In this document: positions 1-61,497 of the stretch, piece by piece
Layout: each line of letters begins with the position of its first letter
Position numbering within the stretch: the first letter of the stretch is position 1
DNA from: Dehalococcoidia bacterium
GTDB taxonomy: Bacteria > Chloroflexota > Dehalococcoidia > E44-bin15
Reading direction: 5' to 3'
DNA: 61,497 nucleotides
Assembly (NCBI GenBank): GCA_035528575.1
Contig: DATKYK010000008.1
Span: 1-61,497, forward strand
Position numbers and translations under genes: made by a program
Notes under the pieces: model-generated
The model's database searches: none
What the model was told of the DNA's origin: nothing
Seen by the model: the letters and a program-made list of their open reading frames with translations, nothing else

Positions 1-539
1 CTAAAGATAGCATATGGGACTGTTCCTGTAGCATCATCTATCGCCAGGAATAAGGTCAGCCATGGTCCTCGATCCTCCAACCAACGGTGATGGCTGCCGT
101 CCAATTGTAGTAATATCCCTTCTTGAGGCATTCGCTGACGCCGGTATCGGTGACGTGGAGACCGGCCTCGCCGAGGGCTGGACAGGCCGGCCTTTGATAA
201 AACCCGCCGTAAAGTGGAGCGGGAAATCATTATCCCCTCCCGTTCCGCCAGGAGTTCAGCTAGGTGGGTATGATTAACCCCACTATACTTCCCCTCTGCC
301 AAGGAAACTACCTGCTGACGGATGGCTTGAGGCGTGACGTTAGCTGGCGTGCGGCCACGATTGCCATGGGCCAGAGTAGCAGCGCCTTCCTTTCGATACG
401 CTGCCAGTATTCGCCATCCGTGGCGCTCACTCACTCCCATCACTTTGGCTGCCTCTTGCATGGGCCAATGCTTTTCCAGTACCCCGTTTAGAGTCTGTAA
501 CCTGTTCTGTTCTTTTGCAGTCAATGTCAGTTCTTTCAT
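1..539 (-). mobile_element. Insertion-sequence transposase, N-terminal part, cut by window edge
   Basis: An open frame starts at the ATG at 539 and runs leftward with no stop to the window edge, about 178 codons. Its first third reads as a helix-turn-helix (QEAAKVMGVSERHGWRILA). It then enters what looks like a DDE integrase core with an early acidic residue in the motif LQLDGSHHRWLEDRGPW followed by LFLAIDDATG. This combination is typical of ISNCY/IS481-like transposases. The family choice is by eye; the DDE core is cut off, so activity cannot be judged. An 8-bp inverted repeat (523-530 and 543-550) surrounds the start codon and could be a binding site for the transposase or part of the element end. 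The right boundary of the element must lie before about 580, where the interrupted GH130 frame resumes. Confidence 0.75.
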
Positions 540-578
540 TGACTGACATTATCCCTGAACAATAACCTACTGACCTAA

Positions 579-1313
579 TCGTATCCCACCAACACAAAGG
601 GTAAAAGTGAAGAGAAGGGGTGTGAAGACCCCAGGTTGACTCTAATCGACGACCGTATTTACATGGTTTATACCGCCTATGATGGCCTGGTGGCTCAAAT
701 TGCTCTGGCTTCTATCAGCGTTAGCGATTTCTTGAACTATCGCTGGGCAGGCTGGCGAAGACATGGGCTGGTCTTCCCCGGATTTACTGATAAAGACGGC
801 ATCTTATTCCCGGAACGTTTTAATGGGAAATTCGCCATGCTTCACCGGGTGGACCCACATATATGGATAACCTTTTCCCGCCCTCTGCGCTGCCCCTGGC
901 CCAGGGGAGAACACCAGATACTGACCGGGGCGCGTTCCGGGATGGCATGGGACGGGGCAAAAATTGGCGGTGGTGCCCAGCCAATAAAGACTAAGTACGG
1001 TTGGTTGCTCATCACCCACGGTGTTGACCATGCTCATATCTACCGGCTAGGAGCAATGCTGGTTGATTTAGCAGATCCAACAATCCTCCTTTATCGTTCA
1101 CCCAATCCCATACTCGAGCCCACAGAAAAGTATGAAATAGGCGAAATAGACAAGTGCGAGGTGCCCAACGTGGTTTTTACCTGTGGGGCAGTGCCGCGGG
1201 AAGATAATAAAGAGATATTATATTCAGGGAGTGAACTACTGGTTTACTATGGTGCTGCTGATACAGCGATTGGTGTCGCTAGCGCTAGAATTGCCGACCT
1301 TATCCCTACTTAA
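579..1313 (+). pseudogene. GH130 glycoside phosphorylase, 5' end lost at an IS
   Basis: The frame is open from 579, and the residues at 618-635 read GCEDPR followed by LTLIDDRIYMVYTAYDG. That is the hallmark of glycoside hydrolase family 130, the mannoside phosphorylases that split beta-mannosides with phosphate. A typical member has 300-350 residues; here only about 240 C-terminal residues remain and there is no plausible start. A TTG at 636 lies inside the conserved motif and is not a real start. The missing part is roughly the first 90-100 residues, exactly on the side where the IS transposase lies. The simplest reading is a gene beheaded by the insertion. The rest of the frame is intact to the TAA at 1311, so the event may be recent, or the 5' part may lie beyond the IS outside the window. 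Confidence 0.75.
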
Positions 1314-1584
1314 GGCCATTGTACGTTTAATCATACTTGGCTGTTCGGTGTGTAAAGGTTAGCTTGGCTTCTTGTAGTAGGAGCTTAGGAATCCAGGACA
1401 GCCGCTTGAATTACTGATCGATGGTATGAGAAATAAATCGAAAAGTCTCCTGGGGCTTATCTAATCAGGACAAGAGTACCGATGAACTTTGCATGGTATA
1501 TCGGAAAAACCTGGCAGGTAATTTTACTATAGTTGCTTGAAAAACCCTGCTAATCTTTTGCTTTCTTGTACAACAGCTTTTTTA

Positions 1585-2343
1585 TTATTTACTGCCCCCC
1601 CTAAAGAGAGAAAGAAACCTGTCTTCATACTCATGGAATAGTCCCCATCTATCGAGCTCTCTCTTTAGCATGGACGGGTCAGTTTCACCCCTTTCAACCT
1701 GTCTGAATAGCTCTTCGATCCTTAACCTGGCATCCATTGGCACACCAGCACTATCTATATTTAACAGACCTCTTCTTCCCAGCTCAAAGATGTTACTTCT
1801 TATCGAACCTTCGGTTAATTCCTTAATAAATTTTAACAGTGAAACATCCCATAAATCATCAACACCCTTAATAATTGCGGCGAGCATATCCCCTTCCTTT
1901 TCTATTTTCTCATTTAGTGTACCCGCTACCACAGGCAAGGGGTCTGATACAATTGATAGTGCTTCCGGCCTGGGTTCGTTCTTATAATTGTAGAAAAGTC
2001 CAGGTGCATGAGGTCCATACTCCTTAATTACCACTTCAAGATATCTTCTTGCGTTTTCACCGAATCCTTCCAGATTTAAAAGGTATGAAGGTGTTACTAT
2101 CCTTGGCCTCTCCGCACTGACTTTTCCTGCCCTGATAATTGTTTCTTCCTTCTTTGACGAAGGGTGTACCAGTTCAGTATATACAGGCACAGTTAGTAAA
2201 TAGTAATTCACACGAGTAATGCCAAAAGTAGCCAGTTGCTGTGTTGGCAACCTTAATACCTCGGTATTATCTATCGCATATCTAATTCTTTCATCTCCGA
2301 TTTCCATTAACCCACCCCTTGGATACAGCTCTGAGCTTTTCAT
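1585..2343 (-). CDS. Protein of unknown function, 252 aa
   Basis: I do not recognise this family. The protein is soluble, with no signal peptide or membrane segment, and is rich in charged residues. The C-terminal third (from about residue 175) is predicted largely helical, with many Glu/Arg/Leu, and ends in a basic FRGGSK tail. There are no cysteines that would suggest a metal site. The ATG at 2343 gives 252 residues. An in-frame ATG at 2307 (reading MEIGDERIRYAI) is preceded by a purine-rich GGGGTGGG stretch and may be the true start. The gene is isolated, AT-rich compared with the housekeeping blocks and flanked by sparse DNA, so it is probably accessory. The length and uninterrupted frame support a real gene. 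Confidence 0.6.
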   Translation of the reverse strand: MKSSELYPRGGLMEIGDERIRYAIDNTEVLRLPTQQLATFGITRVNYYLLTVPVYTELVHPSSKKEETIIRAGKVSAERPRIVTPSYLLNLEGFGENARRYLEVVIKEYGPHAPGLFYNYKNEPRPEALSIVSDPLPVVAGTLNEKIEKEGDMLAAIIKGVDDLWDVSLLKFIKELTEGSIRSNIFELGRRGLLNIDSAGVPMDARLRIEELFRQVERGETDPSMLKRELDRWGLFHEYEDRFLSLFRGGSK

Positions 2344-3096
2344 TCTGAGGGCGGATGATAACGGGTCTGCTTAAGCGCATACTCGCAATTCATCTCCAGT
2401 GGTGCTTAAATCCAATTTCAAATATCCCCCTGAACCCATTCTACATCGATTTCAATGTAGCTTCAAGCGAATCCATTTTATCCGGGAAATCAGTGATGCT
2501 GAAACGGGAGATACTGAAACAAGTTCAGCATGGCAAGGTGGAAGAAATCAGCTATCTTAAGCCAGATATTAAAGATTAATGGTGTGTGATGTGCAGGAAA
2601 AAGCGGTCAATATTTATCCAAACGCCTATGTCGTTCTGAGAAGCCCAATTCATCGGGGACCGAAGAATCTCTCGAACTGGGTGAAAGGTTTAGATTCTTC
2701 CCCCGAGGCCGAGGCCGACAGGTCGGCCGACACTTTAGCTCAGGTCGGCTGATGCTTTGGCCAAAATCGAGGTCAGAATGACAACTGCTTTATCTTCGTG
2801 GCAACAAAAATGGGTCATCTGCTAATATGTACAGTGGAGCTAAGTATTACCCGCTTTCTTTGAAGTTCTAAACGATACTAGCTATCGTGTATCGACCCTA
2901 TCCGAGTGGGATCGGTGCAGCACTACACTAAAAAATTCAATAGTAATGGTGCGATAACTTGTTCATTCCCATACCGCGCGAGGAAGAGCGTACTACAAGT
3001 GGTTGGAAACCTTTCAATGTGATGAGGTGGCCGGTATATTTATTGGGGCTGTAGACAAGCCTGATAGCTGGGGCAAGGCTGGGCAAAGGTGATATA
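2344..3096. other. Sparse intergenic DNA with one dispersed palindrome
   Basis: About 750 bases with no convincing gene. Short frames here (for example 2355-2579 on plus) lack a ribosome site and family character. The stretch contains a 23-base palindromic repeat (2709-2731) that recurs exactly near 50.4 kb, followed by text also related to that island (a cttcgtggcaac-like string near 2800). It looks like decayed or repeat-seeded DNA. Confidence 0.5.
2709..2731. repeat. Dispersed 23-bp palindromic repeat, copy 1
   Basis: The core is GGCCGAC-AG-GTCGGCC, a perfect 7-bp inverted repeat with a 2-base centre, flanked by CCGA. The same 23 bases occur at 50397-50419, also in gene-free DNA. Such short palindromes can form hairpins. 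They are typical of REP/MITE-like dispersed families. Confidence 0.7.
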
Positions 3097-3258
3097 ATGA
3101 GAACCAAGGTTAAAAGCAGTGTACAGCTTGCATCCACCGAGGCACTGGTGCTAGGTGAATTAGAAGCTTGGCTGAATAGAACTGGTTCGGCTGGACGGTG
3201 TCTCATCGCATCGATGCCCTCGCTTCCGAATGGAGGCAAAGGATATTGCGACCTATAA
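3097..3258 (+). CDS. Possible small protein, 53 aa, weak
   Basis: An ATG at 3097 follows an AAAGGTGAT stretch that could serve as ribosome site and opens a 53-codon frame (MRTKVKSSVQLASTEALVLG...). It ends 77 bases before the proposed recF start. The first 27 residues look like a helical segment. After that the adjacent frame carries more protein-like text up to 3293, which suggests a frameshifted remnant rather than an intact gene. No family was recognised. Confidence 0.2.
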   Translation: MRTKVKSSVQLASTEALVLGELEAWLNRTGSAGRCLIASMPSLPNGGKGYCDL

Positions 3259-3335
3259 GCATTCAGGGTGGGGTTATGAAGAGTACGATTAGCTAAGTGG
3301 TGGCACCGCCAATGGGGAGGAGTGGGAGGAAACAT

Positions 3336-4454
3336 TTGCACATCGCCCATTTAAGCCTGACCAACTTCCGTAATTACCATCGCCTTGAGCTCGATCTACC
3401 GCCACACCTGGCGGTGCTCCAGGGCGGTAATGCTCAGGGTAAGACCAACCTCCTTGAGGCGATCTATCTCCTGTCCACTGCCAAGTCCCATCGTGCTACT
3501 GCGGAGCGGGAACTGATCAACTGGTCCACCTCAAGGGAGGAGCACCCGGTGGCCCGCCTGGTGGCCCGGGTTCAGAAAACGATGGAAAGCCTTCGGGTAG
3601 AGCTCGCCCTGAACGTAGCATATACCAGTCCTGAGGCTCATGTTCAAAAGCGGATCAGGGTAAATGGCGTGCCCCGCCGCGCCATCGACCTGGTCGGTCG
3701 GGTCAACGTAGTGCTCTTTAGCTCTCAGGACATTGACCTAATTGGCAGTACACCCTCGCTGCGTCGCCGCTACCTGGACATGACAAACTCCCAGGTCAAT
3801 TCAAGATACCTCAGCGCCCTTCAGAAGTACAATAAGGTGCTCCTGCAGCGAAACCACCTCCTGAGGTTAATCGGGGAGCGGCGTGCTGATGGGAGCCAGC
3901 TTGACTTCTGGGACCAGGAATTGCTGGAACAAGGTTCCTATCTCATAGCGCAGCGTGAGCTCATGGTAGATGAGATCAACGAACTGGCTCAGCCGATCCA
4001 CCACCAGATCACTGCAGGGCGAGAGGAATTGAGTATCAATTATCTGCCCAGTACAGGCACAATGGATTTTGGAGATAGGCTTCGGGATGTTCGTAAAAGG
4101 GAGATTGCCCGCGGGATGAGTCTGGTCGGTCCTCATCGTGATGACCTGGTATTTATGGTAGGCGATGTCAATATGAATGTTTATAGCTCCAGGGGCCAGC
4201 AGCGCACCATCGCCCTATCTCTGAAGCTAGCCGAGGCTCGCTTTATGCGCTTAAAAATAGGTGATGAGCCAATCCTGCTTCTAGACGATGTGATTTCTGA
4301 GCTTGACGCGGCGCGGCGTCATCAACTGCTAGGTTCTATTGCAAGCTATCAGCAGGTGGTGATCACTACCACCGATCTCGACCACTTCGACCCCGGATTT
4401 CTGGCTGGTGCAGTGCTGTTTGGGGTGAGCGAGGGAAGGATCAATTCCCTTTAG
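3336..4454 (+). CDS. recF: DNA replication/repair protein RecF
   Basis: RecF is an ABC-type SMC-like ATPase that binds gapped DNA with RecR and helps load RecA. Visible motifs are the start LHIAHLSLTNFRNY typical of the family, Walker A GGNAQGKTN, the ABC signature SSRGQQRTIALSLKLAE and Walker B ILLLDDVISELD with the D-loop. An in-frame GTG at 3297 would give 385 residues. I prefer the TTG at 3336 (372 residues), because GGGAGGAAA lies 3-11 bases upstream and the protein then begins exactly where other RecF proteins do. The length fits the family (about 360-390). It is not next to dnaA or gyrB here. No partner genes are adjacent, since the MFS gene downstream is convergent. Confidence 0.93.
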   Translation: MHIAHLSLTNFRNYHRLELDLPPHLAVLQGGNAQGKTNLLEAIYLLSTAKSHRATAERELINWSTSREEHPVARLVARVQKTMESLRVELALNVAYTSPEAHVQKRIRVNGVPRRAIDLVGRVNVVLFSSQDIDLIGSTPSLRRRYLDMTNSQVNSRYLSALQKYNKVLLQRNHLLRLIGERRADGSQLDFWDQELLEQGSYLIAQRELMVDEINELAQPIHHQITAGREELSINYLPSTGTMDFGDRLRDVRKREIARGMSLVGPHRDDLVFMVGDVNMNVYSSRGQQRTIALSLKLAEARFMRLKIGDEPILLLDDVISELDAARRHQLLGSIASYQQVVITTTDLDHFDPGFLAGAVLFGVSEGRINSL

Positions 4455-4589
4455 CGTGCTCCCTATTGTGGGGGCGGGTTGCTAGTCTGACCCTCCTGGA
4501 AATAGATACTGTTAATGATCGACATTGCTTGCGCTTCGTCCTCGTTCTCTGAATTCCTGATGTCATAGTGGCAGCGACCTACCCCGCCG

Positions 4590-5864
4590 TCAAGTCTGGT
4601 CTCTTGTCGCCTTCACCGGTGCTCTGATCAGGAACAGGGATACCGCTGAGATGAGGCACAGTATTGCGGTGATCAGGAAGGCCAGGTCATAAGAGCCACT
4701 GGCTTCGTGGACGAATCCGTATAGTACGGGGCCGATTGCTCCAAATAGCCCTGCACCAAACAGGAACACGACGCCAAAGAGCGCCGACATGCTAACCACC
4801 CCGAACAGGTCTCCCAGGTATGTGGGGAAAACTGAGAGGCCGCATCCGTAGCAGAATCCGATAAGCAAAGAAACCAAAAGAAGCTCCCTCTCGCTACTAA
4901 CCCCCATAGCAAGAAAGCACCCCAGGGCGACGCCAATGGTGCAGAAATATAAAGCTGGCTTCCGGGAGGTGCCGAATCTGGACATCATCCAATCGGAGAG
5001 AAAGCCGGTGAGAAGCCGTCCCGCCACCGCTGCTAGCACCAGGAAGCTCAGGATTGTCACTGCATCCCCTGATGGTATATCCAGATCGCCTCCCCAGAAA
5101 ACCAGGTGGCCAATGATCCCGACTACAGCGATATTATAGAACTGGGAGAGTATGAGCAGCCACCAGCTAGAGGTTCTGACGGCCTCTTTTACCGGCCACT
5201 TCTCTGAGCGGGCGAGGAAGTCCAACCGCTGCTCAAGCTCTTCAGCCTCGGGCTTGACGCCATCGGGGTACGCCCCCGATGACTCAGGGTCTTTCTTCAG
5301 AAATGCTCCCCCTATAACGGCACCCGCCACCATGATGAGTCCAAGGACGATGTAGCTATGGCTCCAGCCAATAACCTGGATCAGGCGGTGGATGAGCGGC
5401 AATAGCACTACCACACCTAACCCCGAGCCGGTCATGGCGATAGCTACAGTCAGGGCCGCTCGCCGCATGAACCACCTCCGCACCGTGGCCACTGTAGGAA
5501 CGATAAAACATAACGCTATACCTGAGGGGGCGAGGACCCCGAAGAGCAGGTGGAATTGCCATGGCTGGGTTATCTGACTCAAAAGGGCTGTCCCAACTCC
5601 TCCGACGACAGCACCTATGATGACGAGCCTTCTCACCCCGATTCGATCCACTAGCATCCCCGCTACCAGCCCGAATATCGCTATCGTGATCGTATTAAGG
5701 GAATAGCCGAGGGACAGCATCCCCCTAGACCAGCCGAATTCCACCTCCAGTTCCGGGGCGAATATGGAGAAGGAGGCGATGGACGCCGAACTAACAAACA
5801 TCGCCAGCCAGGCGGCCACTACAATTACCCAACCGTAGAAAAGCCTCTCTCCCTGTGCCGGCAT
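4590..5864 (-). CDS. MFS transporter, monocarboxylate/OFA-like
   Basis: A 424-residue, 12-segment major facilitator protein. The N-terminus (LFYGWVIVVAAWLAMF) is the signature start of the oxalate/formate and monocarboxylate porter branch. The loop between segments 2 and 3 carries the MFS motif as GMLVDRIGVRRL. The middle cytoplasmic loop (about residues 200-220) is acidic. The substrate cannot be read from sequence; small carboxylates are the family expectation. The start at 5864 is preceded by GAGGGA on the minus strand at a normal distance. The gene is monocistronic and convergent with recF. Confidence 0.85.
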   Translation of the reverse strand: MPAQGERLFYGWVIVVAAWLAMFVSSASIASFSIFAPELEVEFGWSRGMLSLGYSLNTITIAIFGLVAGMLVDRIGVRRLVIIGAVVGGVGTALLSQITQPWQFHLLFGVLAPSGIALCFIVPTVATVRRWFMRRAALTVAIAMTGSGLGVVVLLPLIHRLIQVIGWSHSYIVLGLIMVAGAVIGGAFLKKDPESSGAYPDGVKPEAEELEQRLDFLARSEKWPVKEAVRTSSWWLLILSQFYNIAVVGIIGHLVFWGGDLDIPSGDAVTILSFLVLAAVAGRLLTGFLSDWMMSRFGTSRKPALYFCTIGVALGCFLAMGVSSERELLLVSLLIGFCYGCGLSVFPTYLGDLFGVVSMSALFGVVFLFGAGLFGAIGPVLYGFVHEASGSYDLAFLITAILCLISAVSLFLIRAPVKATRDQT

Positions 5865-5900
5865 GCTTCAGTCCCTCACTGCTCCAGACATACGCCCCCG

Positions 5901-5909
5901 ATTATAACA
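5901..5909 (-). promoter_or_regulatory. Extended -10 promoter of the MFS gene
   Basis: On the minus strand TATAAT (5906 to 5901) is preceded by TGT, giving an extended -10 (TGn-TATAAT). No clear -35 is seen. The expected transcript start leaves a leader of about 30 bases before the ATG at 5864. Confidence 0.5.
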
Positions 5910-6034
5910 CATACACATATAGGCAATACAGGCGCTATACCTACGTGGGATAGCGTCATTTGTTATCGGGGAAGCTTATGAAGCCGGGGTAGGGAGAAGT
6001 CCATTACAAAACGAATACCAGGGAAGGTAAAAAA

Positions 6035-6172
6035 ATGTTAATTCTATCTGTGGTATTGATAATGGCAGCGGTTGTAACAATCTACTATTGGTTTGATTTC
6101 CATTTTAAAGGGGTAGTTCATGTAATTATGGAGGACTGGTATATAAAATTCGAGAGAGACTACAATCGCTGA
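6035..6172 (+). CDS. Small membrane protein, 45 aa
   Basis: An ATG at 6035 follows GGGAAGGTAAAAAA and opens a 45-residue frame. One hydrophobic segment (about residues 2-20, LILSVVLIMAAVVTIYYWF) is followed by a charged tail ending FERDYNR. It is too short for a family call. The next frame (6180 onward) carries two more membrane segments, and its text runs on upstream of its ATG as TIADIW. The two ORFs could therefore be halves of one three-segment protein split by a one-base shift near 6165. Confidence 0.4.
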   Translation: MLILSVVLIMAAVVTIYYWFDFHFKGVVHVIMEDWYIKFERDYNR

Positions 6173-6179
6173 TATATGG

Positions 6180-6446
6180 ATGTCGGTTTGCGCTTTGGTA
6201 GGTGCTGTGGGTCTTTTAACAGGACAAGCTTATGGTTTAGTGTTTGCATTACTTGCGGCGGGGTCTCTACTATTGCTGGCCCTCATGGATATAACCTTCA
6301 ATATACAAAATAACCTATATCGCCATCATTGTATCTCTATGAGACCGCTGAAAAAGAGGTGCCCCGATATAATCGGGGCCGGGGGTCTCCCCGATGTATC
6401 GGGCAGCTTTAAAAAATCCCCCAAGATTGGGGGATTAGGGGGTTGA
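6180..6446 (+). CDS. Small membrane protein, 3' end replaced by a MITE
   Basis: The first 54 codons (MSVCALVGAVGLLTGQAYG and onward) encode two hydrophobic segments and end in NIQNNLYRHH. From 6341 the frame runs into a MITE-like element, so the last 35 residues (RPLKKRCPDIIGAGG and onward) are encoded by transposon palindromes, not by the gene. The native C-terminus is therefore lost or lies beyond the element. No ribosome site precedes the ATG at 6180; a frame relation with the ORF at 6035 is possible. Confidence 0.45.
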   Translation: MSVCALVGAVGLLTGQAYGLVFALLAAGSLLLLALMDITFNIQNNLYRHHCISMRPLKKRCPDIIGAGGLPDVSGSFKKSPKIGGLGG

Positions 6447-6468
6447 TTGAGACTATTTCAGCAGTCTC
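6341..6468. mobile_element. MITE-like element, 128 bp, with TIRs and 5-bp target duplication
   Basis: The left end gagaccgctgaaa (6341-6353) and right end tttcagcagtctc (6456-6468) are inverted repeats matching at 12 of 13 positions. TCTAT stands directly outside both ends (6336-6340 and 6469-6473), as expected for a 5-bp target-site duplication. Inside are two palindromes of the CCCCGA-N-TCGGGG type and a third inverted repeat, ATCCCCCAAGATTGGGGGAT. There is no transposase frame, so the element would depend on one elsewhere. Confidence 0.7.
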
Positions 6469-6616
6469 TCTATGCTTGAGAATAGCTGTCCTTTGACATC
6501 ACCCGTTGTTTTCCTATCGTATGAAGTAGCCACCAATTATTTACTATGTATGGACGCTTTGCAGAAACGGAATTAAGAAGAGGGCAAGCAGAAATAGCAC
6601 GCTGTTTTTATTATTT

Positions 6617-6645
6617 TTTACATGCCGTCATGATAGTGCTATAAT
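6617..6645 (+). promoter_or_regulatory. Promoter of the zinc-ribbon ABC operon
   Basis: TTTACA (6617-6622), 17 bases, TATAAT (6640-6645). The transcript would start near 6652, which excludes the upstream GTG at 6649 as start codon and supports the ATG at 6694. A second, weaker pair (TTGACA 6493-6498, TATCGT 6515-6520) lies further upstream. Confidence 0.7.
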
Positions 6646-6693
6646 TGCGTGAAAATCCTAATCAGGCAGATTTGGCGAGGAGAGAGTTGGATA

Positions 6694-7530
6694 ATGACAG
6701 AAGATATTAGATGTCCCAAATGCGGCTCCAAAACAGTTGTGCGGACAGTAAAAAGAGGCCCGAATGTTAGCCGCTCATTCCATGTATGCACTCGTTACCC
6801 TGAGTGCAAAGGGAAAGTAGCAATAAGAGAGCAAAATGGCACCATTATTCAGGCGAAAGCAGTTCATAAGACCTACGATACGGGCAAGGTGACGGTGGAT
6901 GCCCTCAGGGGTGTTGATCTGAGCATCACGAGGGGGGAGATGGTGGCCGTCATGGGGCCCTCCGGCTGCGGTAAAACAACCCTCCTTAACGTCCTTTCGG
7001 GGCTAGATGATGTTACCAGGGGCAAGGTGGTCATTGATGGTGACTCTATTCACGCTATGTCGGACAAGCAGCGCACCCGCTACCGAGCGGAGAAGATGGG
7101 GTTTGTCTTCCAGTCCTTCAATCTGCTACCGGTCCTCAGCGCCGTGGAGAACGTAGAACTTCCCCTCCTAATGGCCGGGGTGAAGCCAGGGAATGCCCGG
7201 AGGCGGGCACAGGAGGCCCTGGCCCTCGTGGGCCTGGAAGAGGAGGCGCCCAAGCTCCCCGCGGAGATGTCCGGCGGCCAGCAGCAGAGGGCGACTGTCG
7301 CCCGGGCGCTGGTCAATGAGCCAGCCATCGTGTGGGCCGACGAGCCCACGGGCAACCTGGACAGCGAGAATGCTGCCGAGGTAGTTAACCTGCTGTGCAG
7401 GATGAATAAGGAAAAGTCGCAGACCTTCGTCATAGTCACTCATGATATTGCCGTCGGTCGCAAGACGGATCGGATCCTGCGGATGGCGGATGGCCAGATC
7501 GTGGAGGAGCTCCGTATGGGTGGTTGCTAA
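6694..7530 (+). CDS. ABC exporter ATPase with N-terminal zinc ribbon (MacB/LolD type)
   Basis: The 278-residue protein has two parts. Residues 1-45 form a topoisomerase-like C4 zinc ribbon: C7-x2-C10, then C32-x5-C38 in the order RCPKCG ... [10 protein letters not shown]. Residues about 52-275 are an ABC ATPase: Walker [10 protein letters not shown] (88-96), Q-loop at FQSFNLLP, signature MSGGQQQR (192-199), Walker [10 protein letters not shown], and the H-loop in VIVTHD. The ATPase is closest in style to the MacB/LolD/FtsE group that pairs with FtsX-fold permeases, and such a 990-residue permease is encoded two genes downstream. The ATG at 6694 has GGAGAGA upstream and lies downstream of a clear promoter. 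The zinc ribbon is not a normal part of this ATPase family; it may bind nucleic acid, sense metal or mediate contacts. Confidence 0.9.
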
Positions 7531-7582
7531 ACGCTGCTTCAGTTGGCGACGTAGAGAACGCTGCTAGAGTTGGAGGTGAAAT

Positions 7583-7900
7583 ATGTTTGCAAGGATAACG
7601 CTGTTTGAGATCGATACGCTCAGAATCAGCCTGGACGACGCGCTGGAGCGATTTAAAGAGTTAATCGTGCCAGAGGTGCGAAAACGGGAAGGATACGAGG
7701 GTATGTATGTGATGCGCACCCCCGAGGGCAAGGGCCTCATTTTAAGCCTGTGGGCGAGTGAAGAAGCAGCTGCGGCTGGCATAGCGAGTGGATATTACGA
7801 GGAGCAGGTCGCCAAGTTTATGGCCCTGTTTCGCGCGCCGCCTGGTCGTGAGAACTACGAGGTGGTCTTTGCTGAAGCCCCCGGTTTGAAGGGCGACTAA
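7583..7900 (+). CDS. Small ABM-like dimeric alpha-beta barrel protein, 105 aa
   Basis: The size and pattern (MFARITLFEIDTLRIS, amphipathic helix, YEGMYVMRTPEGKGLILSLWAS, helix) fit the antibiotic-biosynthesis-monooxygenase-like ferredoxin fold, which usually works as a dimer. No catalytic residues can be assigned, and many family members have no known enzyme activity. It lies between the ATPase and the permease of the exporter (52 bases after one, 73 before the other) on the same strand, so it is very likely cotranscribed with them. It may be a soluble accessory of the transporter. A GGAGGTG ribosome site precedes the ATG. Confidence 0.65.
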   Translation: MFARITLFEIDTLRISLDDALERFKELIVPEVRKREGYEGMYVMRTPEGKGLILSLWASEEAAAAGIASGYYEEQVAKFMALFRAPPGRENYEVVFAEAPGLKGD

Positions 7901-7973
7901 GTTTCTGTTGTCAAAATGGCTAATCCTGGCTACCAAGAGTAATCGGGTTGACTGAGAGCAATATGAGGAAGTA

Positions 7974-10946
7974 ATGGAAAAGTTATTTGGCATACCGATC
8001 GATCAACTTATGATAGTCCTACTGGTCATCTTCGGCCTGGGGGTCGCCATCATGGCTGTGGTTGCCGTGCGAAACCGGGTAATCTTTAAAATGGCGTTGC
8101 GCAACCCCCCTCGGCGCCGGGCACAAACAGCCCTTATTGTGCTGGGCCTGATGCTGGCCACCCTTCTCTTCTCCGCCTCCTTTACCACCGGTGACACCCT
8201 TTCACATTCCATTCGGGTCGAAGTGCTGAGCGTGATCGGAGAGATTGACGTAATGGTGCTGTCAGAGACGCCAGAGGCGTCTGGCCGAACTGCCTACTTC
8301 GACCAGGCCTATTTTGAGACTGTTCGCGAGGGCCTGGAGGGCGTTCCCGAGGTGGAGGGTGTGGCCCCTCTGGCCGCCGAGGTTGCTCCAGTCGTCGCGC
8401 TGGACACGGGATTGAACGAGCCCCAGGTCAGCATCTTCGGCTATGCCGGGGAGTGGATGAGCGGCTTTGACGTGCTGGAGGATGAACAGGGGAGTATTCT
8501 CTCTTTATCTGACTTGGCTGGCGGTCAGGTGTATATAAGCAGCGAGCTCGCCAGTGAGCTAGGGGTGGACACCGGTGACACGGTGAACGTGTATTTGGGG
8601 TCTCAACCCGCTGCCATGGAAGTGGCTGGGGTGTACGAGAAGGGGGCGAACCCCGCTGGGGAGCTTTCTCTGGTAATGCCCCTGCCCCAGCTACAGGCGC
8701 TGTCGGGCAACGAGGGCAAGATAAACTACATTATTATCACCAACCGGGGAGATGCCATCCAGGGAGCTCAGCATACTGACGCGGTGTTATCCAGCCTGGA
8801 ACCCCTGTTAGAAGGGAGTGGGCTGGAGGCAGAACCGGTGAAGCAGGATTTCCTGGATGATGCCGACGCTGCTGGGAGCGCCTTCTCCGCTATCTTCCTG
8901 ATGTTCGGACAGTTCTCCATTGCGGCGGGCATTCTGCTTATATTCCTCATCTTTGTTATGCTGGCGGCGGAGCGGAAAGGGGAGCTGGGCATCGCCCGGG
9001 CGGTAGGCGCGCAGCAGGGACACATAATCCGCATGTTCGCATTCGAAGGGGCCATCTACGCTCTTATCGCTGCCGCCGTAGGTAGCCTGCTGGGAGTGGC
9101 GGTGGGATGGGGGATGGTCCGTATCATCGCCATTGCCTTGGGCCAGGTGGACCTTGAGTTGACCTTCTCTTTCCAATGGCAGAGTGTGATCATGGCCTAC
9201 ACCCTGGGGACAGTGCTCACCTTCGTCGTGGTCATTATCTCTTCATGGAGGATAAGTCGCCTTAATATCGTTCGGGCCATCCGGGATATACCCGAGCCTC
9301 GCATCAGTCGCAAGACTATCAAGGGGTTGATTCTGGCCATCCTGCTGCCGGTGTTAGGACTCACCCTCACCGTTTCAGGCCTTAAGGATGCACAGTTGAG
9401 CAGCTTCATGTTGGGGACCTCGCTTATAATTATCGGCTTGCCCCTACTGGCCAGGCGCTTTGGCCTGCAGGAGCGGGCCGCCTTCACTATTGCTGGTCTG
9501 GGCCTGGTGGTATGGTGGCTCCTTCCCCCAGGCGCCCTGGAATCCATTCTGCCAGAGATGCAGCAGGGCATGGAGATGTTCTTCCTTTCCGGCATCATGC
9601 TGGTTATTGGGGCAGTGTGGGCCGTCATCTACAACTCAGATCTGCTGATAGCGGCTATGGTAGGACTCTTCGGGCGCATCCGGGGCCTGGCCCCGGTGCT
9701 CAAGATCGCCGTATCCTACCCCTTACAAAACCGCTTCCGCACTGGCATTACCCTGGCCATGTTCTCCTTGATAGTGTTCACCCTCATCGTGATGGCCTTT
9801 ATCACCCACAATATGGGTGCAATTTTCTCGGATACGGAGACGCTATCCGGCGGCTTTGACATCCGCGCTGATACCAGCTACACCAACCCCATCCCCGATA
9901 TCCGGGCCTCCCTGCAGCAGGGTGAAGGTGTGACCCTGGAAGACTTCGAGGCCATCGGCAGCTTTAACGGAGCGCTGGTAAAGTTGAGGCAAGAAGTGCC
10001 GGAAACGGAACAAGAATTCACCGACTTCTACCTCCAGGGAGTGGATGCGGGCTACACTGACAGTGTTACTTACGGTTTCACCATGATGGCTGAGGGCTAC
10101 GACTCACCACGGGAGGTGTGGCAGGCTCTTCAGGAAGAGCCCGGGACGGCTGTGGTCGCCGCCTTCCTCGTGCCTGTCAGGGGTGACTACAGCATGGGTG
10201 GCCCCGACTTGGACTTTCAACTGGAAGGGTTCTTCATAGATGACGAGACCCTGCCGGAGGTGTACATACAGGCGCAGGACGCCCGCACCGGGGTCGAGCA
10301 AAGGCTCCGGGTCATCGGGGTACTGGATCAGCTAGCCTTCTACGCTGGCGGGGTGGTAACCTCCCAGGAGACGGTGAATGCCCTGCTTTCACAGCAAGTG
10401 CCGCCTCTAACTTATATGTTCCGGCTCGAGGAGAGCGTGGATGCCGAAGCCACCGCCAAGGCGTTGGAGAAACAATTTCTAGTGCACGGAATGCAGGCAG
10501 AAGTGCTGGAAGAGGAGATCCGAGATATAGCCAGCATTAACCTGATGATGAATAACCTGCTCCAGGGCTTTATGGGTTTGGGCCTGGTAGTAGGTATTGC
10601 TGCCCTGGGGGTCATCGCTGCCCGCTCCGTGGTGGAGCGAAGAAAGCAGATCGGCGTGCTGCGAGCCCTGGGCTTCCAGAAGGGTATGGTGCAGCTCTCC
10701 TTCCTGCTGGAGTCCTCCTTCATTGCCTTGCTGGGCATTGCCCTCGGTGTTGCCCTGGGCGCGGGCCTCTCTGTCCAGATCATCGACCAGATGAGTGAGT
10801 TTTTCGAAGGGATGAAGTATCAGATTCCCTGGGTCAATATCGTGGTGGTGGTCGTCATTGCCTATGGCGCTTCGCTGCTTACCACCTATCTGCCGGCGCG
10901 GCAGGCTGCTAAAATCTATCCCGCGGAGGCGCTTCGATTCGAATAG
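7974..10946 (+). CDS. ABC transporter permease, double FtsX/MacB domains, 990 aa
   Basis: A long inner-membrane permease. An N-terminal segment (about residues 8-28) is followed by a basic stretch and the motif MALRNPPRRRAQTALIVLGLML, a typical MacB/LolC-like start. A large extracytoplasmic domain follows (about 75-300), then three membrane segments with the FtsX signature KGELGIARAVGAQQGHI (about 310-440). Around 570 the pattern repeats: a segment, a second large domain (about 610-860), and a final triple with RKQIGVLRALGFQKGM and the last helix before YLPARQAAKIYPAEALRFE. This two-copy layout matches lipoprotein or peptide exporters of MacB type. It pairs with the zinc-ribbon ATPase upstream. 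The substrate cannot be told from sequence. Confidence 0.9.
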   Translation: MEKLFGIPIDQLMIVLLVIFGLGVAIMAVVAVRNRVIFKMALRNPPRRRAQTALIVLGLMLATLLFSASFTTGDTLSHSIRVEVLSVIGEIDVMVLSETPEASGRTAYFDQAYFETVREGLEGVPEVEGVAPLAAEVAPVVALDTGLNEPQVSIFGYAGEWMSGFDVLEDEQGSILSLSDLAGGQVYISSELASELGVDTGDTVNVYLGSQPAAMEVAGVYEKGANPAGELSLVMPLPQLQALSGNEGKINYIIITNRGDAIQGAQHTDAVLSSLEPLLEGSGLEAEPVKQDFLDDADAAGSAFSAIFLMFGQFSIAAGILLIFLIFVMLAAERKGELGIARAVGAQQGHIIRMFAFEGAIYALIAAAVGSLLGVAVGWGMVRIIAIALGQVDLELTFSFQWQSVIMAYTLGTVLTFVVVIISSWRISRLNIVRAIRDIPEPRISRKTIKGLILAILLPVLGLTLTVSGLKDAQLSSFMLGTSLIIIGLPLLARRFGLQERAAFTIAGLGLVVWWLLPPGALESILPEMQQGMEMFFLSGIMLVIGAVWAVIYNSDLLIAAMVGLFGRIRGLAPVLKIAVSYPLQNRFRTGITLAMFSLIVFTLIVMAFITHNMGAIFSDTETLSGGFDIRADTSYTNPIPDIRASLQQGEGVTLEDFEAIGSFNGALVKLRQEVPETEQEFTDFYLQGVDAGYTDSVTYGFTMMAEGYDSPREVWQALQEEPGTAVVAAFLVPVRGDYSMGGPDLDFQLEGFFIDDETLPEVYIQAQDARTGVEQRLRVIGVLDQLAFYAGGVVTSQETVNALLSQQVPPLTYMFRLEESVDAEATAKALEKQFLVHGMQAEVLEEEIRDIASINLMMNNLLQGFMGLGLVVGIAALGVIAARSVVERRKQIGVLRALGFQKGMVQLSFLLESSFIALLGIALGVALGAGLSVQIIDQMSEFFEGMKYQIPWVNIVVVVVIAYGASLLTTYLPARQAAKIYPAEALRFE

Positions 10947-10994
10947 TTTTCGCTGGCATGTTGTCCGAACAATTGGGATTCCCCCCTATCCTCG

Positions 10995-11023
10995 TTGACA
11001 ATTCCGCCTTCAGCTAGTATTCT
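10995..11023 (+). promoter_or_regulatory. Strong promoter of the ferredoxin-AOR operon
   Basis: TTGACA (10995-11000), a 17-base spacer, TATTCT (11018-11023). Transcription would begin near 11030, leaving a leader of about 73 bases that contains the hairpin at 11044-11064. A TTG at 10995 lies inside the -35 box and cannot be a start codon. Confidence 0.7.
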
Positions 11024-11043
11024 GCTTGTTGGTGTGCCATCTC

Positions 11044-11064
11044 ATGCGCCCTTTCGGGGCGCAT
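11044..11064 (+). promoter_or_regulatory. Perfect hairpin in the leader of the AOR operon
   Basis: ATGCGCCC (11044-11051) pairs with GGGCGCAT (11057-11064) around a 5-base loop. It sits just after the predicted transcript start and 39 bases before the ATG of the ferredoxin. It lacks a T-run directly after it, so a simple terminator is unlikely. A leader element or attenuator, or a terminator for the preceding permease gene, are the options. Confidence 0.45.
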
Positions 11065-11102
11065 TTGGACATGATTTTAAGGGTCTTGTGGAGGTTTTTC
11101 CC

Positions 11103-11636
11103 ATGTCGAAAAAGCTAGCGGTGATTCCGGAGCTGTGTTCCGGCTGCAGTATCTGTGAACTGGTGTGCGCCATCCAGCACTTCGGGGTGAACAACCCCAA
11201 GAAGTCGGCTATAAGGGTGCTGATTACGTACCCCCATCCGGTCATGAGAATGCCCATCGTGTGCAGTCAGTGTAAGGGTGCCCCGTGTGCCAAGGTATGT
11301 CCAACCGACGCCATTCGATGGATTGAGGGCGTCATCCACTTAGACGAGGAGGACTGCATTTCATGCTATAAATGTGTGGAGGCGTGCCCCTTCGGGGCCG
11401 TTTACGCTCATGAGGACTGTGACCTGCCTATCGTGTGTGATATGTGCGGGGGCGATCCGGAGTGTGTCAAGAAATGCCCCAAAGGGGCGCTCAGGCTCAT
11501 TCCTGAAGCTGCGCTGGGTGAGTCCAGGCGCCTTGACAATGTACTGAGCTATACCCAGATGAAGGAGATCGAATTCTACGAGAAGGGAGAGAAGAAGATT
11601 ATCCACTATGCCGAGATAGGTAGGGAAGAGCTATGA
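11103..11636 (+). CDS. 4Fe-4S ferredoxin-type electron carrier of the AOR operon
   Basis: A 177-residue iron-sulfur protein with four cysteine clusters. CSGCSICELVC starts near residue 14, then CSQCKGAPCAKVCPTDAI, CISCYKCVEACPFGAVYA and CDMCGGDPECVKKCPKGAL. This is the HycB/DmsB-like layout, able to hold four 4Fe-4S clusters. It ends four bases into the AOR gene (ATGA overlap), so the two are translationally coupled, and the likely role is to carry electrons from aldehyde oxidation. The ATG at 11103 follows GTGGAGG at a proper distance, downstream of the promoter at 10995-11023. Confidence 0.92.
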   Translation: MSKKLAVIPELCSGCSICELVCAIQHFGVNNPKKSAIRVLITYPHPVMRMPIVCSQCKGAPCAKVCPTDAIRWIEGVIHLDEEDCISCYKCVEACPFGAVYAHEDCDLPIVCDMCGGDPECVKKCPKGALRLIPEAALGESRRLDNVLSYTQMKEIEFYEKGEKKIIHYAEIGREEL

Positions 11637-13462
11637 GTCTGAAGAGCGGATATTTTAAAAAGCACCTGCACGTAGACCTTGCCAAGGACAGTGCCGAACG
11701 AAGGGATCTGCCGGATGTATTCATCGATAAGTATATCGGTGGACGGGGCTTCGGCGCGAAACTGGTATGGGATAACCTGAGGAGGCACGATTTCAAGATA
11801 GACCCCCTCGGTGTGGAGAATCTCCTGGTCATCGCACCGGGGCCCCTGACGGGGGTATACCTGCCCGCATCGGGAAAGACCTCATTTGTCGCCATCTCAC
11901 CGGCTACCGGCCTCTACGGCGATTCCTCGATCGGCGGCAGCTTCGGTGTCGAGCTGCGGCAGACGGGAGTTGACGTTCTCTCCATTACCGGTCGGGCGCA
12001 GCAGTTGTCCATCATTTTCGTTGACAACGATAAAACCATGGTCATTTCCATGCCTGAACTGGAGGGGAGAAGCTGCCTTGAGGCTGAGGGAATGATCAAG
12101 GAGCGGCTGGGCACCTACGCAGTTCATGTCGCTGTTATCGGCGTCGCCGGGGAGAACATGGTGAGATTCGCCTGTGTCAATGCCGACTGGGGCCGCAATG
12201 CCGGCAGGACCGGGTTAGGGGCGATCATGGGCTCAAAGAACCTGAAGGCGGTCGTGGTGCGGGGACAAAAGGACATTCCGGTTTATGACGTGCCCGGGCT
12301 GGTAGCGGAGACCGAGAAGGCCTGTAAATACCTCGAGGAGCACAAGTATTTCAAGATGTGGCAGCAGGAAGGCCTAATGAACGTCATCGATTACGCCAAC
12401 GAGAAGGGGATTCTGCCAGCATACAATTTCAAGGACAGCGTTTTCACCAGGCACGATCAGATTAACGGCGCGACGATGCTCGACCACTATAAGATAGGCG
12501 ATAGCGCATGTTTTTCGTGTCCCATGTGCTGTAGCAACATCTGCCTGGTGAAGAATGGTAAGTATGCCGGCACGGTGGTCGAGGGGCCGGAATATGAATC
12601 GTGTGCCATGTTAGGCCCGAACCTGGGAATCGATAATTTCGCTGCTATTCTCGCTGCAAACCGGCGGTGCGATGAGCTCGGGGTGGATACAATTTCGACA
12701 GGCAATATCGTGGGAGCGGTGATAGAGGGGTACGAGAAGGGAATCCTGTCGCTATCCGACCTCGATGGCAGGGAGATCACCTGGGGGGATGAGGATGCCA
12801 TCCTGGAACTGATACAGAGGATCGCCGACCGGCAGGGGATCGGCGATGTCCTCGCTGACGGGGCTCGCCGTATAATCGAGAAGTGGCCCGAGATGGACAA
12901 GGTTATACTCCAGGTCAAAGGCCTGGAGCAGTCGGCCTACGACAGCCGCCCAAGCATCTCGATGGGGTTGGCATACGCAACCTCGGACATAGGCGCGCAC
13001 CACACACGGGCGTGGACTATCGCCAAGGAAATGGAGGAGGGGCAGGGTTGGTCTGACGATGAGAAGGTCGATACTGTTATCTATCACCAGAAGCTGCGCC
13101 CGCTATTTGATATGCTCGGTGTCTGCCGCCTGCCCTGGATTGAGCTGGGACTGAGCGAACGGCATTACGAGAATTTCTACAGGTATGTGACGGGAAAGGA
13201 ATCGACTCTTGAGGAACTGCTAGAACTGTCGAATGATATTTATGACCTGACGCGTCTGATAAATGTCCGCCTTGGCGTGAGTCGCAAGGACGATAGTCTT
13301 CCCCACAAGGTATGGGCTAACCCTCCTCTAACTGGGCCCAATGCTGGCAGGGTAATCGACAGGGATGATTTCCAGAGGCTTCTTTCGCTGTATTATAAGA
13401 AGCGGGGCTGGGACGAGGAAGGCAAGCCGCCGGCCAGGCTTGAGAAGAAGTTCGACGATTAG
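11633..13462 (+). CDS. aor: Aldehyde ferredoxin oxidoreductase (tungsten/molybdopterin)
   Basis: A 609-residue member of the AOR family, which oxidises aldehydes to acids with a W- or Mo-bis-pterin and one 4Fe-4S cluster. The N-terminal domain shows GGRGFGAKLVWDNL and GPLTGVYLPASGKTSF. The cluster ligands are C293-x2-C296-x3-C300 (CFSCPMCC) and C498 (GVCRLPW), matching spacing in the known enzymes. Pterin-binding text such as GPEYESCAMLGPNLGI and the later LEQSAYDSRP is in place. The substrate range cannot be read off; AOR, FOR and benzoyl-CoA-reductase-like branches share these motifs. It is coupled by a 4-base overlap to its ferredoxin. The nearby fdhD (15.7 kb) is commonly associated with Mo/W enzymes. 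Confidence 0.93.
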   Translation: MSLKSGYFKKHLHVDLAKDSAERRDLPDVFIDKYIGGRGFGAKLVWDNLRRHDFKIDPLGVENLLVIAPGPLTGVYLPASGKTSFVAISPATGLYGDSSIGGSFGVELRQTGVDVLSITGRAQQLSIIFVDNDKTMVISMPELEGRSCLEAEGMIKERLGTYAVHVAVIGVAGENMVRFACVNADWGRNAGRTGLGAIMGSKNLKAVVVRGQKDIPVYDVPGLVAETEKACKYLEEHKYFKMWQQEGLMNVIDYANEKGILPAYNFKDSVFTRHDQINGATMLDHYKIGDSACFSCPMCCSNICLVKNGKYAGTVVEGPEYESCAMLGPNLGIDNFAAILAANRRCDELGVDTISTGNIVGAVIEGYEKGILSLSDLDGREITWGDEDAILELIQRIADRQGIGDVLADGARRIIEKWPEMDKVILQVKGLEQSAYDSRPSISMGLAYATSDIGAHHTRAWTIAKEMEEGQGWSDDEKVDTVIYHQKLRPLFDMLGVCRLPWIELGLSERHYENFYRYVTGKESTLEELLELSNDIYDLTRLINVRLGVSRKDDSLPHKVWANPPLTGPNAGRVIDRDDFQRLLSLYYKKRGWDEEGKPPARLEKKFDD

Positions 13463-13650
13463 TAAGTAAGATTTCTCCCTATGAAGCAGGGGAGGAAAAC
13501 TGAATAGACATTACATACCGCTGGCTTTCAATTAATACCAACCACGTTTATTTAGCCTGGGTTTGCCCACCTCGCCAAACTTCCTTTCATATGCTTGTTA
13601 TAGCTACAGTGCTATAATATCGCAGCCAGTCAGATTTGGAGGGCGAATCA

Positions 13651-14157
13651 ATGGATATACTAGAAGTAATTAAGACTAGAAGAAGTATAAGAAAATACAC
13701 GCCAGACCCCATCTCCGAGGAGGAAATAAACAAGATTCTGGAAGCAGGCAGATGGGCGCCATCTGCGAGCAACAGGCAGCCTTGGAGGTTCATAGTTTTA
13801 CGAAGCAGTGAGACGAAAAGAAAACTGGCGGAAACATTTACTTGGGGCGGATGTCTTTCACAAGCTCCTTTGGGGATTGCGGTAACGGTAAATCCAAGAG
13901 CGTCAAACCACCCTGTTGAGGATGGGGCTGTAGCAACGCAGAACATGCTTCTCGAGGCTCATTCGCTAGGCCTGGGAGCGTGCTGGATTGGGGCTTACGG
14001 CAGCGTAAATGAAGAAAGCGCAATGGACATCCTTAATGTTCCCGATGACGAGAGGCTCCTTTCTATTATTGCCATAGGTCACCCGGCCGAATCTCCCCAG
14101 AGTACGAGAAAAGAGCTAGACGAGTTGATTTTTACTGACAGGTATGGCAGAGCATAA
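13651..14157 (+). CDS. Nitroreductase-family FMN oxidoreductase
   Basis: A 168-residue, FMN-binding nitroreductase-fold protein. The family start DILEVIKTRRSIRKYTPDPISEEEI gives the RRSIR phosphate-binding motif (shown here split as TRRSIRKY). APSASNRQPWRF holds the FMN contact, and LGLGACWIGAYG near residue 110 is the usual central motif. The length is at the short end of the family. The physiological substrate is unknown. The ATG at 13651 has GGAGGG 7-12 bases upstream; an in-frame TTG at 13636 overlaps that site and is rejected. A TATAAT at 13613-13618 could be its -10. The gene is monocistronic, with a terminator-like hairpin downstream. Confidence 0.88.
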   Translation: MDILEVIKTRRSIRKYTPDPISEEEINKILEAGRWAPSASNRQPWRFIVLRSSETKRKLAETFTWGGCLSQAPLGIAVTVNPRASNHPVEDGAVATQNMLLEAHSLGLGACWIGAYGSVNEESAMDILNVPDDERLLSIIAIGHPAESPQSTRKELDELIFTDRYGRA

Positions 14158-14227
14158 TGGGAAGTTTCCAATAAGTCTCATCTCACCCAGGTGATTCTGT
14201 TTTTTAAGCTCAGATAGCCGGATTATG

Positions 14228-14253
14228 GGGGCTACCCGAGAATGGGTGGCCCC
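14228..14253 (+). terminator. Terminator-like hairpin after the nitroreductase gene
   Basis: GGGGCTACCC (14228-14237) pairs with GGGTGGCCCC (14244-14253) with one G-T pair around a 6-base loop, followed by ttatctta, a weak T-run. It is about 70 bases after the stop codon. Confidence 0.5.
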
Positions 14254-14460
14254 TTATCTTACTAGCACACAACCTCACGTTGTAATTTTATAACTACATC
14301 TCGCGCACACACCCGTCCCCATTAACCTACCCCAATTCCGCCTTAACTACAAAAAGCATACTAGTCACTTTGTGGCAATCATACAGGTTTATAGATAGTG
14401 CGTTGTACTACTCCAGGGCCTGTCCCTTCTGGAATGCCTTCTATGGCGCTCTCTAAAATA

Positions 14461-14469
14461 TGCTAATAT
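14461..14469 (+). promoter_or_regulatory. Extended -10 directly before mnmA
   Basis: TGC-TAATAT (14461-14469) lies nine bases before the GTG start at 14479. The transcript would begin at or within a few bases of the start codon, and no ribosome site is present, so a leaderless mRNA is implied. Confidence 0.55.
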
Positions 14470-14478
14470 ATAGTCACG

Positions 14479-15564
14479 GTGAAGGTAGTAGTAGCAATGA
14501 GCGGCGGGGTGGATTCCTCCGTGGCCGCCGCTCTGCTCAAAGAGGAGGGTTACCAGGTCATTGGCGCGACCATGCAAATCTGGCCGTCGAACGAGCTGGC
14601 CGATGAGGCGGACAGATTCGGCGGTTGCTGTGGTCTCGATGCCGTGTCGGAGGCAAAAAGGGTAGCCTATAGACTGGCTATCCCCCACTATGTAATGAAC
14701 TTTAAAGACCTTTTTGAACAAAAGGTCATAGATGACTTCTGTCGGGAATACAGCCTGGGAAGGACCCCCAATCCCTGTATCAGGTGTAATGAGCATATAA
14801 AGTTCGATGCCCTACTCAGCAGGGCTAAAGGTCTGGAAGCCGATTTTTTGGTCACGGGCCACTATGCGAGAATAGAATACAATGAGGTACGTGGGAGGTA
14901 TCTTCTTAAGAAGGGGGTTGACCGTGGGAAAGACCAGTCCTACGTGCTATATAGGATGAGCCAGGATCAATTGAGGTATGCTTTAATGCCCCTGGGGGGC
15001 TTTACCAAGGAGAGGGTAAGGCAAATGGCTCGAGAACTGGGATTGCCGGTGGCAGACAAAGCGGAGAGCCAGGAGATTTGCTTCATCCCGGACGGTGACT
15101 ACACCGTGTTCCTCAGAGAATATATGCCACAGGCGGTGAAGCCAGGGCCGATACTGGACCGGGAGGGTAATACCCTGGGAGAGCATCGAGGAATCCTGTT
15201 TTATACTATCGGACAGCGCAAGGGGCTGGGCATATCAGCCACTGAACCCTTGTATGTAGTAGCCATTGACCGGGGAAGAAACGCTGTTACCGTGGGTTCC
15301 AGGAGGGAGGTCTATGGGGATGAACTCATCGCCGCCGATCTGAACTGGGTAGCCATCGAGCCGCCAAAGCAACCCCTCGAGATAAAGGCCAGGATAAGGT
15401 ATCGCCACCGAGAGGCGGATGCGGTGCTCACTCCCCTACCGAACGGGGAAAGGGTCCGCGTAAAATTCAAAAAGCCCCAGATGGCTATAACACCCGGTCA
15501 GGCGGTAGTTTTTTACCATAAGGATACTGTGGTGGGCGGCGGGACCATAGAATGGGCAAAGTAG
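14479..15564 (+). CDS. mnmA: tRNA-specific 2-thiouridylase MnmA
   Basis: MnmA adenylates uridine 34 of Lys, Glu and Gln tRNAs and inserts sulfur from a persulfide relay. The N-terminal PP-loop AMSGGVDSSVAAALL is clear. The catalytic cysteines are in TPNPCIRCN (about residue 95-100) and ESQEICFIPDG (about residue 195). The conserved KDQSYVLYRM and FYTIGQRKGLG segments are present, with the C-terminal beta-barrel to residue 361. Length is normal. The start is a GTG at 14479 that puts MKVVVAMSGG in register with the family; it has no ribosome site but sits nine bases after an extended -10. Two tiny ORFs and fdhD follow on the same strand. Confidence 0.95.
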   Translation: MKVVVAMSGGVDSSVAAALLKEEGYQVIGATMQIWPSNELADEADRFGGCCGLDAVSEAKRVAYRLAIPHYVMNFKDLFEQKVIDDFCREYSLGRTPNPCIRCNEHIKFDALLSRAKGLEADFLVTGHYARIEYNEVRGRYLLKKGVDRGKDQSYVLYRMSQDQLRYALMPLGGFTKERVRQMARELGLPVADKAESQEICFIPDGDYTVFLREYMPQAVKPGPILDREGNTLGEHRGILFYTIGQRKGLGISATEPLYVVAIDRGRNAVTVGSRREVYGDELIAADLNWVAIEPPKQPLEIKARIRYRHREADAVLTPLPNGERVRVKFKKPQMAITPGQAVVFYHKDTVVGGGTIEWAK

Positions 15565-15658
15565 GTATGAAGGTGTACGGCCAAGACAATCGCCGGTTGC
15601 AGGGGAGGGGGAATCAGGGCATCAAGCTCGAAATCAATAGCTAGATAGGTGTATGGTG

Positions 15659-15745
15659 ATGAACGTAGACTGGGTATTTGCCAGGGTGATTCGCGGCGGG
15701 CTGACAGGTATCGGAGACCCTTTAGAGATGGAGAGGTATGGATGA
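15659..15745 (+). CDS. Possible 28-aa leader ORF coupled to fdhD
   Basis: ATG at 15659 opens 28 codons (MNVDWVFARVIRGGLTG and onward). Its TGA (15743-15745) overlaps the ATG of fdhD at 15742 in an ATGA arrangement typical of translational coupling. Another mini-frame of 25 codons (15567-15644) lies between it and mnmA. The peptide text is not low-complexity and looks protein-like, but no family was recognised. It could be a leader, a remnant or a true small protein. Confidence 0.3.
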   Translation: MNVDWVFARVIRGGLTGIGDPLEMERYG

Positions 15746-16530
15746 TGGACGAAATAAAAGGGTTAAATATACTTCGTATTACTGAGGAGGGCAGACACGA
15801 GGTCGAGGAGGTTGTCGTCAGGGAGTTTCCCCTCACCATTATTTTAAATAACCAGGAACTGGTAACCCTGCTCTGCAGCCCAAAAGACCTGAACTATCTG
15901 GCCATTGGTTTTCTTTCCTCCGAAGGTTTGATACAGCATAAAGGCGAGATCGGTAAAATTAGCCTCACCGACGATGAGAGCGTAGTACAGGTAGAAACCG
16001 AGGGGGCTAAGGGAGCGGCCACGGAGCTGCTATTCAGGCGTCTTATTACCTCTGGTGGCGGCCGTGGGGTTACTTCTTATCCCGCTTACGATGTCGCCAG
16101 TAAGGGGCGGGTGGAGTCCGAGATGAGGATATCGGCCGGTGTGGTTTTTGCCCTCGTAGAAGAGTTTCAGCAGCGCTCCCAGATTTATAAGGTAACGCAC
16201 GGGGTTCATAGCGCTGCCCTGTGTGATGCAAAGGACATCCTGCTCTTCGCTGAGGACATCGGAAGGCACAATGCCATCGATAAGCTCTTCGGTAGGTGTA
16301 TCCTGGAAGATATACCCATAGGTGACCGGTTGGTAATCTCCAGCGGCAGGATCTCCTCGGAGATAGTGCTGAAGATAGCGAGAAGGGATATCCCCATAGT
16401 AATCTCCAAGGCTGCTCCTACAGACCGGGCGGTTGATCTGGCTGCCCACCTCGGCATAACCCTTATCGGCTTCGTCCGGGGAAGGAGTATGAATGTCTAC
16501 ACCGGTGGCTGGAGGGTTATCGGTGATTAG
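15742..16530 (+). CDS. fdhD: FdhD, sulfur carrier for formate dehydrogenase cofactor
   Basis: FdhD passes sulfur to the Mo/W-bis-MGD cofactor of formate dehydrogenases. Recognisable segments are VREFPLTIILNNQELVTLLCSPKDLNYLAIGFLSSEG near the start, THGVHSAALC (about residues 152-161), AEDIGRHNAIDKLFG, SGRISSEIVLKIA, ISKAAPTDRAVDLA and the closing FVRGRSMNVYTG. The loop that carries the sulfur-accepting cysteine(s) in studied proteins here reads TSGGGRGVTSY (about residues 101-111) with no cysteine, which is odd. Start: ATG at 15742 or 15745, preceded by GGAGAGG; longer frames from 15649 lack family similarity. The likely client is a formate dehydrogenase outside the window, which fits the formate-using THF operon nearby. 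Confidence 0.92.
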   Translation: MMDEIKGLNILRITEEGRHEVEEVVVREFPLTIILNNQELVTLLCSPKDLNYLAIGFLSSEGLIQHKGEIGKISLTDDESVVQVETEGAKGAATELLFRRLITSGGGRGVTSYPAYDVASKGRVESEMRISAGVVFALVEEFQQRSQIYKVTHGVHSAALCDAKDILLFAEDIGRHNAIDKLFGRCILEDIPIGDRLVISSGRISSEIVLKIARRDIPIVISKAAPTDRAVDLAAHLGITLIGFVRGRSMNVYTGGWRVIGD

Positions 16531-16631
16531 AGGAGGTAAATATATAGAATAGAGTGTTGCTTTACACTATCACGCTGAAGGTTGGTGAAGTATCGCTCAG
16601 CCAATTCCAGGCGCACTACTCCTACAGGTGG

Positions 16632-17150
16632 TCATAGGTAGTCATCAAGCGCCGCCAGCAGTTCAGCCTGGCTCATAAAGCGTCCAATCCGAATATACTT
16701 GATAACCCCCTGCTCATCTATAAGGAAATTTGTCGGTGAATATCTAATATTGTAGGCACGGGCCGCTTCACCATAGCTGTCCAGAGCCATGGTGAACCCC
16801 AGGCCATAATACTCGGTATATTGCTGTACTGCACCACTGCTATCCACCGAGTCAATGGCGATGAACTGTATCTCATGCCCTTTTTCCTCGAAAGCGGCCT
16901 GAATATACGGCGTCTGCAGTCGACATGCCGCACAGTTAATAGCCCAGAAACTGAGGAAAACGGGCTGGCCCCTCAGCTCGTCTAGTGTTATGGTCTCTCC
17001 ATCAATGGTAGAGGCTGTAAAAGCCGGGGCCAGGGCGCCAACAACCGGCGCAGTAGTAGAACATCCCCAGTTCAACATTGCTAGGACAGCCAGCAAGCTG
17101 AATACTATCCATCGCTTAATATTTTCTCGATTCATGAAGCTACTTCTCAT
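16632..17150 (-). CDS. TlpA/ResA-like thioredoxin-fold lipoprotein
   Basis: A 172-residue exported thiol-disulfide protein. A basic start and hydrophobic stretch (WIVFSLLAVLAMLNWGC) form a lipoprotein signal with the lipobox cysteine near residue 30. Then comes APAFTASTIDGETITLDELRGQPVFLSFWAINCAACRLQ, with the redox pair CAAC (near residue 83) preceded by the usual FW. The cis-proline is in YSPTNFLIDEQG. It acts outside the membrane, reducing disulfides with electrons from CcdA, encoded immediately upstream (7 bases between the stop codon and this ATG). No cytochrome c maturation gene is adjacent. The start may be the ATG at 17150 or the one at 17135. Confidence 0.9.
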   Translation of the reverse strand: MRSSFMNRENIKRWIVFSLLAVLAMLNWGCSTTAPVVGALAPAFTASTIDGETITLDELRGQPVFLSFWAINCAACRLQTPYIQAAFEEKGHEIQFIAIDSVDSSGAVQQYTEYYGLGFTMALDSYGEAARAYNIRYSPTNFLIDEQGVIKYIRIGRFMSQAELLAALDDYL

Positions 17151-17157
17151 TTAGAAA

Positions 17158-17847
17158 TCAGGATAGATAGGCAAGGGTATTGGTAAGCACAAGCTTATTA
17201 GTAAGCATTAGTATTCCTATAGCGATGAGCAGTATCCCGCTGATGATTGAGATTACATTAGACCGACGCCTGAGCCATCTGATAACCGGAAGTGAAGCTC
17301 CCAGCGCCAGCCCGACAGCGATAAACGGTATCCCCAATCCCATCGAATAGGCGGCGAGCAAGTAGGCCCCTTTCCATGCCGTTTGTGAGTTAGCCGACAT
17401 GGTCAGGATCAGCCCCAGTGTCCCATATGCGCAGGTTCCTATCCCCACTGAGAACACTGCCCCCATCAGCGCAGAGCGCAGATAACCAACGTTTCCCCAA
17501 AATGGCCGGCTAAGGCGTATCTCGTAGTTGAGCCAGGGTATCTTCATGGCAGCCAGCAGGTATAACCCAAACAGGATAATTATAACACCCCCAATTATAC
17601 GTAGCAGGTCAGGGCGGAAAAACACCCCTATCAATCCCACAGACGCACCGAGGCCAATATAGACTACGGAAAACCCGACCACAAAGCTGATAGCGTGGAG
17701 AAAAATGGTCCAGCGCCTTGCTTCGGCTGATAGCGCAGCGGCACCACCCAAATTGGCCAGATATATAGGCACCAGCGGCAGCACACAGGGTGAGATAAAT
17801 GCCGCCACCCCTGCCCCGAAGGCAATGGGCAAGGAAGGATCAGTCAT
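17158..17847 (-). CDS. ccdA: CcdA-type membrane thiol-disulfide transporter
   Basis: A 229-residue, six-segment membrane protein that carries reducing equivalents across the membrane to TlpA/ResA-like partners. The redox cysteines are in ISPCVLPLVPIYLAN (first segment) and GIGTCAYGTLGLILTM (fourth segment), the family hallmark. The frame is open further upstream to 18039, but that extension (rich in Arg, Pro, Cys) has no family similarity. The ATG at 17847 gives MTDPSLPIAFGAGVAAF as in other CcdA proteins. Upstream on the minus strand, TATAAT lies at 17914 to 17909. It forms a two-gene operon with the lipoprotein. Confidence 0.9.
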   Translation of the reverse strand: MTDPSLPIAFGAGVAAFISPCVLPLVPIYLANLGGAAALSAEARRWTIFLHAISFVVGFSVVYIGLGASVGLIGVFFRPDLLRIIGGVIIILFGLYLLAAMKIPWLNYEIRLSRPFWGNVGYLRSALMGAVFSVGIGTCAYGTLGLILTMSANSQTAWKGAYLLAAYSMGLGIPFIAVGLALGASLPVIRWLRRRSNVISIISGILLIAIGILMLTNKLVLTNTLAYLS

Positions 17848-18061
17848 GGAGACTAACCTCGATAAGCGCTGGCTTCTTAGGCCTCGCTGCCCACAGCATA
17901 TGCATGCGATTATAGCACATTGGCCAGCAGTTGGCTGCACTGCGAAAGAAGCGGTAGGCAATATTTTTCCTTGATCGGGAGGGAAAAGTAGAGGAAGGTG
18001 GGTCGTCATGGGGCGCTTAAGAACCCGAAGGTGAGACATAAACCGAGAAAGGCAATTATAG

Positions 18062-19153
18062 TCAGAGGATCAACATGGCGTCGCCGAAGCTATAGAAGCG
18101 GTAGCCCTGGCGCATCGCCTCCTGGTAGGCTTCGAGAACATGCTCCCTGCCGGCGAAAGCGGTGACCAGCATAAGCAGGGTGGAGCGGGGCAAATGGAAG
18201 TTGGTGATAAGACCGTCCAGTGCGCGAAAGCGGTGCCCGGGCAGGATGAAGAGGTCGGTCCAGCCACAAAAAGCCTCGATCCTTTTTTCACTCTCTCCGA
18301 GACATGCACCGCTTTCAGATTGTGTATTTCCTTCAGTCAGGGTATCCAACTTCGGGCGGGCTGTTTCCTCGGCCTTAAGCGCCGCCTGCTCTAAAACCCT
18401 TACCGATGTGGTGCCGACGCAGATAATTCGCCGGCCCTCAGCTTTGGCCTGATTGAGCTGCTGAGCCACCTGCGGCGTTAGCTCGCCGTACTCCTTATGC
18501 ATGGGGTGATCCCCGGGGTCTGCCGCCCGCACTGGTGAAAAGGTATCAAGCCCGACATGAAGGGTGACAAAGGCAAACTGTATCCCCCTTTCCATCAGGC
18601 AACGGAGCAGCTCGGGGGTGAAATGCAGCCCCGCTGTGGGGGCAGCAGCGCTTCCCTTTACCCTGGCGTAGATCGTCTGATAACGCTCCGGGTCCTCAAG
18701 GGGAAGCTTAATATAGGGGGGCAGGGGTACCTGCCCCAACCTTTCCAGAGCCTCTTCATCGGAGAAGCGGAGCACCCTGAGCGCTCCCTCCATCTGTTCG
18801 AGAACCTCGCCCTGCAGACCTTCTAATTCTATCCTTGTCCCCTTGCTCACCCTTCTACCTGGCCTGACCAATGCCTCCCAGAGGCCAGGTCCCATACGGC
18901 GAAGCAGCAGGAGTTCCACCCTTCCCCCTGAGCTCGCTTTTCGTCCGGTAAGCCGTGCTGGAATGACGCGGCTGTCATTGAAGACCATGACATCGCCCTC
19001 GTGTAGTAGATCCACCAGCTCAAAGAAGTATCGATGCGCTATCGAGCAATCGTCCCGGGAAAGAACCATGAGGCGTGAGCGGTCCCGGGGCTCTACGGGT
19101 GTTTGGGCGATGAATTTTAGTGGGAGGTGATAATCGAAATCGCTGGTCTTCAT
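18062..19153 (-). CDS. queA: S-adenosylmethionine:tRNA ribosyltransferase-isomerase QueA
   Basis: QueA builds epoxyqueuosine on tRNA from preQ1 and the ribose of AdoMet. The 363-residue protein starts MKTSDFDYHLPLKFIAQTP and has DRSRLMVL, VFNDSRVIPARL, PTAGLHFT, the LHVGLDTFSPV block and, near the C-terminus, NFHLPRSTLLMLVTAF with YRFYSFGDAMLIL closing, all as in the family. An insertion of about 25 hydrophilic residues (around 255-280, ETARPKLDTLTEGNTQSESG) is not usual. The ATG at 19153 has no ribosome site; TATAAT lies seven bases upstream, so the message is probably leaderless. Confidence 0.95.
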   Translation of the reverse strand: MKTSDFDYHLPLKFIAQTPVEPRDRSRLMVLSRDDCSIAHRYFFELVDLLHEGDVMVFNDSRVIPARLTGRKASSGGRVELLLLRRMGPGLWEALVRPGRRVSKGTRIELEGLQGEVLEQMEGALRVLRFSDEEALERLGQVPLPPYIKLPLEDPERYQTIYARVKGSAAAPTAGLHFTPELLRCLMERGIQFAFVTLHVGLDTFSPVRAADPGDHPMHKEYGELTPQVAQQLNQAKAEGRRIICVGTTSVRVLEQAALKAEETARPKLDTLTEGNTQSESGACLGESEKRIEAFCGWTDLFILPGHRFRALDGLITNFHLPRSTLLMLVTAFAGREHVLEAYQEAMRQGYRFYSFGDAMLIL

Positions 19154-19160
19154 GTAACCA

Positions 19161-19190
19161 ATTATAAAGTGAAGGCTCAGCCCATGTCGA
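19161..19190 (-). promoter_or_regulatory. Promoter of queA, implying a leaderless transcript
   Basis: On the minus strand TCGACA (19190 to 19185), an 18-base spacer, TATAAT (19166 to 19161), then seven bases to the ATG at 19153. Confidence 0.6.
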
Positions 19191-19266
19191 CTCGCCTATG
19201 ACATGGACTTGCGGCATATGGTTTGCCGTGATTCAGGCGACTTGAGATAGTAAATTATTGAATTTA

Positions 19267-19299
19267 AAAAAGGGGCAGCGCTTGAGCACCGCCCCTTTT
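19267..19299 (-). terminator. Terminator of the thyX-folD-fhs operon
   Basis: Read on the minus strand, GGGGC/GCCCC arms extended by AAAA/TTTT enclose a 13-14 base apical part with its own GTGCT/AGCGC pairing and end in a run of six Ts. It starts 20 bases after the fhs stop codon. Confidence 0.8.
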
Positions 19300-19318
19300 G
19301 CCCTATTCTGTCAGTCTC

Positions 19319-21082
19319 CTAGAACAGGCCCATCACCTTGCCGGTCTTGGTATCGATATCCACCTTTCTAAAGGCCGGATCGGAGCTGGTTCCCGGCATC
19401 AGGCTGATGGCACCGGCGCAGGGACACAGGAACTTTGCACCGGAGTAGATTAATACATCGCGAATGGGCAAGGTCCACCCTTTGGGTGTTCCCTTAATGG
19501 CTGGATCATGGGTGAGGCTGAGGTGGGTCTTCACCATCATGGTGGTGTAGTCGTCGTACATGGAATCGCCCTCTAGAGACTTTGCCTTGGCCTCGGCATC
19601 CGGGGTCCAGCTTACGCCGTCAGCCCCGTAGACCACCTTGGCAATGTTATTCACCCGTTCCCGCAGTTTCATTTCCAACGGATAGAGGAACTTAAACTCG
19701 TTCGTCTCCTCGCAGGCCTCCTTGACAACATCGGCTAACTCGAGGGCGCCGTCGCCGCCATCGGCCCAGTGCGTAGATACGGCGCAGCGGGCCCCCGCCT
19801 CCTCAGCCGACTTTCTCACCATGGCGATCTCTGCCTTGGTGTCGGTGTGGAAGCAATTAATGCAAACGACCGGGTTGATGCCTGACCTCCTGATGACCCC
19901 AATGTGGTGAACCATATTGGGCAGGCCCTTCTCCAGCAGCCCCAGGTCCTCTTTGGTGTACGAGTCGGGCAGGGGAATGCCCGCTACCACCTTGGGGCCG
20001 CCGCCATGCATCTTGAGTGCCCGGATGGTAGTGGTAAGCACCGAGACGTGTGGCTTGAGACCACTCAACCGGCACTTGACATTCCAGAACTTCTCGAAGC
20101 CGATGTCTGCGGCGAAGCCGCTCTCGGTTACATGGTAATCAAACATCTTAAGGCCGATGCGGTCGGCTATGATGGATGATTGCCCCACAGCGATATTGGC
20201 GAAGGGGCCGGCGTGTACCATGCACGGCTGATACTCTACAGTGCACATCAGGGTGGGGTTGATGGTGTTTCGCATCCAGGCGGTCATAGCGCCTCCCACC
20301 TCCAGATCGCCTGTGGTAACAGGTTTGCCCGATTTATCGAAGGCTACAGTGATGTTATCCATCCTCTCCCGCATGTCGGCTAGATCCCTGACGATGGATA
20401 GCATGGCCATGAGCTCGGAGCTTACCGCGATGCCGAACTTGGACTGCATGGTGAAGCCGTCCATACGGCCGCCGAGGCCGATGACTATATTTCTTAGGCT
20501 CTGAGCGCAGAAATCCATTATCCAGCCCATCTCCACCCTGGTGGGGTCGATGTCCAGGCGGCGCATCCTGGTGAGCCGGGCCAGTTGCTCGTCATTGTAG
20601 TTGCGCTCGTGCTGCATCCTGGAGGTGAGAGCCACCATAGCCAGGTTGTGGGCGTTCATGATATCGTTGATATCGCCGGTAAGGCCCATGGAGAACTCGG
20701 TCAAGGGAATGAGCAGCGCATTGCCCCCGCCGGCGGCGGTCCCCTTGATATTCATGGTGGGGCCACCAGAGGGCTGGCGGATGCAGCCGCCGCAATTCTT
20801 CCCTCGCTTGCCCAGCCCCTCCAGGAGGCCCATCGCAGTCGTACTTTTCCCTTCACCCAGCGGCGTAGGGGTAATGGCGGTTACCTCGATGTACTTGCCA
20901 TCGGGCTTGTCCTTGAGGCGCTCGATTATCTTCATGAAATCGAGCCTGCATAGTCTTCCGAAGGGAATGATCTCGTCCTTCTCAAGGTGCAGTCTTTCCC
21001 GCCACTCATCGGGGGTTGGCATTTTGGCATCCGCTGCTTCGGAAATCTCCCAATCCTTCATTTTAGTGGCATCGTAGGCCAT
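19319..21082 (-). CDS. fhs: Formate-tetrahydrofolate ligase
   Basis: Fhs (FTHFS) joins formate to THF with ATP, the entry of formate into C1 metabolism and the Wood-Ljungdahl methyl branch. The P-loop is [12 protein letters not shown] (near residue 76). [23 protein letters not shown], the [10 protein letters not shown] segment, and the C-terminal [18 protein letters not shown] are all in place. From the ATG at 21082 the protein has 587 residues, slightly longer than the usual 555-560. This ATG has GGAGG at 10-14 bases; the frame is open to 21115 but that extension overlaps the ribosome site. It is last in the operon thyX-folD-amidohydrolase-fhs, with a terminator behind it. Confidence 0.96.
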
Positions 21083-21166
21083 ATAAATATAAACCTCCTT
21101 CTCTAATTTACTCACTCACGCGGAGCTATATTGCTTGAGATAGCTCATCGGTTGCGAGACTTATTG

Positions 21167-22084
21167 CTATTTCAGACCAAGAAACTCTAGCGCGTTATCC
21201 CGCAACACCCTCTGCTTGGTTTCATCCCTGATATCCAGCGCCAGGAACTGTTCCTTGGTAAGCTTCAGGCCATAGCTGTTGGAGCCGAACATGACCTTCT
21301 CGCGTCCCCGACTGCTGTTCATAAACTTGACCGTCTCGGGGGTCAGGTTGCGCGGGTTGTAGGCCGAGATATCGCCGTAGACGTTGGGGTGGCGGAATAT
21401 CATTGAGCACCACTCGTCTACCCAGGGATAGCCGGTATGTGAAAGGTTAATCTTGAGGTTGGGGAAATCGATAGCCACCTTGTCTACCTCATAAGGGTGA
21501 CCTACCCAGCTAGGCAGCGGCTCCGCGGAGTGCCCCACCTGCATCCCCACCGGCACCCCCAGCTCGCTGCACTTGGCGTACAGTGGATAGCACTTCGCGT
21601 CGGACGGGCAGAGGCCGAAGGTGATGGGGTGGAAGTAGACATACTTGAAGCCGTACTCTTTGACCGCCTTATCGATATCACGCAGGCTGTCATCGATGCG
21701 GAAGGGGTTGTAGCTGGCACCGCCGATAATCCTTCCCTTGCCCTCCTTCACCAGCTTGTAGATATCGTCAATGGGATACTCCATGATCACCTGGTGGTGG
21801 TAGTAGTATGACCACATCTTGACATCGGTGAGCATCACATACTCGAAGCCGACCTCATCCATCGTCTTTATCAGCGCCTCTACGCTATTATGGCCAGGCA
21901 TAAATCCTTGTTCTTTAATCTTCTTGAACTGCTCTCTGGTAGGCGCCTGTCCGCCGAACTGGGTCTTAAAGGTGCTGCGTGCCATTATCTTGAACTCTTC
22001 CCAGTCAAACATGTACTCTTCATACCCTGCCTCGGTGGCATAGTTCATTATGTCGATTGCTTTAATGTCTGCAAGCTCTGCCAA
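21167..22084 (-). CDS. Amidohydrolase-fold (PF04909-like) protein lacking canonical metal ligands
   Basis: A 305-residue protein of the amidohydrolase-2/ACMSD-like type. Barrel landmarks are visible: YVYFHPITFG (near 150), GVPVGMQVGHSAEPLPSW (near 180), FPNLKINLSHTGYPWVDE (near 213) and KVMFGSNSYG (near 270), followed by the usual NALEFLGL end. The N-terminal HxH metal motif is replaced by AIDIMNYATE, and the late Asp of FGSD is Asn. Three central histidines remain. Activity is therefore uncertain: a one-metal or metal-free enzyme, or a different substrate. It starts with TTG at 22084 behind GGAGG (6-base spacing) and sits 14 bases after folD and 84 before fhs, so the context is THF one-carbon metabolism. 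No gene name is justified. Confidence 0.8.
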   Translation of the reverse strand: MAELADIKAIDIMNYATEAGYEEYMFDWEEFKIMARSTFKTQFGGQAPTREQFKKIKEQGFMPGHNSVEALIKTMDEVGFEYVMLTDVKMWSYYYHHQVIMEYPIDDIYKLVKEGKGRIIGGASYNPFRIDDSLRDIDKAVKEYGFKYVYFHPITFGLCPSDAKCYPLYAKCSELGVPVGMQVGHSAEPLPSWVGHPYEVDKVAIDFPNLKINLSHTGYPWVDEWCSMIFRHPNVYGDISAYNPRNLTPETVKFMNSSRGREKVMFGSNSYGLKLTKEQFLALDIRDETKQRVLRDNALEFLGLK

Positions 22085-22098
22085 TTTAAACCTCCTTT

Positions 22099-22983
22099 TT
22101 ATTTTTGCTCAGCCTGTGCCTCGGCAGCCCGGACGGTGTTCATCATCAGCATAGTCACCGTCATCGGTCCCACGCCGCCGGGAACCGGGGTGATCGCCTT
22201 GGCCTTTTCTTTAATGGCGTCAAAGTCACTGTCGCCCACAAGGATTCGCTTTCCTTCAGCGGTTGTGCCTACCTGGTTAACCCCGACATCGATTACCACT
22301 GCCCCTTCCTTAACCATGTCAGCCGTTATCGCCTTGGGTTTGCCCATAGCAGCGATCACGATATCTGCCTGTTTGACGATCGATGCCATGTCCTTCGTCC
22401 CGGTATGAACCACCGTCACTGTAGCATTGGCACCCTTCTGTTTCTGCAGCAGGATAGCCATCACCGGCTTACCAACGATGTTGCTTCGACCGCAGACAAC
22501 CACATGCTTACCTTCGGGGCTGTTGCCGCTACGGACAAGCAATTCCTGGATGCCGTGGGGGGTGCAGGGCATGAAGTAGGGCTCGCCAATTAATAATTTA
22601 CCCACATTAACCGGGTGGAAACCATCGACATCCTTCTTGGGATCGATTGCGTTCAGCACCTTATCCGAAGCAATGTGCTTGGGCAGTGGAAGTTGGACCA
22701 GTATACCGTTCCACTTGGGATCCTTGTTCAGTTCATCGATCTTGGCAAGAAGGATCTCCTCCTTAGTATCATCAGGATACACTAAAGTCTCAGACATGAT
22801 ACCCAGCTCATCGCTGGCCTTGCTCTTGGCTGTAACGTAGGATACCGAGGCCGGGTCCTCTCCGACTCGTATAATGAACAGGCCTGGGGTGATCCCCTTC
22901 TTCTTCAGCTCATCTACCTTGACCTTAAGCTCCCCGCGAATCTCTTTTGCAATCTGAGTCCCCGAAATAATCTCCGCTGTCAT
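22099..22983 (-). CDS. folD: Methylene-THF dehydrogenase / methenyl-THF cyclohydrolase FolD
   Basis: The 294-residue bifunctional enzyme interconverts 10-formyl-, 5,10-methenyl- and 5,10-methylene-THF. Landmarks: GEDPASVSYVTAKSKA with the Tyr and catalytic Lys of the YxxxK motif, NGILVQLPLPKH, DVDGFHPVNVGKL, the Rossmann loop VVVCGRSNIVGKPV, and VIDVGVNQVG. PGGVGPMTVTMLM closes the protein. Length and motifs are normal. It follows thyX by seven bases on the minus strand. The operon provides methylene-THF for ThyX from formate loaded by Fhs. Confidence 0.96.
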   Translation of the reverse strand: MTAEIISGTQIAKEIRGELKVKVDELKKKGITPGLFIIRVGEDPASVSYVTAKSKASDELGIMSETLVYPDDTKEEILLAKIDELNKDPKWNGILVQLPLPKHIASDKVLNAIDPKKDVDGFHPVNVGKLLIGEPYFMPCTPHGIQELLVRSGNSPEGKHVVVCGRSNIVGKPVMAILLQKQKGANATVTVVHTGTKDMASIVKQADIVIAAMGKPKAITADMVKEGAVVIDVGVNQVGTTAEGKRILVGDSDFDAIKEKAKAITPVPGGVGPMTVTMLMMNTVRAAEAQAEQK

Positions 22984-22990
22984 GTTATGT

Positions 22991-23692
22991 TTACCCCTTT
23001 CTCTCCTTTTCGTCTGCTATTTCTTTAGCGGTGGGGAAAATCCCACAGCTTTCAGCCTCATCGCAGTACCCGAGGCGATAACATTTAGGCTTAAGCTCCG
23101 CCCCCAGGCGCGGTGCTACACTTTCCACCTCTGCCTTAATCAACTCGAAGAGCTCCACGATCTCCCATTGCGCCCTGAGGCATAGCCGCAACGAGCATGC
23201 ATGAAGCAACTCGCGGGCATTCATCGTCATAACCAGCCTTGTCACCATAGCACTGGGAAGTACATATCGGGCATCCTCCGCCGGGATACCCGCATTGATC
23301 ATATCAATGTAAAGCCTATGGCAATCACGCACCATGTCGTGGTATTTGGGCTCAAGCTCGGTCCTGGCGCTAATTGACGTCGGGGTAATATAATCAGCCT
23401 CCTTCAGGGAGAGATACCGCTGGCTCTGCTGGGTGAAGCTCGCCATTCGATGGCGTACAAGTTGGTGGCTGGTGACCCGGGATATGCCCTCGATGGCGAA
23501 GGTGAAGCTGGCATGTTCAAAGGTGGAGAGGTGACCTGAGGTGAGGAGGTGAGTGAATAGGCGATCTATCGCCTCCGGGGTTAATTGCTTGCTGATCTCC
23601 TTGGTATCAACAGGTGAGGTAGAAACACGGGCCGCAGCAGCGATTGTGCGCTCAGGATCAGGGGTATAACTGATCAGGGAAACGTAAATCAT
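22991..23692 (-). CDS. thyX: Flavin-dependent thymidylate synthase ThyX
   Basis: ThyX methylates dUMP using methylene-THF, FAD and NAD(P)H, releasing THF rather than DHF. The signature RHRMASFTQQSQRY (RHRxxSxxxxSxRY) is present near residue 80. EHASFTFAIEGISR and the C-terminal MNARELLHACSLRLCLRAQWEI helix complete the fold. The ATG at 23692 gives 233 residues starting MIYVSLISYTPDPE; the longer frame to 23749 runs through the promoter and is rejected. First gene of the C1 operon. Confidence 0.95.
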   Translation of the reverse strand: MIYVSLISYTPDPERTIAAAARVSTSPVDTKEISKQLTPEAIDRLFTHLLTSGHLSTFEHASFTFAIEGISRVTSHQLVRHRMASFTQQSQRYLSLKEADYITPTSISARTELEPKYHDMVRDCHRLYIDMINAGIPAEDARYVLPSAMVTRLVMTMNARELLHACSLRLCLRAQWEIVELFELIKAEVESVAPRLGAELKPKCYRLGYCDEAESCGIFPTAKEIADEKERKG

Positions 23693-23720
23693 AGCCACTT
23701 TGGCCTTGCAGGCCGTCAAA

Positions 23721-23749
23721 ATTATAACATGTGCCGCCGGGGAAGGCAA
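23721..23749 (-). promoter_or_regulatory. Promoter of the thyX-folD-fhs operon
   Basis: On the minus strand TTGCCT (23749 to 23744), 17 bases, TATAAT (23726 to 23721). The predicted start leaves about 22 bases before the ATG at 23692. Confidence 0.65.
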
Positions 23750-23795
23750 TAGTTTGCGAGCATTTTTTATTCTCTAACCTATCATATAGGAGGAT

Positions 23796-23823
23796 TTGGA
23801 GCGGACTCAGAATATGGTATACT
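23796..23823 (+). promoter_or_regulatory. Promoter of the acpS-nnr-coaX operon
   Basis: TTGGAG (23796-23801), 16 bases, TATACT (23818-23823) with TGG before it (extended -10). It is divergent from the thyX promoter, with about 50 bases between the -35 boxes. Confidence 0.5.
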
Positions 23824-23837
23824 ATGGCGGAGTGACT

Positions 23838-24221
23838 GTGTATCACGTTGGTGTGGACTTAATAGAGATAGAGCGTATTGAAAAGGTGTTAGCGCGCTGG
23901 GGGGAGCGCTTCCTCGAGCGGGTCTATACCGGGGCGGAGCGTGGCGATTGTCAGAATCGCGCTCCGTCACTGGCGGTTCGCTTTGCTGCCAAGGAGGCGG
24001 TGATGAAGGCTTTAGGCACCGGTATCAAAGGGGTTGGCTGGCGGGAGATAGAGGTTCTCCCCAATCGTGATGGCAAACCACTGGTTTACCTTTATGGTGG
24101 AGCGCTACAGAAGGCTCGGGGTTTGGGTCTGGGGGAACTGGCCATCAGCCTCTCTCACTCCCGGGACTATGCCATCGCTTCAGTTGTCGGGGGCAGTAGT
24201 GAAGATTGTAACCACAGATGA
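23838..24221 (+). CDS. acpS: Holo-[acyl-carrier-protein] synthase AcpS
   Basis: AcpS transfers phosphopantetheine from CoA to ACP. Motifs: VGVDLIEIERIEKV at the start, VRFAAKEAVMKALGTG with the Mg-binding Asp/Glu pair, and ISLSHSRDYAIASVV. I place the start at the GTG at 23838 (127 residues), because it lies after the predicted transcript start and follows GGCGGAG. The frame also has a TTG at 23796, inside the -35 box, and an ATG at 23814, overlapping the -10. It overlaps nnr by 23 bases. The neighbours make CoA, the substrate of this enzyme. Confidence 0.92.
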   Translation: MYHVGVDLIEIERIEKVLARWGERFLERVYTGAERGDCQNRAPSLAVRFAAKEAVMKALGTGIKGVGWREIEVLPNRDGKPLVYLYGGALQKARGLGLGELAISLSHSRDYAIASVVGGSSEDCNHR

Positions 24222-25758
24222 GATGAGGGAGATCGAGCGCGGCGCTGCCGAGCAGGGTCTTCCTTCCGATGTGCTCATGGATAACGCCGGGCTTGCCGTT
24301 GCCCTGCGGGTGAAAGATTGGCTCGGCGGCGCAGTGGGACGGCAGATCATCGTCCTGGTAGGGCCGGGCAACAATGGCGGGGATGGTTTGGTTGCCGCTC
24401 GCCACCTACACGACTGGGGGGCCAGGGTCAATATTTATATTTGCGGCCACCGAAAAGAGGATGATCCCAACTATAAAATAGTCACTGGTCGTGGCATCAC
24501 CACCGCTATAGCCAGCCAGGATAGTAACCTGGCCGAGCTTGATAGCCTCCTATCCCTAGGCGATGTGGTAATCGATGCTCTCCTTGGCACGGGGAAGCTA
24601 CGTCCACTTGAAGGCATCATTAAGGAGGTCTTGACTCGTGTGAGGGAGGTGAAAGATTCAAATCCTGGGCTTAAGGTTGTTGCCCTTGACCTGCCTTCGG
24701 GGCTGGATGCCGATAGCGGAGAAGTTGACCCCTCATGCCTTGCTGCTGACCTGACCATCACCTTAGGTTACCCCAAGGTGGGTCTCTTCTCCTTTCCCGG
24801 CAGAGACCTTGTCGGCGAGCTTATGGTTGCCGACATCGGTATCCCGGCAAACCTTGGGGGGGGAATCGCCACCGAGCTGATAACAGAGGAAATGGTACGG
24901 TCGATGCTTCCCCAGAGACCGCGGAGCGCCCACAAGGGTACTTTCGGGCGCGTGCTCGTCTGCGCGGGGTCGCTTCACTATGTAGGGGCGGCTTATCTCG
25001 CCTGTGAGGGGGCTATGCGAGTGGGCGCAGGGCTGGTAACACTTGCAGTGGCCCAGAGCCTCCAGCCAACACTGGCCTCGAAGCTAACCGAGGTGACCTA
25101 TGCCCCGCTACCTGAGGCAGCGCCCGGGTTTATAGGTAGCGAGACCTCCCCATCCCTGCATGAGAAGCTCGCTGACTATGATGTCCTGCTCATGGGGTGT
25201 GGACTGAGCCAGCATCCCGAAGTGGTTGAGTTTATCCGGGATTCCTTGCTTGAGATGCCATCCTCCCTTTCCCCGCTCATGGTTCTCGATGCCGACGCGT
25301 TAAATACCCTGGCACAGACCCCTCAGTGGTGGCAGAAGCTGGGGCGGGATGCTATACTTACTCCCCATCCCGGAGAGATGGCGAGACTCAGCGGGCTTCC
25401 CACTGAGGAGGTCGGACGGGAGCGGTCTAGGGTAGCACGGGAGAAGGCTGCGCTGTGGCATAAGACGGTAGTGCTCAAGGGGGCGCATACTGTGGTAGCT
25501 TCGCCCGATGGAGGGTTAAAGATTAGCGCTGTGGCAAACCCGGGCCTGGCTTCAGCGGGCATGGGGGATGTGCTCTCCGGGGTCATCGCCGGGCTTCTGG
25601 CTCAAGGGCTTTCTTACTGTGCCGCCGCTACCTGTGGGGTCTATATCCATGGGCTGGCCGGGGAAATGGTGCGGGCCGAGCTTGGCGATGCTGGCATGGT
25701 TGCCAGTGACCTGCTGCCGGCCCTGCCCAGGGCAATAAAAAAGACCAAGGAAGGCTGA
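24199..25758 (+). CDS. nnr: Bifunctional NAD(P)HX epimerase/dehydratase
   Basis: A fusion that repairs hydrated NADH/NADPH. The N-terminal YjeF-N epimerase half (about 1-215) shows IVLVGPGNNGGDGLVAARHL and VVALDLPSGLDADSG. The C-terminal ADP-dependent dehydratase half (about 225-519) shows GTFGRVLVCAGS, LTPHPGEMARL, VLKGAHTVVASPDG and NPGLASAGMGDVLSGVIAG. The GTG at 24199 begins MKIVTTDEMREIE as in the family and has GGGGG upstream; a start at 24067 would add 44 residues read out of frame from acpS. It overlaps acpS and is followed by coaX after one base. Confidence 0.95.
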   Translation: MKIVTTDEMREIERGAAEQGLPSDVLMDNAGLAVALRVKDWLGGAVGRQIIVLVGPGNNGGDGLVAARHLHDWGARVNIYICGHRKEDDPNYKIVTGRGITTAIASQDSNLAELDSLLSLGDVVIDALLGTGKLRPLEGIIKEVLTRVREVKDSNPGLKVVALDLPSGLDADSGEVDPSCLAADLTITLGYPKVGLFSFPGRDLVGELMVADIGIPANLGGGIATELITEEMVRSMLPQRPRSAHKGTFGRVLVCAGSLHYVGAAYLACEGAMRVGAGLVTLAVAQSLQPTLASKLTEVTYAPLPEAAPGFIGSETSPSLHEKLADYDVLLMGCGLSQHPEVVEFIRDSLLEMPSSLSPLMVLDADALNTLAQTPQWWQKLGRDAILTPHPGEMARLSGLPTEEVGRERSRVAREKAALWHKTVVLKGAHTVVASPDGGLKISAVANPGLASAGMGDVLSGVIAGLLAQGLSYCAAATCGVYIHGLAGEMVRAELGDAGMVASDLLPALPRAIKKTKEG

Positions 25759-25759
25759 G

Positions 25760-26524
25760 ATGTTACTGGCTATAGATGTAGGAAATACCAATATCGCCTT
25801 AGGCATCTTTGAAGGGGAGACGCTGCGCGCTACCTGGAGGGTGGCCACCGATATTGATAAGACCGCAGATGAGTATGCTGTGCTATTATTGAACCTATTA
25901 CCCATGGAGGGTCTAAATCTCTCCGATATAGATCATGTGAGCATTGCCTGTGTGGTTCCCCCGCTACTTACCATTTTCGAGGAGTTGAGCCAGCGTTACT
26001 TTAATATCTCGCCGCTCATCGTCGGTCCGGGGGTGAAGACCGGCGTGCGGATCTGCACTGATAACCCGCGAGAGGTGGGTGCCGACCGGGTGGCAAACGC
26101 AGCGGCGGCTCACCATCTCTATAGCGGGCCGATGATCTTGATAGATTTTGGCACTGCCACTACGCTCGATGTGCTATCCAAAGAGGGCGATTACCTGGGT
26201 GGTGCCATCGCTCCCGGGATCCTCATCGCCGCAGAGGCGCTCTTCGAGAGAGCATCAAAACTGCCCAGGGTCGAGCTAGTTCCTCCGGAACACGCCATTG
26301 GCAAGAATACTGTAACCACGATGCAATCGGGGATCATCTTCGGCTATGTGGGGCTTATCGAAAGCCTGGTAAACCGCATGAACCGTGAGTTGGGACAGGA
26401 TGCGTATGTAGTGGCCACTGGCGGCCTCGCTGAGATAATCGCCGGGCAGACCAAGGTGGTAAATACGGTTAACATGCACTTAACCCTCATCGGATTACGG
26501 TTGATTCACGAGCTGAATCGATAG
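25760..26524 (+). CDS. coaX: Type III pantothenate kinase
   Basis: CoaX phosphorylates pantothenate, the first step of CoA synthesis. ASKHA-fold motifs: AIDVGNTNIALGIF (phosphate 1), RVANAAAAHHLYSGPMILIDFGTATTLDV (phosphate 2 and catalytic Asp), GGAIAPGI and TGGLAEII. 254 residues, normal length. It begins one base after the nnr stop codon and is followed by coaBC, the next enzymes of the same pathway. Confidence 0.96.
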   Translation: MLLAIDVGNTNIALGIFEGETLRATWRVATDIDKTADEYAVLLLNLLPMEGLNLSDIDHVSIACVVPPLLTIFEELSQRYFNISPLIVGPGVKTGVRICTDNPREVGADRVANAAAAHHLYSGPMILIDFGTATTLDVLSKEGDYLGGAIAPGILIAAEALFERASKLPRVELVPPEHAIGKNTVTTMQSGIIFGYVGLIESLVNRMNRELGQDAYVVATGGLAEIIAGQTKVVNTVNMHLTLIGLRLIHELNR

Positions 26525-26534
26525 GAGAGGAGAG

Positions 26535-27746
26535 ATGGTTCGAGATAAGACCATAGTTCTGGGTGTCACCGGCAGTATCGCTGCCTATAAGGCGGTGGAG
26601 CTGGCGAGCAAGCTCATCCAAGATGGGGCACGGGTGGATGTGGTGATGACCAGGTCAGCGCAGGAGTTTGTCATGCCGATGACCTTTCGCAGTGTCACCC
26701 ATCGGCCGGTAGTTACCGAGATGTTTGACCTGGAGTCTGAGTTTAGCATCGAGCATGTATCCCTGGCTGAGCGGGCAGATCTGGTGGTCATCGCCCCAGC
26801 TACGGCTAACATCATCGCTAAGCTGTCTGGGGGTATCGCCGACGACATACTCAGTTGCACCTTGCTTGCCACCAGGGCGCCTGTACTGGTGTCACCGGCG
26901 ATGAATGTGAATATGTATGAGAATGAGATTACTCAGGAGAATATCGCCAGGCTGAAGAAAAGAGGCTATAAATTTATCGGTCCGGTTCAGGGTCGGTTAG
27001 CCTCCGGTGCCTGGGGATTGGGTCGCTTTGCTGAGATAGATGACATCCTGGGCGCGATTCATCAGGCGCTGGGCCGTGCTGGTGACCTGGCAGGCCGAAA
27101 GATCGTGGTGAGCGCCGGGGGCACACAGGAGCCTATCGACCCGGCGCGTTATATCGGCAATCGCTCCTCAGGGAGGATGGGCTATGCGCTGGCTGAGGCG
27201 GCCCGTGACCGTGGGGCAGAGGTGGTTCTAGTAAGTGCCCCGACTGCTCTTGCTCCTCCCATCGGCGTAGCGTTAGTTCAGGTTCAGACCACCCTCCAGA
27301 TGAGGGATGCCGTCGATAGTGCGATCCGGCAGGCTGACGCACTCATTATGGCTGCTGCTCCTGTCGATTATCGTTCGGCTTCCATTTCCGAAAGGAAGAT
27401 CAAGAGGGGGACGGAGTCTCTCACCCTGGAGCTGGTGGAAAACCCGGATATACTCAGCGGGGTCAAGGGCGGGAGAGGCGGTCTTGTCCGGGTTGGATTT
27501 GCCGCGGAGAGCGAAAACCTCGTGAAAAACGCCACAGAGAAGCTAAAAAAGAAGAAGCTCCATCTTATAGTGGCCAATGATATCACAGCGACCGATAGCG
27601 GCTTTGGCGTCGATACCAACCGGGTGGTACTCATCGACCGCTCAGGCAAGGCGGAGAGTCTGCCCCTGCTTACCAAATCGGAGGTGTCCGGTAAAATACT
27701 GGACAGGGTAGTGGAGCTACTGCCGAAAGTGAAGGCAAAGAGGTAG
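26535..27746 (+). CDS. coaBC: Phosphopantothenoylcysteine decarboxylase / synthetase CoaBC
   Basis: The bifunctional enzyme makes 4'-phosphopantetheine from phosphopantothenate and cysteine. The CoaC flavin domain (about 1-180) has GVTGSIAAYKAVEL, IEHVSLAERADLVVIAPATANIIAKL with the catalytic His, PAMNVNMYEN, and the substrate flap GRLASGAWGLGR. The CoaB domain (about 187-403) has VVSAGGTQEPIDPARYIGNRSSG, MAAAPVDYR, and the K-x-KK text TEKLKKKKLHLIVAND. It has GAGAGGAGAG directly upstream. It is part of the coaX-coaBC-valS transcript. Confidence 0.95.
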   Translation: MVRDKTIVLGVTGSIAAYKAVELASKLIQDGARVDVVMTRSAQEFVMPMTFRSVTHRPVVTEMFDLESEFSIEHVSLAERADLVVIAPATANIIAKLSGGIADDILSCTLLATRAPVLVSPAMNVNMYENEITQENIARLKKRGYKFIGPVQGRLASGAWGLGRFAEIDDILGAIHQALGRAGDLAGRKIVVSAGGTQEPIDPARYIGNRSSGRMGYALAEAARDRGAEVVLVSAPTALAPPIGVALVQVQTTLQMRDAVDSAIRQADALIMAAAPVDYRSASISERKIKRGTESLTLELVENPDILSGVKGGRGGLVRVGFAAESENLVKNATEKLKKKKLHLIVANDITATDSGFGVDTNRVVLIDRSGKAESLPLLTKSEVSGKILDRVVELLPKVKAKR

Positions 27747-27759
27747 GTTCGTAGGATTC

Positions 27760-30420
27760 ATGGCACAGAAGCTAGCAGAGATTCCCAAAGTCTATGACCC
27801 ACGAATAGTGGAGACAAAGTGGTATCAGTTCTGGCAGGAGAAAGGATACTTTTCCCCCAAGATTGACCCCCAGAAAAAACCCTTCGTAATCATAATGCCC
27901 CCACCCAATGTCACCGGCGAGCTTCACCTGGGGCATGCCCTCACCGCAACCCTGGAAGACATCATGATCCGCTGGCACCGTATGAAGGGTGACCCCACCC
28001 TCTGGCTTCCCGGTATCGACCATGCGGGGATCGCTGCCCAGGTGGTAGTGGAGCAGGCGCTCGCTAAGGAGGGTATCACCAGGCATGGGATGGGGCGGGA
28101 GAAGTTCCTCGAGCGGATGTGGCAGTGGATGAAACAGTATGGCAGGGCGATAGCGGAGCAGCATAAGCGCCTGGGCGCCTCCTGTGACTGGAGCCGAGAG
28201 AAATTCACCATGGACGAGGGGCCTTCTAAAGCGGTACGCACTACCTTCGTTCGCCTCTATGAAAAAGGACTAATCTATCGAGGCGAGCGTATCATCAACT
28301 GGTGCCCTCGCTGCGTTACTGCCCTTTCAGATCTCGAGGTGGAACACGAGGACACCTCCGGCCATCTATGGTACGTGCGATACCATCTAAAGGGTAGCGA
28401 CGAGTTCATCACCGTTGCCACCACACGTCCCGAGACCATTTTCGGTGACACTGCAGTGGCGGTAAATCCTGAGGACGAGCGACATAGGAGTCTTATCGGG
28501 AGGACGGCTATACTGCCCGCTATCGGCAGGGACATACCCATTATCACCGATGATGCTGTCGATCCCTCATTTGGTACCGGGGCGGTGAAGGTTACCCCGG
28601 CCCATGACCCGGTAGACTTCGAGATTGGACAGCAGCATGATTTGCCCTCGGTGAATATATTAAACCCCGATGGGACGATGAACCAAAACGCTGGCCCTTA
28701 TAAGGGTCTTGATCGCTTCGCCTGCCGCGAGCGGCTTCTCGCCGACCTGGAGAGTGAAGGCCTTATGGTCAAGGTGGAGCGCCATCAACACTCCGTTGGG
28801 CACTGCTGCCGCTGCAATACCGCGGTAGAACCCTGGGCCAGCAAGCAGTGGTTCGTCAAGATTTCGCCGCTTGCTATACCTGCAATCGACGCGGTTACCG
28901 ACGGCAGGATAAGGATCATCCCGGGGCGATTTACCAAGGTCTACCTAAACTGGCTAGAGAATATCCGAGACTGGTGCATCAGCCGCCAGTTGTGGTGGGG
29001 GCACAGGATACCGGTATGGTACTGCAACGGTTGCGGCCAGCTCACCGTGAGCATTGATGATCCCCGAGCCTGCATTCAATGCGGATCGTTGGAAATCGTT
29101 CAGGACCCCGATGTCCTCGATACCTGGTTCAGTTCGGCGCTCTGGCCTCACTCTACCCTGGGCTGGCCCGATACCACCGAGGATTTCAAATACTTCTATC
29201 CGACTTCGGTTATGGAGACGGGCTATGACATCCTCTTTTTCTGGGTCGCCAGGATGATAATGATGGGGCTGGAGAATACCGGGGAGGTGCCATTCAACAC
29301 CGTTTACCTTCACGGGCTGGTGCGCGATGAGAAGGGCGAGAAGATGAGCAAGATGAAGGGCAACGTCTTAAATCCCCTGGATACTATCGAAAGCTACGGC
29401 ACCGATGCCCTGCGCCTTGCCCTCTCCACCGGCACCTCGCCGGGAAACGATATCAGGCTGAGCAAGGGGAAGCTGGAGGCAGCCCGCAACTTCGCCAATA
29501 AGCTGTGGAACGCTTCCCGGTTCATACTGGGCAATATGGAGGAAGGGCAGGGTGTAAGGATCGAATTCGACTTGCTGCCACTGGAGGATCGCTGGATTCT
29601 AAGTCGCTTGAGTCACCTTGTCGCCAGCGTCGATAGCCTCATGGAAGACCTCCAGTTCGGAGAGGCACAGCGGCAGATACACGACTTCATCTGGGGGGAG
29701 TTCTGCGACTGGTATATCGAGATGGCGAAGCTCCGCCTCAAGGTAGGGGATGGCGAAAAAGGCAGGATATCCCCGATACCGGTACTTGCCTACGTCCTGG
29801 AGACCTCGTTGCGCCTGCTCCATCCCTTCATGCCTTTCATTACTGAGGAGATATGGCAGAATCTTAAAGGATACTTCGATTACGACATGGCTGAATCTAT
29901 TATGGTCTCCCCCTACCCTGCCGCCGATGAAGAGGCGCTGGACGAAGAGGCGGAGAAACAGATGGCGGTGGTTATAGATATTGTTCGGGCGATTAGAAAC
30001 GCGCGCGCCGAGTTCCGGGTGGAGCCATCCAGGTGGATAGAGGCACTGGTAGCTGCTGTGGAAACGAAGCCCGCAATTGAAACCCAGGCTCAGGCTATTG
30101 AGACCCTGGCGAGGGTAAGGCCGCTTACCATTATCGGCATGGAGGGTGCGAGGCCAGATAAAGCTAAGACGATAGTGCTTGAGGGGGCGGAGGTGATCCT
30201 GCCTATGGCGGGCATGGTCGACATTGAGGTGGAAAGGGAGCGTTTGAAGAAGGAGAGCGAGGTCACTCAGGCGGAGATCACCCGCTTCGAGGCCAGGCTT
30301 AATGATGAGAATTTTATATCCAAGGCGCCGCCGGACGTGGTGGAAAGGGAAAGGAAAAAGCTGGCTACCCAACTTGACCGGCTGATGAGGCTAGGTGAAA
30401 GGCTTTCCCAGCTTGGCTAG
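27760..30420 (+). CDS. valS: Valyl-tRNA synthetase
   Basis: Class Ia enzyme charging tRNA-Val. The HIGH motif appears as PPNVTGELHLGHAL (near residue 48), the KMSKS loop as GEKMSKMKGN (near 530), and the editing domain (CP1) around residues 190-345 contains TTRPETIFGDTAVAVNP and the usual Asp-rich pocket. The C-terminal coiled coil (about 815-886) is present, so the protein is complete at 886 residues. The tungsten-like zinc finger of CP1 is suggested by CNGCGQ and CIQCGS. It lies 13 bases after coaBC. No T-box leader is seen in the short gap. Confidence 0.96.
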   Translation: MAQKLAEIPKVYDPRIVETKWYQFWQEKGYFSPKIDPQKKPFVIIMPPPNVTGELHLGHALTATLEDIMIRWHRMKGDPTLWLPGIDHAGIAAQVVVEQALAKEGITRHGMGREKFLERMWQWMKQYGRAIAEQHKRLGASCDWSREKFTMDEGPSKAVRTTFVRLYEKGLIYRGERIINWCPRCVTALSDLEVEHEDTSGHLWYVRYHLKGSDEFITVATTRPETIFGDTAVAVNPEDERHRSLIGRTAILPAIGRDIPIITDDAVDPSFGTGAVKVTPAHDPVDFEIGQQHDLPSVNILNPDGTMNQNAGPYKGLDRFACRERLLADLESEGLMVKVERHQHSVGHCCRCNTAVEPWASKQWFVKISPLAIPAIDAVTDGRIRIIPGRFTKVYLNWLENIRDWCISRQLWWGHRIPVWYCNGCGQLTVSIDDPRACIQCGSLEIVQDPDVLDTWFSSALWPHSTLGWPDTTEDFKYFYPTSVMETGYDILFFWVARMIMMGLENTGEVPFNTVYLHGLVRDEKGEKMSKMKGNVLNPLDTIESYGTDALRLALSTGTSPGNDIRLSKGKLEAARNFANKLWNASRFILGNMEEGQGVRIEFDLLPLEDRWILSRLSHLVASVDSLMEDLQFGEAQRQIHDFIWGEFCDWYIEMAKLRLKVGDGEKGRISPIPVLAYVLETSLRLLHPFMPFITEEIWQNLKGYFDYDMAESIMVSPYPAADEEALDEEAEKQMAVVIDIVRAIRNARAEFRVEPSRWIEALVAAVETKPAIETQAQAIETLARVRPLTIIGMEGARPDKAKTIVLEGAEVILPMAGMVDIEVERERLKKESEVTQAEITRFEARLNDENFISKAPPDVVERERKKLATQLDRLMRLGERLSQLG

Positions 30421-30467
30421 CACACTGAGAACCAGTAATCCATCTCGATATGAACTTCAAATTACGG

Positions 30468-30473
30468 TATAAT
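30468..30473 (+). promoter_or_regulatory. Possible -10 box of arsM
   Basis: TATAAT at 30468-30473, 37 bases before the ATG at 30511. The -35 is weak. An inducible promoter with a repressor site is possible, but no clear palindrome or ArsR gene was found nearby. Confidence 0.4.
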
Positions 30474-30510
30474 GTAGAAGGAAGCATTTTTAAGGGGTTG
30501 AGGACGTAGA

Positions 30511-31305
30511 ATGGAAACGAAGAAGAGTAATGAGATAAAGAATGCCGTGCGTGAGCTTTACGCCGGGATAGCGAGGCAGCACACGACCTCCTGCTGCGCA
30601 CCGCGGAGCGAAGAGGCGTCGAGCTGTTGTAGCTCATGCGCCGCTGAAACAAGCCATGCTCAGAGGCTATATTCCACAGAGGAGCTGGAATCCATAGCGG
30701 CTGACATACCCTCGCTGGGATGCGGCAACCCTATTGCACTGTCGGAACTGCAGCCCGGAGAAGTGGTACTCGACCTGGGAAGCGGAGGGGGGCTGGACTG
30801 CTTCCTGGCGGCGCAGAAGGTTGGTTCCCAGGGCAAGGTTATCGGGCTGGATATGACACCAGATATGATTAAGCTGGCAAGGGCAAACGCGGAAAAGCTC
30901 TCACTGAGCAATGTCGAGTTTCGGCTGGGCGAGATGGAGTACATGCCCATCGAGAGCGAGTCGGTGGATGTGGTTATCTCCAACTGCGTGATAAACCTTT
31001 CCCCGGATAAGGACGCTGTCTTCAGGGAGGTTTTTCGGGCGCTCAAGCCAGGGGGAAGGCTCTGCGTTTCCGACATCGTCACCCACGGCGAGCTGCCGGC
31101 ATCGGTTCGGGAGAGCCTAGAGCAATGGGCTGGCTGCGTGGCCGGTGCCCTTGAGGAGGGGGAGTACCTGGACAAAATTCAGGCCGCTGGTTTTGTTAGA
31201 CTAGAGGCACAAGAAGAGCCCCCGACCGTCTATAAAGAGGAAACTGCCTGCGGAGTGGGAGCCCCGATAGTCAGCATTGCGGTGAAAGGCTATAAGCCGA
31301 GATAG
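30511..31305 (+). CDS. arsM: Arsenite S-adenosylmethionine methyltransferase ArsM
   Basis: ArsM methylates trivalent arsenic. The Rossmann AdoMet core shows VVLDLGSGGGLDCFLAAQKVG and VIGLDMTPDMIKLARANA. The arsenic-binding cysteines are in place: LGCGNP before the core, ISNCVINLSPDK and QWAGCVAGAL. The N-terminus carries extra cysteine pairs (TSCCAPRSEEASSCCSSC, about residues 27-44) that fit the family. The protein has 264 residues. GGGGTTGAGGA lies upstream of the ATG. No ars efflux gene is adjacent. Confidence 0.92.
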   Translation: METKKSNEIKNAVRELYAGIARQHTTSCCAPRSEEASSCCSSCAAETSHAQRLYSTEELESIAADIPSLGCGNPIALSELQPGEVVLDLGSGGGLDCFLAAQKVGSQGKVIGLDMTPDMIKLARANAEKLSLSNVEFRLGEMEYMPIESESVDVVISNCVINLSPDKDAVFREVFRALKPGGRLCVSDIVTHGELPASVRESLEQWAGCVAGALEEGEYLDKIQAAGFVRLEAQEEPPTVYKEETACGVGAPIVSIAVKGYKPR

Positions 31306-31404
31306 TCGTCCCAGACATACCAATTGCATCACAAAACAAAATACTCTAGCAACTGCAACTGCGTGTTTTAACCTCTGTGATTGAAACACCCCCATAGGAG
31401 CGTA

Positions 31405-31950
31405 ATGATGACCGAGGAAGAATCTAAATCCAGGAACGATTTCATCAAGGTATTCGAAGAAAAAACAAGAGAGGTTTTCAGCTCAGAGGCTAATCGAGAA
31501 AGGGTGGGAGAGCTAACATACAATAACTACTTGAAATGCTTTGGCTGCTCTCAATCTATGCTGCATGCTTTTCAAGAGGTTTTAGGGTTTAAGGACGATT
31601 TTTGGTTCAAGGCGCTGGGTGGCCTGCAAGGGGGAGGTAGTAGTGGATTGACCTGTGGTGCATTGCTTACGGGTTTCGTACTCATCAGCGCTAGAGTAGG
31701 GCGAAGCAATATTGAAGATGGTCTTGTAGCATTACTACCAGCCTTCGAGCCATCCCATAGACTGACCAACTGGTTTAAACCCATGTACAAGAGTACTGTC
31801 TGCTCGGAGATTACGGGGGTCAACTGGTTTGACCTGAATGAGGTGACAGAACACTACCTCAGCCCTCGGGGAATGGAAACGGTGGAAAAATGTGCCAGGC
31901 TAACGGGCGGGACAGCCAGCAAGGTAGCAGAGATACTGAGCCAGTTGTAG
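31405..31950 (+). CDS. C_GCAxxG_C_C family redox protein
   Basis: A 181-residue member of the C_GCAxxG_C_C family, thought to bind a redox-active metal centre. Visible motifs are KCFGCSQSMLHAFQEV near residue 41, the glycine-rich GGLQGGGSSGLTCGALLTG, the later STVCSEITGVNWFD and KCARLTGGTASKVAEIL. The Cys spacing agrees with the family. Its function is unknown. Start: ATG at 31405 or 31408 behind AGGAG; a TTG at 31381 overlaps the ribosome site. It follows arsM by about 100 bases, and between it and the next gene lies a relic of a second arsM-like gene. Confidence 0.8.
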   Translation: MMTEEESKSRNDFIKVFEEKTREVFSSEANRERVGELTYNNYLKCFGCSQSMLHAFQEVLGFKDDFWFKALGGLQGGGSSGLTCGALLTGFVLISARVGRSNIEDGLVALLPAFEPSHRLTNWFKPMYKSTVCSEITGVNWFDLNEVTEHYLSPRGMETVEKCARLTGGTASKVAEILSQL

Positions 31951-31967
31951 TATAGGCAAATCAACAA

Positions 31968-32063
31968 TTAAGGGGAAGTTTGGTGCTTTATCGTGTTCTA
32001 ACTGTCTGCGAAGGTCAGAGCTCTATAGCAAGCATATCGGTGAAAGCCTTCAAACCTGAGTAG
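31968..32063 (+). pseudogene. Relic of the 3' end of an arsM-like gene
   Basis: Reading from 31968 to the TAG at 32061 gives a C-terminal tail (VCEGQSSIASISVKAFKPE). It lines up with the end of the ArsM gene upstream (GAPIVSIAVKGYKPR) and with the closing SIxSxxVKAxKP of other ArsM proteins. The body of the gene is absent. It overlaps the 3' end of the minus-strand gene at 32050. It suggests that a second methyltransferase was lost, perhaps replaced by the C_GCAxxG gene. Confidence 0.5.
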
Positions 32064-32775
32064 TCTCCCCGCTAGAATCCCTTAGACGCTGCCCCATGCC
32101 CCACTGGCGCTCCAGCTCCCTGAGCGCCTTTTTTGTATCGCTGGCAATGCGCGCCTTATCAGAGTTGTTTAACCGATACTTGAAGAGCCAGTAGGTAAAC
32201 TCCTTAAGCTCAACGAGTTTCATAGAATTGCGCCTGGGATAGCCCCTTTCTTTTCTGAATCTCCCAAGCAATTCGGTTATGGGGGCGCCATATATGCGCT
32301 CGTAGGCCTCCTCCCAGAGGCTATTGTTCTCATTAAAGGCACGTGCTCGCTGTTCCTTGCGTGCTTCCTCCTCCACAGCGAGTAGCAATGCCTCCTCTAC
32401 GGTGATACCGTAGAAATAGTTGAGGTGAGCGCGGTATTTGGCCTCGCCGATGAGCTGGCAGAATTCCTCTTTAGGTAGCTCAATGGGTGCTCTGGCGTGG
32501 AAGAGAAGAGCGAGCATTTCTTTCTCAGGAATGAGATGATCGATCTCAGCGAGCAGGCGCTCAGCAAGGAGCAACCAGTCGAAGGCTTCGTTGGCGATGA
32601 GATAGCGATAATCCCGGCCGTTGTGGCTCTCCTCGGCCACAGTCCACTGCCCGATAGCCTCGAGGAGGGCAATATACCAGTGCTTTCCGTTTGCGATGTC
32701 CTCCCTTAGATGGCGAATCGCCTCGCTACCGTTCGAGACGCTGGTATCACCGAAGGGCTGTAAATGCTTCTCCAT
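32050..32775 (-). CDS. Conserved-looking protein of unknown function, 241 aa
   Basis: I do not recognise this protein. It is mostly helical and charged, with no signal or membrane segment. Landmarks are HWYIALLEAIGQWTVAEE, YRYLIANEAFDWLLLAERLL, YRAHLNYFYGITVEEALLLAVEEE and a basic C-terminal third with MKLVELKEFTYWLFKYRL. The stop of polX lies ten bases upstream on the same strand, so the two are probably cotranscribed, and a role with the polymerase in DNA maintenance is possible but unproven. Confidence 0.65.
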   Translation of the reverse strand: MEKHLQPFGDTSVSNGSEAIRHLREDIANGKHWYIALLEAIGQWTVAEESHNGRDYRYLIANEAFDWLLLAERLLAEIDHLIPEKEMLALLFHARAPIELPKEEFCQLIGEAKYRAHLNYFYGITVEEALLLAVEEEARKEQRARAFNENNSLWEEAYERIYGAPITELLGRFRKERGYPRRNSMKLVELKEFTYWLFKYRLNNSDKARIASDTKKALRELERQWGMGQRLRDSSGETTQV

Positions 32776-32785
32776 GCCACTCTCG

Positions 32786-34504
32786 CTATCGCCTCAAGAA
32801 GGCAAGCACCTCTTCAAGTGGCCTTGTATTCAATATATGGCTTGCTTCGCACCAACCGCGCCGAGCCACACCTACCCCGAAGCGAACCAGGTCAAGGTGC
32901 GAGGTGCTATGGGCATCAGTAACCACGGTCAGCTTCACCCCCAGCTCCATGGCCCGAAGGGCATGAATATCCTTTAGGTCGAGGCGACTTGGCATGGCGT
33001 TTATCTCCAGTGCGGTGTTGGTCTCAGCGGCGGCGCGGAAGACCGCCTCAAGGTCCACCATAATTGGCTCACGCTCCCCCAGGAGTCGGCAGGTGGGATG
33101 AGCGAGAACATCGACGTGGGGGCTCTTTATGGCACGAAGGATACGCTCCGTCATCTTGCCCTGCTCCTGGTTCATCGCCGAGTGTACCGCTGCGATAACG
33201 ATGTCCAGCTCTGAAAGCAGATCCTCAGGGAGGTCCAGGGTGCCATCGGCACGAATATCCACCTCGATCCCGGCGAGGATGCGGAAACCATCCACCTGCT
33301 CATTGAGCTTGCCTATTTCGGTGATCTGTTTTCGTAACCTTTCCTCATCTAGCCCGTGTGCTACACCTCGCCCTGCTGAGTGGTCGGTTATGGCGATATA
33401 CTTATATCCACGTTCCCTGGCGGCAAGAGCCATCGCCTCGATGGAATCGTGGCCATCGCTCCAATCGGTGTGTACATGGAGGTCTCCCTTTATATCGCCA
33501 GGCTCGATGAGACGGGGGATATCATTTTCCGCTGCCCTCTCCACCTCCCACTGCCCTTCCCTGAGCTCGGGCGGGATGAACTGTAGACCCAGCCTCCGGT
33601 AGAAGGACTCCTCATCGGTGAACTTCTCGGTGATGCCGCTCTCTAGGTCGGTCATCCCGTATTCGCTGAGCCTTAGCCCCTGGCGGTGTCCACGCTCCCT
33701 GATGGCGATGTTGTGCTGTTTTGAGCCGGTGAAATACTGGAGCAGTGAGCCAAAAGAGTCGTGGTCTACCAGCCTGAGGTCGATCTGGAGGTCGCCGGGG
33801 ACGAGCACACTGGCCTTGGTACTCCCCTTGACCAGCGTCTCCTTAACCCGGGGCAGGCTAACGAAGGCACTAATAATACCTTCACGGTCATCGGCGGTAC
33901 CCATGAGGTCGATGTCGCCGACGGTCTCGCGGAAGCGGCGCAGGCTTCCCGCCGGGGTGAGATTCTTAAGGCCGGGGCGTTCTCGAAGCTCCCGCATGAT
34001 CCCCTCGACCACCGGTAGCGCGTCTCCGATAGGGGTGCGCCGCTCCTTGGTTCGCGTTGCCTGAAGCTGGCGCAGGATATTCTCCGCCACCTTGTCGCCC
34101 ATACGGGGCATGCTGGCTAACCGCCCATCGCGGATTGCCGCTTCAAGGTCATCGATGCTGTTTACCCCCAGCTCATTGCAGAGGCGGATGGCGATCCTGG
34201 GGCCGATGCCGGGGATATCGAGGAGGGTGCTTATTCCCTCGGGGAACTCTGCCCTTAGCTCATCGTAGTAATGGAGGCGACCGGTGGTCACGAGCTCCAT
34301 TGTTTTCTTGGCGATGGCCTCACCCACGCCGGGGATTTCCTCCAGGCTCTGCCCCTCCTTTACCATCTGCTCTACTTCCACCGGCAGGTGCTCGATGGTG
34401 CGGGTTGCCCGCTGATAGGCGCGGATCTTGAACTGGTTCTCGCCCTTTATCTCCAGCAGGTCGGCGATATCCGAGAAGACCTTCGCGATGTCGCTGTTTT
34501 TCAT
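32786..34504 (-). CDS. polX: DNA polymerase X with PHP exonuclease domain
   Basis: A 572-residue family X polymerase for repair gap filling. The N-terminal 8-kDa-like region and HhH motifs (IPGVGEAIAKK, IPGIGPRIAIRL) lead into the nucleotidyl core with GSLRR, ETVGDIDLM (two catalytic Asp) and LQIDLRLVD (third Asp). The C-terminal PHP domain (about 335-572) has DLHVHTDWSDG, ITDHS, GIEVDI, AVHS and VDVLAHPTCR, with the metal-binding residues preserved, so a 3'-5' exonuclease activity is likely. Length is typical. It heads the pair with the unknown protein at 32050-32775. The EVE protein gene ends 24 bases upstream. Confidence 0.93.
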   Translation of the reverse strand: MKNSDIAKVFSDIADLLEIKGENQFKIRAYQRATRTIEHLPVEVEQMVKEGQSLEEIPGVGEAIAKKTMELVTTGRLHYYDELRAEFPEGISTLLDIPGIGPRIAIRLCNELGVNSIDDLEAAIRDGRLASMPRMGDKVAENILRQLQATRTKERRTPIGDALPVVEGIMRELRERPGLKNLTPAGSLRRFRETVGDIDLMGTADDREGIISAFVSLPRVKETLVKGSTKASVLVPGDLQIDLRLVDHDSFGSLLQYFTGSKQHNIAIRERGHRQGLRLSEYGMTDLESGITEKFTDEESFYRRLGLQFIPPELREGQWEVERAAENDIPRLIEPGDIKGDLHVHTDWSDGHDSIEAMALAARERGYKYIAITDHSAGRGVAHGLDEERLRKQITEIGKLNEQVDGFRILAGIEVDIRADGTLDLPEDLLSELDIVIAAVHSAMNQEQGKMTERILRAIKSPHVDVLAHPTCRLLGEREPIMVDLEAVFRAAAETNTALEINAMPSRLDLKDIHALRAMELGVKLTVVTDAHSTSHLDLVRFGVGVARRGWCEASHILNTRPLEEVLAFLRR

Positions 34505-34528
34505 GAGCCCGATGCCATCTTTAATGCG

Positions 34529-35413
34529 TTAGCATTTGATCCCCAATTCTTTTTCAAGATCAAAATAGGCTTTTTTGCGGTCATAAAGTTCATCTATTTT
34601 TCCTAACTCAACAAATTTTAGCCTATTATCAATCTCATGAAATGTCCCAGAAAGCAGATTTTCAACCTTTTCATGATCTGACTCAGATGCCACGATATAT
34701 ATATGACTGTTCCACAAATCAAACGCGTGCTTTAATTTACCGAGAGCATGTTCTACATCGCCACCAACTTGAACCTCAAAAACGTAAGTTGGCACGGAAT
34801 GGGCTAGTTTTCGCCATACAGCATCAAGCCTACTTGTTTTACTGCCTATCTTAATTGGGTATTCAGAATCGGCAAGGAAGCCCTGAATTCTCCCAATTTC
34901 AACCAATCTTAATTTCACTTCGTTATGGGAAGGTATAAATGGGGTTTCAGCCTCAGCCACTCGCATTCTATCCGGCTCTGATAGCTTTTGCACGTAATCC
35001 GTTGGCTGGATAGATTGGAGTTGGGAAATAAGCCAGTTGGCCATATACTCGTTAAGAAGTTGGAAACCTGAACGCGTGCGTTTCTTTAAATCCTCTGAAA
35101 TTATTCTGGATTTAATCCATTCAGCATATGGCAAACACTTCTCTACATCGAACTCTAATCGCAGTGACCAAATTACTCGTTCCTCTTTTATTTCCTGAGG
35201 CCAGAGTGGCTTATCCTGATAAAACTTCGTTTTTACAACCCCATAACCAATAACACCAATTACTGGTTGCGTAGCATAAAAGAATATAATATCGTTCTCA
35301 CATAACTCATCCCATAGGTGTCTCTGCGTTTGCTTAAGACCCCAGATATTCTGATAACTAAAAGCGGTTTTCCAATTCTCAGGTGAACCCACAGCTAACC
35401 AGTAATTTGCCAT
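34529..35413 (-). CDS. EVE domain fused to PD-(D/E)XK nuclease-like domain
   Basis: A 294-residue protein with two domains. Residues about 1-135 resemble an EVE/PUA-like fold: a start MANYWLAVGSPENWKTAF, aromatic pocket region NIWGLKQTQRHLWDEL, DIIFFYATQPVIGVIGYGVV and LRLEFDV. EVE domains read modified bases. Residues about 165-245 fit a PD-(D/E)XK nuclease: SRLDAVW (D197), TYVFEVQVGGD (E213-x-Q215), helix HALGKLKHAFDLW and strand HIYIVASE. The ExQ variant is known in nuclease subfamilies. The gene is AT-rich compared with polX and secA and has no partner genes, signs of transfer. The likely role is a modification-dependent restriction enzyme or RNA/DNA processing nuclease; this is inference. 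GAAGGTAG precedes the ATG. Confidence 0.75.
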   Translation of the reverse strand: MANYWLAVGSPENWKTAFSYQNIWGLKQTQRHLWDELCENDIIFFYATQPVIGVIGYGVVKTKFYQDKPLWPQEIKEERVIWSLRLEFDVEKCLPYAEWIKSRIISEDLKKRTRSGFQLLNEYMANWLISQLQSIQPTDYVQKLSEPDRMRVAEAETPFIPSHNEVKLRLVEIGRIQGFLADSEYPIKIGSKTSRLDAVWRKLAHSVPTYVFEVQVGGDVEHALGKLKHAFDLWNSHIYIVASESDHEKVENLLSGTFHEIDNRLKFVELGKIDELYDRKKAYFDLEKELGIKC

Positions 35414-35670
35414 TATGCTACCTTCTCAACATACGTTGATAATCAGAATACCTGTTACCCAGCTTCATCTACATCATCCCAGCAACGTAAGTGACAGGCG
35501 TATTTCATACATGAACCCCAGAAGGTTATTAGATCTTCGTGTTCCGGGCCTCTTATCCATCCCTCGGCTACAACAACCACCGGCTGATTGCGTCTCATTG
35601 GTTTTCCGCACTTAATCACAGGTATGAACGCCTAACTTAGCCTCCATATGTCACCTTCCCTATCACTTCA

Positions 35671-38283
<2,613 letters not shown>

Positions 38284-38285
38284 GC

Positions 38286-38501
38286 TTATTCACCACCGAT
38301 TATTCTCATGGCTTCCTCGGCCATCGATTCTAAAACCGCCACCGTTACCTCTCCCATGCCATCGACAGTGAAGGCATGGACCGAACTGGCAGCATCTGAC
38401 CTCAGGATACAGGGTATGCCGTTGCTCTCCAGTAGGCCCTTTATGACGTGAGCCTCCATCTCGCCGGAGGAGCGGTACACATCCACCAATTTTTCGCCCA
38501 T
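38286..38501 (-). CDS. DUF2007-like small protein
   Basis: A 71-residue ferredoxin-fold protein of the DUF2007 type (putative signal-transducing). It starts [20 protein letters not shown], followed by [14 protein letters not shown], and the second half ends [19 protein letters not shown], which is the family pattern. Function unknown. I take the ATG at 38501; a GTG at 38510 directly abuts the prs stop. It is tightly packed between prs and secA. Confidence 0.8.
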
Positions 38502-38510
38502 AGTTATCAC

Positions 38511-39452
38511 TCACTCGAACATTGCACCAACAGAGAGCCCGGCGTGGATGCGGTGTATCGCTTCGCCAAGGAGCGCCGCCAGGGAGAGAATAGAAATCTT
38601 TTCGTTCTTCTTGCTATCCGGGAGGGGGATAGTATCGGTAACCACTACTTCTATAACCGGGCTTTTAGCGATCCTCTTAACGGCGGATCTGGAAAAGACG
38701 GGGTGAGTACAACAGGCGTAAATCTCAGTGGCCCCAGCTTTCTGCAAAGCAGTTGCGGCAGTAACTAGTGAGCCTGCGGTATCGATCTCATCGTCTATCA
38801 GGAGAGCGCGCATCCCGGCGACATTGCCAATGATATTGAGCGTCTCCGCCTTATCGATATTACCCACCCTGCGCTTCTCGATAATTGCCAGTGGGGTACT
38901 GAGCCTCTCCGCTAGGTCACGGGCCCGCTTGGAGATGCCGATGTCGGTGGCGACCACTACCAGATTCCCCAGAGCTTTAGTTTCGAAATAGTTACCCAAC
39001 ATGTATAGCGCGGTCAATTCATCCACCGGGATGGTGAAAAAGCCCTGGATCTGCCCGGCATGAAGGTCCACGGTCAATAGACGGTTGGCCCCAGCTACCG
39101 TGATCATATCGGCGACAAGCCGTGCGGTTATCGGCACCCTTGGCTGGTCCTTCTTATCGGTGCGCCCATAGCCGAAATAGGGGACCACCGCGGTGATACG
39201 CGCCGCCGAAGCCCGCCTTAAGGCATCGAGCATGATAAGTAGCTCCATCAGGTTTTTATTCACCGGGGATGAGATCGGCTGGATAACATAGACATCCCGC
39301 TCCCGCACATTTTCTAGAATACGCACAAAGATATTCTCATTGCTGAATTCGAAGACCTCAGCCTGGCCTAAAGGGATTTCCAGATAATCGCAGATCCCCT
39401 GAGCTAAGGCCGGGTGTGCGTTTCCGGTGAAAACCTTCAACTCGTCAATCAA
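38511..39452 (-). CDS. prs: Ribose-phosphate pyrophosphokinase
   Basis: Prs makes PRPP from ribose 5-phosphate and ATP. Motifs: SNENIFVRILENVRERDVYVIQ, PYFGYGRTDKKDQPRVPI, TVDLHAGQIQGFF (pyrophosphate-binding region) and the PRPP loop LLIDDEIDTAGS. I place the start at the TTG at 39452 (313 residues) because GGAGGAG precedes it at short spacing. The ATG at 39473, which abuts the crotonase stop (TGA-ATG), would add seven residues encoding the ribosome site itself. Either start is possible. Confidence 0.94.
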   Translation of the reverse strand: MIDELKVFTGNAHPALAQGICDYLEIPLGQAEVFEFSNENIFVRILENVRERDVYVIQPISSPVNKNLMELLIMLDALRRASAARITAVVPYFGYGRTDKKDQPRVPITARLVADMITVAGANRLLTVDLHAGQIQGFFTIPVDELTALYMLGNYFETKALGNLVVVATDIGISKRARDLAERLSTPLAIIEKRRVGNIDKAETLNIIGNVAGMRALLIDDEIDTAGSLVTAATALQKAGATEIYACCTHPVFSRSAVKRIAKSPVIEVVVTDTIPLPDSKKNEKISILSLAALLGEAIHRIHAGLSVGAMFE

Positions 39453-39473
39453 AGCTCCTCCTTTTTCAATCAT

Positions 39474-40271
39474 TCATTTGCCCTTGAACTGTGCTTCCCT
39501 TTTCTCGATAAAGGCGGCTACGCCCTCGCGGTAGTCCTCCGAGCTCAGCGCCAGCGCCTGGTAGGCTGCTGCCATCTCCAGCGCCGCCTCCAGGTCGGTA
39601 TCAAGTGCCTTGTAGGCCAGCACCTTGGACATCTGGACAGCCAGTGGTGGGTTTTGGGCTATCTTTCCTGCCAGGTCCATGGTCTCCCGCTCCAGGTCAT
39701 CGGCAGATACAAGGCGGTTCAGCACCCCGATTCGTTTGGCCTCTTCCGCCTCAAGGAAATCGCCGGTGAACAGAAACTCAAGCCCCCTGCCCAGCCCCAT
39801 AAGGCGGGTGTAGAGCCATGTGCCACCACCGCCGGGGATGAGCCCGACCCTGACGAAACCGTTCCTGAACCTGGATTTCTCCGAGCCCACCCTCATGTCG
39901 CAGGCAAAGGCAAAATCGCAGCCAGCGCCCACAGCAGCGCCGTTAACCATGGCGATGGTCGGTTTGTCCAACCTTTGAAGCCCGAGGGCCACCTTCTGGT
40001 AGCTGTTCCGCACGTTATGATGCATCTCCACCGGGGTCCCGCTTAGCCCGCTAGCCTTACCGCCTTCGCTAATATCAGCGCCTGAGCAGAAGACCCTACC
40101 GGCGCCGGTAAGGACCACCACCCTCACATCGTCATTGCTGGCTATTTCAGCTATCGCTGCCACCATCTCCTGCAGCATCCGGGTGTCTAGGGCATTCATT
40201 TTATCAGGACGGTTCATGGTGATGGTAGCAATATGCTCCTCTTTTTTCAGGATAATGTTCCGGTAAACCAT
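39474..40271 (-). CDS. Crotonase-fold enoyl-CoA hydratase/isomerase family protein
   Basis: A 265-residue crotonase. The oxyanion hole is formed by FCSGADISEG and NGAAVGAGCDFAFACD, and FRNGFVRVGLIPGGGGTW follows. The two glutamates that act in enoyl-CoA hydratase are not conserved: the first is Asp (GCDFA) and the second is Phe (NGFVRVG). It is therefore unlikely to be a classical hydratase. An isomerase, a decarboxylase or a lyase of the superfamily is possible. It has a strong ribosome site (GGGGGAGG) before the ATG at 40271 and heads the prs-secA cluster, a linkage without obvious metabolic meaning. Confidence 0.85.
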   Translation of the reverse strand: MVYRNIILKKEEHIATITMNRPDKMNALDTRMLQEMVAAIAEIASNDDVRVVVLTGAGRVFCSGADISEGGKASGLSGTPVEMHHNVRNSYQKVALGLQRLDKPTIAMVNGAAVGAGCDFAFACDMRVGSEKSRFRNGFVRVGLIPGGGGTWLYTRLMGLGRGLEFLFTGDFLEAEEAKRIGVLNRLVSADDLERETMDLAGKIAQNPPLAVQMSKVLAYKALDTDLEAALEMAAAYQALALSSEDYREGVAAFIEKREAQFKGK

Positions 40272-40608
40272 AGGATCCTCCCCCTCTTTATTGCAATGCT
40301 ATTTAACAGGCTCCAACATTTCATTCTAGCATAAAAAAACCTCTCGATACAATTTATATACTCGTCCAGTACATTGGTGGCACGTCACCGTTCGCCTAAT
40401 GTGGTTGTCATCTCGGGTGCAGCGAATCAATTTCACCCTTTTCCACCCACCCGCCCTGATATGCGGCACTGCCCCGACATATCGGGGAGACCCCTGCCAT
40501 AGGAGAGCCCCTCTCTGGACTCCCCCTTTATAGATCCTGCTTAACCAAGTAACAACTACCATTAAACGGGATCAATTTAACTATGTGCCTCGATTATCGA
40601 TTGAGGGC
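40272..40608. other. Intergenic region with a copy of the dispersed palindrome
   Basis: About 340 bases without a gene. It holds the CCCCGA-cata-TCGGGG palindrome and flanking bases shared with the MITE at 6.4 kb (inverted). A short frame on minus (40326-40562) shows no protein character. Confidence 0.55.
40472..40493 (-). repeat. Palindromic repeat related to the MITE interior
   Basis: CCCCGA (40472-40477) and TCGGGG (40482-40487) around cata. On the minus strand the 40472-40493 text GGGGTCTCCCCGATatgTC matches the interior of the element at 6341-6468 (6382-6405) with few differences. No terminal inverted repeats are seen here, so it may be a decayed copy. Confidence 0.55.
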
Positions 40609-41313
40609 TTATTGCTCCTGCGCCATGGTCTCGAGCGCCGCCCGCGCTGCCTCCGTCTCCGCCTGTCGCTTGCTCTTACCACGACCCCTGGCGATTACAC
40701 TGCCGACAATGGAAACCTCAACGGTGAACTCCTTGGCATGGTCCGGGCCTACCGCCTTAATGGTTCGATAAATTGGGGCCTCACCATGCCTTGCCTGTGC
40801 GATCTCCTGAAGCTGAGACTTATAGTCATAAAAAAGCCTGTGTTTGACAGCTCTACCTATCTCGTCGTCGAAGAGATGGAGCATAAAGTCCCGACATGCG
40901 GCAAAGCCCTGATCGATCAAGATAGCTCCGACCACCGCTTCGAAGGCTCCTGCTAGTATAGACTGCTTGGCGCGTCCCCCGCTGGCCTCCTCGCCACGCC
41001 CCAGATAAAGGTAGTTGCCAAGCCCCAGGGATCTGGCTAACCGTGCCAGGGTTTCCCCGCGCACCAGCGCTGCCCGGAGCTTGGTCATCCCTCCCTCAGA
41101 TAGGTGGGGAAAATCTTCATAAAGCTTCTCGGCGATGACAAATCCCAGCAGGGAATCTCCCAGGAACTCCAGCCGCTCATTAGAGGGCAGGGCGAAGTCG
41201 GTGTTTTCATGCAGATAGGAGCGGTGAACCAGGGCTTGCTTGAGCAGAGCGGGATACCTGAAGGTGAAGCCGAGCGTATCCTGTAATTCCATGAATTCGG
41301 CAGATTCAGCCAA
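40609..41313 (-). CDS. rnc: Ribonuclease III
   Basis: RNase III cuts double-stranded RNA, including the rRNA precursor. The signature NERLEFLGDSLLG is present near residue 44, the second acidic patch is in AFEAVVGAILID, and the C-terminal dsRNA-binding domain (about 155-234) has DYKSQLQEIAQ and GRGKSKRQAETEAARAAL. 234 residues. It starts with a TTG at 41313 behind a G-rich stretch; no better ATG is in frame nearby except Met8. It is divergent from the CCA gene. Confidence 0.95.
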   Translation of the reverse strand: MAESAEFMELQDTLGFTFRYPALLKQALVHRSYLHENTDFALPSNERLEFLGDSLLGFVIAEKLYEDFPHLSEGGMTKLRAALVRGETLARLARSLGLGNYLYLGRGEEASGGRAKQSILAGAFEAVVGAILIDQGFAACRDFMLHLFDDEIGRAVKHRLFYDYKSQLQEIAQARHGEAPIYRTIKAVGPDHAKEFTVEVSIVGSVIARGRGKSKRQAETEAARAALETMAQEQ

Positions 41314-41367
41314 GATTTAGCCCCCCCATCAACATAAGTATTCCGCCTCGATTTGTCAAGGCAGGCG

Positions 41368-41376
41368 TGATATAAT
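41368..41376 (+). promoter_or_regulatory. Extended -10 directly before the CCA-enzyme gene
   Basis: TGA-TATAAT (41368-41376) with the ATG at 41386, nine bases further. A leader of zero to three bases is expected. Confidence 0.55.
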
Positions 41377-41385
41377 TCGAATCTA

Positions 41386-42720
41386 ATGGAGAACCTGGCA
41401 TTAAAGATGAGCCGGGGTATGCCTGGGAAACTCATCGCCTTTCTCCGCATCGCCGGGGAGGAAGCCCAGGCACAAGGGCAGAGGCTATATCTTGTGGGCG
41501 GTGCGGTTCGCGACCTTTTCCTGGGGCGTCCCAATCTGGACTTCGACCTGGTGGTAGAGGGCGATGCCCCTCGCCTCGCTCGCCAGCTTGCCAAGAAGGA
41601 GAGGCTGGATGGGGAGAATAGCAAAGTTGGGGAGCGGGTGACAGTTCACCGTCAATTCGGCACGGCAAAGTTCAGCCACGGGGGATTGAACATCGACCTG
41701 ATCACGGCGCGCTCCGAAACCTATGCTAGACCTGGAGCCCTGCCCACAGTGCAGCCAGGAAAGATCCGGGATGACCTTCACCGGCGGGACTTTTCTATAA
41801 ATGCTATGGCCATCGACCTGAGCCCGGCCTCTTTCGGCCAGTTGCTTGACCCTCATGGCGGTCGCAGTGACCTGGAGCAGAAACGAGTTGTTCGCATCCT
41901 TCATGAGCGCAGCTTTATCGATGATGCCACCAGAATTCTGCGTGCGCTTCGCTATGAACAGAGGCTTGGTCTCAAGCTCGAGCGTAATACCGAGCGGCTG
42001 CTCTGCGAGCATAAATCGATGCTGGACACTATAAGCGGCGACCGAATAAGGCACGAACTGGAGCTTATCCTGAAAGAGGACCGCCCCGAGCAAATCCTTA
42101 AGCGCGCACAGGCTCTAGGGGTACTCCAGCAGCTTCACCCTTCCCTGAGAGGCAATGGATGGCTGGCCCAGAGGTTTCGCCAGGCTCGCCGGGAAGCGAT
42201 GGCCGACCCCACCCTTTACCTACTGTTGCTTGTCTACCACCTCAGCGAGACTGATATTGAGGGCCTCATCGACCGCCTTAAGATAGTGGGGGAATTGGGG
42301 CGAAACATGCGGCAGGTGCCCCGACTGAAGGATGAGCTCCCCATCCTGGCAGAAGACGCCCTCCCCAACAGCAGAATCCACCGTCTGCTCAAACGCTATC
42401 ACCCAGGGACGATCGCTGCCTGTGGTCTGGCCAGCGATTCACCAATTATTCGCTCCCATCTGGAGCGATACCTAAACGAATTGCGTTATGTCAAGGCAAT
42501 CCTGGATGGGGAGGATCTAAAGAGACTGGGGGCCAAGCCCGGACCTCGCCTGGGAAGGATGCTGGAAACACTGCGATGGGCAAGGCTGGATGGGCAGGTG
42601 AGCACCAGGGAGGAGGAGGAGGCGCTGGTCAGACAAATAATGGGGGAGAACCGGGATGGAGGGGGCGGAACTGGTGGGGGTAGCGAAGGAGGGATAGCAG
42701 AATTTGGCGGAGACATGTGA
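41386..42720 (+). CDS. Class II tRNA nucleotidyltransferase (CCA-adding/poly(A) polymerase family)
   Basis: A 444-residue class II nucleotidyltransferase. The active site is in LVGGAVRDLFLGRPNLDFDL (GG-x-DxD). The neck motifs follow as RRDFSINAMAIDL, LLDPHGGRSDLEQ, RSFIDDATRILRALRYEQR and SGDRIRHELELIL. The family includes enzymes adding CCA, only CC or only A, and poly(A) tails; the sequence alone does not decide. The C-terminus is a Gly-rich tail (about 420-444) that overlaps the start of the next gene. The ATG has no ribosome site and lies nine bases after an extended -10. Confidence 0.9.
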   Translation: MENLALKMSRGMPGKLIAFLRIAGEEAQAQGQRLYLVGGAVRDLFLGRPNLDFDLVVEGDAPRLARQLAKKERLDGENSKVGERVTVHRQFGTAKFSHGGLNIDLITARSETYARPGALPTVQPGKIRDDLHRRDFSINAMAIDLSPASFGQLLDPHGGRSDLEQKRVVRILHERSFIDDATRILRALRYEQRLGLKLERNTERLLCEHKSMLDTISGDRIRHELELILKEDRPEQILKRAQALGVLQQLHPSLRGNGWLAQRFRQARREAMADPTLYLLLLVYHLSETDIEGLIDRLKIVGELGRNMRQVPRLKDELPILAEDALPNSRIHRLLKRYHPGTIAACGLASDSPIIRSHLERYLNELRYVKAILDGEDLKRLGAKPGPRLGRMLETLRWARLDGQVSTREEEEALVRQIMGENRDGGGGTGGGSEGGIAEFGGDM

Positions 42721-42928
42721 CGTGTGTGGTGAACCCCTGGGCGAGGAGAATGTCTCCCGCTGCCTGATATGCGGCCGCAGGTTTCATATGGCATGGTCTA
42801 CCGATGCGCCGGTGGAAAACTGCGGGCACGCCTTTTTCGATGAGCGCTCCTCGGCCCTAGGGTTTATCTGCAGTCCATGTGTAGATGAGAACCGAGAGAT
42901 CGGCGGATCGATTATCGACATGGGGTAA
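42704..42928 (+). CDS. Small zinc-finger-like protein, 74 aa
   Basis: Four Cys pairs or motifs in 74 residues: CDVCGEPLGEENVSRCLICGRRFH, then ENCGHAF and CSPC. This arrangement fits a RING/PHD-like double zinc knuckle with two bound ions. The TTG at 42704 overlaps the end of the CCA gene by 17 bases, and GGAGGG lies about 10 bases before it. No family name is justified. It is likely cotranscribed with the CCA gene. Confidence 0.7.
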   Translation: MAETCDVCGEPLGEENVSRCLICGRRFHMAWSTDAPVENCGHAFFDERSSALGFICSPCVDENREIGGSIIDMG

Positions 42929-42941
42929 ATGCCAGTTTAGT

Positions 42942-43100
42942 TCAGAGCCAGCAGCCCGGGTCGGCGGCAAGCATATCGCCGGTTCTCTCGAAGGGTCGGC
43001 CACGACAGCCAGCGCATTCCACCCTATATTCGCATTCGCTACACTTACCCTTCAGTAGTTCCCGCGAGCGTAGCTGCGCCAGCAACTCTGCTTCGTTCAT
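42942..43100 (-). CDS. 52-aa SPASM-like iron-sulfur tail protein
   Basis: A frame of 52 codons from ATG 43100 to TGA 42942. The text LLKGKCSECEYRVECAGCRG and then a stretch ending GDMLAADPGCWL is the C-terminal cluster-binding tail of SPASM radical SAM enzymes of heme synthesis (NirJ/AhbC/AhbD type), with cysteines at 20, 23, 29, 32 and 50. The radical SAM core is missing: upstream is only 65 bases to dinG. It is either a stand-alone small iron-sulfur protein or the relic of a truncated enzyme. A TATAAG lies just upstream of the ATG on the minus strand. Confidence 0.6.
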   Translation of the reverse strand: MNEAELLAQLRSRELLKGKCSECEYRVECAGCRGRPFERTGDMLAADPGCWL

Positions 43101-43165
43101 ATCGAGTTAGCTTATAATTTGCGGCGATAGCATAAAGAAATAGGAAGGGATCCCCGAGTTCCACT

Positions 43166-45997
43166 TCATAATTTGAGCCACGCTACCACCTCTCCGGGTA
43201 ACTGGCGCGCCGGGCCGCTTTTCGCTGTGCAGAGGGGCACCGAGTCCAGGAAAGCAGTACCGTAGTTCTTCGATTTAATCCTGCGGTCAAGCACCACGAT
43301 AGCCCCCCGGTCGCTTCTGCTGCGGATCAGGCGTCCGAAGCCCTGCTTGAACCTTAGAACTGCCTGGGGCAGTGCATATTCGTTGAAGGGATCATTGAAG
43401 AACTCGGAGCGGGCCATAAATATCGGGTCGGTGGGCACGCTGAAGGGAAGCCTCGCCATCACCAGCACGCTCAGCGCCTCGCCTACCACATCGATGCCCT
43501 CCCAGAGGCTTGCGGTGCCCAGTAGCACGGACTGGGGATTGCTTTTTAAGGACTGGAGAAGCTGCCGTGGGGAGCCATCGAGCCCCTGCCCCAGAACGAG
43601 GATGTCTTCCCCCTGGAGGGGTGCACGGATAGCCTCATAGCTTGCCCGTAGTGCCGCATGGGAGGTGAAAAGGGCGAGAGTTCTTCCGCCGGTGGCACGG
43701 CATAGGTCGATTAGAACCTGCTCCACTGCTTGCTGATAGCCCGGCTGACCTGGCTCCGGAATGTCATCCGGGATATATACCAGCGCTGCTCCCATGTAAT
43801 CGAAGGAAGAGCCCAGTAGGAGCTCGCCAGTATCTTCAAGACCCAGTCGCCCCTTTATGTACTCGAAGTGTCCCTCGGTGCTTAACGTGGCGCTGGTGAG
43901 CACCACGCATTCCTTCCGCGAGAAGAGCTCATCTTTTAGGGCTGGCCCCACATGAAGCGGCGCCGCACACAGGGTAAGTATGTCGCCTATTGAAGAGAGC
44001 CAGTGGATCGTTTCTCCCTTTTGGCTCTCACTCTCCTCCCCCTCTACCTGTTGATGGATTGTGGAATCAATTCGATGGCGCAGCTCGCTGCCGCGATAGA
44101 TTAGGGATGAAAGCTCAACCATCAGGTTTTCGTGGTCCAGGGTGTCGGATAAAGGCTCCAGCATCGAATAAAGGCGATTTAGCGCGGAATCGATCTGTCC
44201 CAGTGCCAGGCTCAGGTTCTCCGCGGCGAGTGCTACGTTGCGCCAGTCGGGCTGGCTGAGCACCGTCCTGGTAAGGCGCAACCGATGCTCATACCTGCCC
44301 TTACCCTCAGCATGGGCCTCCAAAAAATGCCGGATAATTTCGAAGAACTCGATGACTCGCTCACGGCCGTGTTCTATAGTACGATGAATGCTTTGAGCTA
44401 ACTCCTCTATCTCCTTCTGGCGGGATGGTGAAATGGAACTCCCTCTAAAGTAATCGCCCAACTGGAAAAGAAGCCCGGCATTATACGCCCCCACCGCCGC
44501 TTCGCTTTTTCCGCTCAAGAGATTTAGATAGCTAGCTAGGTCGCGCTCTCTCACCTCAAAGCCCCATTGCTCCGTAGCCTCTTCCTCAAGATGGTGTGCC
44601 TCATCGATGATGAGGTGGCTGTATTCGGGCAGAATAGTGCTCCCGGTGGCGATCTGGGAGAGTAACAGGGCGTGATTGGCAACGATAAGGTGTGCCCCCT
44701 CTGCCTTTCGCCTCGCCCGGTAGAGGAAGCAGTGCCCTCGCCTCTGGTAGGGGCACTGGCCTCCAAGGCAGCTCTCCGCCTGGGCGCAGACCCGATTCCA
44801 GATAGGGATTTCCTCTGCTCTCAGGTTGATCTCCGCCCGATCCCCGGTGGGGGTTGTTGCCAGCCAAACCAGTGTGCGCAATATCAACCTGACCTCCTCT
44901 AGGGAGAATGCTTGGTTCCTTCTTAGCAGATTCCATCGCCTGAGACATAGGTAGTTATTTCGCCCCTTAAGCTGCGCATATCGGAGGGAGCCTGATTCCA
45001 GCGCCCTAGCCAGGTCGGGTATGTCCTTTTTTGTCAGTTGCTCCTGCAGGTTTATGGTGTTTGTCGAGATAACTACGGGAACGTTATTCTCAAGGGCGAA
45101 AGAGATGGCTGGCAGGAGATAAGCAATGGACTTTCCCGTTCCTGTGCCCGCCTCCACTATAAGGCGCTCACCCCGGTTAAGCGTTCCCGCTACTGCCTGC
45201 ATCATCTCTACCTGCTCAGGGCGATGCTCGAATTGAGGGAGTGCCTGCGCTACCGCACCATCCCTTCCCAGCATTCCAGTCAACTCCTCCAGGTCCAGGG
45301 GTTTGCGCTCTGGATTGGGGACTAGGCGCTCTTCTTTCTGGCGCGCCTGACTGAGGACATTGAGCTCCAATTCGCCAACCGGTGAAAAGACATCTCCCAG
45401 CTTTTCCCCTGATATCCGGCGAAAGAGGTGAGCCAGCGGCCAATCCATACCAGTACTCAGCCGATCGAGCTCAGCAATGATAGAGGTGTCAAGGCCCTGG
45501 GCTTTATCGAGGAGCGCCAGAAATACATCCTTGGCCGTTGTTGCGTCGGGAAGGGCGCGGTGGTGAATGGGGGAAGATACATTAAGCTCCACGGCTATCG
45601 CGGAGAGGCGGTAGTCGGAGAGCGTTGGCAGCAGGATTCTGGCGAGCTCGAAGGTATCGTATACTCTATTTTCTAGGCTTATTCCCTTTTCGGAAAGGAA
45701 GCCTAGGTCGAAGGTGGTGCTCTGCCCTACAATGGGGTGGTCGCCGATGAAGGAGACCAGATTGCCGAGAACCACCGCCAGCGGAGGGGCAGCCTCCACC
45801 TCTCGGGGGGTGATCCCGGTTAGTATTTGTATACCATAGGGCAAGGGGCGATAGGGCTTCACCATGGTGTGGAAGGTGTCAACCACCTCGTCACCACGAA
45901 ACTTGACCGCCCCGATCTCAATAATCTCATCCCTTGTTGGGTCCAGCCCTGTGGTCTCCAGGTCAAGGGAAACGAGTGTCTCATCCATCGTGGCCAT
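43166..45997 (-). CDS. dinG: DinG-family helicase with N-terminal DnaQ exonuclease
   Basis: A 943-residue fusion. Residues about 5-170 are a DEDD 3'-5' exonuclease (SLDLETTGLDPTRDEIIEIGAVKF, and YDTFELARILLP onward to HRALPDATT). Residues about 240-943 are an XPD-like superfamily 2 helicase: Walker A VEAGTGTGKSIAYLLP, DEAH box LIIDEAHHLEEEA, GTASLWEGIDVVGEALSVL and FGRLIRSRSDRGAIVVLDRR. An iron-sulfur cluster site is suggested by CAQAESCLGGQCPYQRRGHC (four Cys). It acts in repair, unwinding D-loops or R-loops. Start: ATG at 45997 or the ATG three codons later. It follows the first VTT gene. Confidence 0.92.
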   Translation of the reverse strand: MATMDETLVSLDLETTGLDPTRDEIIEIGAVKFRGDEVVDTFHTMVKPYRPLPYGIQILTGITPREVEAAPPLAVVLGNLVSFIGDHPIVGQSTTFDLGFLSEKGISLENRVYDTFELARILLPTLSDYRLSAIAVELNVSSPIHHRALPDATTAKDVFLALLDKAQGLDTSIIAELDRLSTGMDWPLAHLFRRISGEKLGDVFSPVGELELNVLSQARQKEERLVPNPERKPLDLEELTGMLGRDGAVAQALPQFEHRPEQVEMMQAVAGTLNRGERLIVEAGTGTGKSIAYLLPAISFALENNVPVVISTNTINLQEQLTKKDIPDLARALESGSLRYAQLKGRNNYLCLRRWNLLRRNQAFSLEEVRLILRTLVWLATTPTGDRAEINLRAEEIPIWNRVCAQAESCLGGQCPYQRRGHCFLYRARRKAEGAHLIVANHALLLSQIATGSTILPEYSHLIIDEAHHLEEEATEQWGFEVRERDLASYLNLLSGKSEAAVGAYNAGLLFQLGDYFRGSSISPSRQKEIEELAQSIHRTIEHGRERVIEFFEIIRHFLEAHAEGKGRYEHRLRLTRTVLSQPDWRNVALAAENLSLALGQIDSALNRLYSMLEPLSDTLDHENLMVELSSLIYRGSELRHRIDSTIHQQVEGEESESQKGETIHWLSSIGDILTLCAAPLHVGPALKDELFSRKECVVLTSATLSTEGHFEYIKGRLGLEDTGELLLGSSFDYMGAALVYIPDDIPEPGQPGYQQAVEQVLIDLCRATGGRTLALFTSHAALRASYEAIRAPLQGEDILVLGQGLDGSPRQLLQSLKSNPQSVLLGTASLWEGIDVVGEALSVLVMARLPFSVPTDPIFMARSEFFNDPFNEYALPQAVLRFKQGFGRLIRSRSDRGAIVVLDRRIKSKNYGTAFLDSVPLCTAKSGPARQLPGEVVAWLKL

Positions 45998-46066
45998 ATC
46001 TCCAACACCACCTAGGTTCTAACAAAGCTGTGTCTTATATCGAGCGATACCGCCATGAATATCGAT

Positions 46067-46789
46067 TCATGCCTTAAGTCGCCGCCACAGTATTATGATA
46101 CTCACGGTCATAACCGCCAGACTAACACCGACGATTACCCAGCTCCACCATGGTAGCCCGCTCCACCATTCTCGCCCGCTCAATATCTCCCATCCCTTAT
46201 AGGCCAGATAGCACCCAATGAGCGTCTTTGGCAAGCGTCCCGCGATGGTCGCCAGCAGGAATTTCCAGAAGGAGAACCGTAATGCTCCGGCGGCGATGCC
46301 AGCGACGTCGAAAGGAAGTGGGGTGAGGGCGAAGATAAATATAGTCGCACTGCCGTGGCGCCTCATCCAGTTCTCAGCCATTGTATACAACTTTGACTGC
46401 TCGTGAGTGATGATTGCGGCGCCTCCATAACCAGCAAGGTATGCGGTAGATTCACCCAGCCCACCACCAATAGTCGCTGCAACTGCCACCAGAGCCCAGT
46501 CGAGGGCGGGGTTGGCAGCGATGACCCCGATGATGGCGAAGCCGGGCAAGGGGAAAATAACAGTGGTGCTGGTTATAAAAGATACGATAAAGGCGCCAAT
46601 AGTGCCATACTCCTCAAACCCTTTCATATATGGCCAGAGGCGATATATAGCATAGCAAAGGGCTGCTACCGCGATAAACATCACAGCTCCCAGCAGCCAC
46701 CTAGTCTTTCCGCTTATCTCCCGTGGCTGGGAGATATGACGAACCATGCTAGCTAACAATGTGTTAGCGCCTTGCCATGGTCGAAACAC
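46067..46789 (-). CDS. VTT/DedA-type membrane protein, paralogue 1
   Basis: A 240-residue membrane protein of the VTT (SNARE-associated, DedA-like) family, thought to be scramblases or half-transporters. Key segments are TTVIFPLPGFAIIGVIAA, the re-entrant GGGLGESTAYLAGYGGAAI, and FIFALTPLPFDVAGIAAGALRFSFWKFLLAT. The start is a GTG at 46789 with GGAGG six bases away, although the frame is open to an ATG at 46807. The neighbouring paralogue has exactly the same length and start architecture. It is followed by dinG on the minus strand. Confidence 0.88.
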   Translation of the reverse strand: MFRPWQGANTLLASMVRHISQPREISGKTRWLLGAVMFIAVAALCYAIYRLWPYMKGFEEYGTIGAFIVSFITSTTVIFPLPGFAIIGVIAANPALDWALVAVAATIGGGLGESTAYLAGYGGAAIITHEQSKLYTMAENWMRRHGSATIFIFALTPLPFDVAGIAAGALRFSFWKFLLATIAGRLPKTLIGCYLAYKGWEILSGREWWSGLPWWSWVIVGVSLAVMTVSIIILWRRLKA

Positions 46790-46885
46790 GGTGAGCCTCC
46801 AAAACATCCCTGATAAGGTAACAACATAGTATCGCTTTTATCACGATATGCTCCGTAGCGGTATATACAATCATGCAAATCATCT

Positions 46886-47608
46886 TCATCCCTGCCTACG
46901 CTTCCATATTACTATGATGCCGACGATAATAACCGCCACGCCAACACCGATGATGACCCAGCTCCACCACGCGAGCCCGCTCCACCATTCGAGCTCGCTC
47001 AATATTTCCCATCCCTTAAGGGCCAGATAGCACTCGAGAAGCGACCGTGGCAGGCGTCCTGCAAGGGTGGCCAGCAGGAATTTCCAGAAGGGGAATCGCA
47101 GTGCCCCGGCGGCGATTCCCACAACGTCGAAAGGCAGCCAGGTAATGGAGAAGATAAATATGGTCGCACTACCGTAGCGCCCCATCCAGTTTTCCGCCCT
47201 CTTATACCTGGTTGAGTGTTCTGGAGCTATGACCACTGCGCCGCCGTAGCCAGCAAGGTATGCTGTAGATTCCCCAAGCCCCCCGCCGACCGCCGCTGCC
47301 AGTGCCACCAGAGCCCAGTTAAGGGAAGGATCGAGAGCGATAGCCACTATTGCAGCGATACCCGGTATTGGGAAGATAATAGTGCTGCTGGAGATGAATC
47401 CCACCAGGAAGGCGCCAAGATACTTATACTCCTTAAACTCTCCAAAGTAGTCGTAGAGGTGATAGATGCCATAGCAAATCAGAGCAATCAGGATGGCAAT
47501 AACGGCTAATAGCAGCCACCTCTTCGTCCCTCTCAGTTCCATTAGCCAGAAGATGCGCTGAAGTAGGCTTGAGGAAGAGGTTTTAACCCTTCGCCATGGT
47601 CTGAACAA
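46886..47608 (-). CDS. VTT/DedA-type membrane protein, paralogue 2
   Basis: The second 240-residue VTT protein, clearly homologous to the one at 46067-46789 (FRPW start, GGGLGESTAYLAGYGGA, FDVVGIAAGALRFPFWKFLLAT, AWWSWVIIGVGVAV end). The frame is open to 47824, but that extension is ispE read in another frame. The TTG at 47608 has GGAGG six bases upstream, exactly as in the paralogue, and overlaps the ispE end by 26 bases. The pair looks like a tandem duplication. Confidence 0.88.
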   Translation of the reverse strand: MFRPWRRVKTSSSSLLQRIFWLMELRGTKRWLLLAVIAILIALICYGIYHLYDYFGEFKEYKYLGAFLVGFISSSTIIFPIPGIAAIVAIALDPSLNWALVALAAAVGGGLGESTAYLAGYGGAVVIAPEHSTRYKRAENWMGRYGSATIFIFSITWLPFDVVGIAAGALRFPFWKFLLATLAGRLPRSLLECYLALKGWEILSELEWWSGLAWWSWVIIGVGVAVIIVGIIVIWKRRQG

Positions 47609-48473
47609 GATAAGCCTCCAGCCCCTCTCTTCTGAGGGAGCGATATAGCTTTTGCCCTTGAGCCTTACCCTGCACCATGGTGAAGAGGGTTGGGCCCGAG
47701 CCGGCGAGGTGAACATTGTCGGCTCCCAGCGCGAAAAAGCGCTGCCAGTATTCCTCCAGCCCTGCATAGGTGGCGAAGGCGATCCTCTCGAAGGCGTTGA
47801 AAAAGGAGGAGGGCGGAGGCTCACCCACCTGATGAAGTGAAGCTACCATACTCCTGGTGAATTGCCCCTCGCTGAAGCAGGATGGGTCCAGTGAGGCGTA
47901 GAGGCTCTCCGTTTTACGTGATGGGATAGAAACGGGTGGCCTGAATAGCAATACCTGTGAAGGGGGGAAGGTGGGTAGCGGGCTAATCCTCTCACCACGT
48001 CCTTCCCCGAGGGCGGTGCCTCCATAGAGGAAGAAGGCGGTATCGGAGCCGAGCCTCGATGCCAATGGCAGCATTTCATCCAGCGACAACCCCAGTCCCC
48101 ACAGCTCGTTCAGCGCTCTTAAGGTTGCCGCGGCATCGCTTGCACCGCCGCCCAGCCCTGCGGCTATCGGAATGCGCTTTCTAATGGAGATTGCCGCCCC
48201 CTGCCGTGAGCCAGCGACTTCCTGAAGCAAGTTAGCTGCCTCCGTCACCAGGTTTGGTGGTTTTTCGTACTTTGGGGAGGGTGGGGAGAGTGCCAGGTCG
48301 GGATGGTTGCAATCCAGGCTTATACCGCGATGCTCTGCCAGGGACTCAAAAGAGAGCGTATCTTTGAGGTCGATCTGCTGGAGTACGGTGGCAACCTCGT
48401 GGTAACCATCGGCACGCCTGCCCAGCACCTCGAGGGTCAGGTTGATCTTTGCATAGGCAGAGACGGTTAGCAT
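47583..48473 (-). CDS. ispE: 4-diphosphocytidyl-2-C-methyl-D-erythritol kinase
   Basis: IspE is the GHMP kinase of the non-mevalonate isoprenoid pathway. Motifs: SAYAKINLTLEVLGRRADGYHEV at the start, the phosphate loop IPIAAGLGGGASDAAATLRALN, and the C-terminal GSGPTLF. 296 residues, normal. It follows rsmA, a common bacterial neighbour, and is overlapped by the VTT gene. Confidence 0.95.
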   Translation of the reverse strand: MLTVSAYAKINLTLEVLGRRADGYHEVATVLQQIDLKDTLSFESLAEHRGISLDCNHPDLALSPPSPKYEKPPNLVTEAANLLQEVAGSRQGAAISIRKRIPIAAGLGGGASDAAATLRALNELWGLGLSLDEMLPLASRLGSDTAFFLYGGTALGEGRGERISPLPTFPPSQVLLFRPPVSIPSRKTESLYASLDPSCFSEGQFTRSMVASLHQVGEPPPSSFFNAFERIAFATYAGLEEYWQRFFALGADNVHLAGSGPTLFTMVQGKAQGQKLYRSLRREGLEAYLVQTMAKG

Positions 48474-48551
48474 CTTTTTTCCGCACTTATAAAACGTCTC
48501 TTCATATAGGACGCTCTCAAGACGATCTATGTAGTCTACACTAATAGGGCA

Positions 48552-49397
48552 TTAGTCCGGTTTAGAAAACACGCGATAAACCTGGGCCCAATCCTCCAGG
48601 CTTAGCGTCTCGGCGCGCCGACTCGGGCTTATCCCCGCCTGCTCCAGCAGGGCTTCGGCCTCACCCGCCGCCATCTCCAGACCCAGCGCCAGGGAATTTC
48701 GAAGTTTTTTACGTGGCGCTCTGAAACCGCCGCGAACGACACTAAAGAATTTGGCTTCATCTGTCACATCAACCGGGGGGTGCTCGTACAGGTCGATGCG
48801 CATAATAGCGGAGTCTACCTTGGGCTTGGGGTAGAAGCTCTTTGCCGACACGTAGTCCATGATAATGGGCTTGCCATAGAATTGCACGCTGATGCTAAGC
48901 AAGCTCATTCTCCCCGGCGGGGCCACTATAGCCTGAGCTACCTCCTTTTGCAGGGTAACTACCATAGAATGGGGCTTAATCCGGGACTCCAGAAAGTGGC
49001 GCAGCACTGCAGTTGCGATGTAGTAAGGTAGGGTGCCTACTACTTTATATCGGGTTTCAATATCCAGTAACGATGACGGGGCACATTCCAGGACATCGGT
49101 ATTGATAATGGTAACATTAGGCCAGGAGGTGAGATTTTCCTGGAGGGCGGCAGCCATCCTGGTATCGATCTCGACGGCGATAACCCTGCCTGCTCCCTTC
49201 GCCAGCTCCCTGGTTAATATGCCCAAGCCGGGCCCCACCTCAACCACGGTATCAGCGGTGGTGAGCTCTGCTGCCGAGATCAGCCTCCTTAGCACCTGCT
49301 CGTCGACCAGGAAATGCTGCCCCAGACCCTTCTTTGCCTGAAGGTCGAGACGACGCAGTTCTCGCTTGGTTCGGTTGAGCAGCAACCCTCTGTCCAT
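48552..49397 (-). CDS. rsmA: 16S rRNA (adenine(1518)-N6/adenine(1519)-N6)-dimethyltransferase
   Basis: RsmA (KsgA) dimethylates two adenines at the 3' end of 16S rRNA. Motifs: KKGLGQHFLVDEQVLRRL, VVEVGPGLGILTREL, AVEIDTRM, then KVVGTLPYYIATAVLRHF and the C-terminal PKVDSAIMRID. The catalytic NLPY motif reads TLPY here, an unusual change. 281 residues. The ATG at 49397 lies only five bases beyond the T-run of the SRP RNA terminator and shows no ribosome site, so it may depend on read-through from the RNA promoter or start further inside. Confidence 0.93.
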   Translation of the reverse strand: MDRGLLLNRTKRELRRLDLQAKKGLGQHFLVDEQVLRRLISAAELTTADTVVEVGPGLGILTRELAKGAGRVIAVEIDTRMAAALQENLTSWPNVTIINTDVLECAPSSLLDIETRYKVVGTLPYYIATAVLRHFLESRIKPHSMVVTLQKEVAQAIVAPPGRMSLLSISVQFYGKPIIMDYVSAKSFYPKPKVDSAIMRIDLYEHPPVDVTDEAKFFSVVRGGFRAPRKKLRNSLALGLEMAAGEAEALLEQAGISPSRRAETLSLEDWAQVYRVFSKPD

Positions 49398-49402
49398 ATA
49401 AT

Positions 49403-49409
49403 AAAAAAA
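49403..49409 (-). terminator. T-run ending the SRP RNA
   Basis: Seven Ts on the minus strand directly after the closing GCACGGCC of the SRP RNA helix. The rsmA ATG follows after five bases. Confidence 0.75.
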
Positions 49410-49680
49410 GGCCGTGCACCCACTGTCGACCCTGCCCCCTGGCTTGCCCCCTGCCAGCCAGCTCTGACCAGGCAGCCCTGCGGCACCCAGAAGACGCTAC
49501 TTACCGCTGCTTCCTTCCGGACCTGACGGGGTTCATAGCCTACTGCCGCGCAGGACCCAGTCTTCAACGCCACTTAGTAGAGACAGTCCCAAAGGGCTCA
49601 AGACCTCGAGAGGGAGTTCCGCCCCGCTATAGCGGATTGCGGGTACAGGGCACCGCTAGCTCCCCGCCTAGCACGACCTC
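49410..49680 (-). ncRNA. ffs: Signal recognition particle RNA, large bacterial type
   Basis: On the minus strand the domain IV motif GTCAGGTCCGGAAGGAAGCA (49537 to 49518) is unmistakable. The 5' half carries the Alu-domain text of large Gram-positive type SRP RNAs, including CCCTGTACCCGCAATCC. The ends pair: GGTCGTGC at the 5' end with GCACGGCC at the 3' end, followed by seven Ts. The length is about 270 nt. A perfect promoter stands at the right distance. Confidence 0.95.
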
Positions 49681-49686
49681 GTTCTG

Positions 49687-49715
49687 ATACTAGCCTACAC
49701 ATAGTCCGTTGTCAA
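49687..49715 (-). promoter_or_regulatory. Promoter of the SRP RNA gene
   Basis: On the minus strand TTGACA (49715 to 49710), 17 bases, TAGTAT (49692 to 49687), with transcript start near 49680, the 5' end of the RNA. Confidence 0.8.
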
Positions 49716-49756
49716 GCCACCGCCAAAACTGATCTCGTTCAGATAAAAGGGGAGTC

Positions 49757-49773
49757 CCCCGACATAATCGGGG
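49757..49773. repeat. CCCCGA palindrome
   Basis: CCCCGA-cataa-TCGGGG. Same family as the palindromes inside the MITE at 6341-6468 and at 40472. Confidence 0.6.
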
Positions 49774-49908
49774 TAAAAACACATAACAGGGCAGGTGGGA
49801 ATAAATAGGTTCCTCCTTTCCAGATTCCTGTGAGCGAGGAGTATTAACCATCAACCATCACCAATCCCCGATTACTATCACTAATCCCTAATTCCCCAGT
49901 GTGACATG

Positions 49909-50036
49909 GGGATTGCCGCGCAATGACGATATGGGGTATGTTCAACTGTCATTGCGAGGACCCCGACGTGTCGGGGGACGTGGCAATCTCATTGATGTTC
50001 TGTCACGATACGTGGGGATTGCCGAGCAATCCATCC
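49909..50036. repeat. Dispersed 'attgcc-gcaatgac' repeat cluster
   Basis: Three related segments: gattgccgcgcaatgac at 49912-49928, gtcattgcgag (49948-49958) joined through CCCCGACGTGTCGGGG (49961-49976) to gtggcaatctc (49980-49990), and gggattgccgagcaatcc (50014-50031). The arms are inverted copies of each other. Similar strings are common in intergenic DNA of several anaerobe genomes. Confidence 0.6.
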
Positions 50037-50354
50037 TGTCTATTTACATAGGTACAACCGAGGGTGAAAAGGCTTTTTCGTGCAGACTCCTGTCGATGGT
50101 TGGCAACACGCCAACCGTGGGAATTGAAGTATCTAATGCCGCTCGGGGTGAGCCCTTCGGCTAACTCAGGACGTACTTATCGGAAAGTGAACTGCCCCTC
50201 GACACGCTCAGGGCCAGCGGACTAGACTCCATTTTCGTAGCAATCTAACATGCCGCTTGCTGGCGGCACCACCGATGATGAAAATGTCGCATGTTTGCCC
50301 TGGCCTTGTCTGTCAGTGCTATGGAAGCAGGAACCCGGAGCCCGATGAGCCTGG

Positions 50355-50374
50355 ATTCCCGCCTGCGCGGGAAT
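50355..50374. repeat. dRS3-like palindrome (ATTCCC-N8-GGGAAT)
   Basis: ATTCCC (50355-50360), GCCTGCGC, GGGAAT (50369-50374). This fits the consensus of the neisserial dRS3 element, but such text is also found in unrelated genomes, so only the pattern is claimed. Confidence 0.55.
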
Positions 50375-50396
50375 GACATGGGCGTTTCATCTTATC

Positions 50397-50419
50397 CCGA
50401 GGCCGACAGGTCGGCCGAC
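50397..50419. repeat. Dispersed 23-bp palindromic repeat, copy 2
   Basis: Identical over 23 bases to 2709-2731. The neighbouring text (an ATTTTCGTGGCAAtgAC-like string) also resembles the surroundings of copy 1, so the repeated unit may be about 60-100 bases. Confidence 0.7.
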
Positions 50420-50530
50420 GCTTCGGCCCATATCAGGGCTCTATTTTCGTGGCAATGACAAAGAAAGTCGTTTTATTTTCTCGGCAATAACAGCAGGCTG
50501 TCAACCTTCTATCTGAATTAGGTCGAAGCC

Positions 50531-50560
50531 TTGCCTGTAAATGAGTTCTTCGTGTAGAAT
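50531..50560 (+). promoter_or_regulatory. Promoter of galU, implying a leaderless transcript
   Basis: TTGCCT (50531-50536), 18 bases, TAGAAT (50555-50560). The GTG at 50567 and the ATG at 50570 lie 6 and 9 bases after the -10. Confidence 0.6.
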
Positions 50561-50566
50561 GAGAGG

Positions 50567-51436
50567 GTGATGGAGATCCGCAAGGCGGTAATCCCGGCAG
50601 CCGGTTGGGGCACAAGGTTCCTGCCGACGACTAAGGCCATCCCCAAGGAAATGCTCCCTCTGGCGGATAAGCCCCTTATACAGCATGTGGTTGAGGAGGC
50701 TAAGGCCTCGGGTATAGAGCGGATCATCATTGTAACCTCCTCGGGGAAAAGCGCCATTGAGGATTATTTCAGCCGGAACCGGGAGCTGGAATCTGCTCTT
50801 CAGCAAAAGGGCGAAACGGAGCTACTGGAGGAGGTGCGGCGCGTTGCCGCGCTGGCCGATATATCCTTCGTCAGACAGGAGGAGCCACTCGGGCTGGGGC
50901 ATGCCATTCTCGCCACCAGAGAGCTGGTGGGCGATGAGGCGTTTATCGTTTCTCTGCCCGATGACATCTTCGATACCGAGCCTCCTCTCATTAAGCAGAT
51001 GCTTGAGGTGTATCGGCGCTACAGGGGGAGTGTGATAGCCCTCCGGCGGGTGGCGAGGGAGGATGCCAGAAGATACGGTATGGTTAGGCAAGAGCAATTG
51101 GCGGAGCGGGTATATCGTATCCTGGACATGGTGGAAAAACCGGCGCCCGATGAAGCGCCCTCGGACCTGGCGATAATGGGCAGATATGTTCTAACCCCCG
51201 AGATCTTCGCCGCATTAAGAGCCACTCCGCCGGGAAGAGGGGGAGAGATTCAGCTAACCGATGGCCTGGCGCTCTTACTCAAGCAGCAAGCGATCTATGG
51301 CTATGCGTTTGACGGTACATATTACGATGCTGGTAAGCCATTGGGATTACTTGAGGCCTCTGTGTCACTGGGACTACGCCACCCCGGAATGGGCGCCGAA
51401 TTCAGGGAATATCTGAAGAAGCTAGACTTGTACTAA
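50567..51436 (+). CDS. galU: UTP-glucose-1-phosphate uridylyltransferase
   Basis: GalU makes UDP-glucose for envelope and storage polysaccharides. Motifs: [20 protein letters not shown] and [35 protein letters not shown], and SLPDDIFD in the metal site, then [14 protein letters not shown]. 289 residues from the GTG at 50567, or 288 from the ATG at 50570. Its TAA (51434-51436) overlaps the stop of the convergent lepA by two to three bases. Confidence 0.95.
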
Positions 51437-53259
51437 AGCTTGAGCACCTCTACGAAGGCCTCGGGAGGCACCTCCACGCGTCCCACCATCTTCATGCGCT
51501 TCTTACCCGCAGCCTGCTTCCCCAGGAGCTTGCGCTTCCTGGTGATATCGCCCCCGTAGCACTTGGCGATGACGTCCTTGCGGTAGGGCTTGATATTCTC
51601 CCTGACGATGACCTTCTGCCCGATTGCCGCCTGAAGAGCGACCTCGAAACTCTGCCTGGGGATCAGCTTGCGCAGTTTATGTACCAGTGCCCTCCCCTGA
51701 CGATAGGCCCGCTCCTGTGGTATGATGAGTGAAAGGGCATCTACAGGCTGGTTGTTTAATAGTATCTCCAGCTTGACCAGCTTCGCTGGCAGATATGCAG
51801 CGAGTGTGTAGTCCATAGAAGCGTAGCCCTGTGTACGTGACTTGAGCTGGTCATAGAAATCGACGATGATCTCAGCGAGGGGGACATCGTACTGGAGCAG
51901 AACACGCAGAGTAGCGCCAGCGTCCCGAGACTCCGACACCTCCTTAGCGAAATACTCCATCCCACGATAATCGCCTCGCCGTTCCTTGAGTAGTTCCATC
52001 ACGCTGCCGATATACGTGACCGGGGTAATGATACTAACCGATATCCAGGGTTCCCTTAGCTCCGCGATCTCTCCCACTGGGGGCATCTTCGATGGGTTTG
52101 ATACAGCAATCTCGGTGCCGTCGTTTTTTGTGACCTCGTATTCGACGCTGGGGGCGGTAGCTAGCAGATCGAGCCCATACTCCCGCCGCAGCCGCTCCCT
52201 GACGATCTCCATATGGAGCAGCCCCAGGAATCCGCAGCGAAAGCCGAAGCCAAGTGCAGCGCTGGTCTCCGGCTCAAAGGAAAGGGAAGCGTCATTGAGA
52301 CTGAGCTTCTCTAGCCCCTCGCGAAGGTCATTGTAATCATCGCCCACCAGGGGGTAGAGGCCGGCAAAGACCATGGGCTTGATGGGGCGGTATTCGGGAA
52401 GCAGCTCCGCGGCACCCCCCTGGGCAAGGGTGATGGTATCGCCCACCGGGCACTCCGCAATGCTTTTGAGCCCGGTGGCCAGGTAACCCACCTCGCCGGT
52501 GCTGAGACGCGCCACCGGGGTTAGACCCGGCCTGAACACGCCGATCTCCAGGGCTTCAATGGGTCTCCCCCTGGACATCAGCCTGAGTTGCTCCCCTTTA
52601 GAGACTGCCCCATCGACCACCCGCAGATAGGCTATCACCCCCTTGTAGGGGTCGTACTTCGAGTCGAAGATGAGCGCGCGCAGTGGCCCCTCCGTCTCCC
52701 CTCCAGGGGGAGGGATCCTCTGTATGATAGCCTCGAGGATGTCTTTTATCCCGACCCCTTCCTTGGCTGAGGCGAAGATGACCTCGCTACCAGGGAAGCT
52801 GATGATACTCTCCAGCTCCCCGGCTACCTTCTCCGGCTGTGCATAGGGCAGATCGATCTTGTTGATTACAGGGATGAGCGCCAGTTTATGCTCCCGGGCG
52901 ATATAGACATTGGCGAGGGTTTGCGCCTGGATACCCTGAGCGGCATCCACCACAAGTATCGCCCCCTCGCAGGCGGCCAGGCTGCGCGAGACCTCATGGG
53001 TAAAATCGACGTGCCCTGGGGTATCGATAAGGTTGAGCTGGTACTCCGCGCCATCGGAGGCTATATAGCTCATCCTCACCGCCTGAGCCTTGATGGTGAT
53101 ACCCCGCTCTCGCTCCAGTTCCATCTGGTCGAGGAACTGCTCTCGCATCTCCCGCTTGCTGATGGTGCCGGTTAGCTCGAGCAGGCGGTCGGCCAGCGTG
53201 GACTTGCCGTGGTCGATGTGGGCTATGATGCAGAAGTTCCTGATGTGGCTCTGCTCCAT
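51433..53259 (-). CDS. lepA: Elongation factor 4 (LepA)
   Basis: LepA is the ribosome-associated GTPase EF4. G1 is [17 protein letters not shown]2 covers [13 protein letters not shown]3 is [12 protein letters not shown]4 NKIDLPYA, and the C-terminal LepA domain ends [20 protein letters not shown]. 608 residues, normal. The ATG at 53259 has no ribosome site. TAGGAT with extended TGC lies six bases upstream and a good -35 follows at 17 bases, so the message is probably leaderless. Confidence 0.97.
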
Positions 53260-53265
53260 GGTAGC

Positions 53266-53294
53266 ATCCTAGCATACAGCAGGGCTAATCTCAA
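53266..53294 (-). promoter_or_regulatory. Promoter of lepA, implying a leaderless transcript
   Basis: On the minus strand TTGAGA (53294 to 53289), 17 bases, TAGGAT (53271 to 53266) preceded by TGC. Six bases to the ATG. Confidence 0.65.
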
Positions 53295-53390
53295 GCTCTT
53301 CTGTTTAGCTAACCCTACAGTCGTAATTATGAAATCGGGCCGCTTTGCCAAAACCTCAAATTCTGCCAAACATAAGTCTAGGTGGGATAA

Positions 53391-53432
53391 ACAAAGAAGC
53401 CTTCCAGCACAGATGCCGGAAAGCTTCTTTGT
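53391..53432 (-). terminator. Terminator after membrane protein gene, unit 1
   Basis: ACAAAGAAGC (53391-53400) pairs perfectly with GCTTCTTTGT (53423-53432); inner CTTCC/GGAA extend it. It lies 29 bases after the stop at 53461 on the minus strand. The text gaagccttccagcac is shared with the hairpin at 54243-54269. Confidence 0.7.
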
Positions 53433-53460
53433 ACAAAAGCGCAGCGCTTGCTCTATCTGA

Positions 53461-53859
53461 TTACTTCTTGGCTGCCAAAATTCCTACAAGAGAGCCAAGA
53501 ACTATAAGAAGCGCTCCCGTTGCTGAGAATGCCATCTTGGACGGCGTTAAGAACATGGAAAGTACCGAGCCCTCGGCGGGTCCTACCCAACCCATAATCG
53601 AGTTTAACAGAATCCACAGCGCCACCAGAAAGGCGATAACGGCAAGCCCCATCTTAGCGCCCTTACCCTTTGCCGTAAGCCAGGCTACAGCAAACCCTAC
53701 GCTGAGGAGCGCTGGCCAGAGATGGGCATGGAACGTCGGGTTAATGGAGGTGTAGACTATCATGAGCATGCCGACGAACGCCAGGATGACAAAGACCAAC
53801 CCCATTATATTTACCACTATCTTTTTTATCGTATCTGGACCGACCATCGATTCTAACAT
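53461..53859 (-). CDS. Small membrane protein, duplication unit 1
   Basis: A 132-residue protein with four hydrophobic segments (about 12-35, 46-62, 70-90, 105-130). It has a short charged N-terminus (MLESMVGPDTIKK) and ends GSLVGILAAKK. No family recognised. GGAGGG(A) ribosome sites precede the ATG (ggagggaaaaggatg). Its C-terminus resembles that of the protein at 54302-54817 (SGLMGIMAARRA), and both are flanked by a shared hairpin on one side and a tRNA-Leu copy on the other. Confidence 0.7.
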   Translation of the reverse strand: MLESMVGPDTIKKIVVNIMGLVFVILAFVGMLMIVYTSINPTFHAHLWPALLSVGFAVAWLTAKGKGAKMGLAVIAFLVALWILLNSIMGWVGPAEGSVLSMFLTPSKMAFSATGALLIVLGSLVGILAAKK

Positions 53860-53949
53860 CCTTTTCCCTCCCTTTCAGTTTCTCTCGAGGTAACTGCCGG
53901 AGCCAGGTCACTGACCTGAAATATTTTTTCATATAATGTCACCTTTCGT

Positions 53950-54030
53950 GGGGAAGAGGAGATTCGAACTCCTACGCCCGAAGGCACATGATCCTAAGTC
54001 ATGCTCGTCTACCAGTTCCGACACTTCCCC
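53950..54030 (-). tRNA. tRNA-Leu (anticodon UAG)
   Basis: On the minus strand: acceptor GGGGAAG/CTTCCCC, anticodon arm CATGA-CTTAGGA-TCATG with anticodon TAG, a long variable arm with a TTCG loop, and T arm AGGAG-TTCGAAT-CTCCT. The CCA is not encoded. All stems are intact. Confidence 0.95.
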
Positions 54031-54242
54031 GTATCAACTGTCGAAGCTAAATCAGCCCGGCCTATATTAACGCGACCCTATCTCCTCGGCTAACTGAGGG
54101 GAGCGGCTGATGTGCGTTTCCTCCGTATCTACCACTATGTTGATAAGGCTCTGCGGGATCCTCGAACCGCACAATGGAATCCTAGCACAGTTCGAGGCCC
54201 TTCTCAAGTTTTTATTTCAAAGTGGATCAAGGGCCAATAAGA

Positions 54243-54269
54243 AGCCTTCCAGCACACGGCTGGAAGGCT
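54243..54269 (-). terminator. Terminator after membrane protein gene, unit 2
   Basis: AGCCTTCCAGC (54243-54253) pairs perfectly with GCTGGAAGGCT (54259-54269) around 5 bases, followed on the minus strand by TCTTATT. Same core as the hairpin of unit 1. Confidence 0.7.
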
Positions 54270-54301
54270 CTTTTCGGTCAATATCTTATAAGTATGCTCT
54301 A

Positions 54302-54817
54302 CTAGGCTCGGCGGGCGGCCATTATCCCCATGAGGCCGCTGACAAGGAAGAGCAGCGATCCGATTCCACCCATGGCGTAGGCGATTGCGGATGTAATCGT
54401 GGACTCGGTTAATCCGCCCAGTCCCGCTGTAATGTTCGCTACGGTTGTGATGTTCGCTAAGTCATTAGCAAACAGGTCCCAAAAGAGCTGATAACCATAC
54501 GTTACCGCATCGGCCTCGGCAGGATGGTGTATGTATGACGACCACCCATATAGCACTGCCAGCGAGTTATACAGCAAGAACACGAAGGCAGCCAGCGTGA
54601 TAAGAGCTATACCGTACCTAGCGATCTTGGGGGCATTGCGCCACAGGCACCACACGATGGCGCAGAACAACACCACAAGGGCTGTCGTGCAATAGGCCAG
54701 AAAGAAGGGCTTGTAGGTGGTCGCCACAATAATAAGAGCCCCTATCAGGGCAAAGATCCAATAACGTCCCCCCAAGCTACCCAACTGGCTTTTGATATCC
54801 TCCATCTTTTCAGCCAT
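54302..54817 (-). CDS. Small membrane protein, duplication unit 2
   Basis: A 171-residue protein with about four hydrophobic segments (about 19-33, 38-58, 66-90, 145-168). A charged N-terminus (MAEKMEDIKSQLGSLGGRY) precedes them, and a hydrophilic loop with YGYQLFWDLFANDL and threonine-rich text (TTVANITAGLGGLTESTIT) lies before the last segment. The end GSLLFLVSGLMGIMAARRA resembles that of the unit-1 protein. No family recognised. GAGGA lies upstream of the ATG. Confidence 0.7.
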   Translation of the reverse strand: MAEKMEDIKSQLGSLGGRYWIFALIGALIIVATTYKPFFLAYCTTALVVLFCAIVWCLWRNAPKIARYGIALITLAAFVFLLYNSLAVLYGWSSYIHHPAEADAVTYGYQLFWDLFANDLANITTVANITAGLGGLTESTITSAIAYAMGGIGSLLFLVSGLMGIMAARRA

Positions 54818-54920
54818 GTTTTATCCTCCTCAGTAAACTCCAAGAAAGCCATGCTTTTCTTGGTAGGATCTTAGTCAGGCCATTGGCCTGGGTCAATTAT
54901 GCCATAGGACCTCCTTTCCT

Positions 54921-55001
54921 GGGGAAGAGGAGATTCGGACCCCTACTCCCGAAGGCACGTGATCCTACGTCATGCCTATCTACCAGTTCCGACACTTCAC
55001 C
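54921..55001 (-). pseudogene. Degenerate tRNA-Leu copy
   Basis: Aligns base for base over 81 positions with the tRNA-Leu at 53950-54030, but with damage at key places. The acceptor is GGTGAAG/CTTCCCC (one mismatch), U33 before the anticodon is G (CGTAGGA loop), the anticodon stem CATGA/TCACG has a mismatch, and T55 of the T-loop is C. A functional leucine tRNA is unlikely. Confidence 0.8.
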
Positions 55002-55044
55002 ACTACCAAATTGTCAACGCCTGGAAATTCATAATTGGACTATG

Positions 55045-55265
55045 CTACACCGTTTCTTCGATTCTGTCAAGTAAGGGGCGGCTCTTTGTTATATTTACGT
55101 GGAAACAGCTACGAGATGGTACAAGCCCCAGCAGCATTTTTCTCCAGTAGACCTCCACATTCCTTATGCCATATGAGTTGCGCTTCAGCATCTTTATCTT
55201 GGTGTTACATCCCTCGGTATACCCATTGGTCGTCCGGTTACCTAAGTGATTTAAAATGGGCTCCC
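55045..55265 (-). pseudogene. ISL3-family transposase, C-terminal relic
   Basis: On the minus strand the frame up to the TAG at 55045 reads NRTTNGYTEGCNTKIKMLKR and then NSYGIRNVEVYWRKMLLG. This is the conserved C-terminal block of ISL3-type DDE transposases. About 73 residues remain, and there is no start. It lies against, and probably interrupts, the surface-protein relic to its right. The junction is near 55265. Confidence 0.75.
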
Positions 55266-55694
55266 TCCATAGCTTTTGGTAGTGAATCCGCTGATGAGCG
55301 AGGCGAACCCGCTATTGGTAGCCACACTCCACTCATAGGTATAAGAACCCATATCAGTCCATACCAGGTGAACGGTCGCCACGTCATAGAAGATTGTGCC
55401 TGTATCGGTGGCAAGGTTTACTGGTGAAAGGAGCGTAATAGTTGAAGGGTGGATAGGTGTCAGCGTAGGCGTAGGAGTAGGTTTTAGCGTAGGTGCAGTG
55501 GTAGCCGTAGGCTTTGTAGTAGGTGTAGGTGTAAGAGTGATCTCTTTTTCAGGCCATCCTGTGACTGCTAGTGTAACTAGCGCAGTTAAAACTGGAAGGA
55601 AAAAGAGGAGGGCGTCTACCCGATCTGAATATGAAGATGCTTGAATAAATAATCCCGGACAATTGATGAAGAAAGCGATAGAAGATGCCAGGAG
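55251..55694 (-). pseudogene. Decayed surface/secreted protein with Pro-Thr linker
   Basis: A minus-strand frame open from 55694 to the TAA at 55251 has no start codon. It reads a hydrophobic segment (ALLFFLPVLTALVTLAVTGW), a Pro/Thr linker of TPTPTTKPTATT type (about 30 residues), then an Ig/fibronectin-like stretch (ITLLSPVNLATDTGTI, VHLVWTDMGSYTYEWSVA). The last residues come from the ISL3 relic. It looks like the first part of an anchored extracellular protein truncated by the IS. The plus-strand valine-glycine-rich ORF at 55396-55644 is its antisense shadow. Confidence 0.6.
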
Positions 55695-55731
55695 TTAAGC
55701 GGAGTGTTAAGCGAAAAAGAAAAACAAGATG

Positions 55732-55803
55732 TGAGCCGCCAGGGACTCGAACCCTGAACCTACTGATTAAGAGTCAGTTGCTCTTCCATTGAGCTAGCGG
55801 CCC
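55732..55803 (-). tRNA. tRNA-Lys (anticodon CUU)
   Basis: On the minus strand: acceptor GGGCCGC/GCGGCTC with one G-T pair, D arm with AGCTCAATGG, anticodon arm ACTGA-CTCTTAA-TCAGT (CTT), T arm CAGGG-TTCGAGT-CCCTG. CCA not encoded. Confidence 0.95.
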
Positions 55804-55841
55804 AGTGGCAGAAAACACCATAGCATCTCCATATTGCAAAG

Positions 55842-56027
55842 TCAAGACTGGGAAGAGAGAACCCCACCGATAGCCCAGTTCTCCCTTGCCACATCCTCGA
55901 ATATCACGGTAGTTGCCTCCGGGGTGGTGTGCGCGATGGTAACAATCGCCTCGGTTATCACCCTGGCAAGCTCCGCCTTCTGAGATTTGGTCCTGCCTTG
56001 CCACATCTCCACCCGAACAATGGGCAT
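55842..56027 (-). CDS. 4-oxalocrotonate tautomerase family protein
   Basis: A 61-residue tautomerase monomer. The start Met is followed by Pro (MPIVRVEMWQGRT), the catalytic N-terminal proline of the family. KSQKAELARVITEAIV, then VIFEDVARENWAIGG, with the late Arg/Trp positions seen in 4-OT. The ATG at 56027 has a very strong GGAGGTGAT site; a start nine bases earlier would mask the proline and is rejected. The substrate is unknown; many small family members have unassigned functions. Confidence 0.88.
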   Translation of the reverse strand: MPIVRVEMWQGRTKSQKAELARVITEAIVTIAHTTPEATTVIFEDVARENWAIGGVLSSQS

Positions 56028-56096
56028 TCCTATCACCTCCTCTTGCTAAGATTTTCCTGCCGTAGTATATTAATTTAGGCTACTGTGGAGTTTAAT

Positions 56097-56261
56097 ATGG
56101 GTCCCAGCCTCTGGCATCGAATCAAGCTCAGGTTTAAGAAAGCACAGGGGAAGAATATCTTCCTCTGCGATAGCTGCAAGTGGGACTGGCGAAGCACCTG
56201 CCACCGCCCCGAGCGTCCCAATGCAACCTGGTGCACCGACTACGATAAACGGGGCAAGTAG
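56097..56261 (+). CDS. Small four-cysteine (zinc-ribbon-like) protein, 54 aa
   Basis: ATG at 56097 behind GTGGAG. After a basic N-terminus (HRIKLRFKKAQGKNIF) come LCDSCKWDWRSTCHRPERPN and ATWCTDYDKRGK, giving C-x2-C-x8-C-x10-C. It probably binds one metal ion. It is too short for a family call, but the Cys arrangement and ribosome site make it a likely gene. It is convergent with the phosphoesterase; the two stop codons abut (56261/56262). Confidence 0.65.
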   Translation: MGPSLWHRIKLRFKKAQGKNIFLCDSCKWDWRSTCHRPERPNATWCTDYDKRGK

Positions 56262-56987
56262 TTACCAGCCATGGCTGAGCCGCGTCACCAGGAAGGTTGG
56301 TAGCTCCTTTTGCACCATCCTCTCTTGAGTATCCGCGATGTCGTAATCGATGCGATAATAATAGATTACCTTGTCCCCTTCGTCATAGATAGCATATGCC
56401 GCGCGCGGGTCTCCATCGCGTGGCTGACCGACGCTGCCGGGATTAATGATCAGGCGGTTTTCTCCCAGCCTCAGCGATTCGGGCATGTCCTTGAGCAGGC
56501 AGGTTTCGCCGACATGCTCAAAGACTAGGGGGACATGGGAATGTCCGATGAGGCAGTACCTGGTCTTAAAAGAGCGGAAGTTATCCCTGGCGCTTTTCTC
56601 CGATAGCACGTATTCCCAGATTGGATCGCGCGGGCTTCCATGGGCAATGGTGAAATCACGATGAGTTAGCGTCAGGGGAAGGCTCTCCAGGTATTTTACA
56701 TCCTCAGCGCTTAACTGCTCGCCGGTCCAGCGGCATGCCTGGGCGGCATCCGGGTTGAAATCCGAAATATCAACCTTGCCAATGGCAGCCCAGTCATGAT
56801 TTCCGGCAACACAGAGGTGAGGACGGTTACGGAGCAGCGCAATGCAGGCTGAAGGGTCAGGTCCGTAACCAACGACATCGCCCAGGCACCAAAGCTCCTC
56901 CACTCCACCCTTTTCTGTGATGTCCTGGAGCACTGCCTCAAAGGCGGCCAGGTTTCCGTGAATGTCTGCCAGGAGCGCATACCGCAT
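56262..56987 (-). CDS. Calcineurin-like metallophosphoesterase (YfcE/MJ0936-like)
   Basis: A 241-residue phosphoesterase. Metal ligands: ADIHGNL (D, H), LGDVVGYGPDP, AGNHDWAA, AHGSPRDP, GHSHVP. The closing NPGSVGQPRDGDPRA is typical of the bacterial phosphodiesterase subgroup. The substrate is unknown. The ATG at 56987 lies nine bases after TATATT preceded by TGG (56997-57005 region on minus); GAGAGGAG directly abuts the ATG, too close for a normal ribosome site, so it may be leaderless. It is divergent from thiL. Confidence 0.92.
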   Translation of the reverse strand: MRYALLADIHGNLAAFEAVLQDITEKGGVEELWCLGDVVGYGPDPSACIALLRNRPHLCVAGNHDWAAIGKVDISDFNPDAAQACRWTGEQLSAEDVKYLESLPLTLTHRDFTIAHGSPRDPIWEYVLSEKSARDNFRSFKTRYCLIGHSHVPLVFEHVGETCLLKDMPESLRLGENRLIINPGSVGQPRDGDPRAAYAIYDEGDKVIYYYRIDYDIADTQERMVQKELPTFLVTRLSHGW

Positions 56988-57046
56988 CTCCTCTCAAATA
57001 TACCAGCTTTTATCGATCTTGGCTAGATAAGTCAGGCCAGAGCGGG

Positions 57047-57052
57047 TATAAT
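57047..57052 (+). promoter_or_regulatory. -10 box placing the thiL transcript start at its ATG
   Basis: TATAAT (57047-57052) lies six bases before the ATG at 57059, so the transcript should start on or beside the A of the start codon. The -35 is weak. Confidence 0.6.
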
Positions 57053-57058
57053 CGTGAT

Positions 57059-58060
57059 ATGAAAGTCTCAGAGTTGGGGGAGTTTGGGCTTATTGAGCTC
57101 CTGGCCAAAATTGTGGGGCAACCAAAGGGCAAGCAGGTGCTCATCGGTATCGGTGACGATGCTGCCTGCTGGCGCACCGGGGTCTCCACACAGATTGCCA
57201 CCAGCGACTCCCTGATCCAGGATATCCATTTTACCCTGAGCACCACCACCTGGCGGGAGCTGGGATGGAAGGCGCTTGCGGTGAACCTGAGCGATATCGC
57301 CGCTATGGGTGGCCTTCCCCAGTATACCCTGGTGTCGCTGGGGCTGCCCGGAGATATCGAGGTAGCGAGCGTCGCAGAGCTCTACGAAGGGATAGAGGAG
57401 CTGGCGCGCCTTTTCGATGTGTCCATCGTGGGTGGGGATTCGGTCGGTGCACCGGTGGTAATGGTGAGCCTGGCGGTGGTGGGCAAGGCTCAAAAAAACC
57501 AGAGCGTCCTCACCCGCTCAGCAGCGGTTCCCGGGGAACTGATTGCGGTAACGGGATATCTGGGTGCATCTGCGGCGGGGCTGGCAATACTCCAGGGAGT
57601 ACTCGAGCTTTACCTGAAAGACGAGGAGACTGTGGGCACGCTCAGGGAGGCACACCTGAGACCACATCCCCGCGTCGTGGAGGGGCAGGCCCTGGCACGC
57701 CACGGGGTTAAGGCTGCAATTGACCTGAGCGATGGGCTGGTAGGTGACCTTGGCAGGTTATGTAAAGCAAGTGGGGTGGGTGCACGGCTATTTACCTCCC
57801 AGATCCCTGTTCACCCTTTGGTTCGAAACTCCTTCGGGGGCGATGCCATACAGCTGGCCCTATCAGGGGGAGAGGACTATGAGCTTCTTTTCACTGCCCG
57901 TAGCGAGGTTATCGACAGGGTGAGGGGGGCGATTGCCTGCCCGGTGACGGTGATCGGCGAGACCGTTGCGGAGCCAGAGATGGTTAAGGTTATCGATGAA
58001 CATGGGAACGAGTTGAGCGTTGAGAAGGCTGGCTGGGAGCACTTCGTAAAGGGAAGATGA
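57059..58060 (+). CDS. thiL: Thiamine-monophosphate kinase
   Basis: ThiL phosphorylates thiamine phosphate to the active diphosphate. AIRS-like fold with GEFGLIELLAK at the start, IGIGDDAACWR (metal and substrate Asps), ATSDSLIQDIHFTL, WRELGWKALAVNLSDIAAMGG, SIVGGDSVGAP and AIDLSDGLVGDLGRLCKASG, then LSGGEDYELLFT. 333 residues. No ribosome site. It overlaps tsaE by four bases (ATGA) and starts a four-gene operon. No TPP riboswitch is present. Confidence 0.95.
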   Translation: MKVSELGEFGLIELLAKIVGQPKGKQVLIGIGDDAACWRTGVSTQIATSDSLIQDIHFTLSTTTWRELGWKALAVNLSDIAAMGGLPQYTLVSLGLPGDIEVASVAELYEGIEELARLFDVSIVGGDSVGAPVVMVSLAVVGKAQKNQSVLTRSAAVPGELIAVTGYLGASAAGLAILQGVLELYLKDEETVGTLREAHLRPHPRVVEGQALARHGVKAAIDLSDGLVGDLGRLCKASGVGARLFTSQIPVHPLVRNSFGGDAIQLALSGGEDYELLFTARSEVIDRVRGAIACPVTVIGETVAEPEMVKVIDEHGNELSVEKAGWEHFVKGR

Positions 58061-58581
58061 GGAAGATTAGTAGCTTGAAAAAGGGGGCATTGACGCACTT
58101 TTATAGCGAGAGCCCGGAGGAGACACAGAGTCTCGGTGAGGAGCTGGGGAGGCTATCACAGGCAGGAGATCTGTTTCTGCTCGTTGGTGGACTGGGGGCA
58201 GGCAAGACCTGTCTCACCCAGGGCATCGCCTGGGGGCTGGGCATCACGGGCTATGCCACCAGCCCCTCCTTTGTGGTAATCAATCAGTATCAAGGGAGAC
58301 TTACACTGTATCATGTCGACCTTTACCGCCTGGACAGCATCGATGAGGTCGTTGAGCTCGGAATGGACGATTATCTATACGGTAGCGGTGTTTGCGTGGT
58401 GGAGTGGGCGGAGAAGGCGGTGGGGGTGCTTCCCCAAGAGTATCTATTGGTGGAGATAAGCCTCCTCTCGGATACAAGCCGCAATCTGGTTCTGAATCCC
58501 AGCGGAGAGCGCTATATCGAGATGCTTTCCTGGCTTAAACCAAGACCGAAAAGTGCGAAAAGAAAAAGGTCTCAGAGTTGA
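58057..58581 (+). CDS. tsaE: tRNA threonylcarbamoyladenosine biosynthesis ATPase TsaE
   Basis: TsaE is the P-loop ATPase that regulates t6A formation with TsaB and TsaD. The Walker A is VGGLGAGKTCLTQGIA (near residue 47), then YATSPSFVVINQYQG and LYHVDLYRL with the conserved Asp, and VCVVEWAEKA. 174 residues, with a basic tail (PRPKSAKRKRSQS). ATGA overlap with thiL; tsaB follows 48 bases later. Confidence 0.94.
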   Translation: MRKISSLKKGALTHFYSESPEETQSLGEELGRLSQAGDLFLLVGGLGAGKTCLTQGIAWGLGITGYATSPSFVVINQYQGRLTLYHVDLYRLDSIDEVVELGMDDYLYGSGVCVVEWAEKAVGVLPQEYLLVEISLLSDTSRNLVLNPSGERYIEMLSWLKPRPKSAKRKRSQS

Positions 58582-58629
58582 TGGTATAGCCAGTGCCCAA
58601 AGCAAAGCCGATCAAGTAAAAGTGTAAAA

Positions 58630-59346
58630 ATGGAGCTTGCAATAGATACCGCTACGGAGATTGCCAGCATAGCCCTATCCAGCGAGGGTAAGGTGGAGGC
58701 GGAGATGAGCTGGCCTTCAGGGCAGAATCACACGGTAGAGCTAATCCCCAACCTGCTTCACCTGCTCCGTCAGGCTAAGATAGAGCCTGGGGGGGAGACG
58801 GGGGGTGTGTGGAGAGATAAGATCCAGGCTATCATCGTATCCAAAGGGCCGGGCAGCTTCAACGGCTTGCGTGTCGGGTTCGCCACGGCGAAGGGACTGG
58901 CCTTCGCACTGGACATACCCATGGTGAGCGTCGGGACGCTGGAGGTGGAGGCCTACCCCCACGCCCCGACTGGTCTCCCCGTATGCCCGGTACAGGATGT
59001 GGGGCGCGGCGAGATCGCAACTGCGCTGTATCAGGTGGAGGACGGCGAGTGGCGCCAGCTTGTCGAGGAGTATATCACTACTGTGGATAAGCTCTGCGAA
59101 AAGACTAGCTCGAAGACTGTCTTCTGCGGACGTTTTTCGGAGAGGTCGTCTGATATCGCCCGGCGCATCGAGGAGATGATGGGGGAGAAAGCTGTAATAT
59201 TGGATAACACATTCTGCCGCGCTGGATTTCTGGCGGAGCTGGGCTGGAAGAGGCTTGAGAGGGGTGAGCGCGACGATGTTGCTACTGTTCAACCGCTGTA
59301 CCTACGCCGTCCTGCCATCACCAAGCCGAAGAAGGGGAAGAGATGA
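58630..59346 (+). CDS. tsaB: tRNA threonylcarbamoyladenosine biosynthesis protein TsaB
   Basis: TsaB is the ASKHA-fold partner of TsaD. Motifs: LAIDTATEIASIALS, then HTVELIPNLLHLL, IVSKGPGSFNGLRVGFATAKGLAF and SVGTLEVEA. The active-site metal motif of TsaD is absent, as expected for TsaB. 238 residues, ending in a basic tail (ITKPKKGKR). It overlaps the thioesterase by four bases (ATGA). TsaD is not in this window. Confidence 0.94.
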   Translation: MELAIDTATEIASIALSSEGKVEAEMSWPSGQNHTVELIPNLLHLLRQAKIEPGGETGGVWRDKIQAIIVSKGPGSFNGLRVGFATAKGLAFALDIPMVSVGTLEVEAYPHAPTGLPVCPVQDVGRGEIATALYQVEDGEWRQLVEEYITTVDKLCEKTSSKTVFCGRFSERSSDIARRIEEMMGEKAVILDNTFCRAGFLAELGWKRLERGERDDVATVQPLYLRRPAITKPKKGKR

Positions 59347-59768
59347 GCATATGGAAAGATATGGCATTATGGGATACCAAAGACGTACCCATGTGTTTTG
59401 GCTGCGGCCGCGATAACACCATCGGGCTAAAGCTTGACTTCCACCAAGAGGGGGAAAGCGTTAGAGCGGAATTCATCCCAGGTGAGCTGTATCAAGGATG
59501 GCCCGGAGTCGTTCACGGCGGCCTCATATGCACAATGCTTGATGAGGTTATAGGCTATGCTGCTGGTTACCAGGGCCTGTATGCTGTTACGGTCAAGATG
59601 GAGGTGTGCTACAGAAAACCTGCCATGATTGGTCAGCGGCTGCTCCTCTGCGCTGGGGTAAAATCTGTAAGTGGGCGGACTGTCGTGTGCGATGGCGAGA
59701 TACGGTTGGAAGACGGCACGCTTATAGCGGAGGCACACTCTGAATTGCGTATAATTAGGACTGACTAG
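59343..59768 (+). CDS. PaaI-like hotdog thioesterase
   Basis: A 141-residue single hotdog domain. The key helix region GWPGVVHGGLICTMLDEVIG (near residues 53-72) carries the HGG and Asp/Glu typical of PaaI/4HBT-like acyl-CoA thioesterases. The N-terminus has MCFGCGRDNTIGLKL, the CFxCG pattern common in one bacterial subgroup. Substrate unknown. It is coupled to tsaB by an ATGA overlap. Confidence 0.88.
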   Translation: MSIWKDMALWDTKDVPMCFGCGRDNTIGLKLDFHQEGESVRAEFIPGELYQGWPGVVHGGLICTMLDEVIGYAAGYQGLYAVTVKMEVCYRKPAMIGQRLLLCAGVKSVSGRTVVCDGEIRLEDGTLIAEAHSELRIIRTD

Positions 59769-59835
59769 GAGATTGCCATCATGCAGCTGTTCCACCTGTG
59801 CCGATTGGCAATCATTAAAAACGAAGGTGAAGAAA

Positions 59836-59976
59836 ATGACAGTGTTAGAGGATGGCACCTCGGTAGCAGAAGGCAAAGCAGTGATGTATATTGTGAAGGA
59901 GGCCTGGCAGGTGGGTAAAGCCGCAAATTTATTTTGGACAGGCTATCTAGGTAAAAGTCAAGAGGATCCGAGATGA
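59836..59976 (+). CDS. Small protein of 46 aa coupled to the radical SAM gene
   Basis: ATG at 59836 behind GAAGGTGAAG opens a 46-codon frame (MTVLEDGTSVAEGKAVMYIV and onward). It has a mixed composition with a central hydrophobic stretch and ends GKSQEDPR. Its TGA (59974-59976) overlaps the ATG of the radical SAM gene (59973), a coupling arrangement. A TTG 21 codons upstream would add a Cys-rich head (PSCSCSTCADW) but has no spaced ribosome site. No family recognised. Confidence 0.45.
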   Translation: MTVLEDGTSVAEGKAVMYIVKEAWQVGKAANLFWTGYLGKSQEDPR

Positions 59977-60896
59977 GCTTTGAAAGGCCGCTAATCATTC
60001 GTCCGCCGAGTGAATGGAAAAGTTATTTCCTTCCATTAACCAGTGGCTGTTCGAATAATACTTGTGCCTTTTGCGGTTATTTCGGCTCAAAGTTACAGAT
60101 GAGAGATATTGAGGGGGTTAGAAAGGAAATCGATGCCCTGGCTGCATTGGTGAGTTATGGTTTAGACATCCCAGGCGTAGAGATATCGCCACTCGATTAT
60201 TGGGATGGGAAAAGAGTATTCCTGCAGGACGCTGATGCTTTAGTTTACCCTTTCCCAAAGCTAAAGGAAATTCTTGAATACCTTAATAAAAAATTCCCTA
60301 ATCTGGAAAGGATTGCTGCTTATGCTACTCCCCAGGATCTTTTAAGGAGGGACGTGGCGGAGTTAAATACTTTAAAAGAGCTAAAATTGGGGATTCTTTA
60401 TACCGGTTTAGAAAGTGGCTCGGATGAAGTGCTTCAAAGAGTGAATAAGGGATTAAATTCTAATCAGATTATTAAGGCAGCAAGGAAAGCTAAGGAAGCA
60501 GGTGTCACTATGTCAATAACTGTTATTTTAGGACTGGCAGGAATTGAGGGGAGTGAAAAACATGTCGAGGACACGGCTAGAGTACTCTCAGAGATTGATC
60601 CAGAATATGCTGGTGCCTTAACTCTAACCTTGGTTCCTGGCACGCCACTTTATGAAGAATGGAAAGAGGGTAATTTCCATCTGATTTCTCCGTTCCAGTC
60701 TCTTGAGGAGTTGAAAACTATTATAGAGCGAGCTAACTTTACTAATTGTTTCTTTAGCTCGATGCATGCCTCAAATTATCAAGCTATTCGGGGGAGATTG
60801 CCTCAAGACAAAGAAGGTATGATAGAAGAGTTAGGATATGTTTTAACTAAAAGGGATCCATCTTCGCTTCGGCCAGAGTTTTCAAGGGGATTGTGA
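59973..60896 (+). CDS. Radical SAM protein, B12-independent Elp3-like subgroup
   Basis: A 307-residue radical SAM enzyme. The cluster motif is SGCSNNTCAFCGYFG (C-x4-C-x2-C, near residues 29-40). Downstream, LGILYTGLESGSDEVLQRVNKG and ILGLAGIEGSEKHVEDTA are the Elp3/MiaB-like barrel landmarks, then LTLVPGTPLYEEW. No additional cluster domain, and no B12 domain, is present. The reaction is unknown. The gene is AT-rich compared with the tsa operon, which suggests transfer. The 46-aa ORF in front could be a substrate or partner, but nothing in its sequence proves this. Confidence 0.88.
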   Translation: MSFERPLIIRPPSEWKSYFLPLTSGCSNNTCAFCGYFGSKLQMRDIEGVRKEIDALAALVSYGLDIPGVEISPLDYWDGKRVFLQDADALVYPFPKLKEILEYLNKKFPNLERIAAYATPQDLLRRDVAELNTLKELKLGILYTGLESGSDEVLQRVNKGLNSNQIIKAARKAKEAGVTMSITVILGLAGIEGSEKHVEDTARVLSEIDPEYAGALTLTLVPGTPLYEEWKEGNFHLISPFQSLEELKTIIERANFTNCFFSSMHASNYQAIRGRLPQDKEGMIEELGYVLTKRDPSSLRPEFSRGL

Positions 60897-60953
60897 AAAG
60901 AGGACTGAGAACGGAATAGTGGCCACAGATGTTGAATTCGCATCCTGGGGAAG

Positions 60954-61113
60954 GTGAAGGGGTTACATTATCCCTATGCTATCATTCACTTGTTGCATTA
61001 CCGAGGGCCGCACTAAAGAGGAGACTTCAGCTAATACTAAAGAGGCCATTCTCTGTCATATTGAAGGATTAAGAAAAGCGGGTGAGCGGTACCGGGCGAG
61101 GAGTGTACTCTAG
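60954..61113 (+). pseudogene. HicB-type antitoxin relic
   Basis: Two fragments in different frames. From the GTG at 60954 a HicB-like N-terminus reads MKGLHYPYAIIH. A second frame then reads CITEGRTKEETSANTKEAIL and CHIEGLRKAGE, ending at TAG 61111. The linking residues of the usual HicB (a YxVEFPDLPG-like stretch) are missing or scrambled. This fits an internally deleted hicB. No hicA toxin is seen. Confidence 0.55.
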
Positions 61114-61155
61114 AACCTGTAAAGACCGTCACAAGAACTTTCGTAAGGAGTAGTT

Positions 61156-61497
61156 ATGAAGCGGACACTCGTACTATTGAAACCGGATGCCCTGGAGAGG
61201 GGGCTTGTGGGGGAGATTATCTCCCGCCTTGAGGGGCAGGGGCTCAAGATCGTGGCGGTGAAGATGATCTGGGTGGATGGGGCGCTGGCGAAGCGCCACT
61301 ACGCTGTCCATGAGGGCAAACCATTCTTCGAAGGGCTTGTCGAATTTATCACCTCACGCCCGATTATCGCTGCCATCTTCGAGGGCGAAGATGCGGTAGC
61401 AGTGGTTAGAAATGCTATGGGTGAGACCGACCCGGCACGCTCTGCACCGGGGACCATCCGGGGGGACCTGGCACAGGATATAGGGCGCAACCTCATT
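61156..61497 (+). CDS. ndk: Nucleoside diphosphate kinase, cut by window end
   Basis: Ndk transfers phosphate among NTPs via a phospho-histidine. It starts [20 protein letters not shown], with the family text [20 protein letters not shown], and [20 protein letters not shown] near the end. The catalytic His lies just past the window (after GRNLI), so it cannot be checked. 114 of about 140-150 residues are present. AAGGAG precedes the ATG at 61156. Confidence 0.95.

Follow-up and report, generated by a model that had tools for sequence, protein, structure and literature searches.

A predicted EVE-PD-(D/E)XK endonuclease in the variable secA-polX interval of Dehalococcoidia

Gene and Genome Setting

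The window, that is, the whole analysed stretch of 61,497 nucleotides from a Dehalococcoidia bacterium (contig DATKYK010000008.1), carries between secA and polX a gene encoding a two-domain protein. The features at the locus are as follows, the two flanking genes having been named by reading their sequences.

32786-34504, minus strand: PolX-type DNA polymerase with PHP domain, right flank of the slot (ORF, synteny)
34505-35670, no strand assigned: secA-polX slot, a variable cargo site across Dehalococcoidia (slot lengths in 53 loci, cargo, control slots)
34529-35413, minus strand: EVE-PD-(D/E)XK fusion gene, 294 aa (ORF list, Pfam EVE, AF2 model with pLDDT 88.7, single copy)
34532-34945, minus strand: PD-(D/E)XK nuclease domain, residues 157-294, with E184, D197 and E213-x-Q215 (model pLDDT 95.4, aligned chains, invariant residues)
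34979-35407, minus strand: EVE/PUA-like reader domain, approximately residues 3-145 (PF01878, structure match, invariant Trp residues)
35671-38283, minus strand: SecA, left flank of the slot (ORF, synteny)

The ORF of the EVE nuclease starts with ATG, with a Shine-Dalgarno-like GAGAAGG 5' of the start codon, and is the sole copy in the 2.3 Mb genome. A preliminary description of this DNA had pointed to an AT-rich gene in a GC-richer stretch with no methylase beside it, and both observations held: GC content is 39.8% in the gene versus 59.0% in polX, 57.3% in secA and 54.1% in the window, and the ORF list of the window contains no methylase between ValS and ECH. A C5 methylase (PF00145) is likewise absent from the host genome. 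Values of dN/dS among the homologues are about 0.08-0.14, indicating that the protein is maintained by purifying selection. Searches of PADLOC and PHROGs with the protein matched no model, and NCBIfam returned just a weak PRK00809 match on the EVE stretch.

Elsewhere in the window, the stretch between valS and the polX cluster (30511-31950) encodes a 189-aa protein and an ArsM-like methyltransferase that carries Cys-Cys motifs (SCCAPRSEEASSCC) and recurs at this position in further genomes of the family, and a bacterial large SRP RNA was detected at 49412-49676 (Rfam RF01854, 201.6 bits).

Domain Architecture of the EVE Nuclease

The N-terminal half, previously proposed to be an EVE reader, was matched by Pfam EVE (PF01878) over residues 3-83 (25.5 bits, E 1.5e-5) above the curated cut-off of 23. 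The full-length model (pLDDT 88.7) shows an EVE/PUA barrel and a separate C-terminal domain, linked by a low-confidence stretch at residues 139-156. The top structures for this model were 1wmm (PH1033, VIA Z 15.1), 2hd9 (14.6) and 2p5d (14.2), and YTH domains reached Z of about 12-13 (~12.8) against the full-length model. As modelled, the N-terminal fold is a PUA-superfamily beta-barrel, with EVE proteins as its nearest relatives. Residues W24 and W71, which are invariant in 21 homologues, diverged N-termini included, align with conserved Trp residues of the Mmi1 YTH domain in a weak match (E 0.72), and would form a putative aromatic base pocket.

Since EVE, YTH and ASCH proteins alone were among the matches listed for the full-length model, the C-terminal nuclease domain was predicted and searched alone, using 17 diverse homologues (pLDDT 95.4). 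The modelled order is helix 163-176, strand 180-189, strand 192-201 (D197), strand 210-215 (E213, Q215), helix 220-234 and strand 237-242, and DSSP assignments on two models gave the canonical alpha-beta-beta-beta-alpha-beta order of PD-(D/E)XK nucleases. In these models strand 2 carries D197 and strand 3 carries E213-x-Q215, the usual places of the superfamily motif. The best VIA match was AF1548 (Z 8.9, rmsd 4.0, 112 aligned residues), and the top of the list consists mainly of PD-(D/E)XK proteins, namely AF1548, VC1899, Can2, EcoT38I, FokI, XisH, Card1, BsaWI, MspJI and McrC, with Can2, EcoT38I, FokI, XisH and others at Z 7-8. Foldseek against PDB chains gave no strong match (best E 8e-3). 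The single fold scores are moderate, and it is the consistency of the list that carries weight; because of these moderate scores (Foldseek E 8e-3, VIA Z 8.9), the fold assignment rests on topology and motif. The model of the C-terminal domain is itself of high confidence and shows a PD-(D/E)XK nuclease, with D197 and E213-x-Q215 placed as the preliminary description had them. A glutamine at the lysine place, as in this E-x-Q variant of the active site, has been documented for BglII and NotI (PMC4081073).

The nuclease domain is without a match among the models of Pfam, NCBIfam, PADLOC and PHROGs. The Mrr catalytic-domain profile gave no match, EVE being the sole Pfam match at E up to 10, and no HNH nuclease was matched by Pfam in the protein, the domain modelling instead as PD-(D/E)XK.

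Homologues and Domain Swapping

One scan of genome contigs recovered 24 relatives, chiefly from Dehalococcoidia MAGs, with a few from Planctomycetota, Desulfobacterota, Poribacteria and archaea. Invariant positions in 21 aligned proteins are W24, G25, W71, H163, G174, E184, D197, W200, E213 and G218, together with the L227-N235 stretch and G256/F258/H259/E260; Q215 comes close to invariance. The E-x-Q motif, H163, E184, W200 and a K-L-K-H-A-F-D-L-W-N helix are conserved in the nuclease family, and D197 and E213 do not vary, and Q215 hardly does, even where the N-terminus is of another kind.

The nuclease domain is joined to several partners. It occurs with Mrr_N (PF14338, E down to 6.5e-17) in three Dehalococcoidia proteins (L045, L046, L047), with a diverged EVE in L044, also from Dehalococcoidia, behind an unnamed N-terminus in the 317-aa frame of L048, and, in three archaeal proteins (L023-L025), with a PUA-like N-terminus that has diverged but retains W24 and W71. 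Modification-dependent restriction usually pairs a cutter with readers that can be exchanged, as in SRA, EVE, YTH and winged-helix fusions, and the Mrr_N, diverged EVE and PUA-like partners are as expected of such a cutter.

Distribution is sparse. Near-full-length copies were found in approximately 12 of 393 genomes of the class, few relatives within the own family carry the gene, and the nuclease domain is present in just 5 of 400 genomes across the phylum. Neither the full protein nor the nuclease domain was found in searches of phages, plasmids and viral contigs; a Mrr_N relative used as query gave matches on plasmids to the Mrr_N region alone and none in phages. The gene is often lost in Dehalococcoidia. 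Frameshifted, split or internally deleted copies were observed in L005 (frameshift, 7034-7963), L042 (split), L043 and L073, which suggests repeated loss, or MAG errors.

Conservation and Cargo of the secA-polX Slot

At least 10 other Dehalococcoidia genomes have the EVE-nuclease gene, or a broken copy of it, downstream of secA, usually with polX next, and a further secA-linked copy is present in L064. In loci long enough to show it, the usual order is secA, EVE-nuclease gene, polX, a conserved protein of ~240 aa and valS; in the window the ~240-aa protein, which follows polX in most Dehalococcoidia loci examined, lies at 32050-32775. Distances between EVE-nuclease proteins correlate with those between SecA proteins (r 0.697, permutation p 0.0004, 11 genomes), indicating that the gene is mostly inherited in place and evolves faster than SecA. 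The AT-richness of the gene is real, but recent import in isolation was rejected as the whole story, given the conserved position and the correlated distances. Direct repeats, a sign of mobile elements, were not found at the slot edges.

In order to characterise the slot, polX loci were fetched irrespective of cargo, and the 53 with both flanks were measured. The secA-polX gap is bimodal, with 22 loci below 250 bp and 31 ranging from 476 to 5467 bp, whereas the prs-secA gap taken as control has a median of 25 bp and a maximum of 998 bp. The EVE nuclease fills 7 of the 31 filled slots, and those seven came from the EVE search; the slots without it are 22 empty and 24 filled. Restriction or modification-reader genes were found in 14 of these 24. 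They include an N4/N6 methylase with an MvaI/BcnI endonuclease (L104), a methylase with a BsaWI endonuclease in two Pfam-scanned slots (L117, L127), the same pair in three slots assigned by sequence and methylase count (L119, L121, L134), methylases with NucS/YhcG-like proteins (L133, L135), a DpnII/MboI-like endonuclease (L138), GmrSD_N with a HEPN-like or short neighbour (L105, L143, L159), and EVE proteins scoring below (L107) or above (L115) the cut-off. PADLOC recognised type II methylases in 8 of 48 slot cargo proteins. Non-defence cargo, such as an AMP-binding enzyme and regulators, also occupies the slot.

The control slots prs-secA, polX-hyp241 and hyp241-valS contained, among others, ArsM-like methyltransferases, universal stress proteins, a transporter and hydrolases of the HAD and metallo-beta-lactamase types, and restriction genes were found in 0 of 28 filled ones; in the Pfam assignment of this control cargo, 25 of 48 families were taken from the listing and the remainder was judged by sequence. 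The difference (14/24 vs 0/28) gives a Fisher p of 1e-6, a value in which independence is overstated by the shared ancestry of some filled slots. The secA-polX interval in Dehalococcoidia behaves as a restriction hotspot that is either empty or occupied by alternative restriction modules. Nothing specific on a Dehalococcoidia or secA defence hotspot was found in the literature searched.

Some of the cargo is unnamed. A protein of 344-349 aa with an N-terminal EVE-like domain and ~240 unassigned residues (L107, 381-1901; L115, 7764-8813), followed in L107 by an unnamed 155-aa protein, is a candidate defence gene. In L133 (3134-5526) and L135 (1919-4313), the neighbours of an N4/N6 DNA methylase are two NucS-like proteins, one of 350-358 aa that weakly matches YhcG_C/NucS_C and one of 136 aa that weakly matches NucS_C, and the three are possibly an unusual restriction-modification system. 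In L120 (615-3135), a 633-aa HATPase_c_3 protein is paired with a 209-aa HVO_A0261_N-like protein.

Proposed Function and Alternative Explanations

The protein is probably a solitary, type IV-like DNA endonuclease that depends on base modification, and its gene one of several restriction modules that can take each other's place in the secA-polX slot. The EVE domain would bind DNA and flip a modified base into the aromatic pocket, and the PD-(D/E)XK domain, with D197 and E213 holding Mg2+ and Q215 at the usual lysine place, would cut near that base. As cutting would be limited to modified DNA, a partner methylase would not be needed. Domain identities, conservation, purifying selection, and the variability and cargo of the slot were computed; cutting, substrate, the nature of the base and a role against phage are inferred. 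Two independent lines support the prediction of modification-dependent restriction already made in the preliminary description: the exchange of readers (Mrr_N, other PUA-like domains) and what relatives carry in the slot. The sparse spread, the lack of a neighbouring methylase and the low dN/dS count for it as well. Against it count the moderate fold scores of the nuclease, the non-defence cargo in the slot and the co-variation with SecA, a sign of stabler inheritance than that of typical mobile defence genes.

The recognised base is not indicated by C5 methylase, which occurs in 2 of 11 carriers of the EVE nuclease and 5 of 32 non-carriers; as a clue to the base, its co-occurrence was discarded as uninformative. 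VcaM4I, an EVE enzyme, recognises 5mC and 5hmC (PMC7897488), but the present model also resembles YTH domains that read m6A.

A nuclease with an EVE/YTH-like reader might instead act on modified RNA, from tRNA or phage, as an effector that targets RNA or aborts infection. RNA, too, is bound by EVE and YTH domains, the YTH readers (Z 12-13) are nearly level with EVE in the model comparison, and a similar nuclease fold is found in the chains of Can2 and Card1, enzymes able to act on substrates beyond double-stranded DNA. This alternative is nevertheless unlikely, as other proteins combine the nuclease domain with Mrr_N, a winged-helix domain of DNA restriction, the slot cargo of relatives is mostly DNA restriction, and no RNA-metabolism operons were found around the homologues. 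The position of polX, 25 bp downstream of the gene in the window and adjoining it in several Dehalococcoidia loci, would suit a DNA repair endonuclease making nicks where bases are damaged or modified, with PolX taking over from it. Such a role is disfavoured and has little probability: secA and polX are also adjacent where the EVE nuclease is missing (22 empty slots, and others with restriction systems), outside Dehalococcoidia the gene does not lie next to polX, several carriers have polX on another contig, and the gene is rare. Just as improbable is a nuclease, sequence-specific or not, that uses EVE as a mere DNA-binding module and requires no modified base. Winged helices joined to the same nuclease domain might read sequence, but cutting at unmodified sites would endanger a host with no adjacent protecting methylase, and even diverged N-termini retain W24 and W71 without exception.

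Returning to modification-dependent DNA restriction, the PD-(D/E)XK nuclease family appears uncatalogued and the secA-polX slot appears undescribed so far. More tentatively, and less likely than not, the C-terminal domain could found an uncatalogued reader-swapping PD-(D/E)XK family (EVE, Mrr_N, archaeal PUA-like) that cuts at a modification beyond those of characterised EVE enzymes, with secA-polX as an undescribed restriction hotspot. If the main reading is right, a nuclease family with exchangeable modified-base readers would be suited to testing which EVE reads which base, and the marker-flanked slot, its unnamed cargo included, would offer a place to look for restriction systems in a class with few cultures.

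Comparison with Known Systems

The suggestion that the architecture was under-described proved overstated. EVE-PD(D/E)XK is already listed as a core, putative type IV architecture by Bell, Wolf and Koonin (2020, PMC7641849), so the architecture is not new, and the protein described here resembles that class in its EVE reader, its PD-(D/E)XK cutter and its predicted modification-dependent restriction. That source names the architecture class, whereas the nuclease here is without a Pfam, NCBIfam or PADLOC model and has E-x-Q; the parts consulted are silent on the secA-polX slot. No characterised EVE-PD(D/E)XK enzyme was found in the literature searched, which is not proof of absence.

Among characterised enzymes, VcaM4I (EVE-HNH, PMC7897488) is similar in its N-terminal EVE sensor of comparable length, linker, C-terminal nuclease and lack of a methylase, but its nuclease is HNH and not PD-(D/E)XK. 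Its pocket residues P24, W82 and Y130 would at best be partly matched by the proposed W24/W71, and its absence among the fold matches listed excludes nothing. Mrr-type enzymes combine a Mrr_N winged helix with a nuclease, and homologues of the present nuclease domain carry Mrr_N; unlike them, the nuclease here has no Mrr catalytic-domain match and its reader is EVE. MspJI and PvuRts1I read through SRA rather than EVE, and the structural score is low (MspJI, VIA Z 6.2), with no sequence match found, but they share with the protein described here the combination of a PUA-superfamily modified-base reader and a PD-(D/E)XK cutter.
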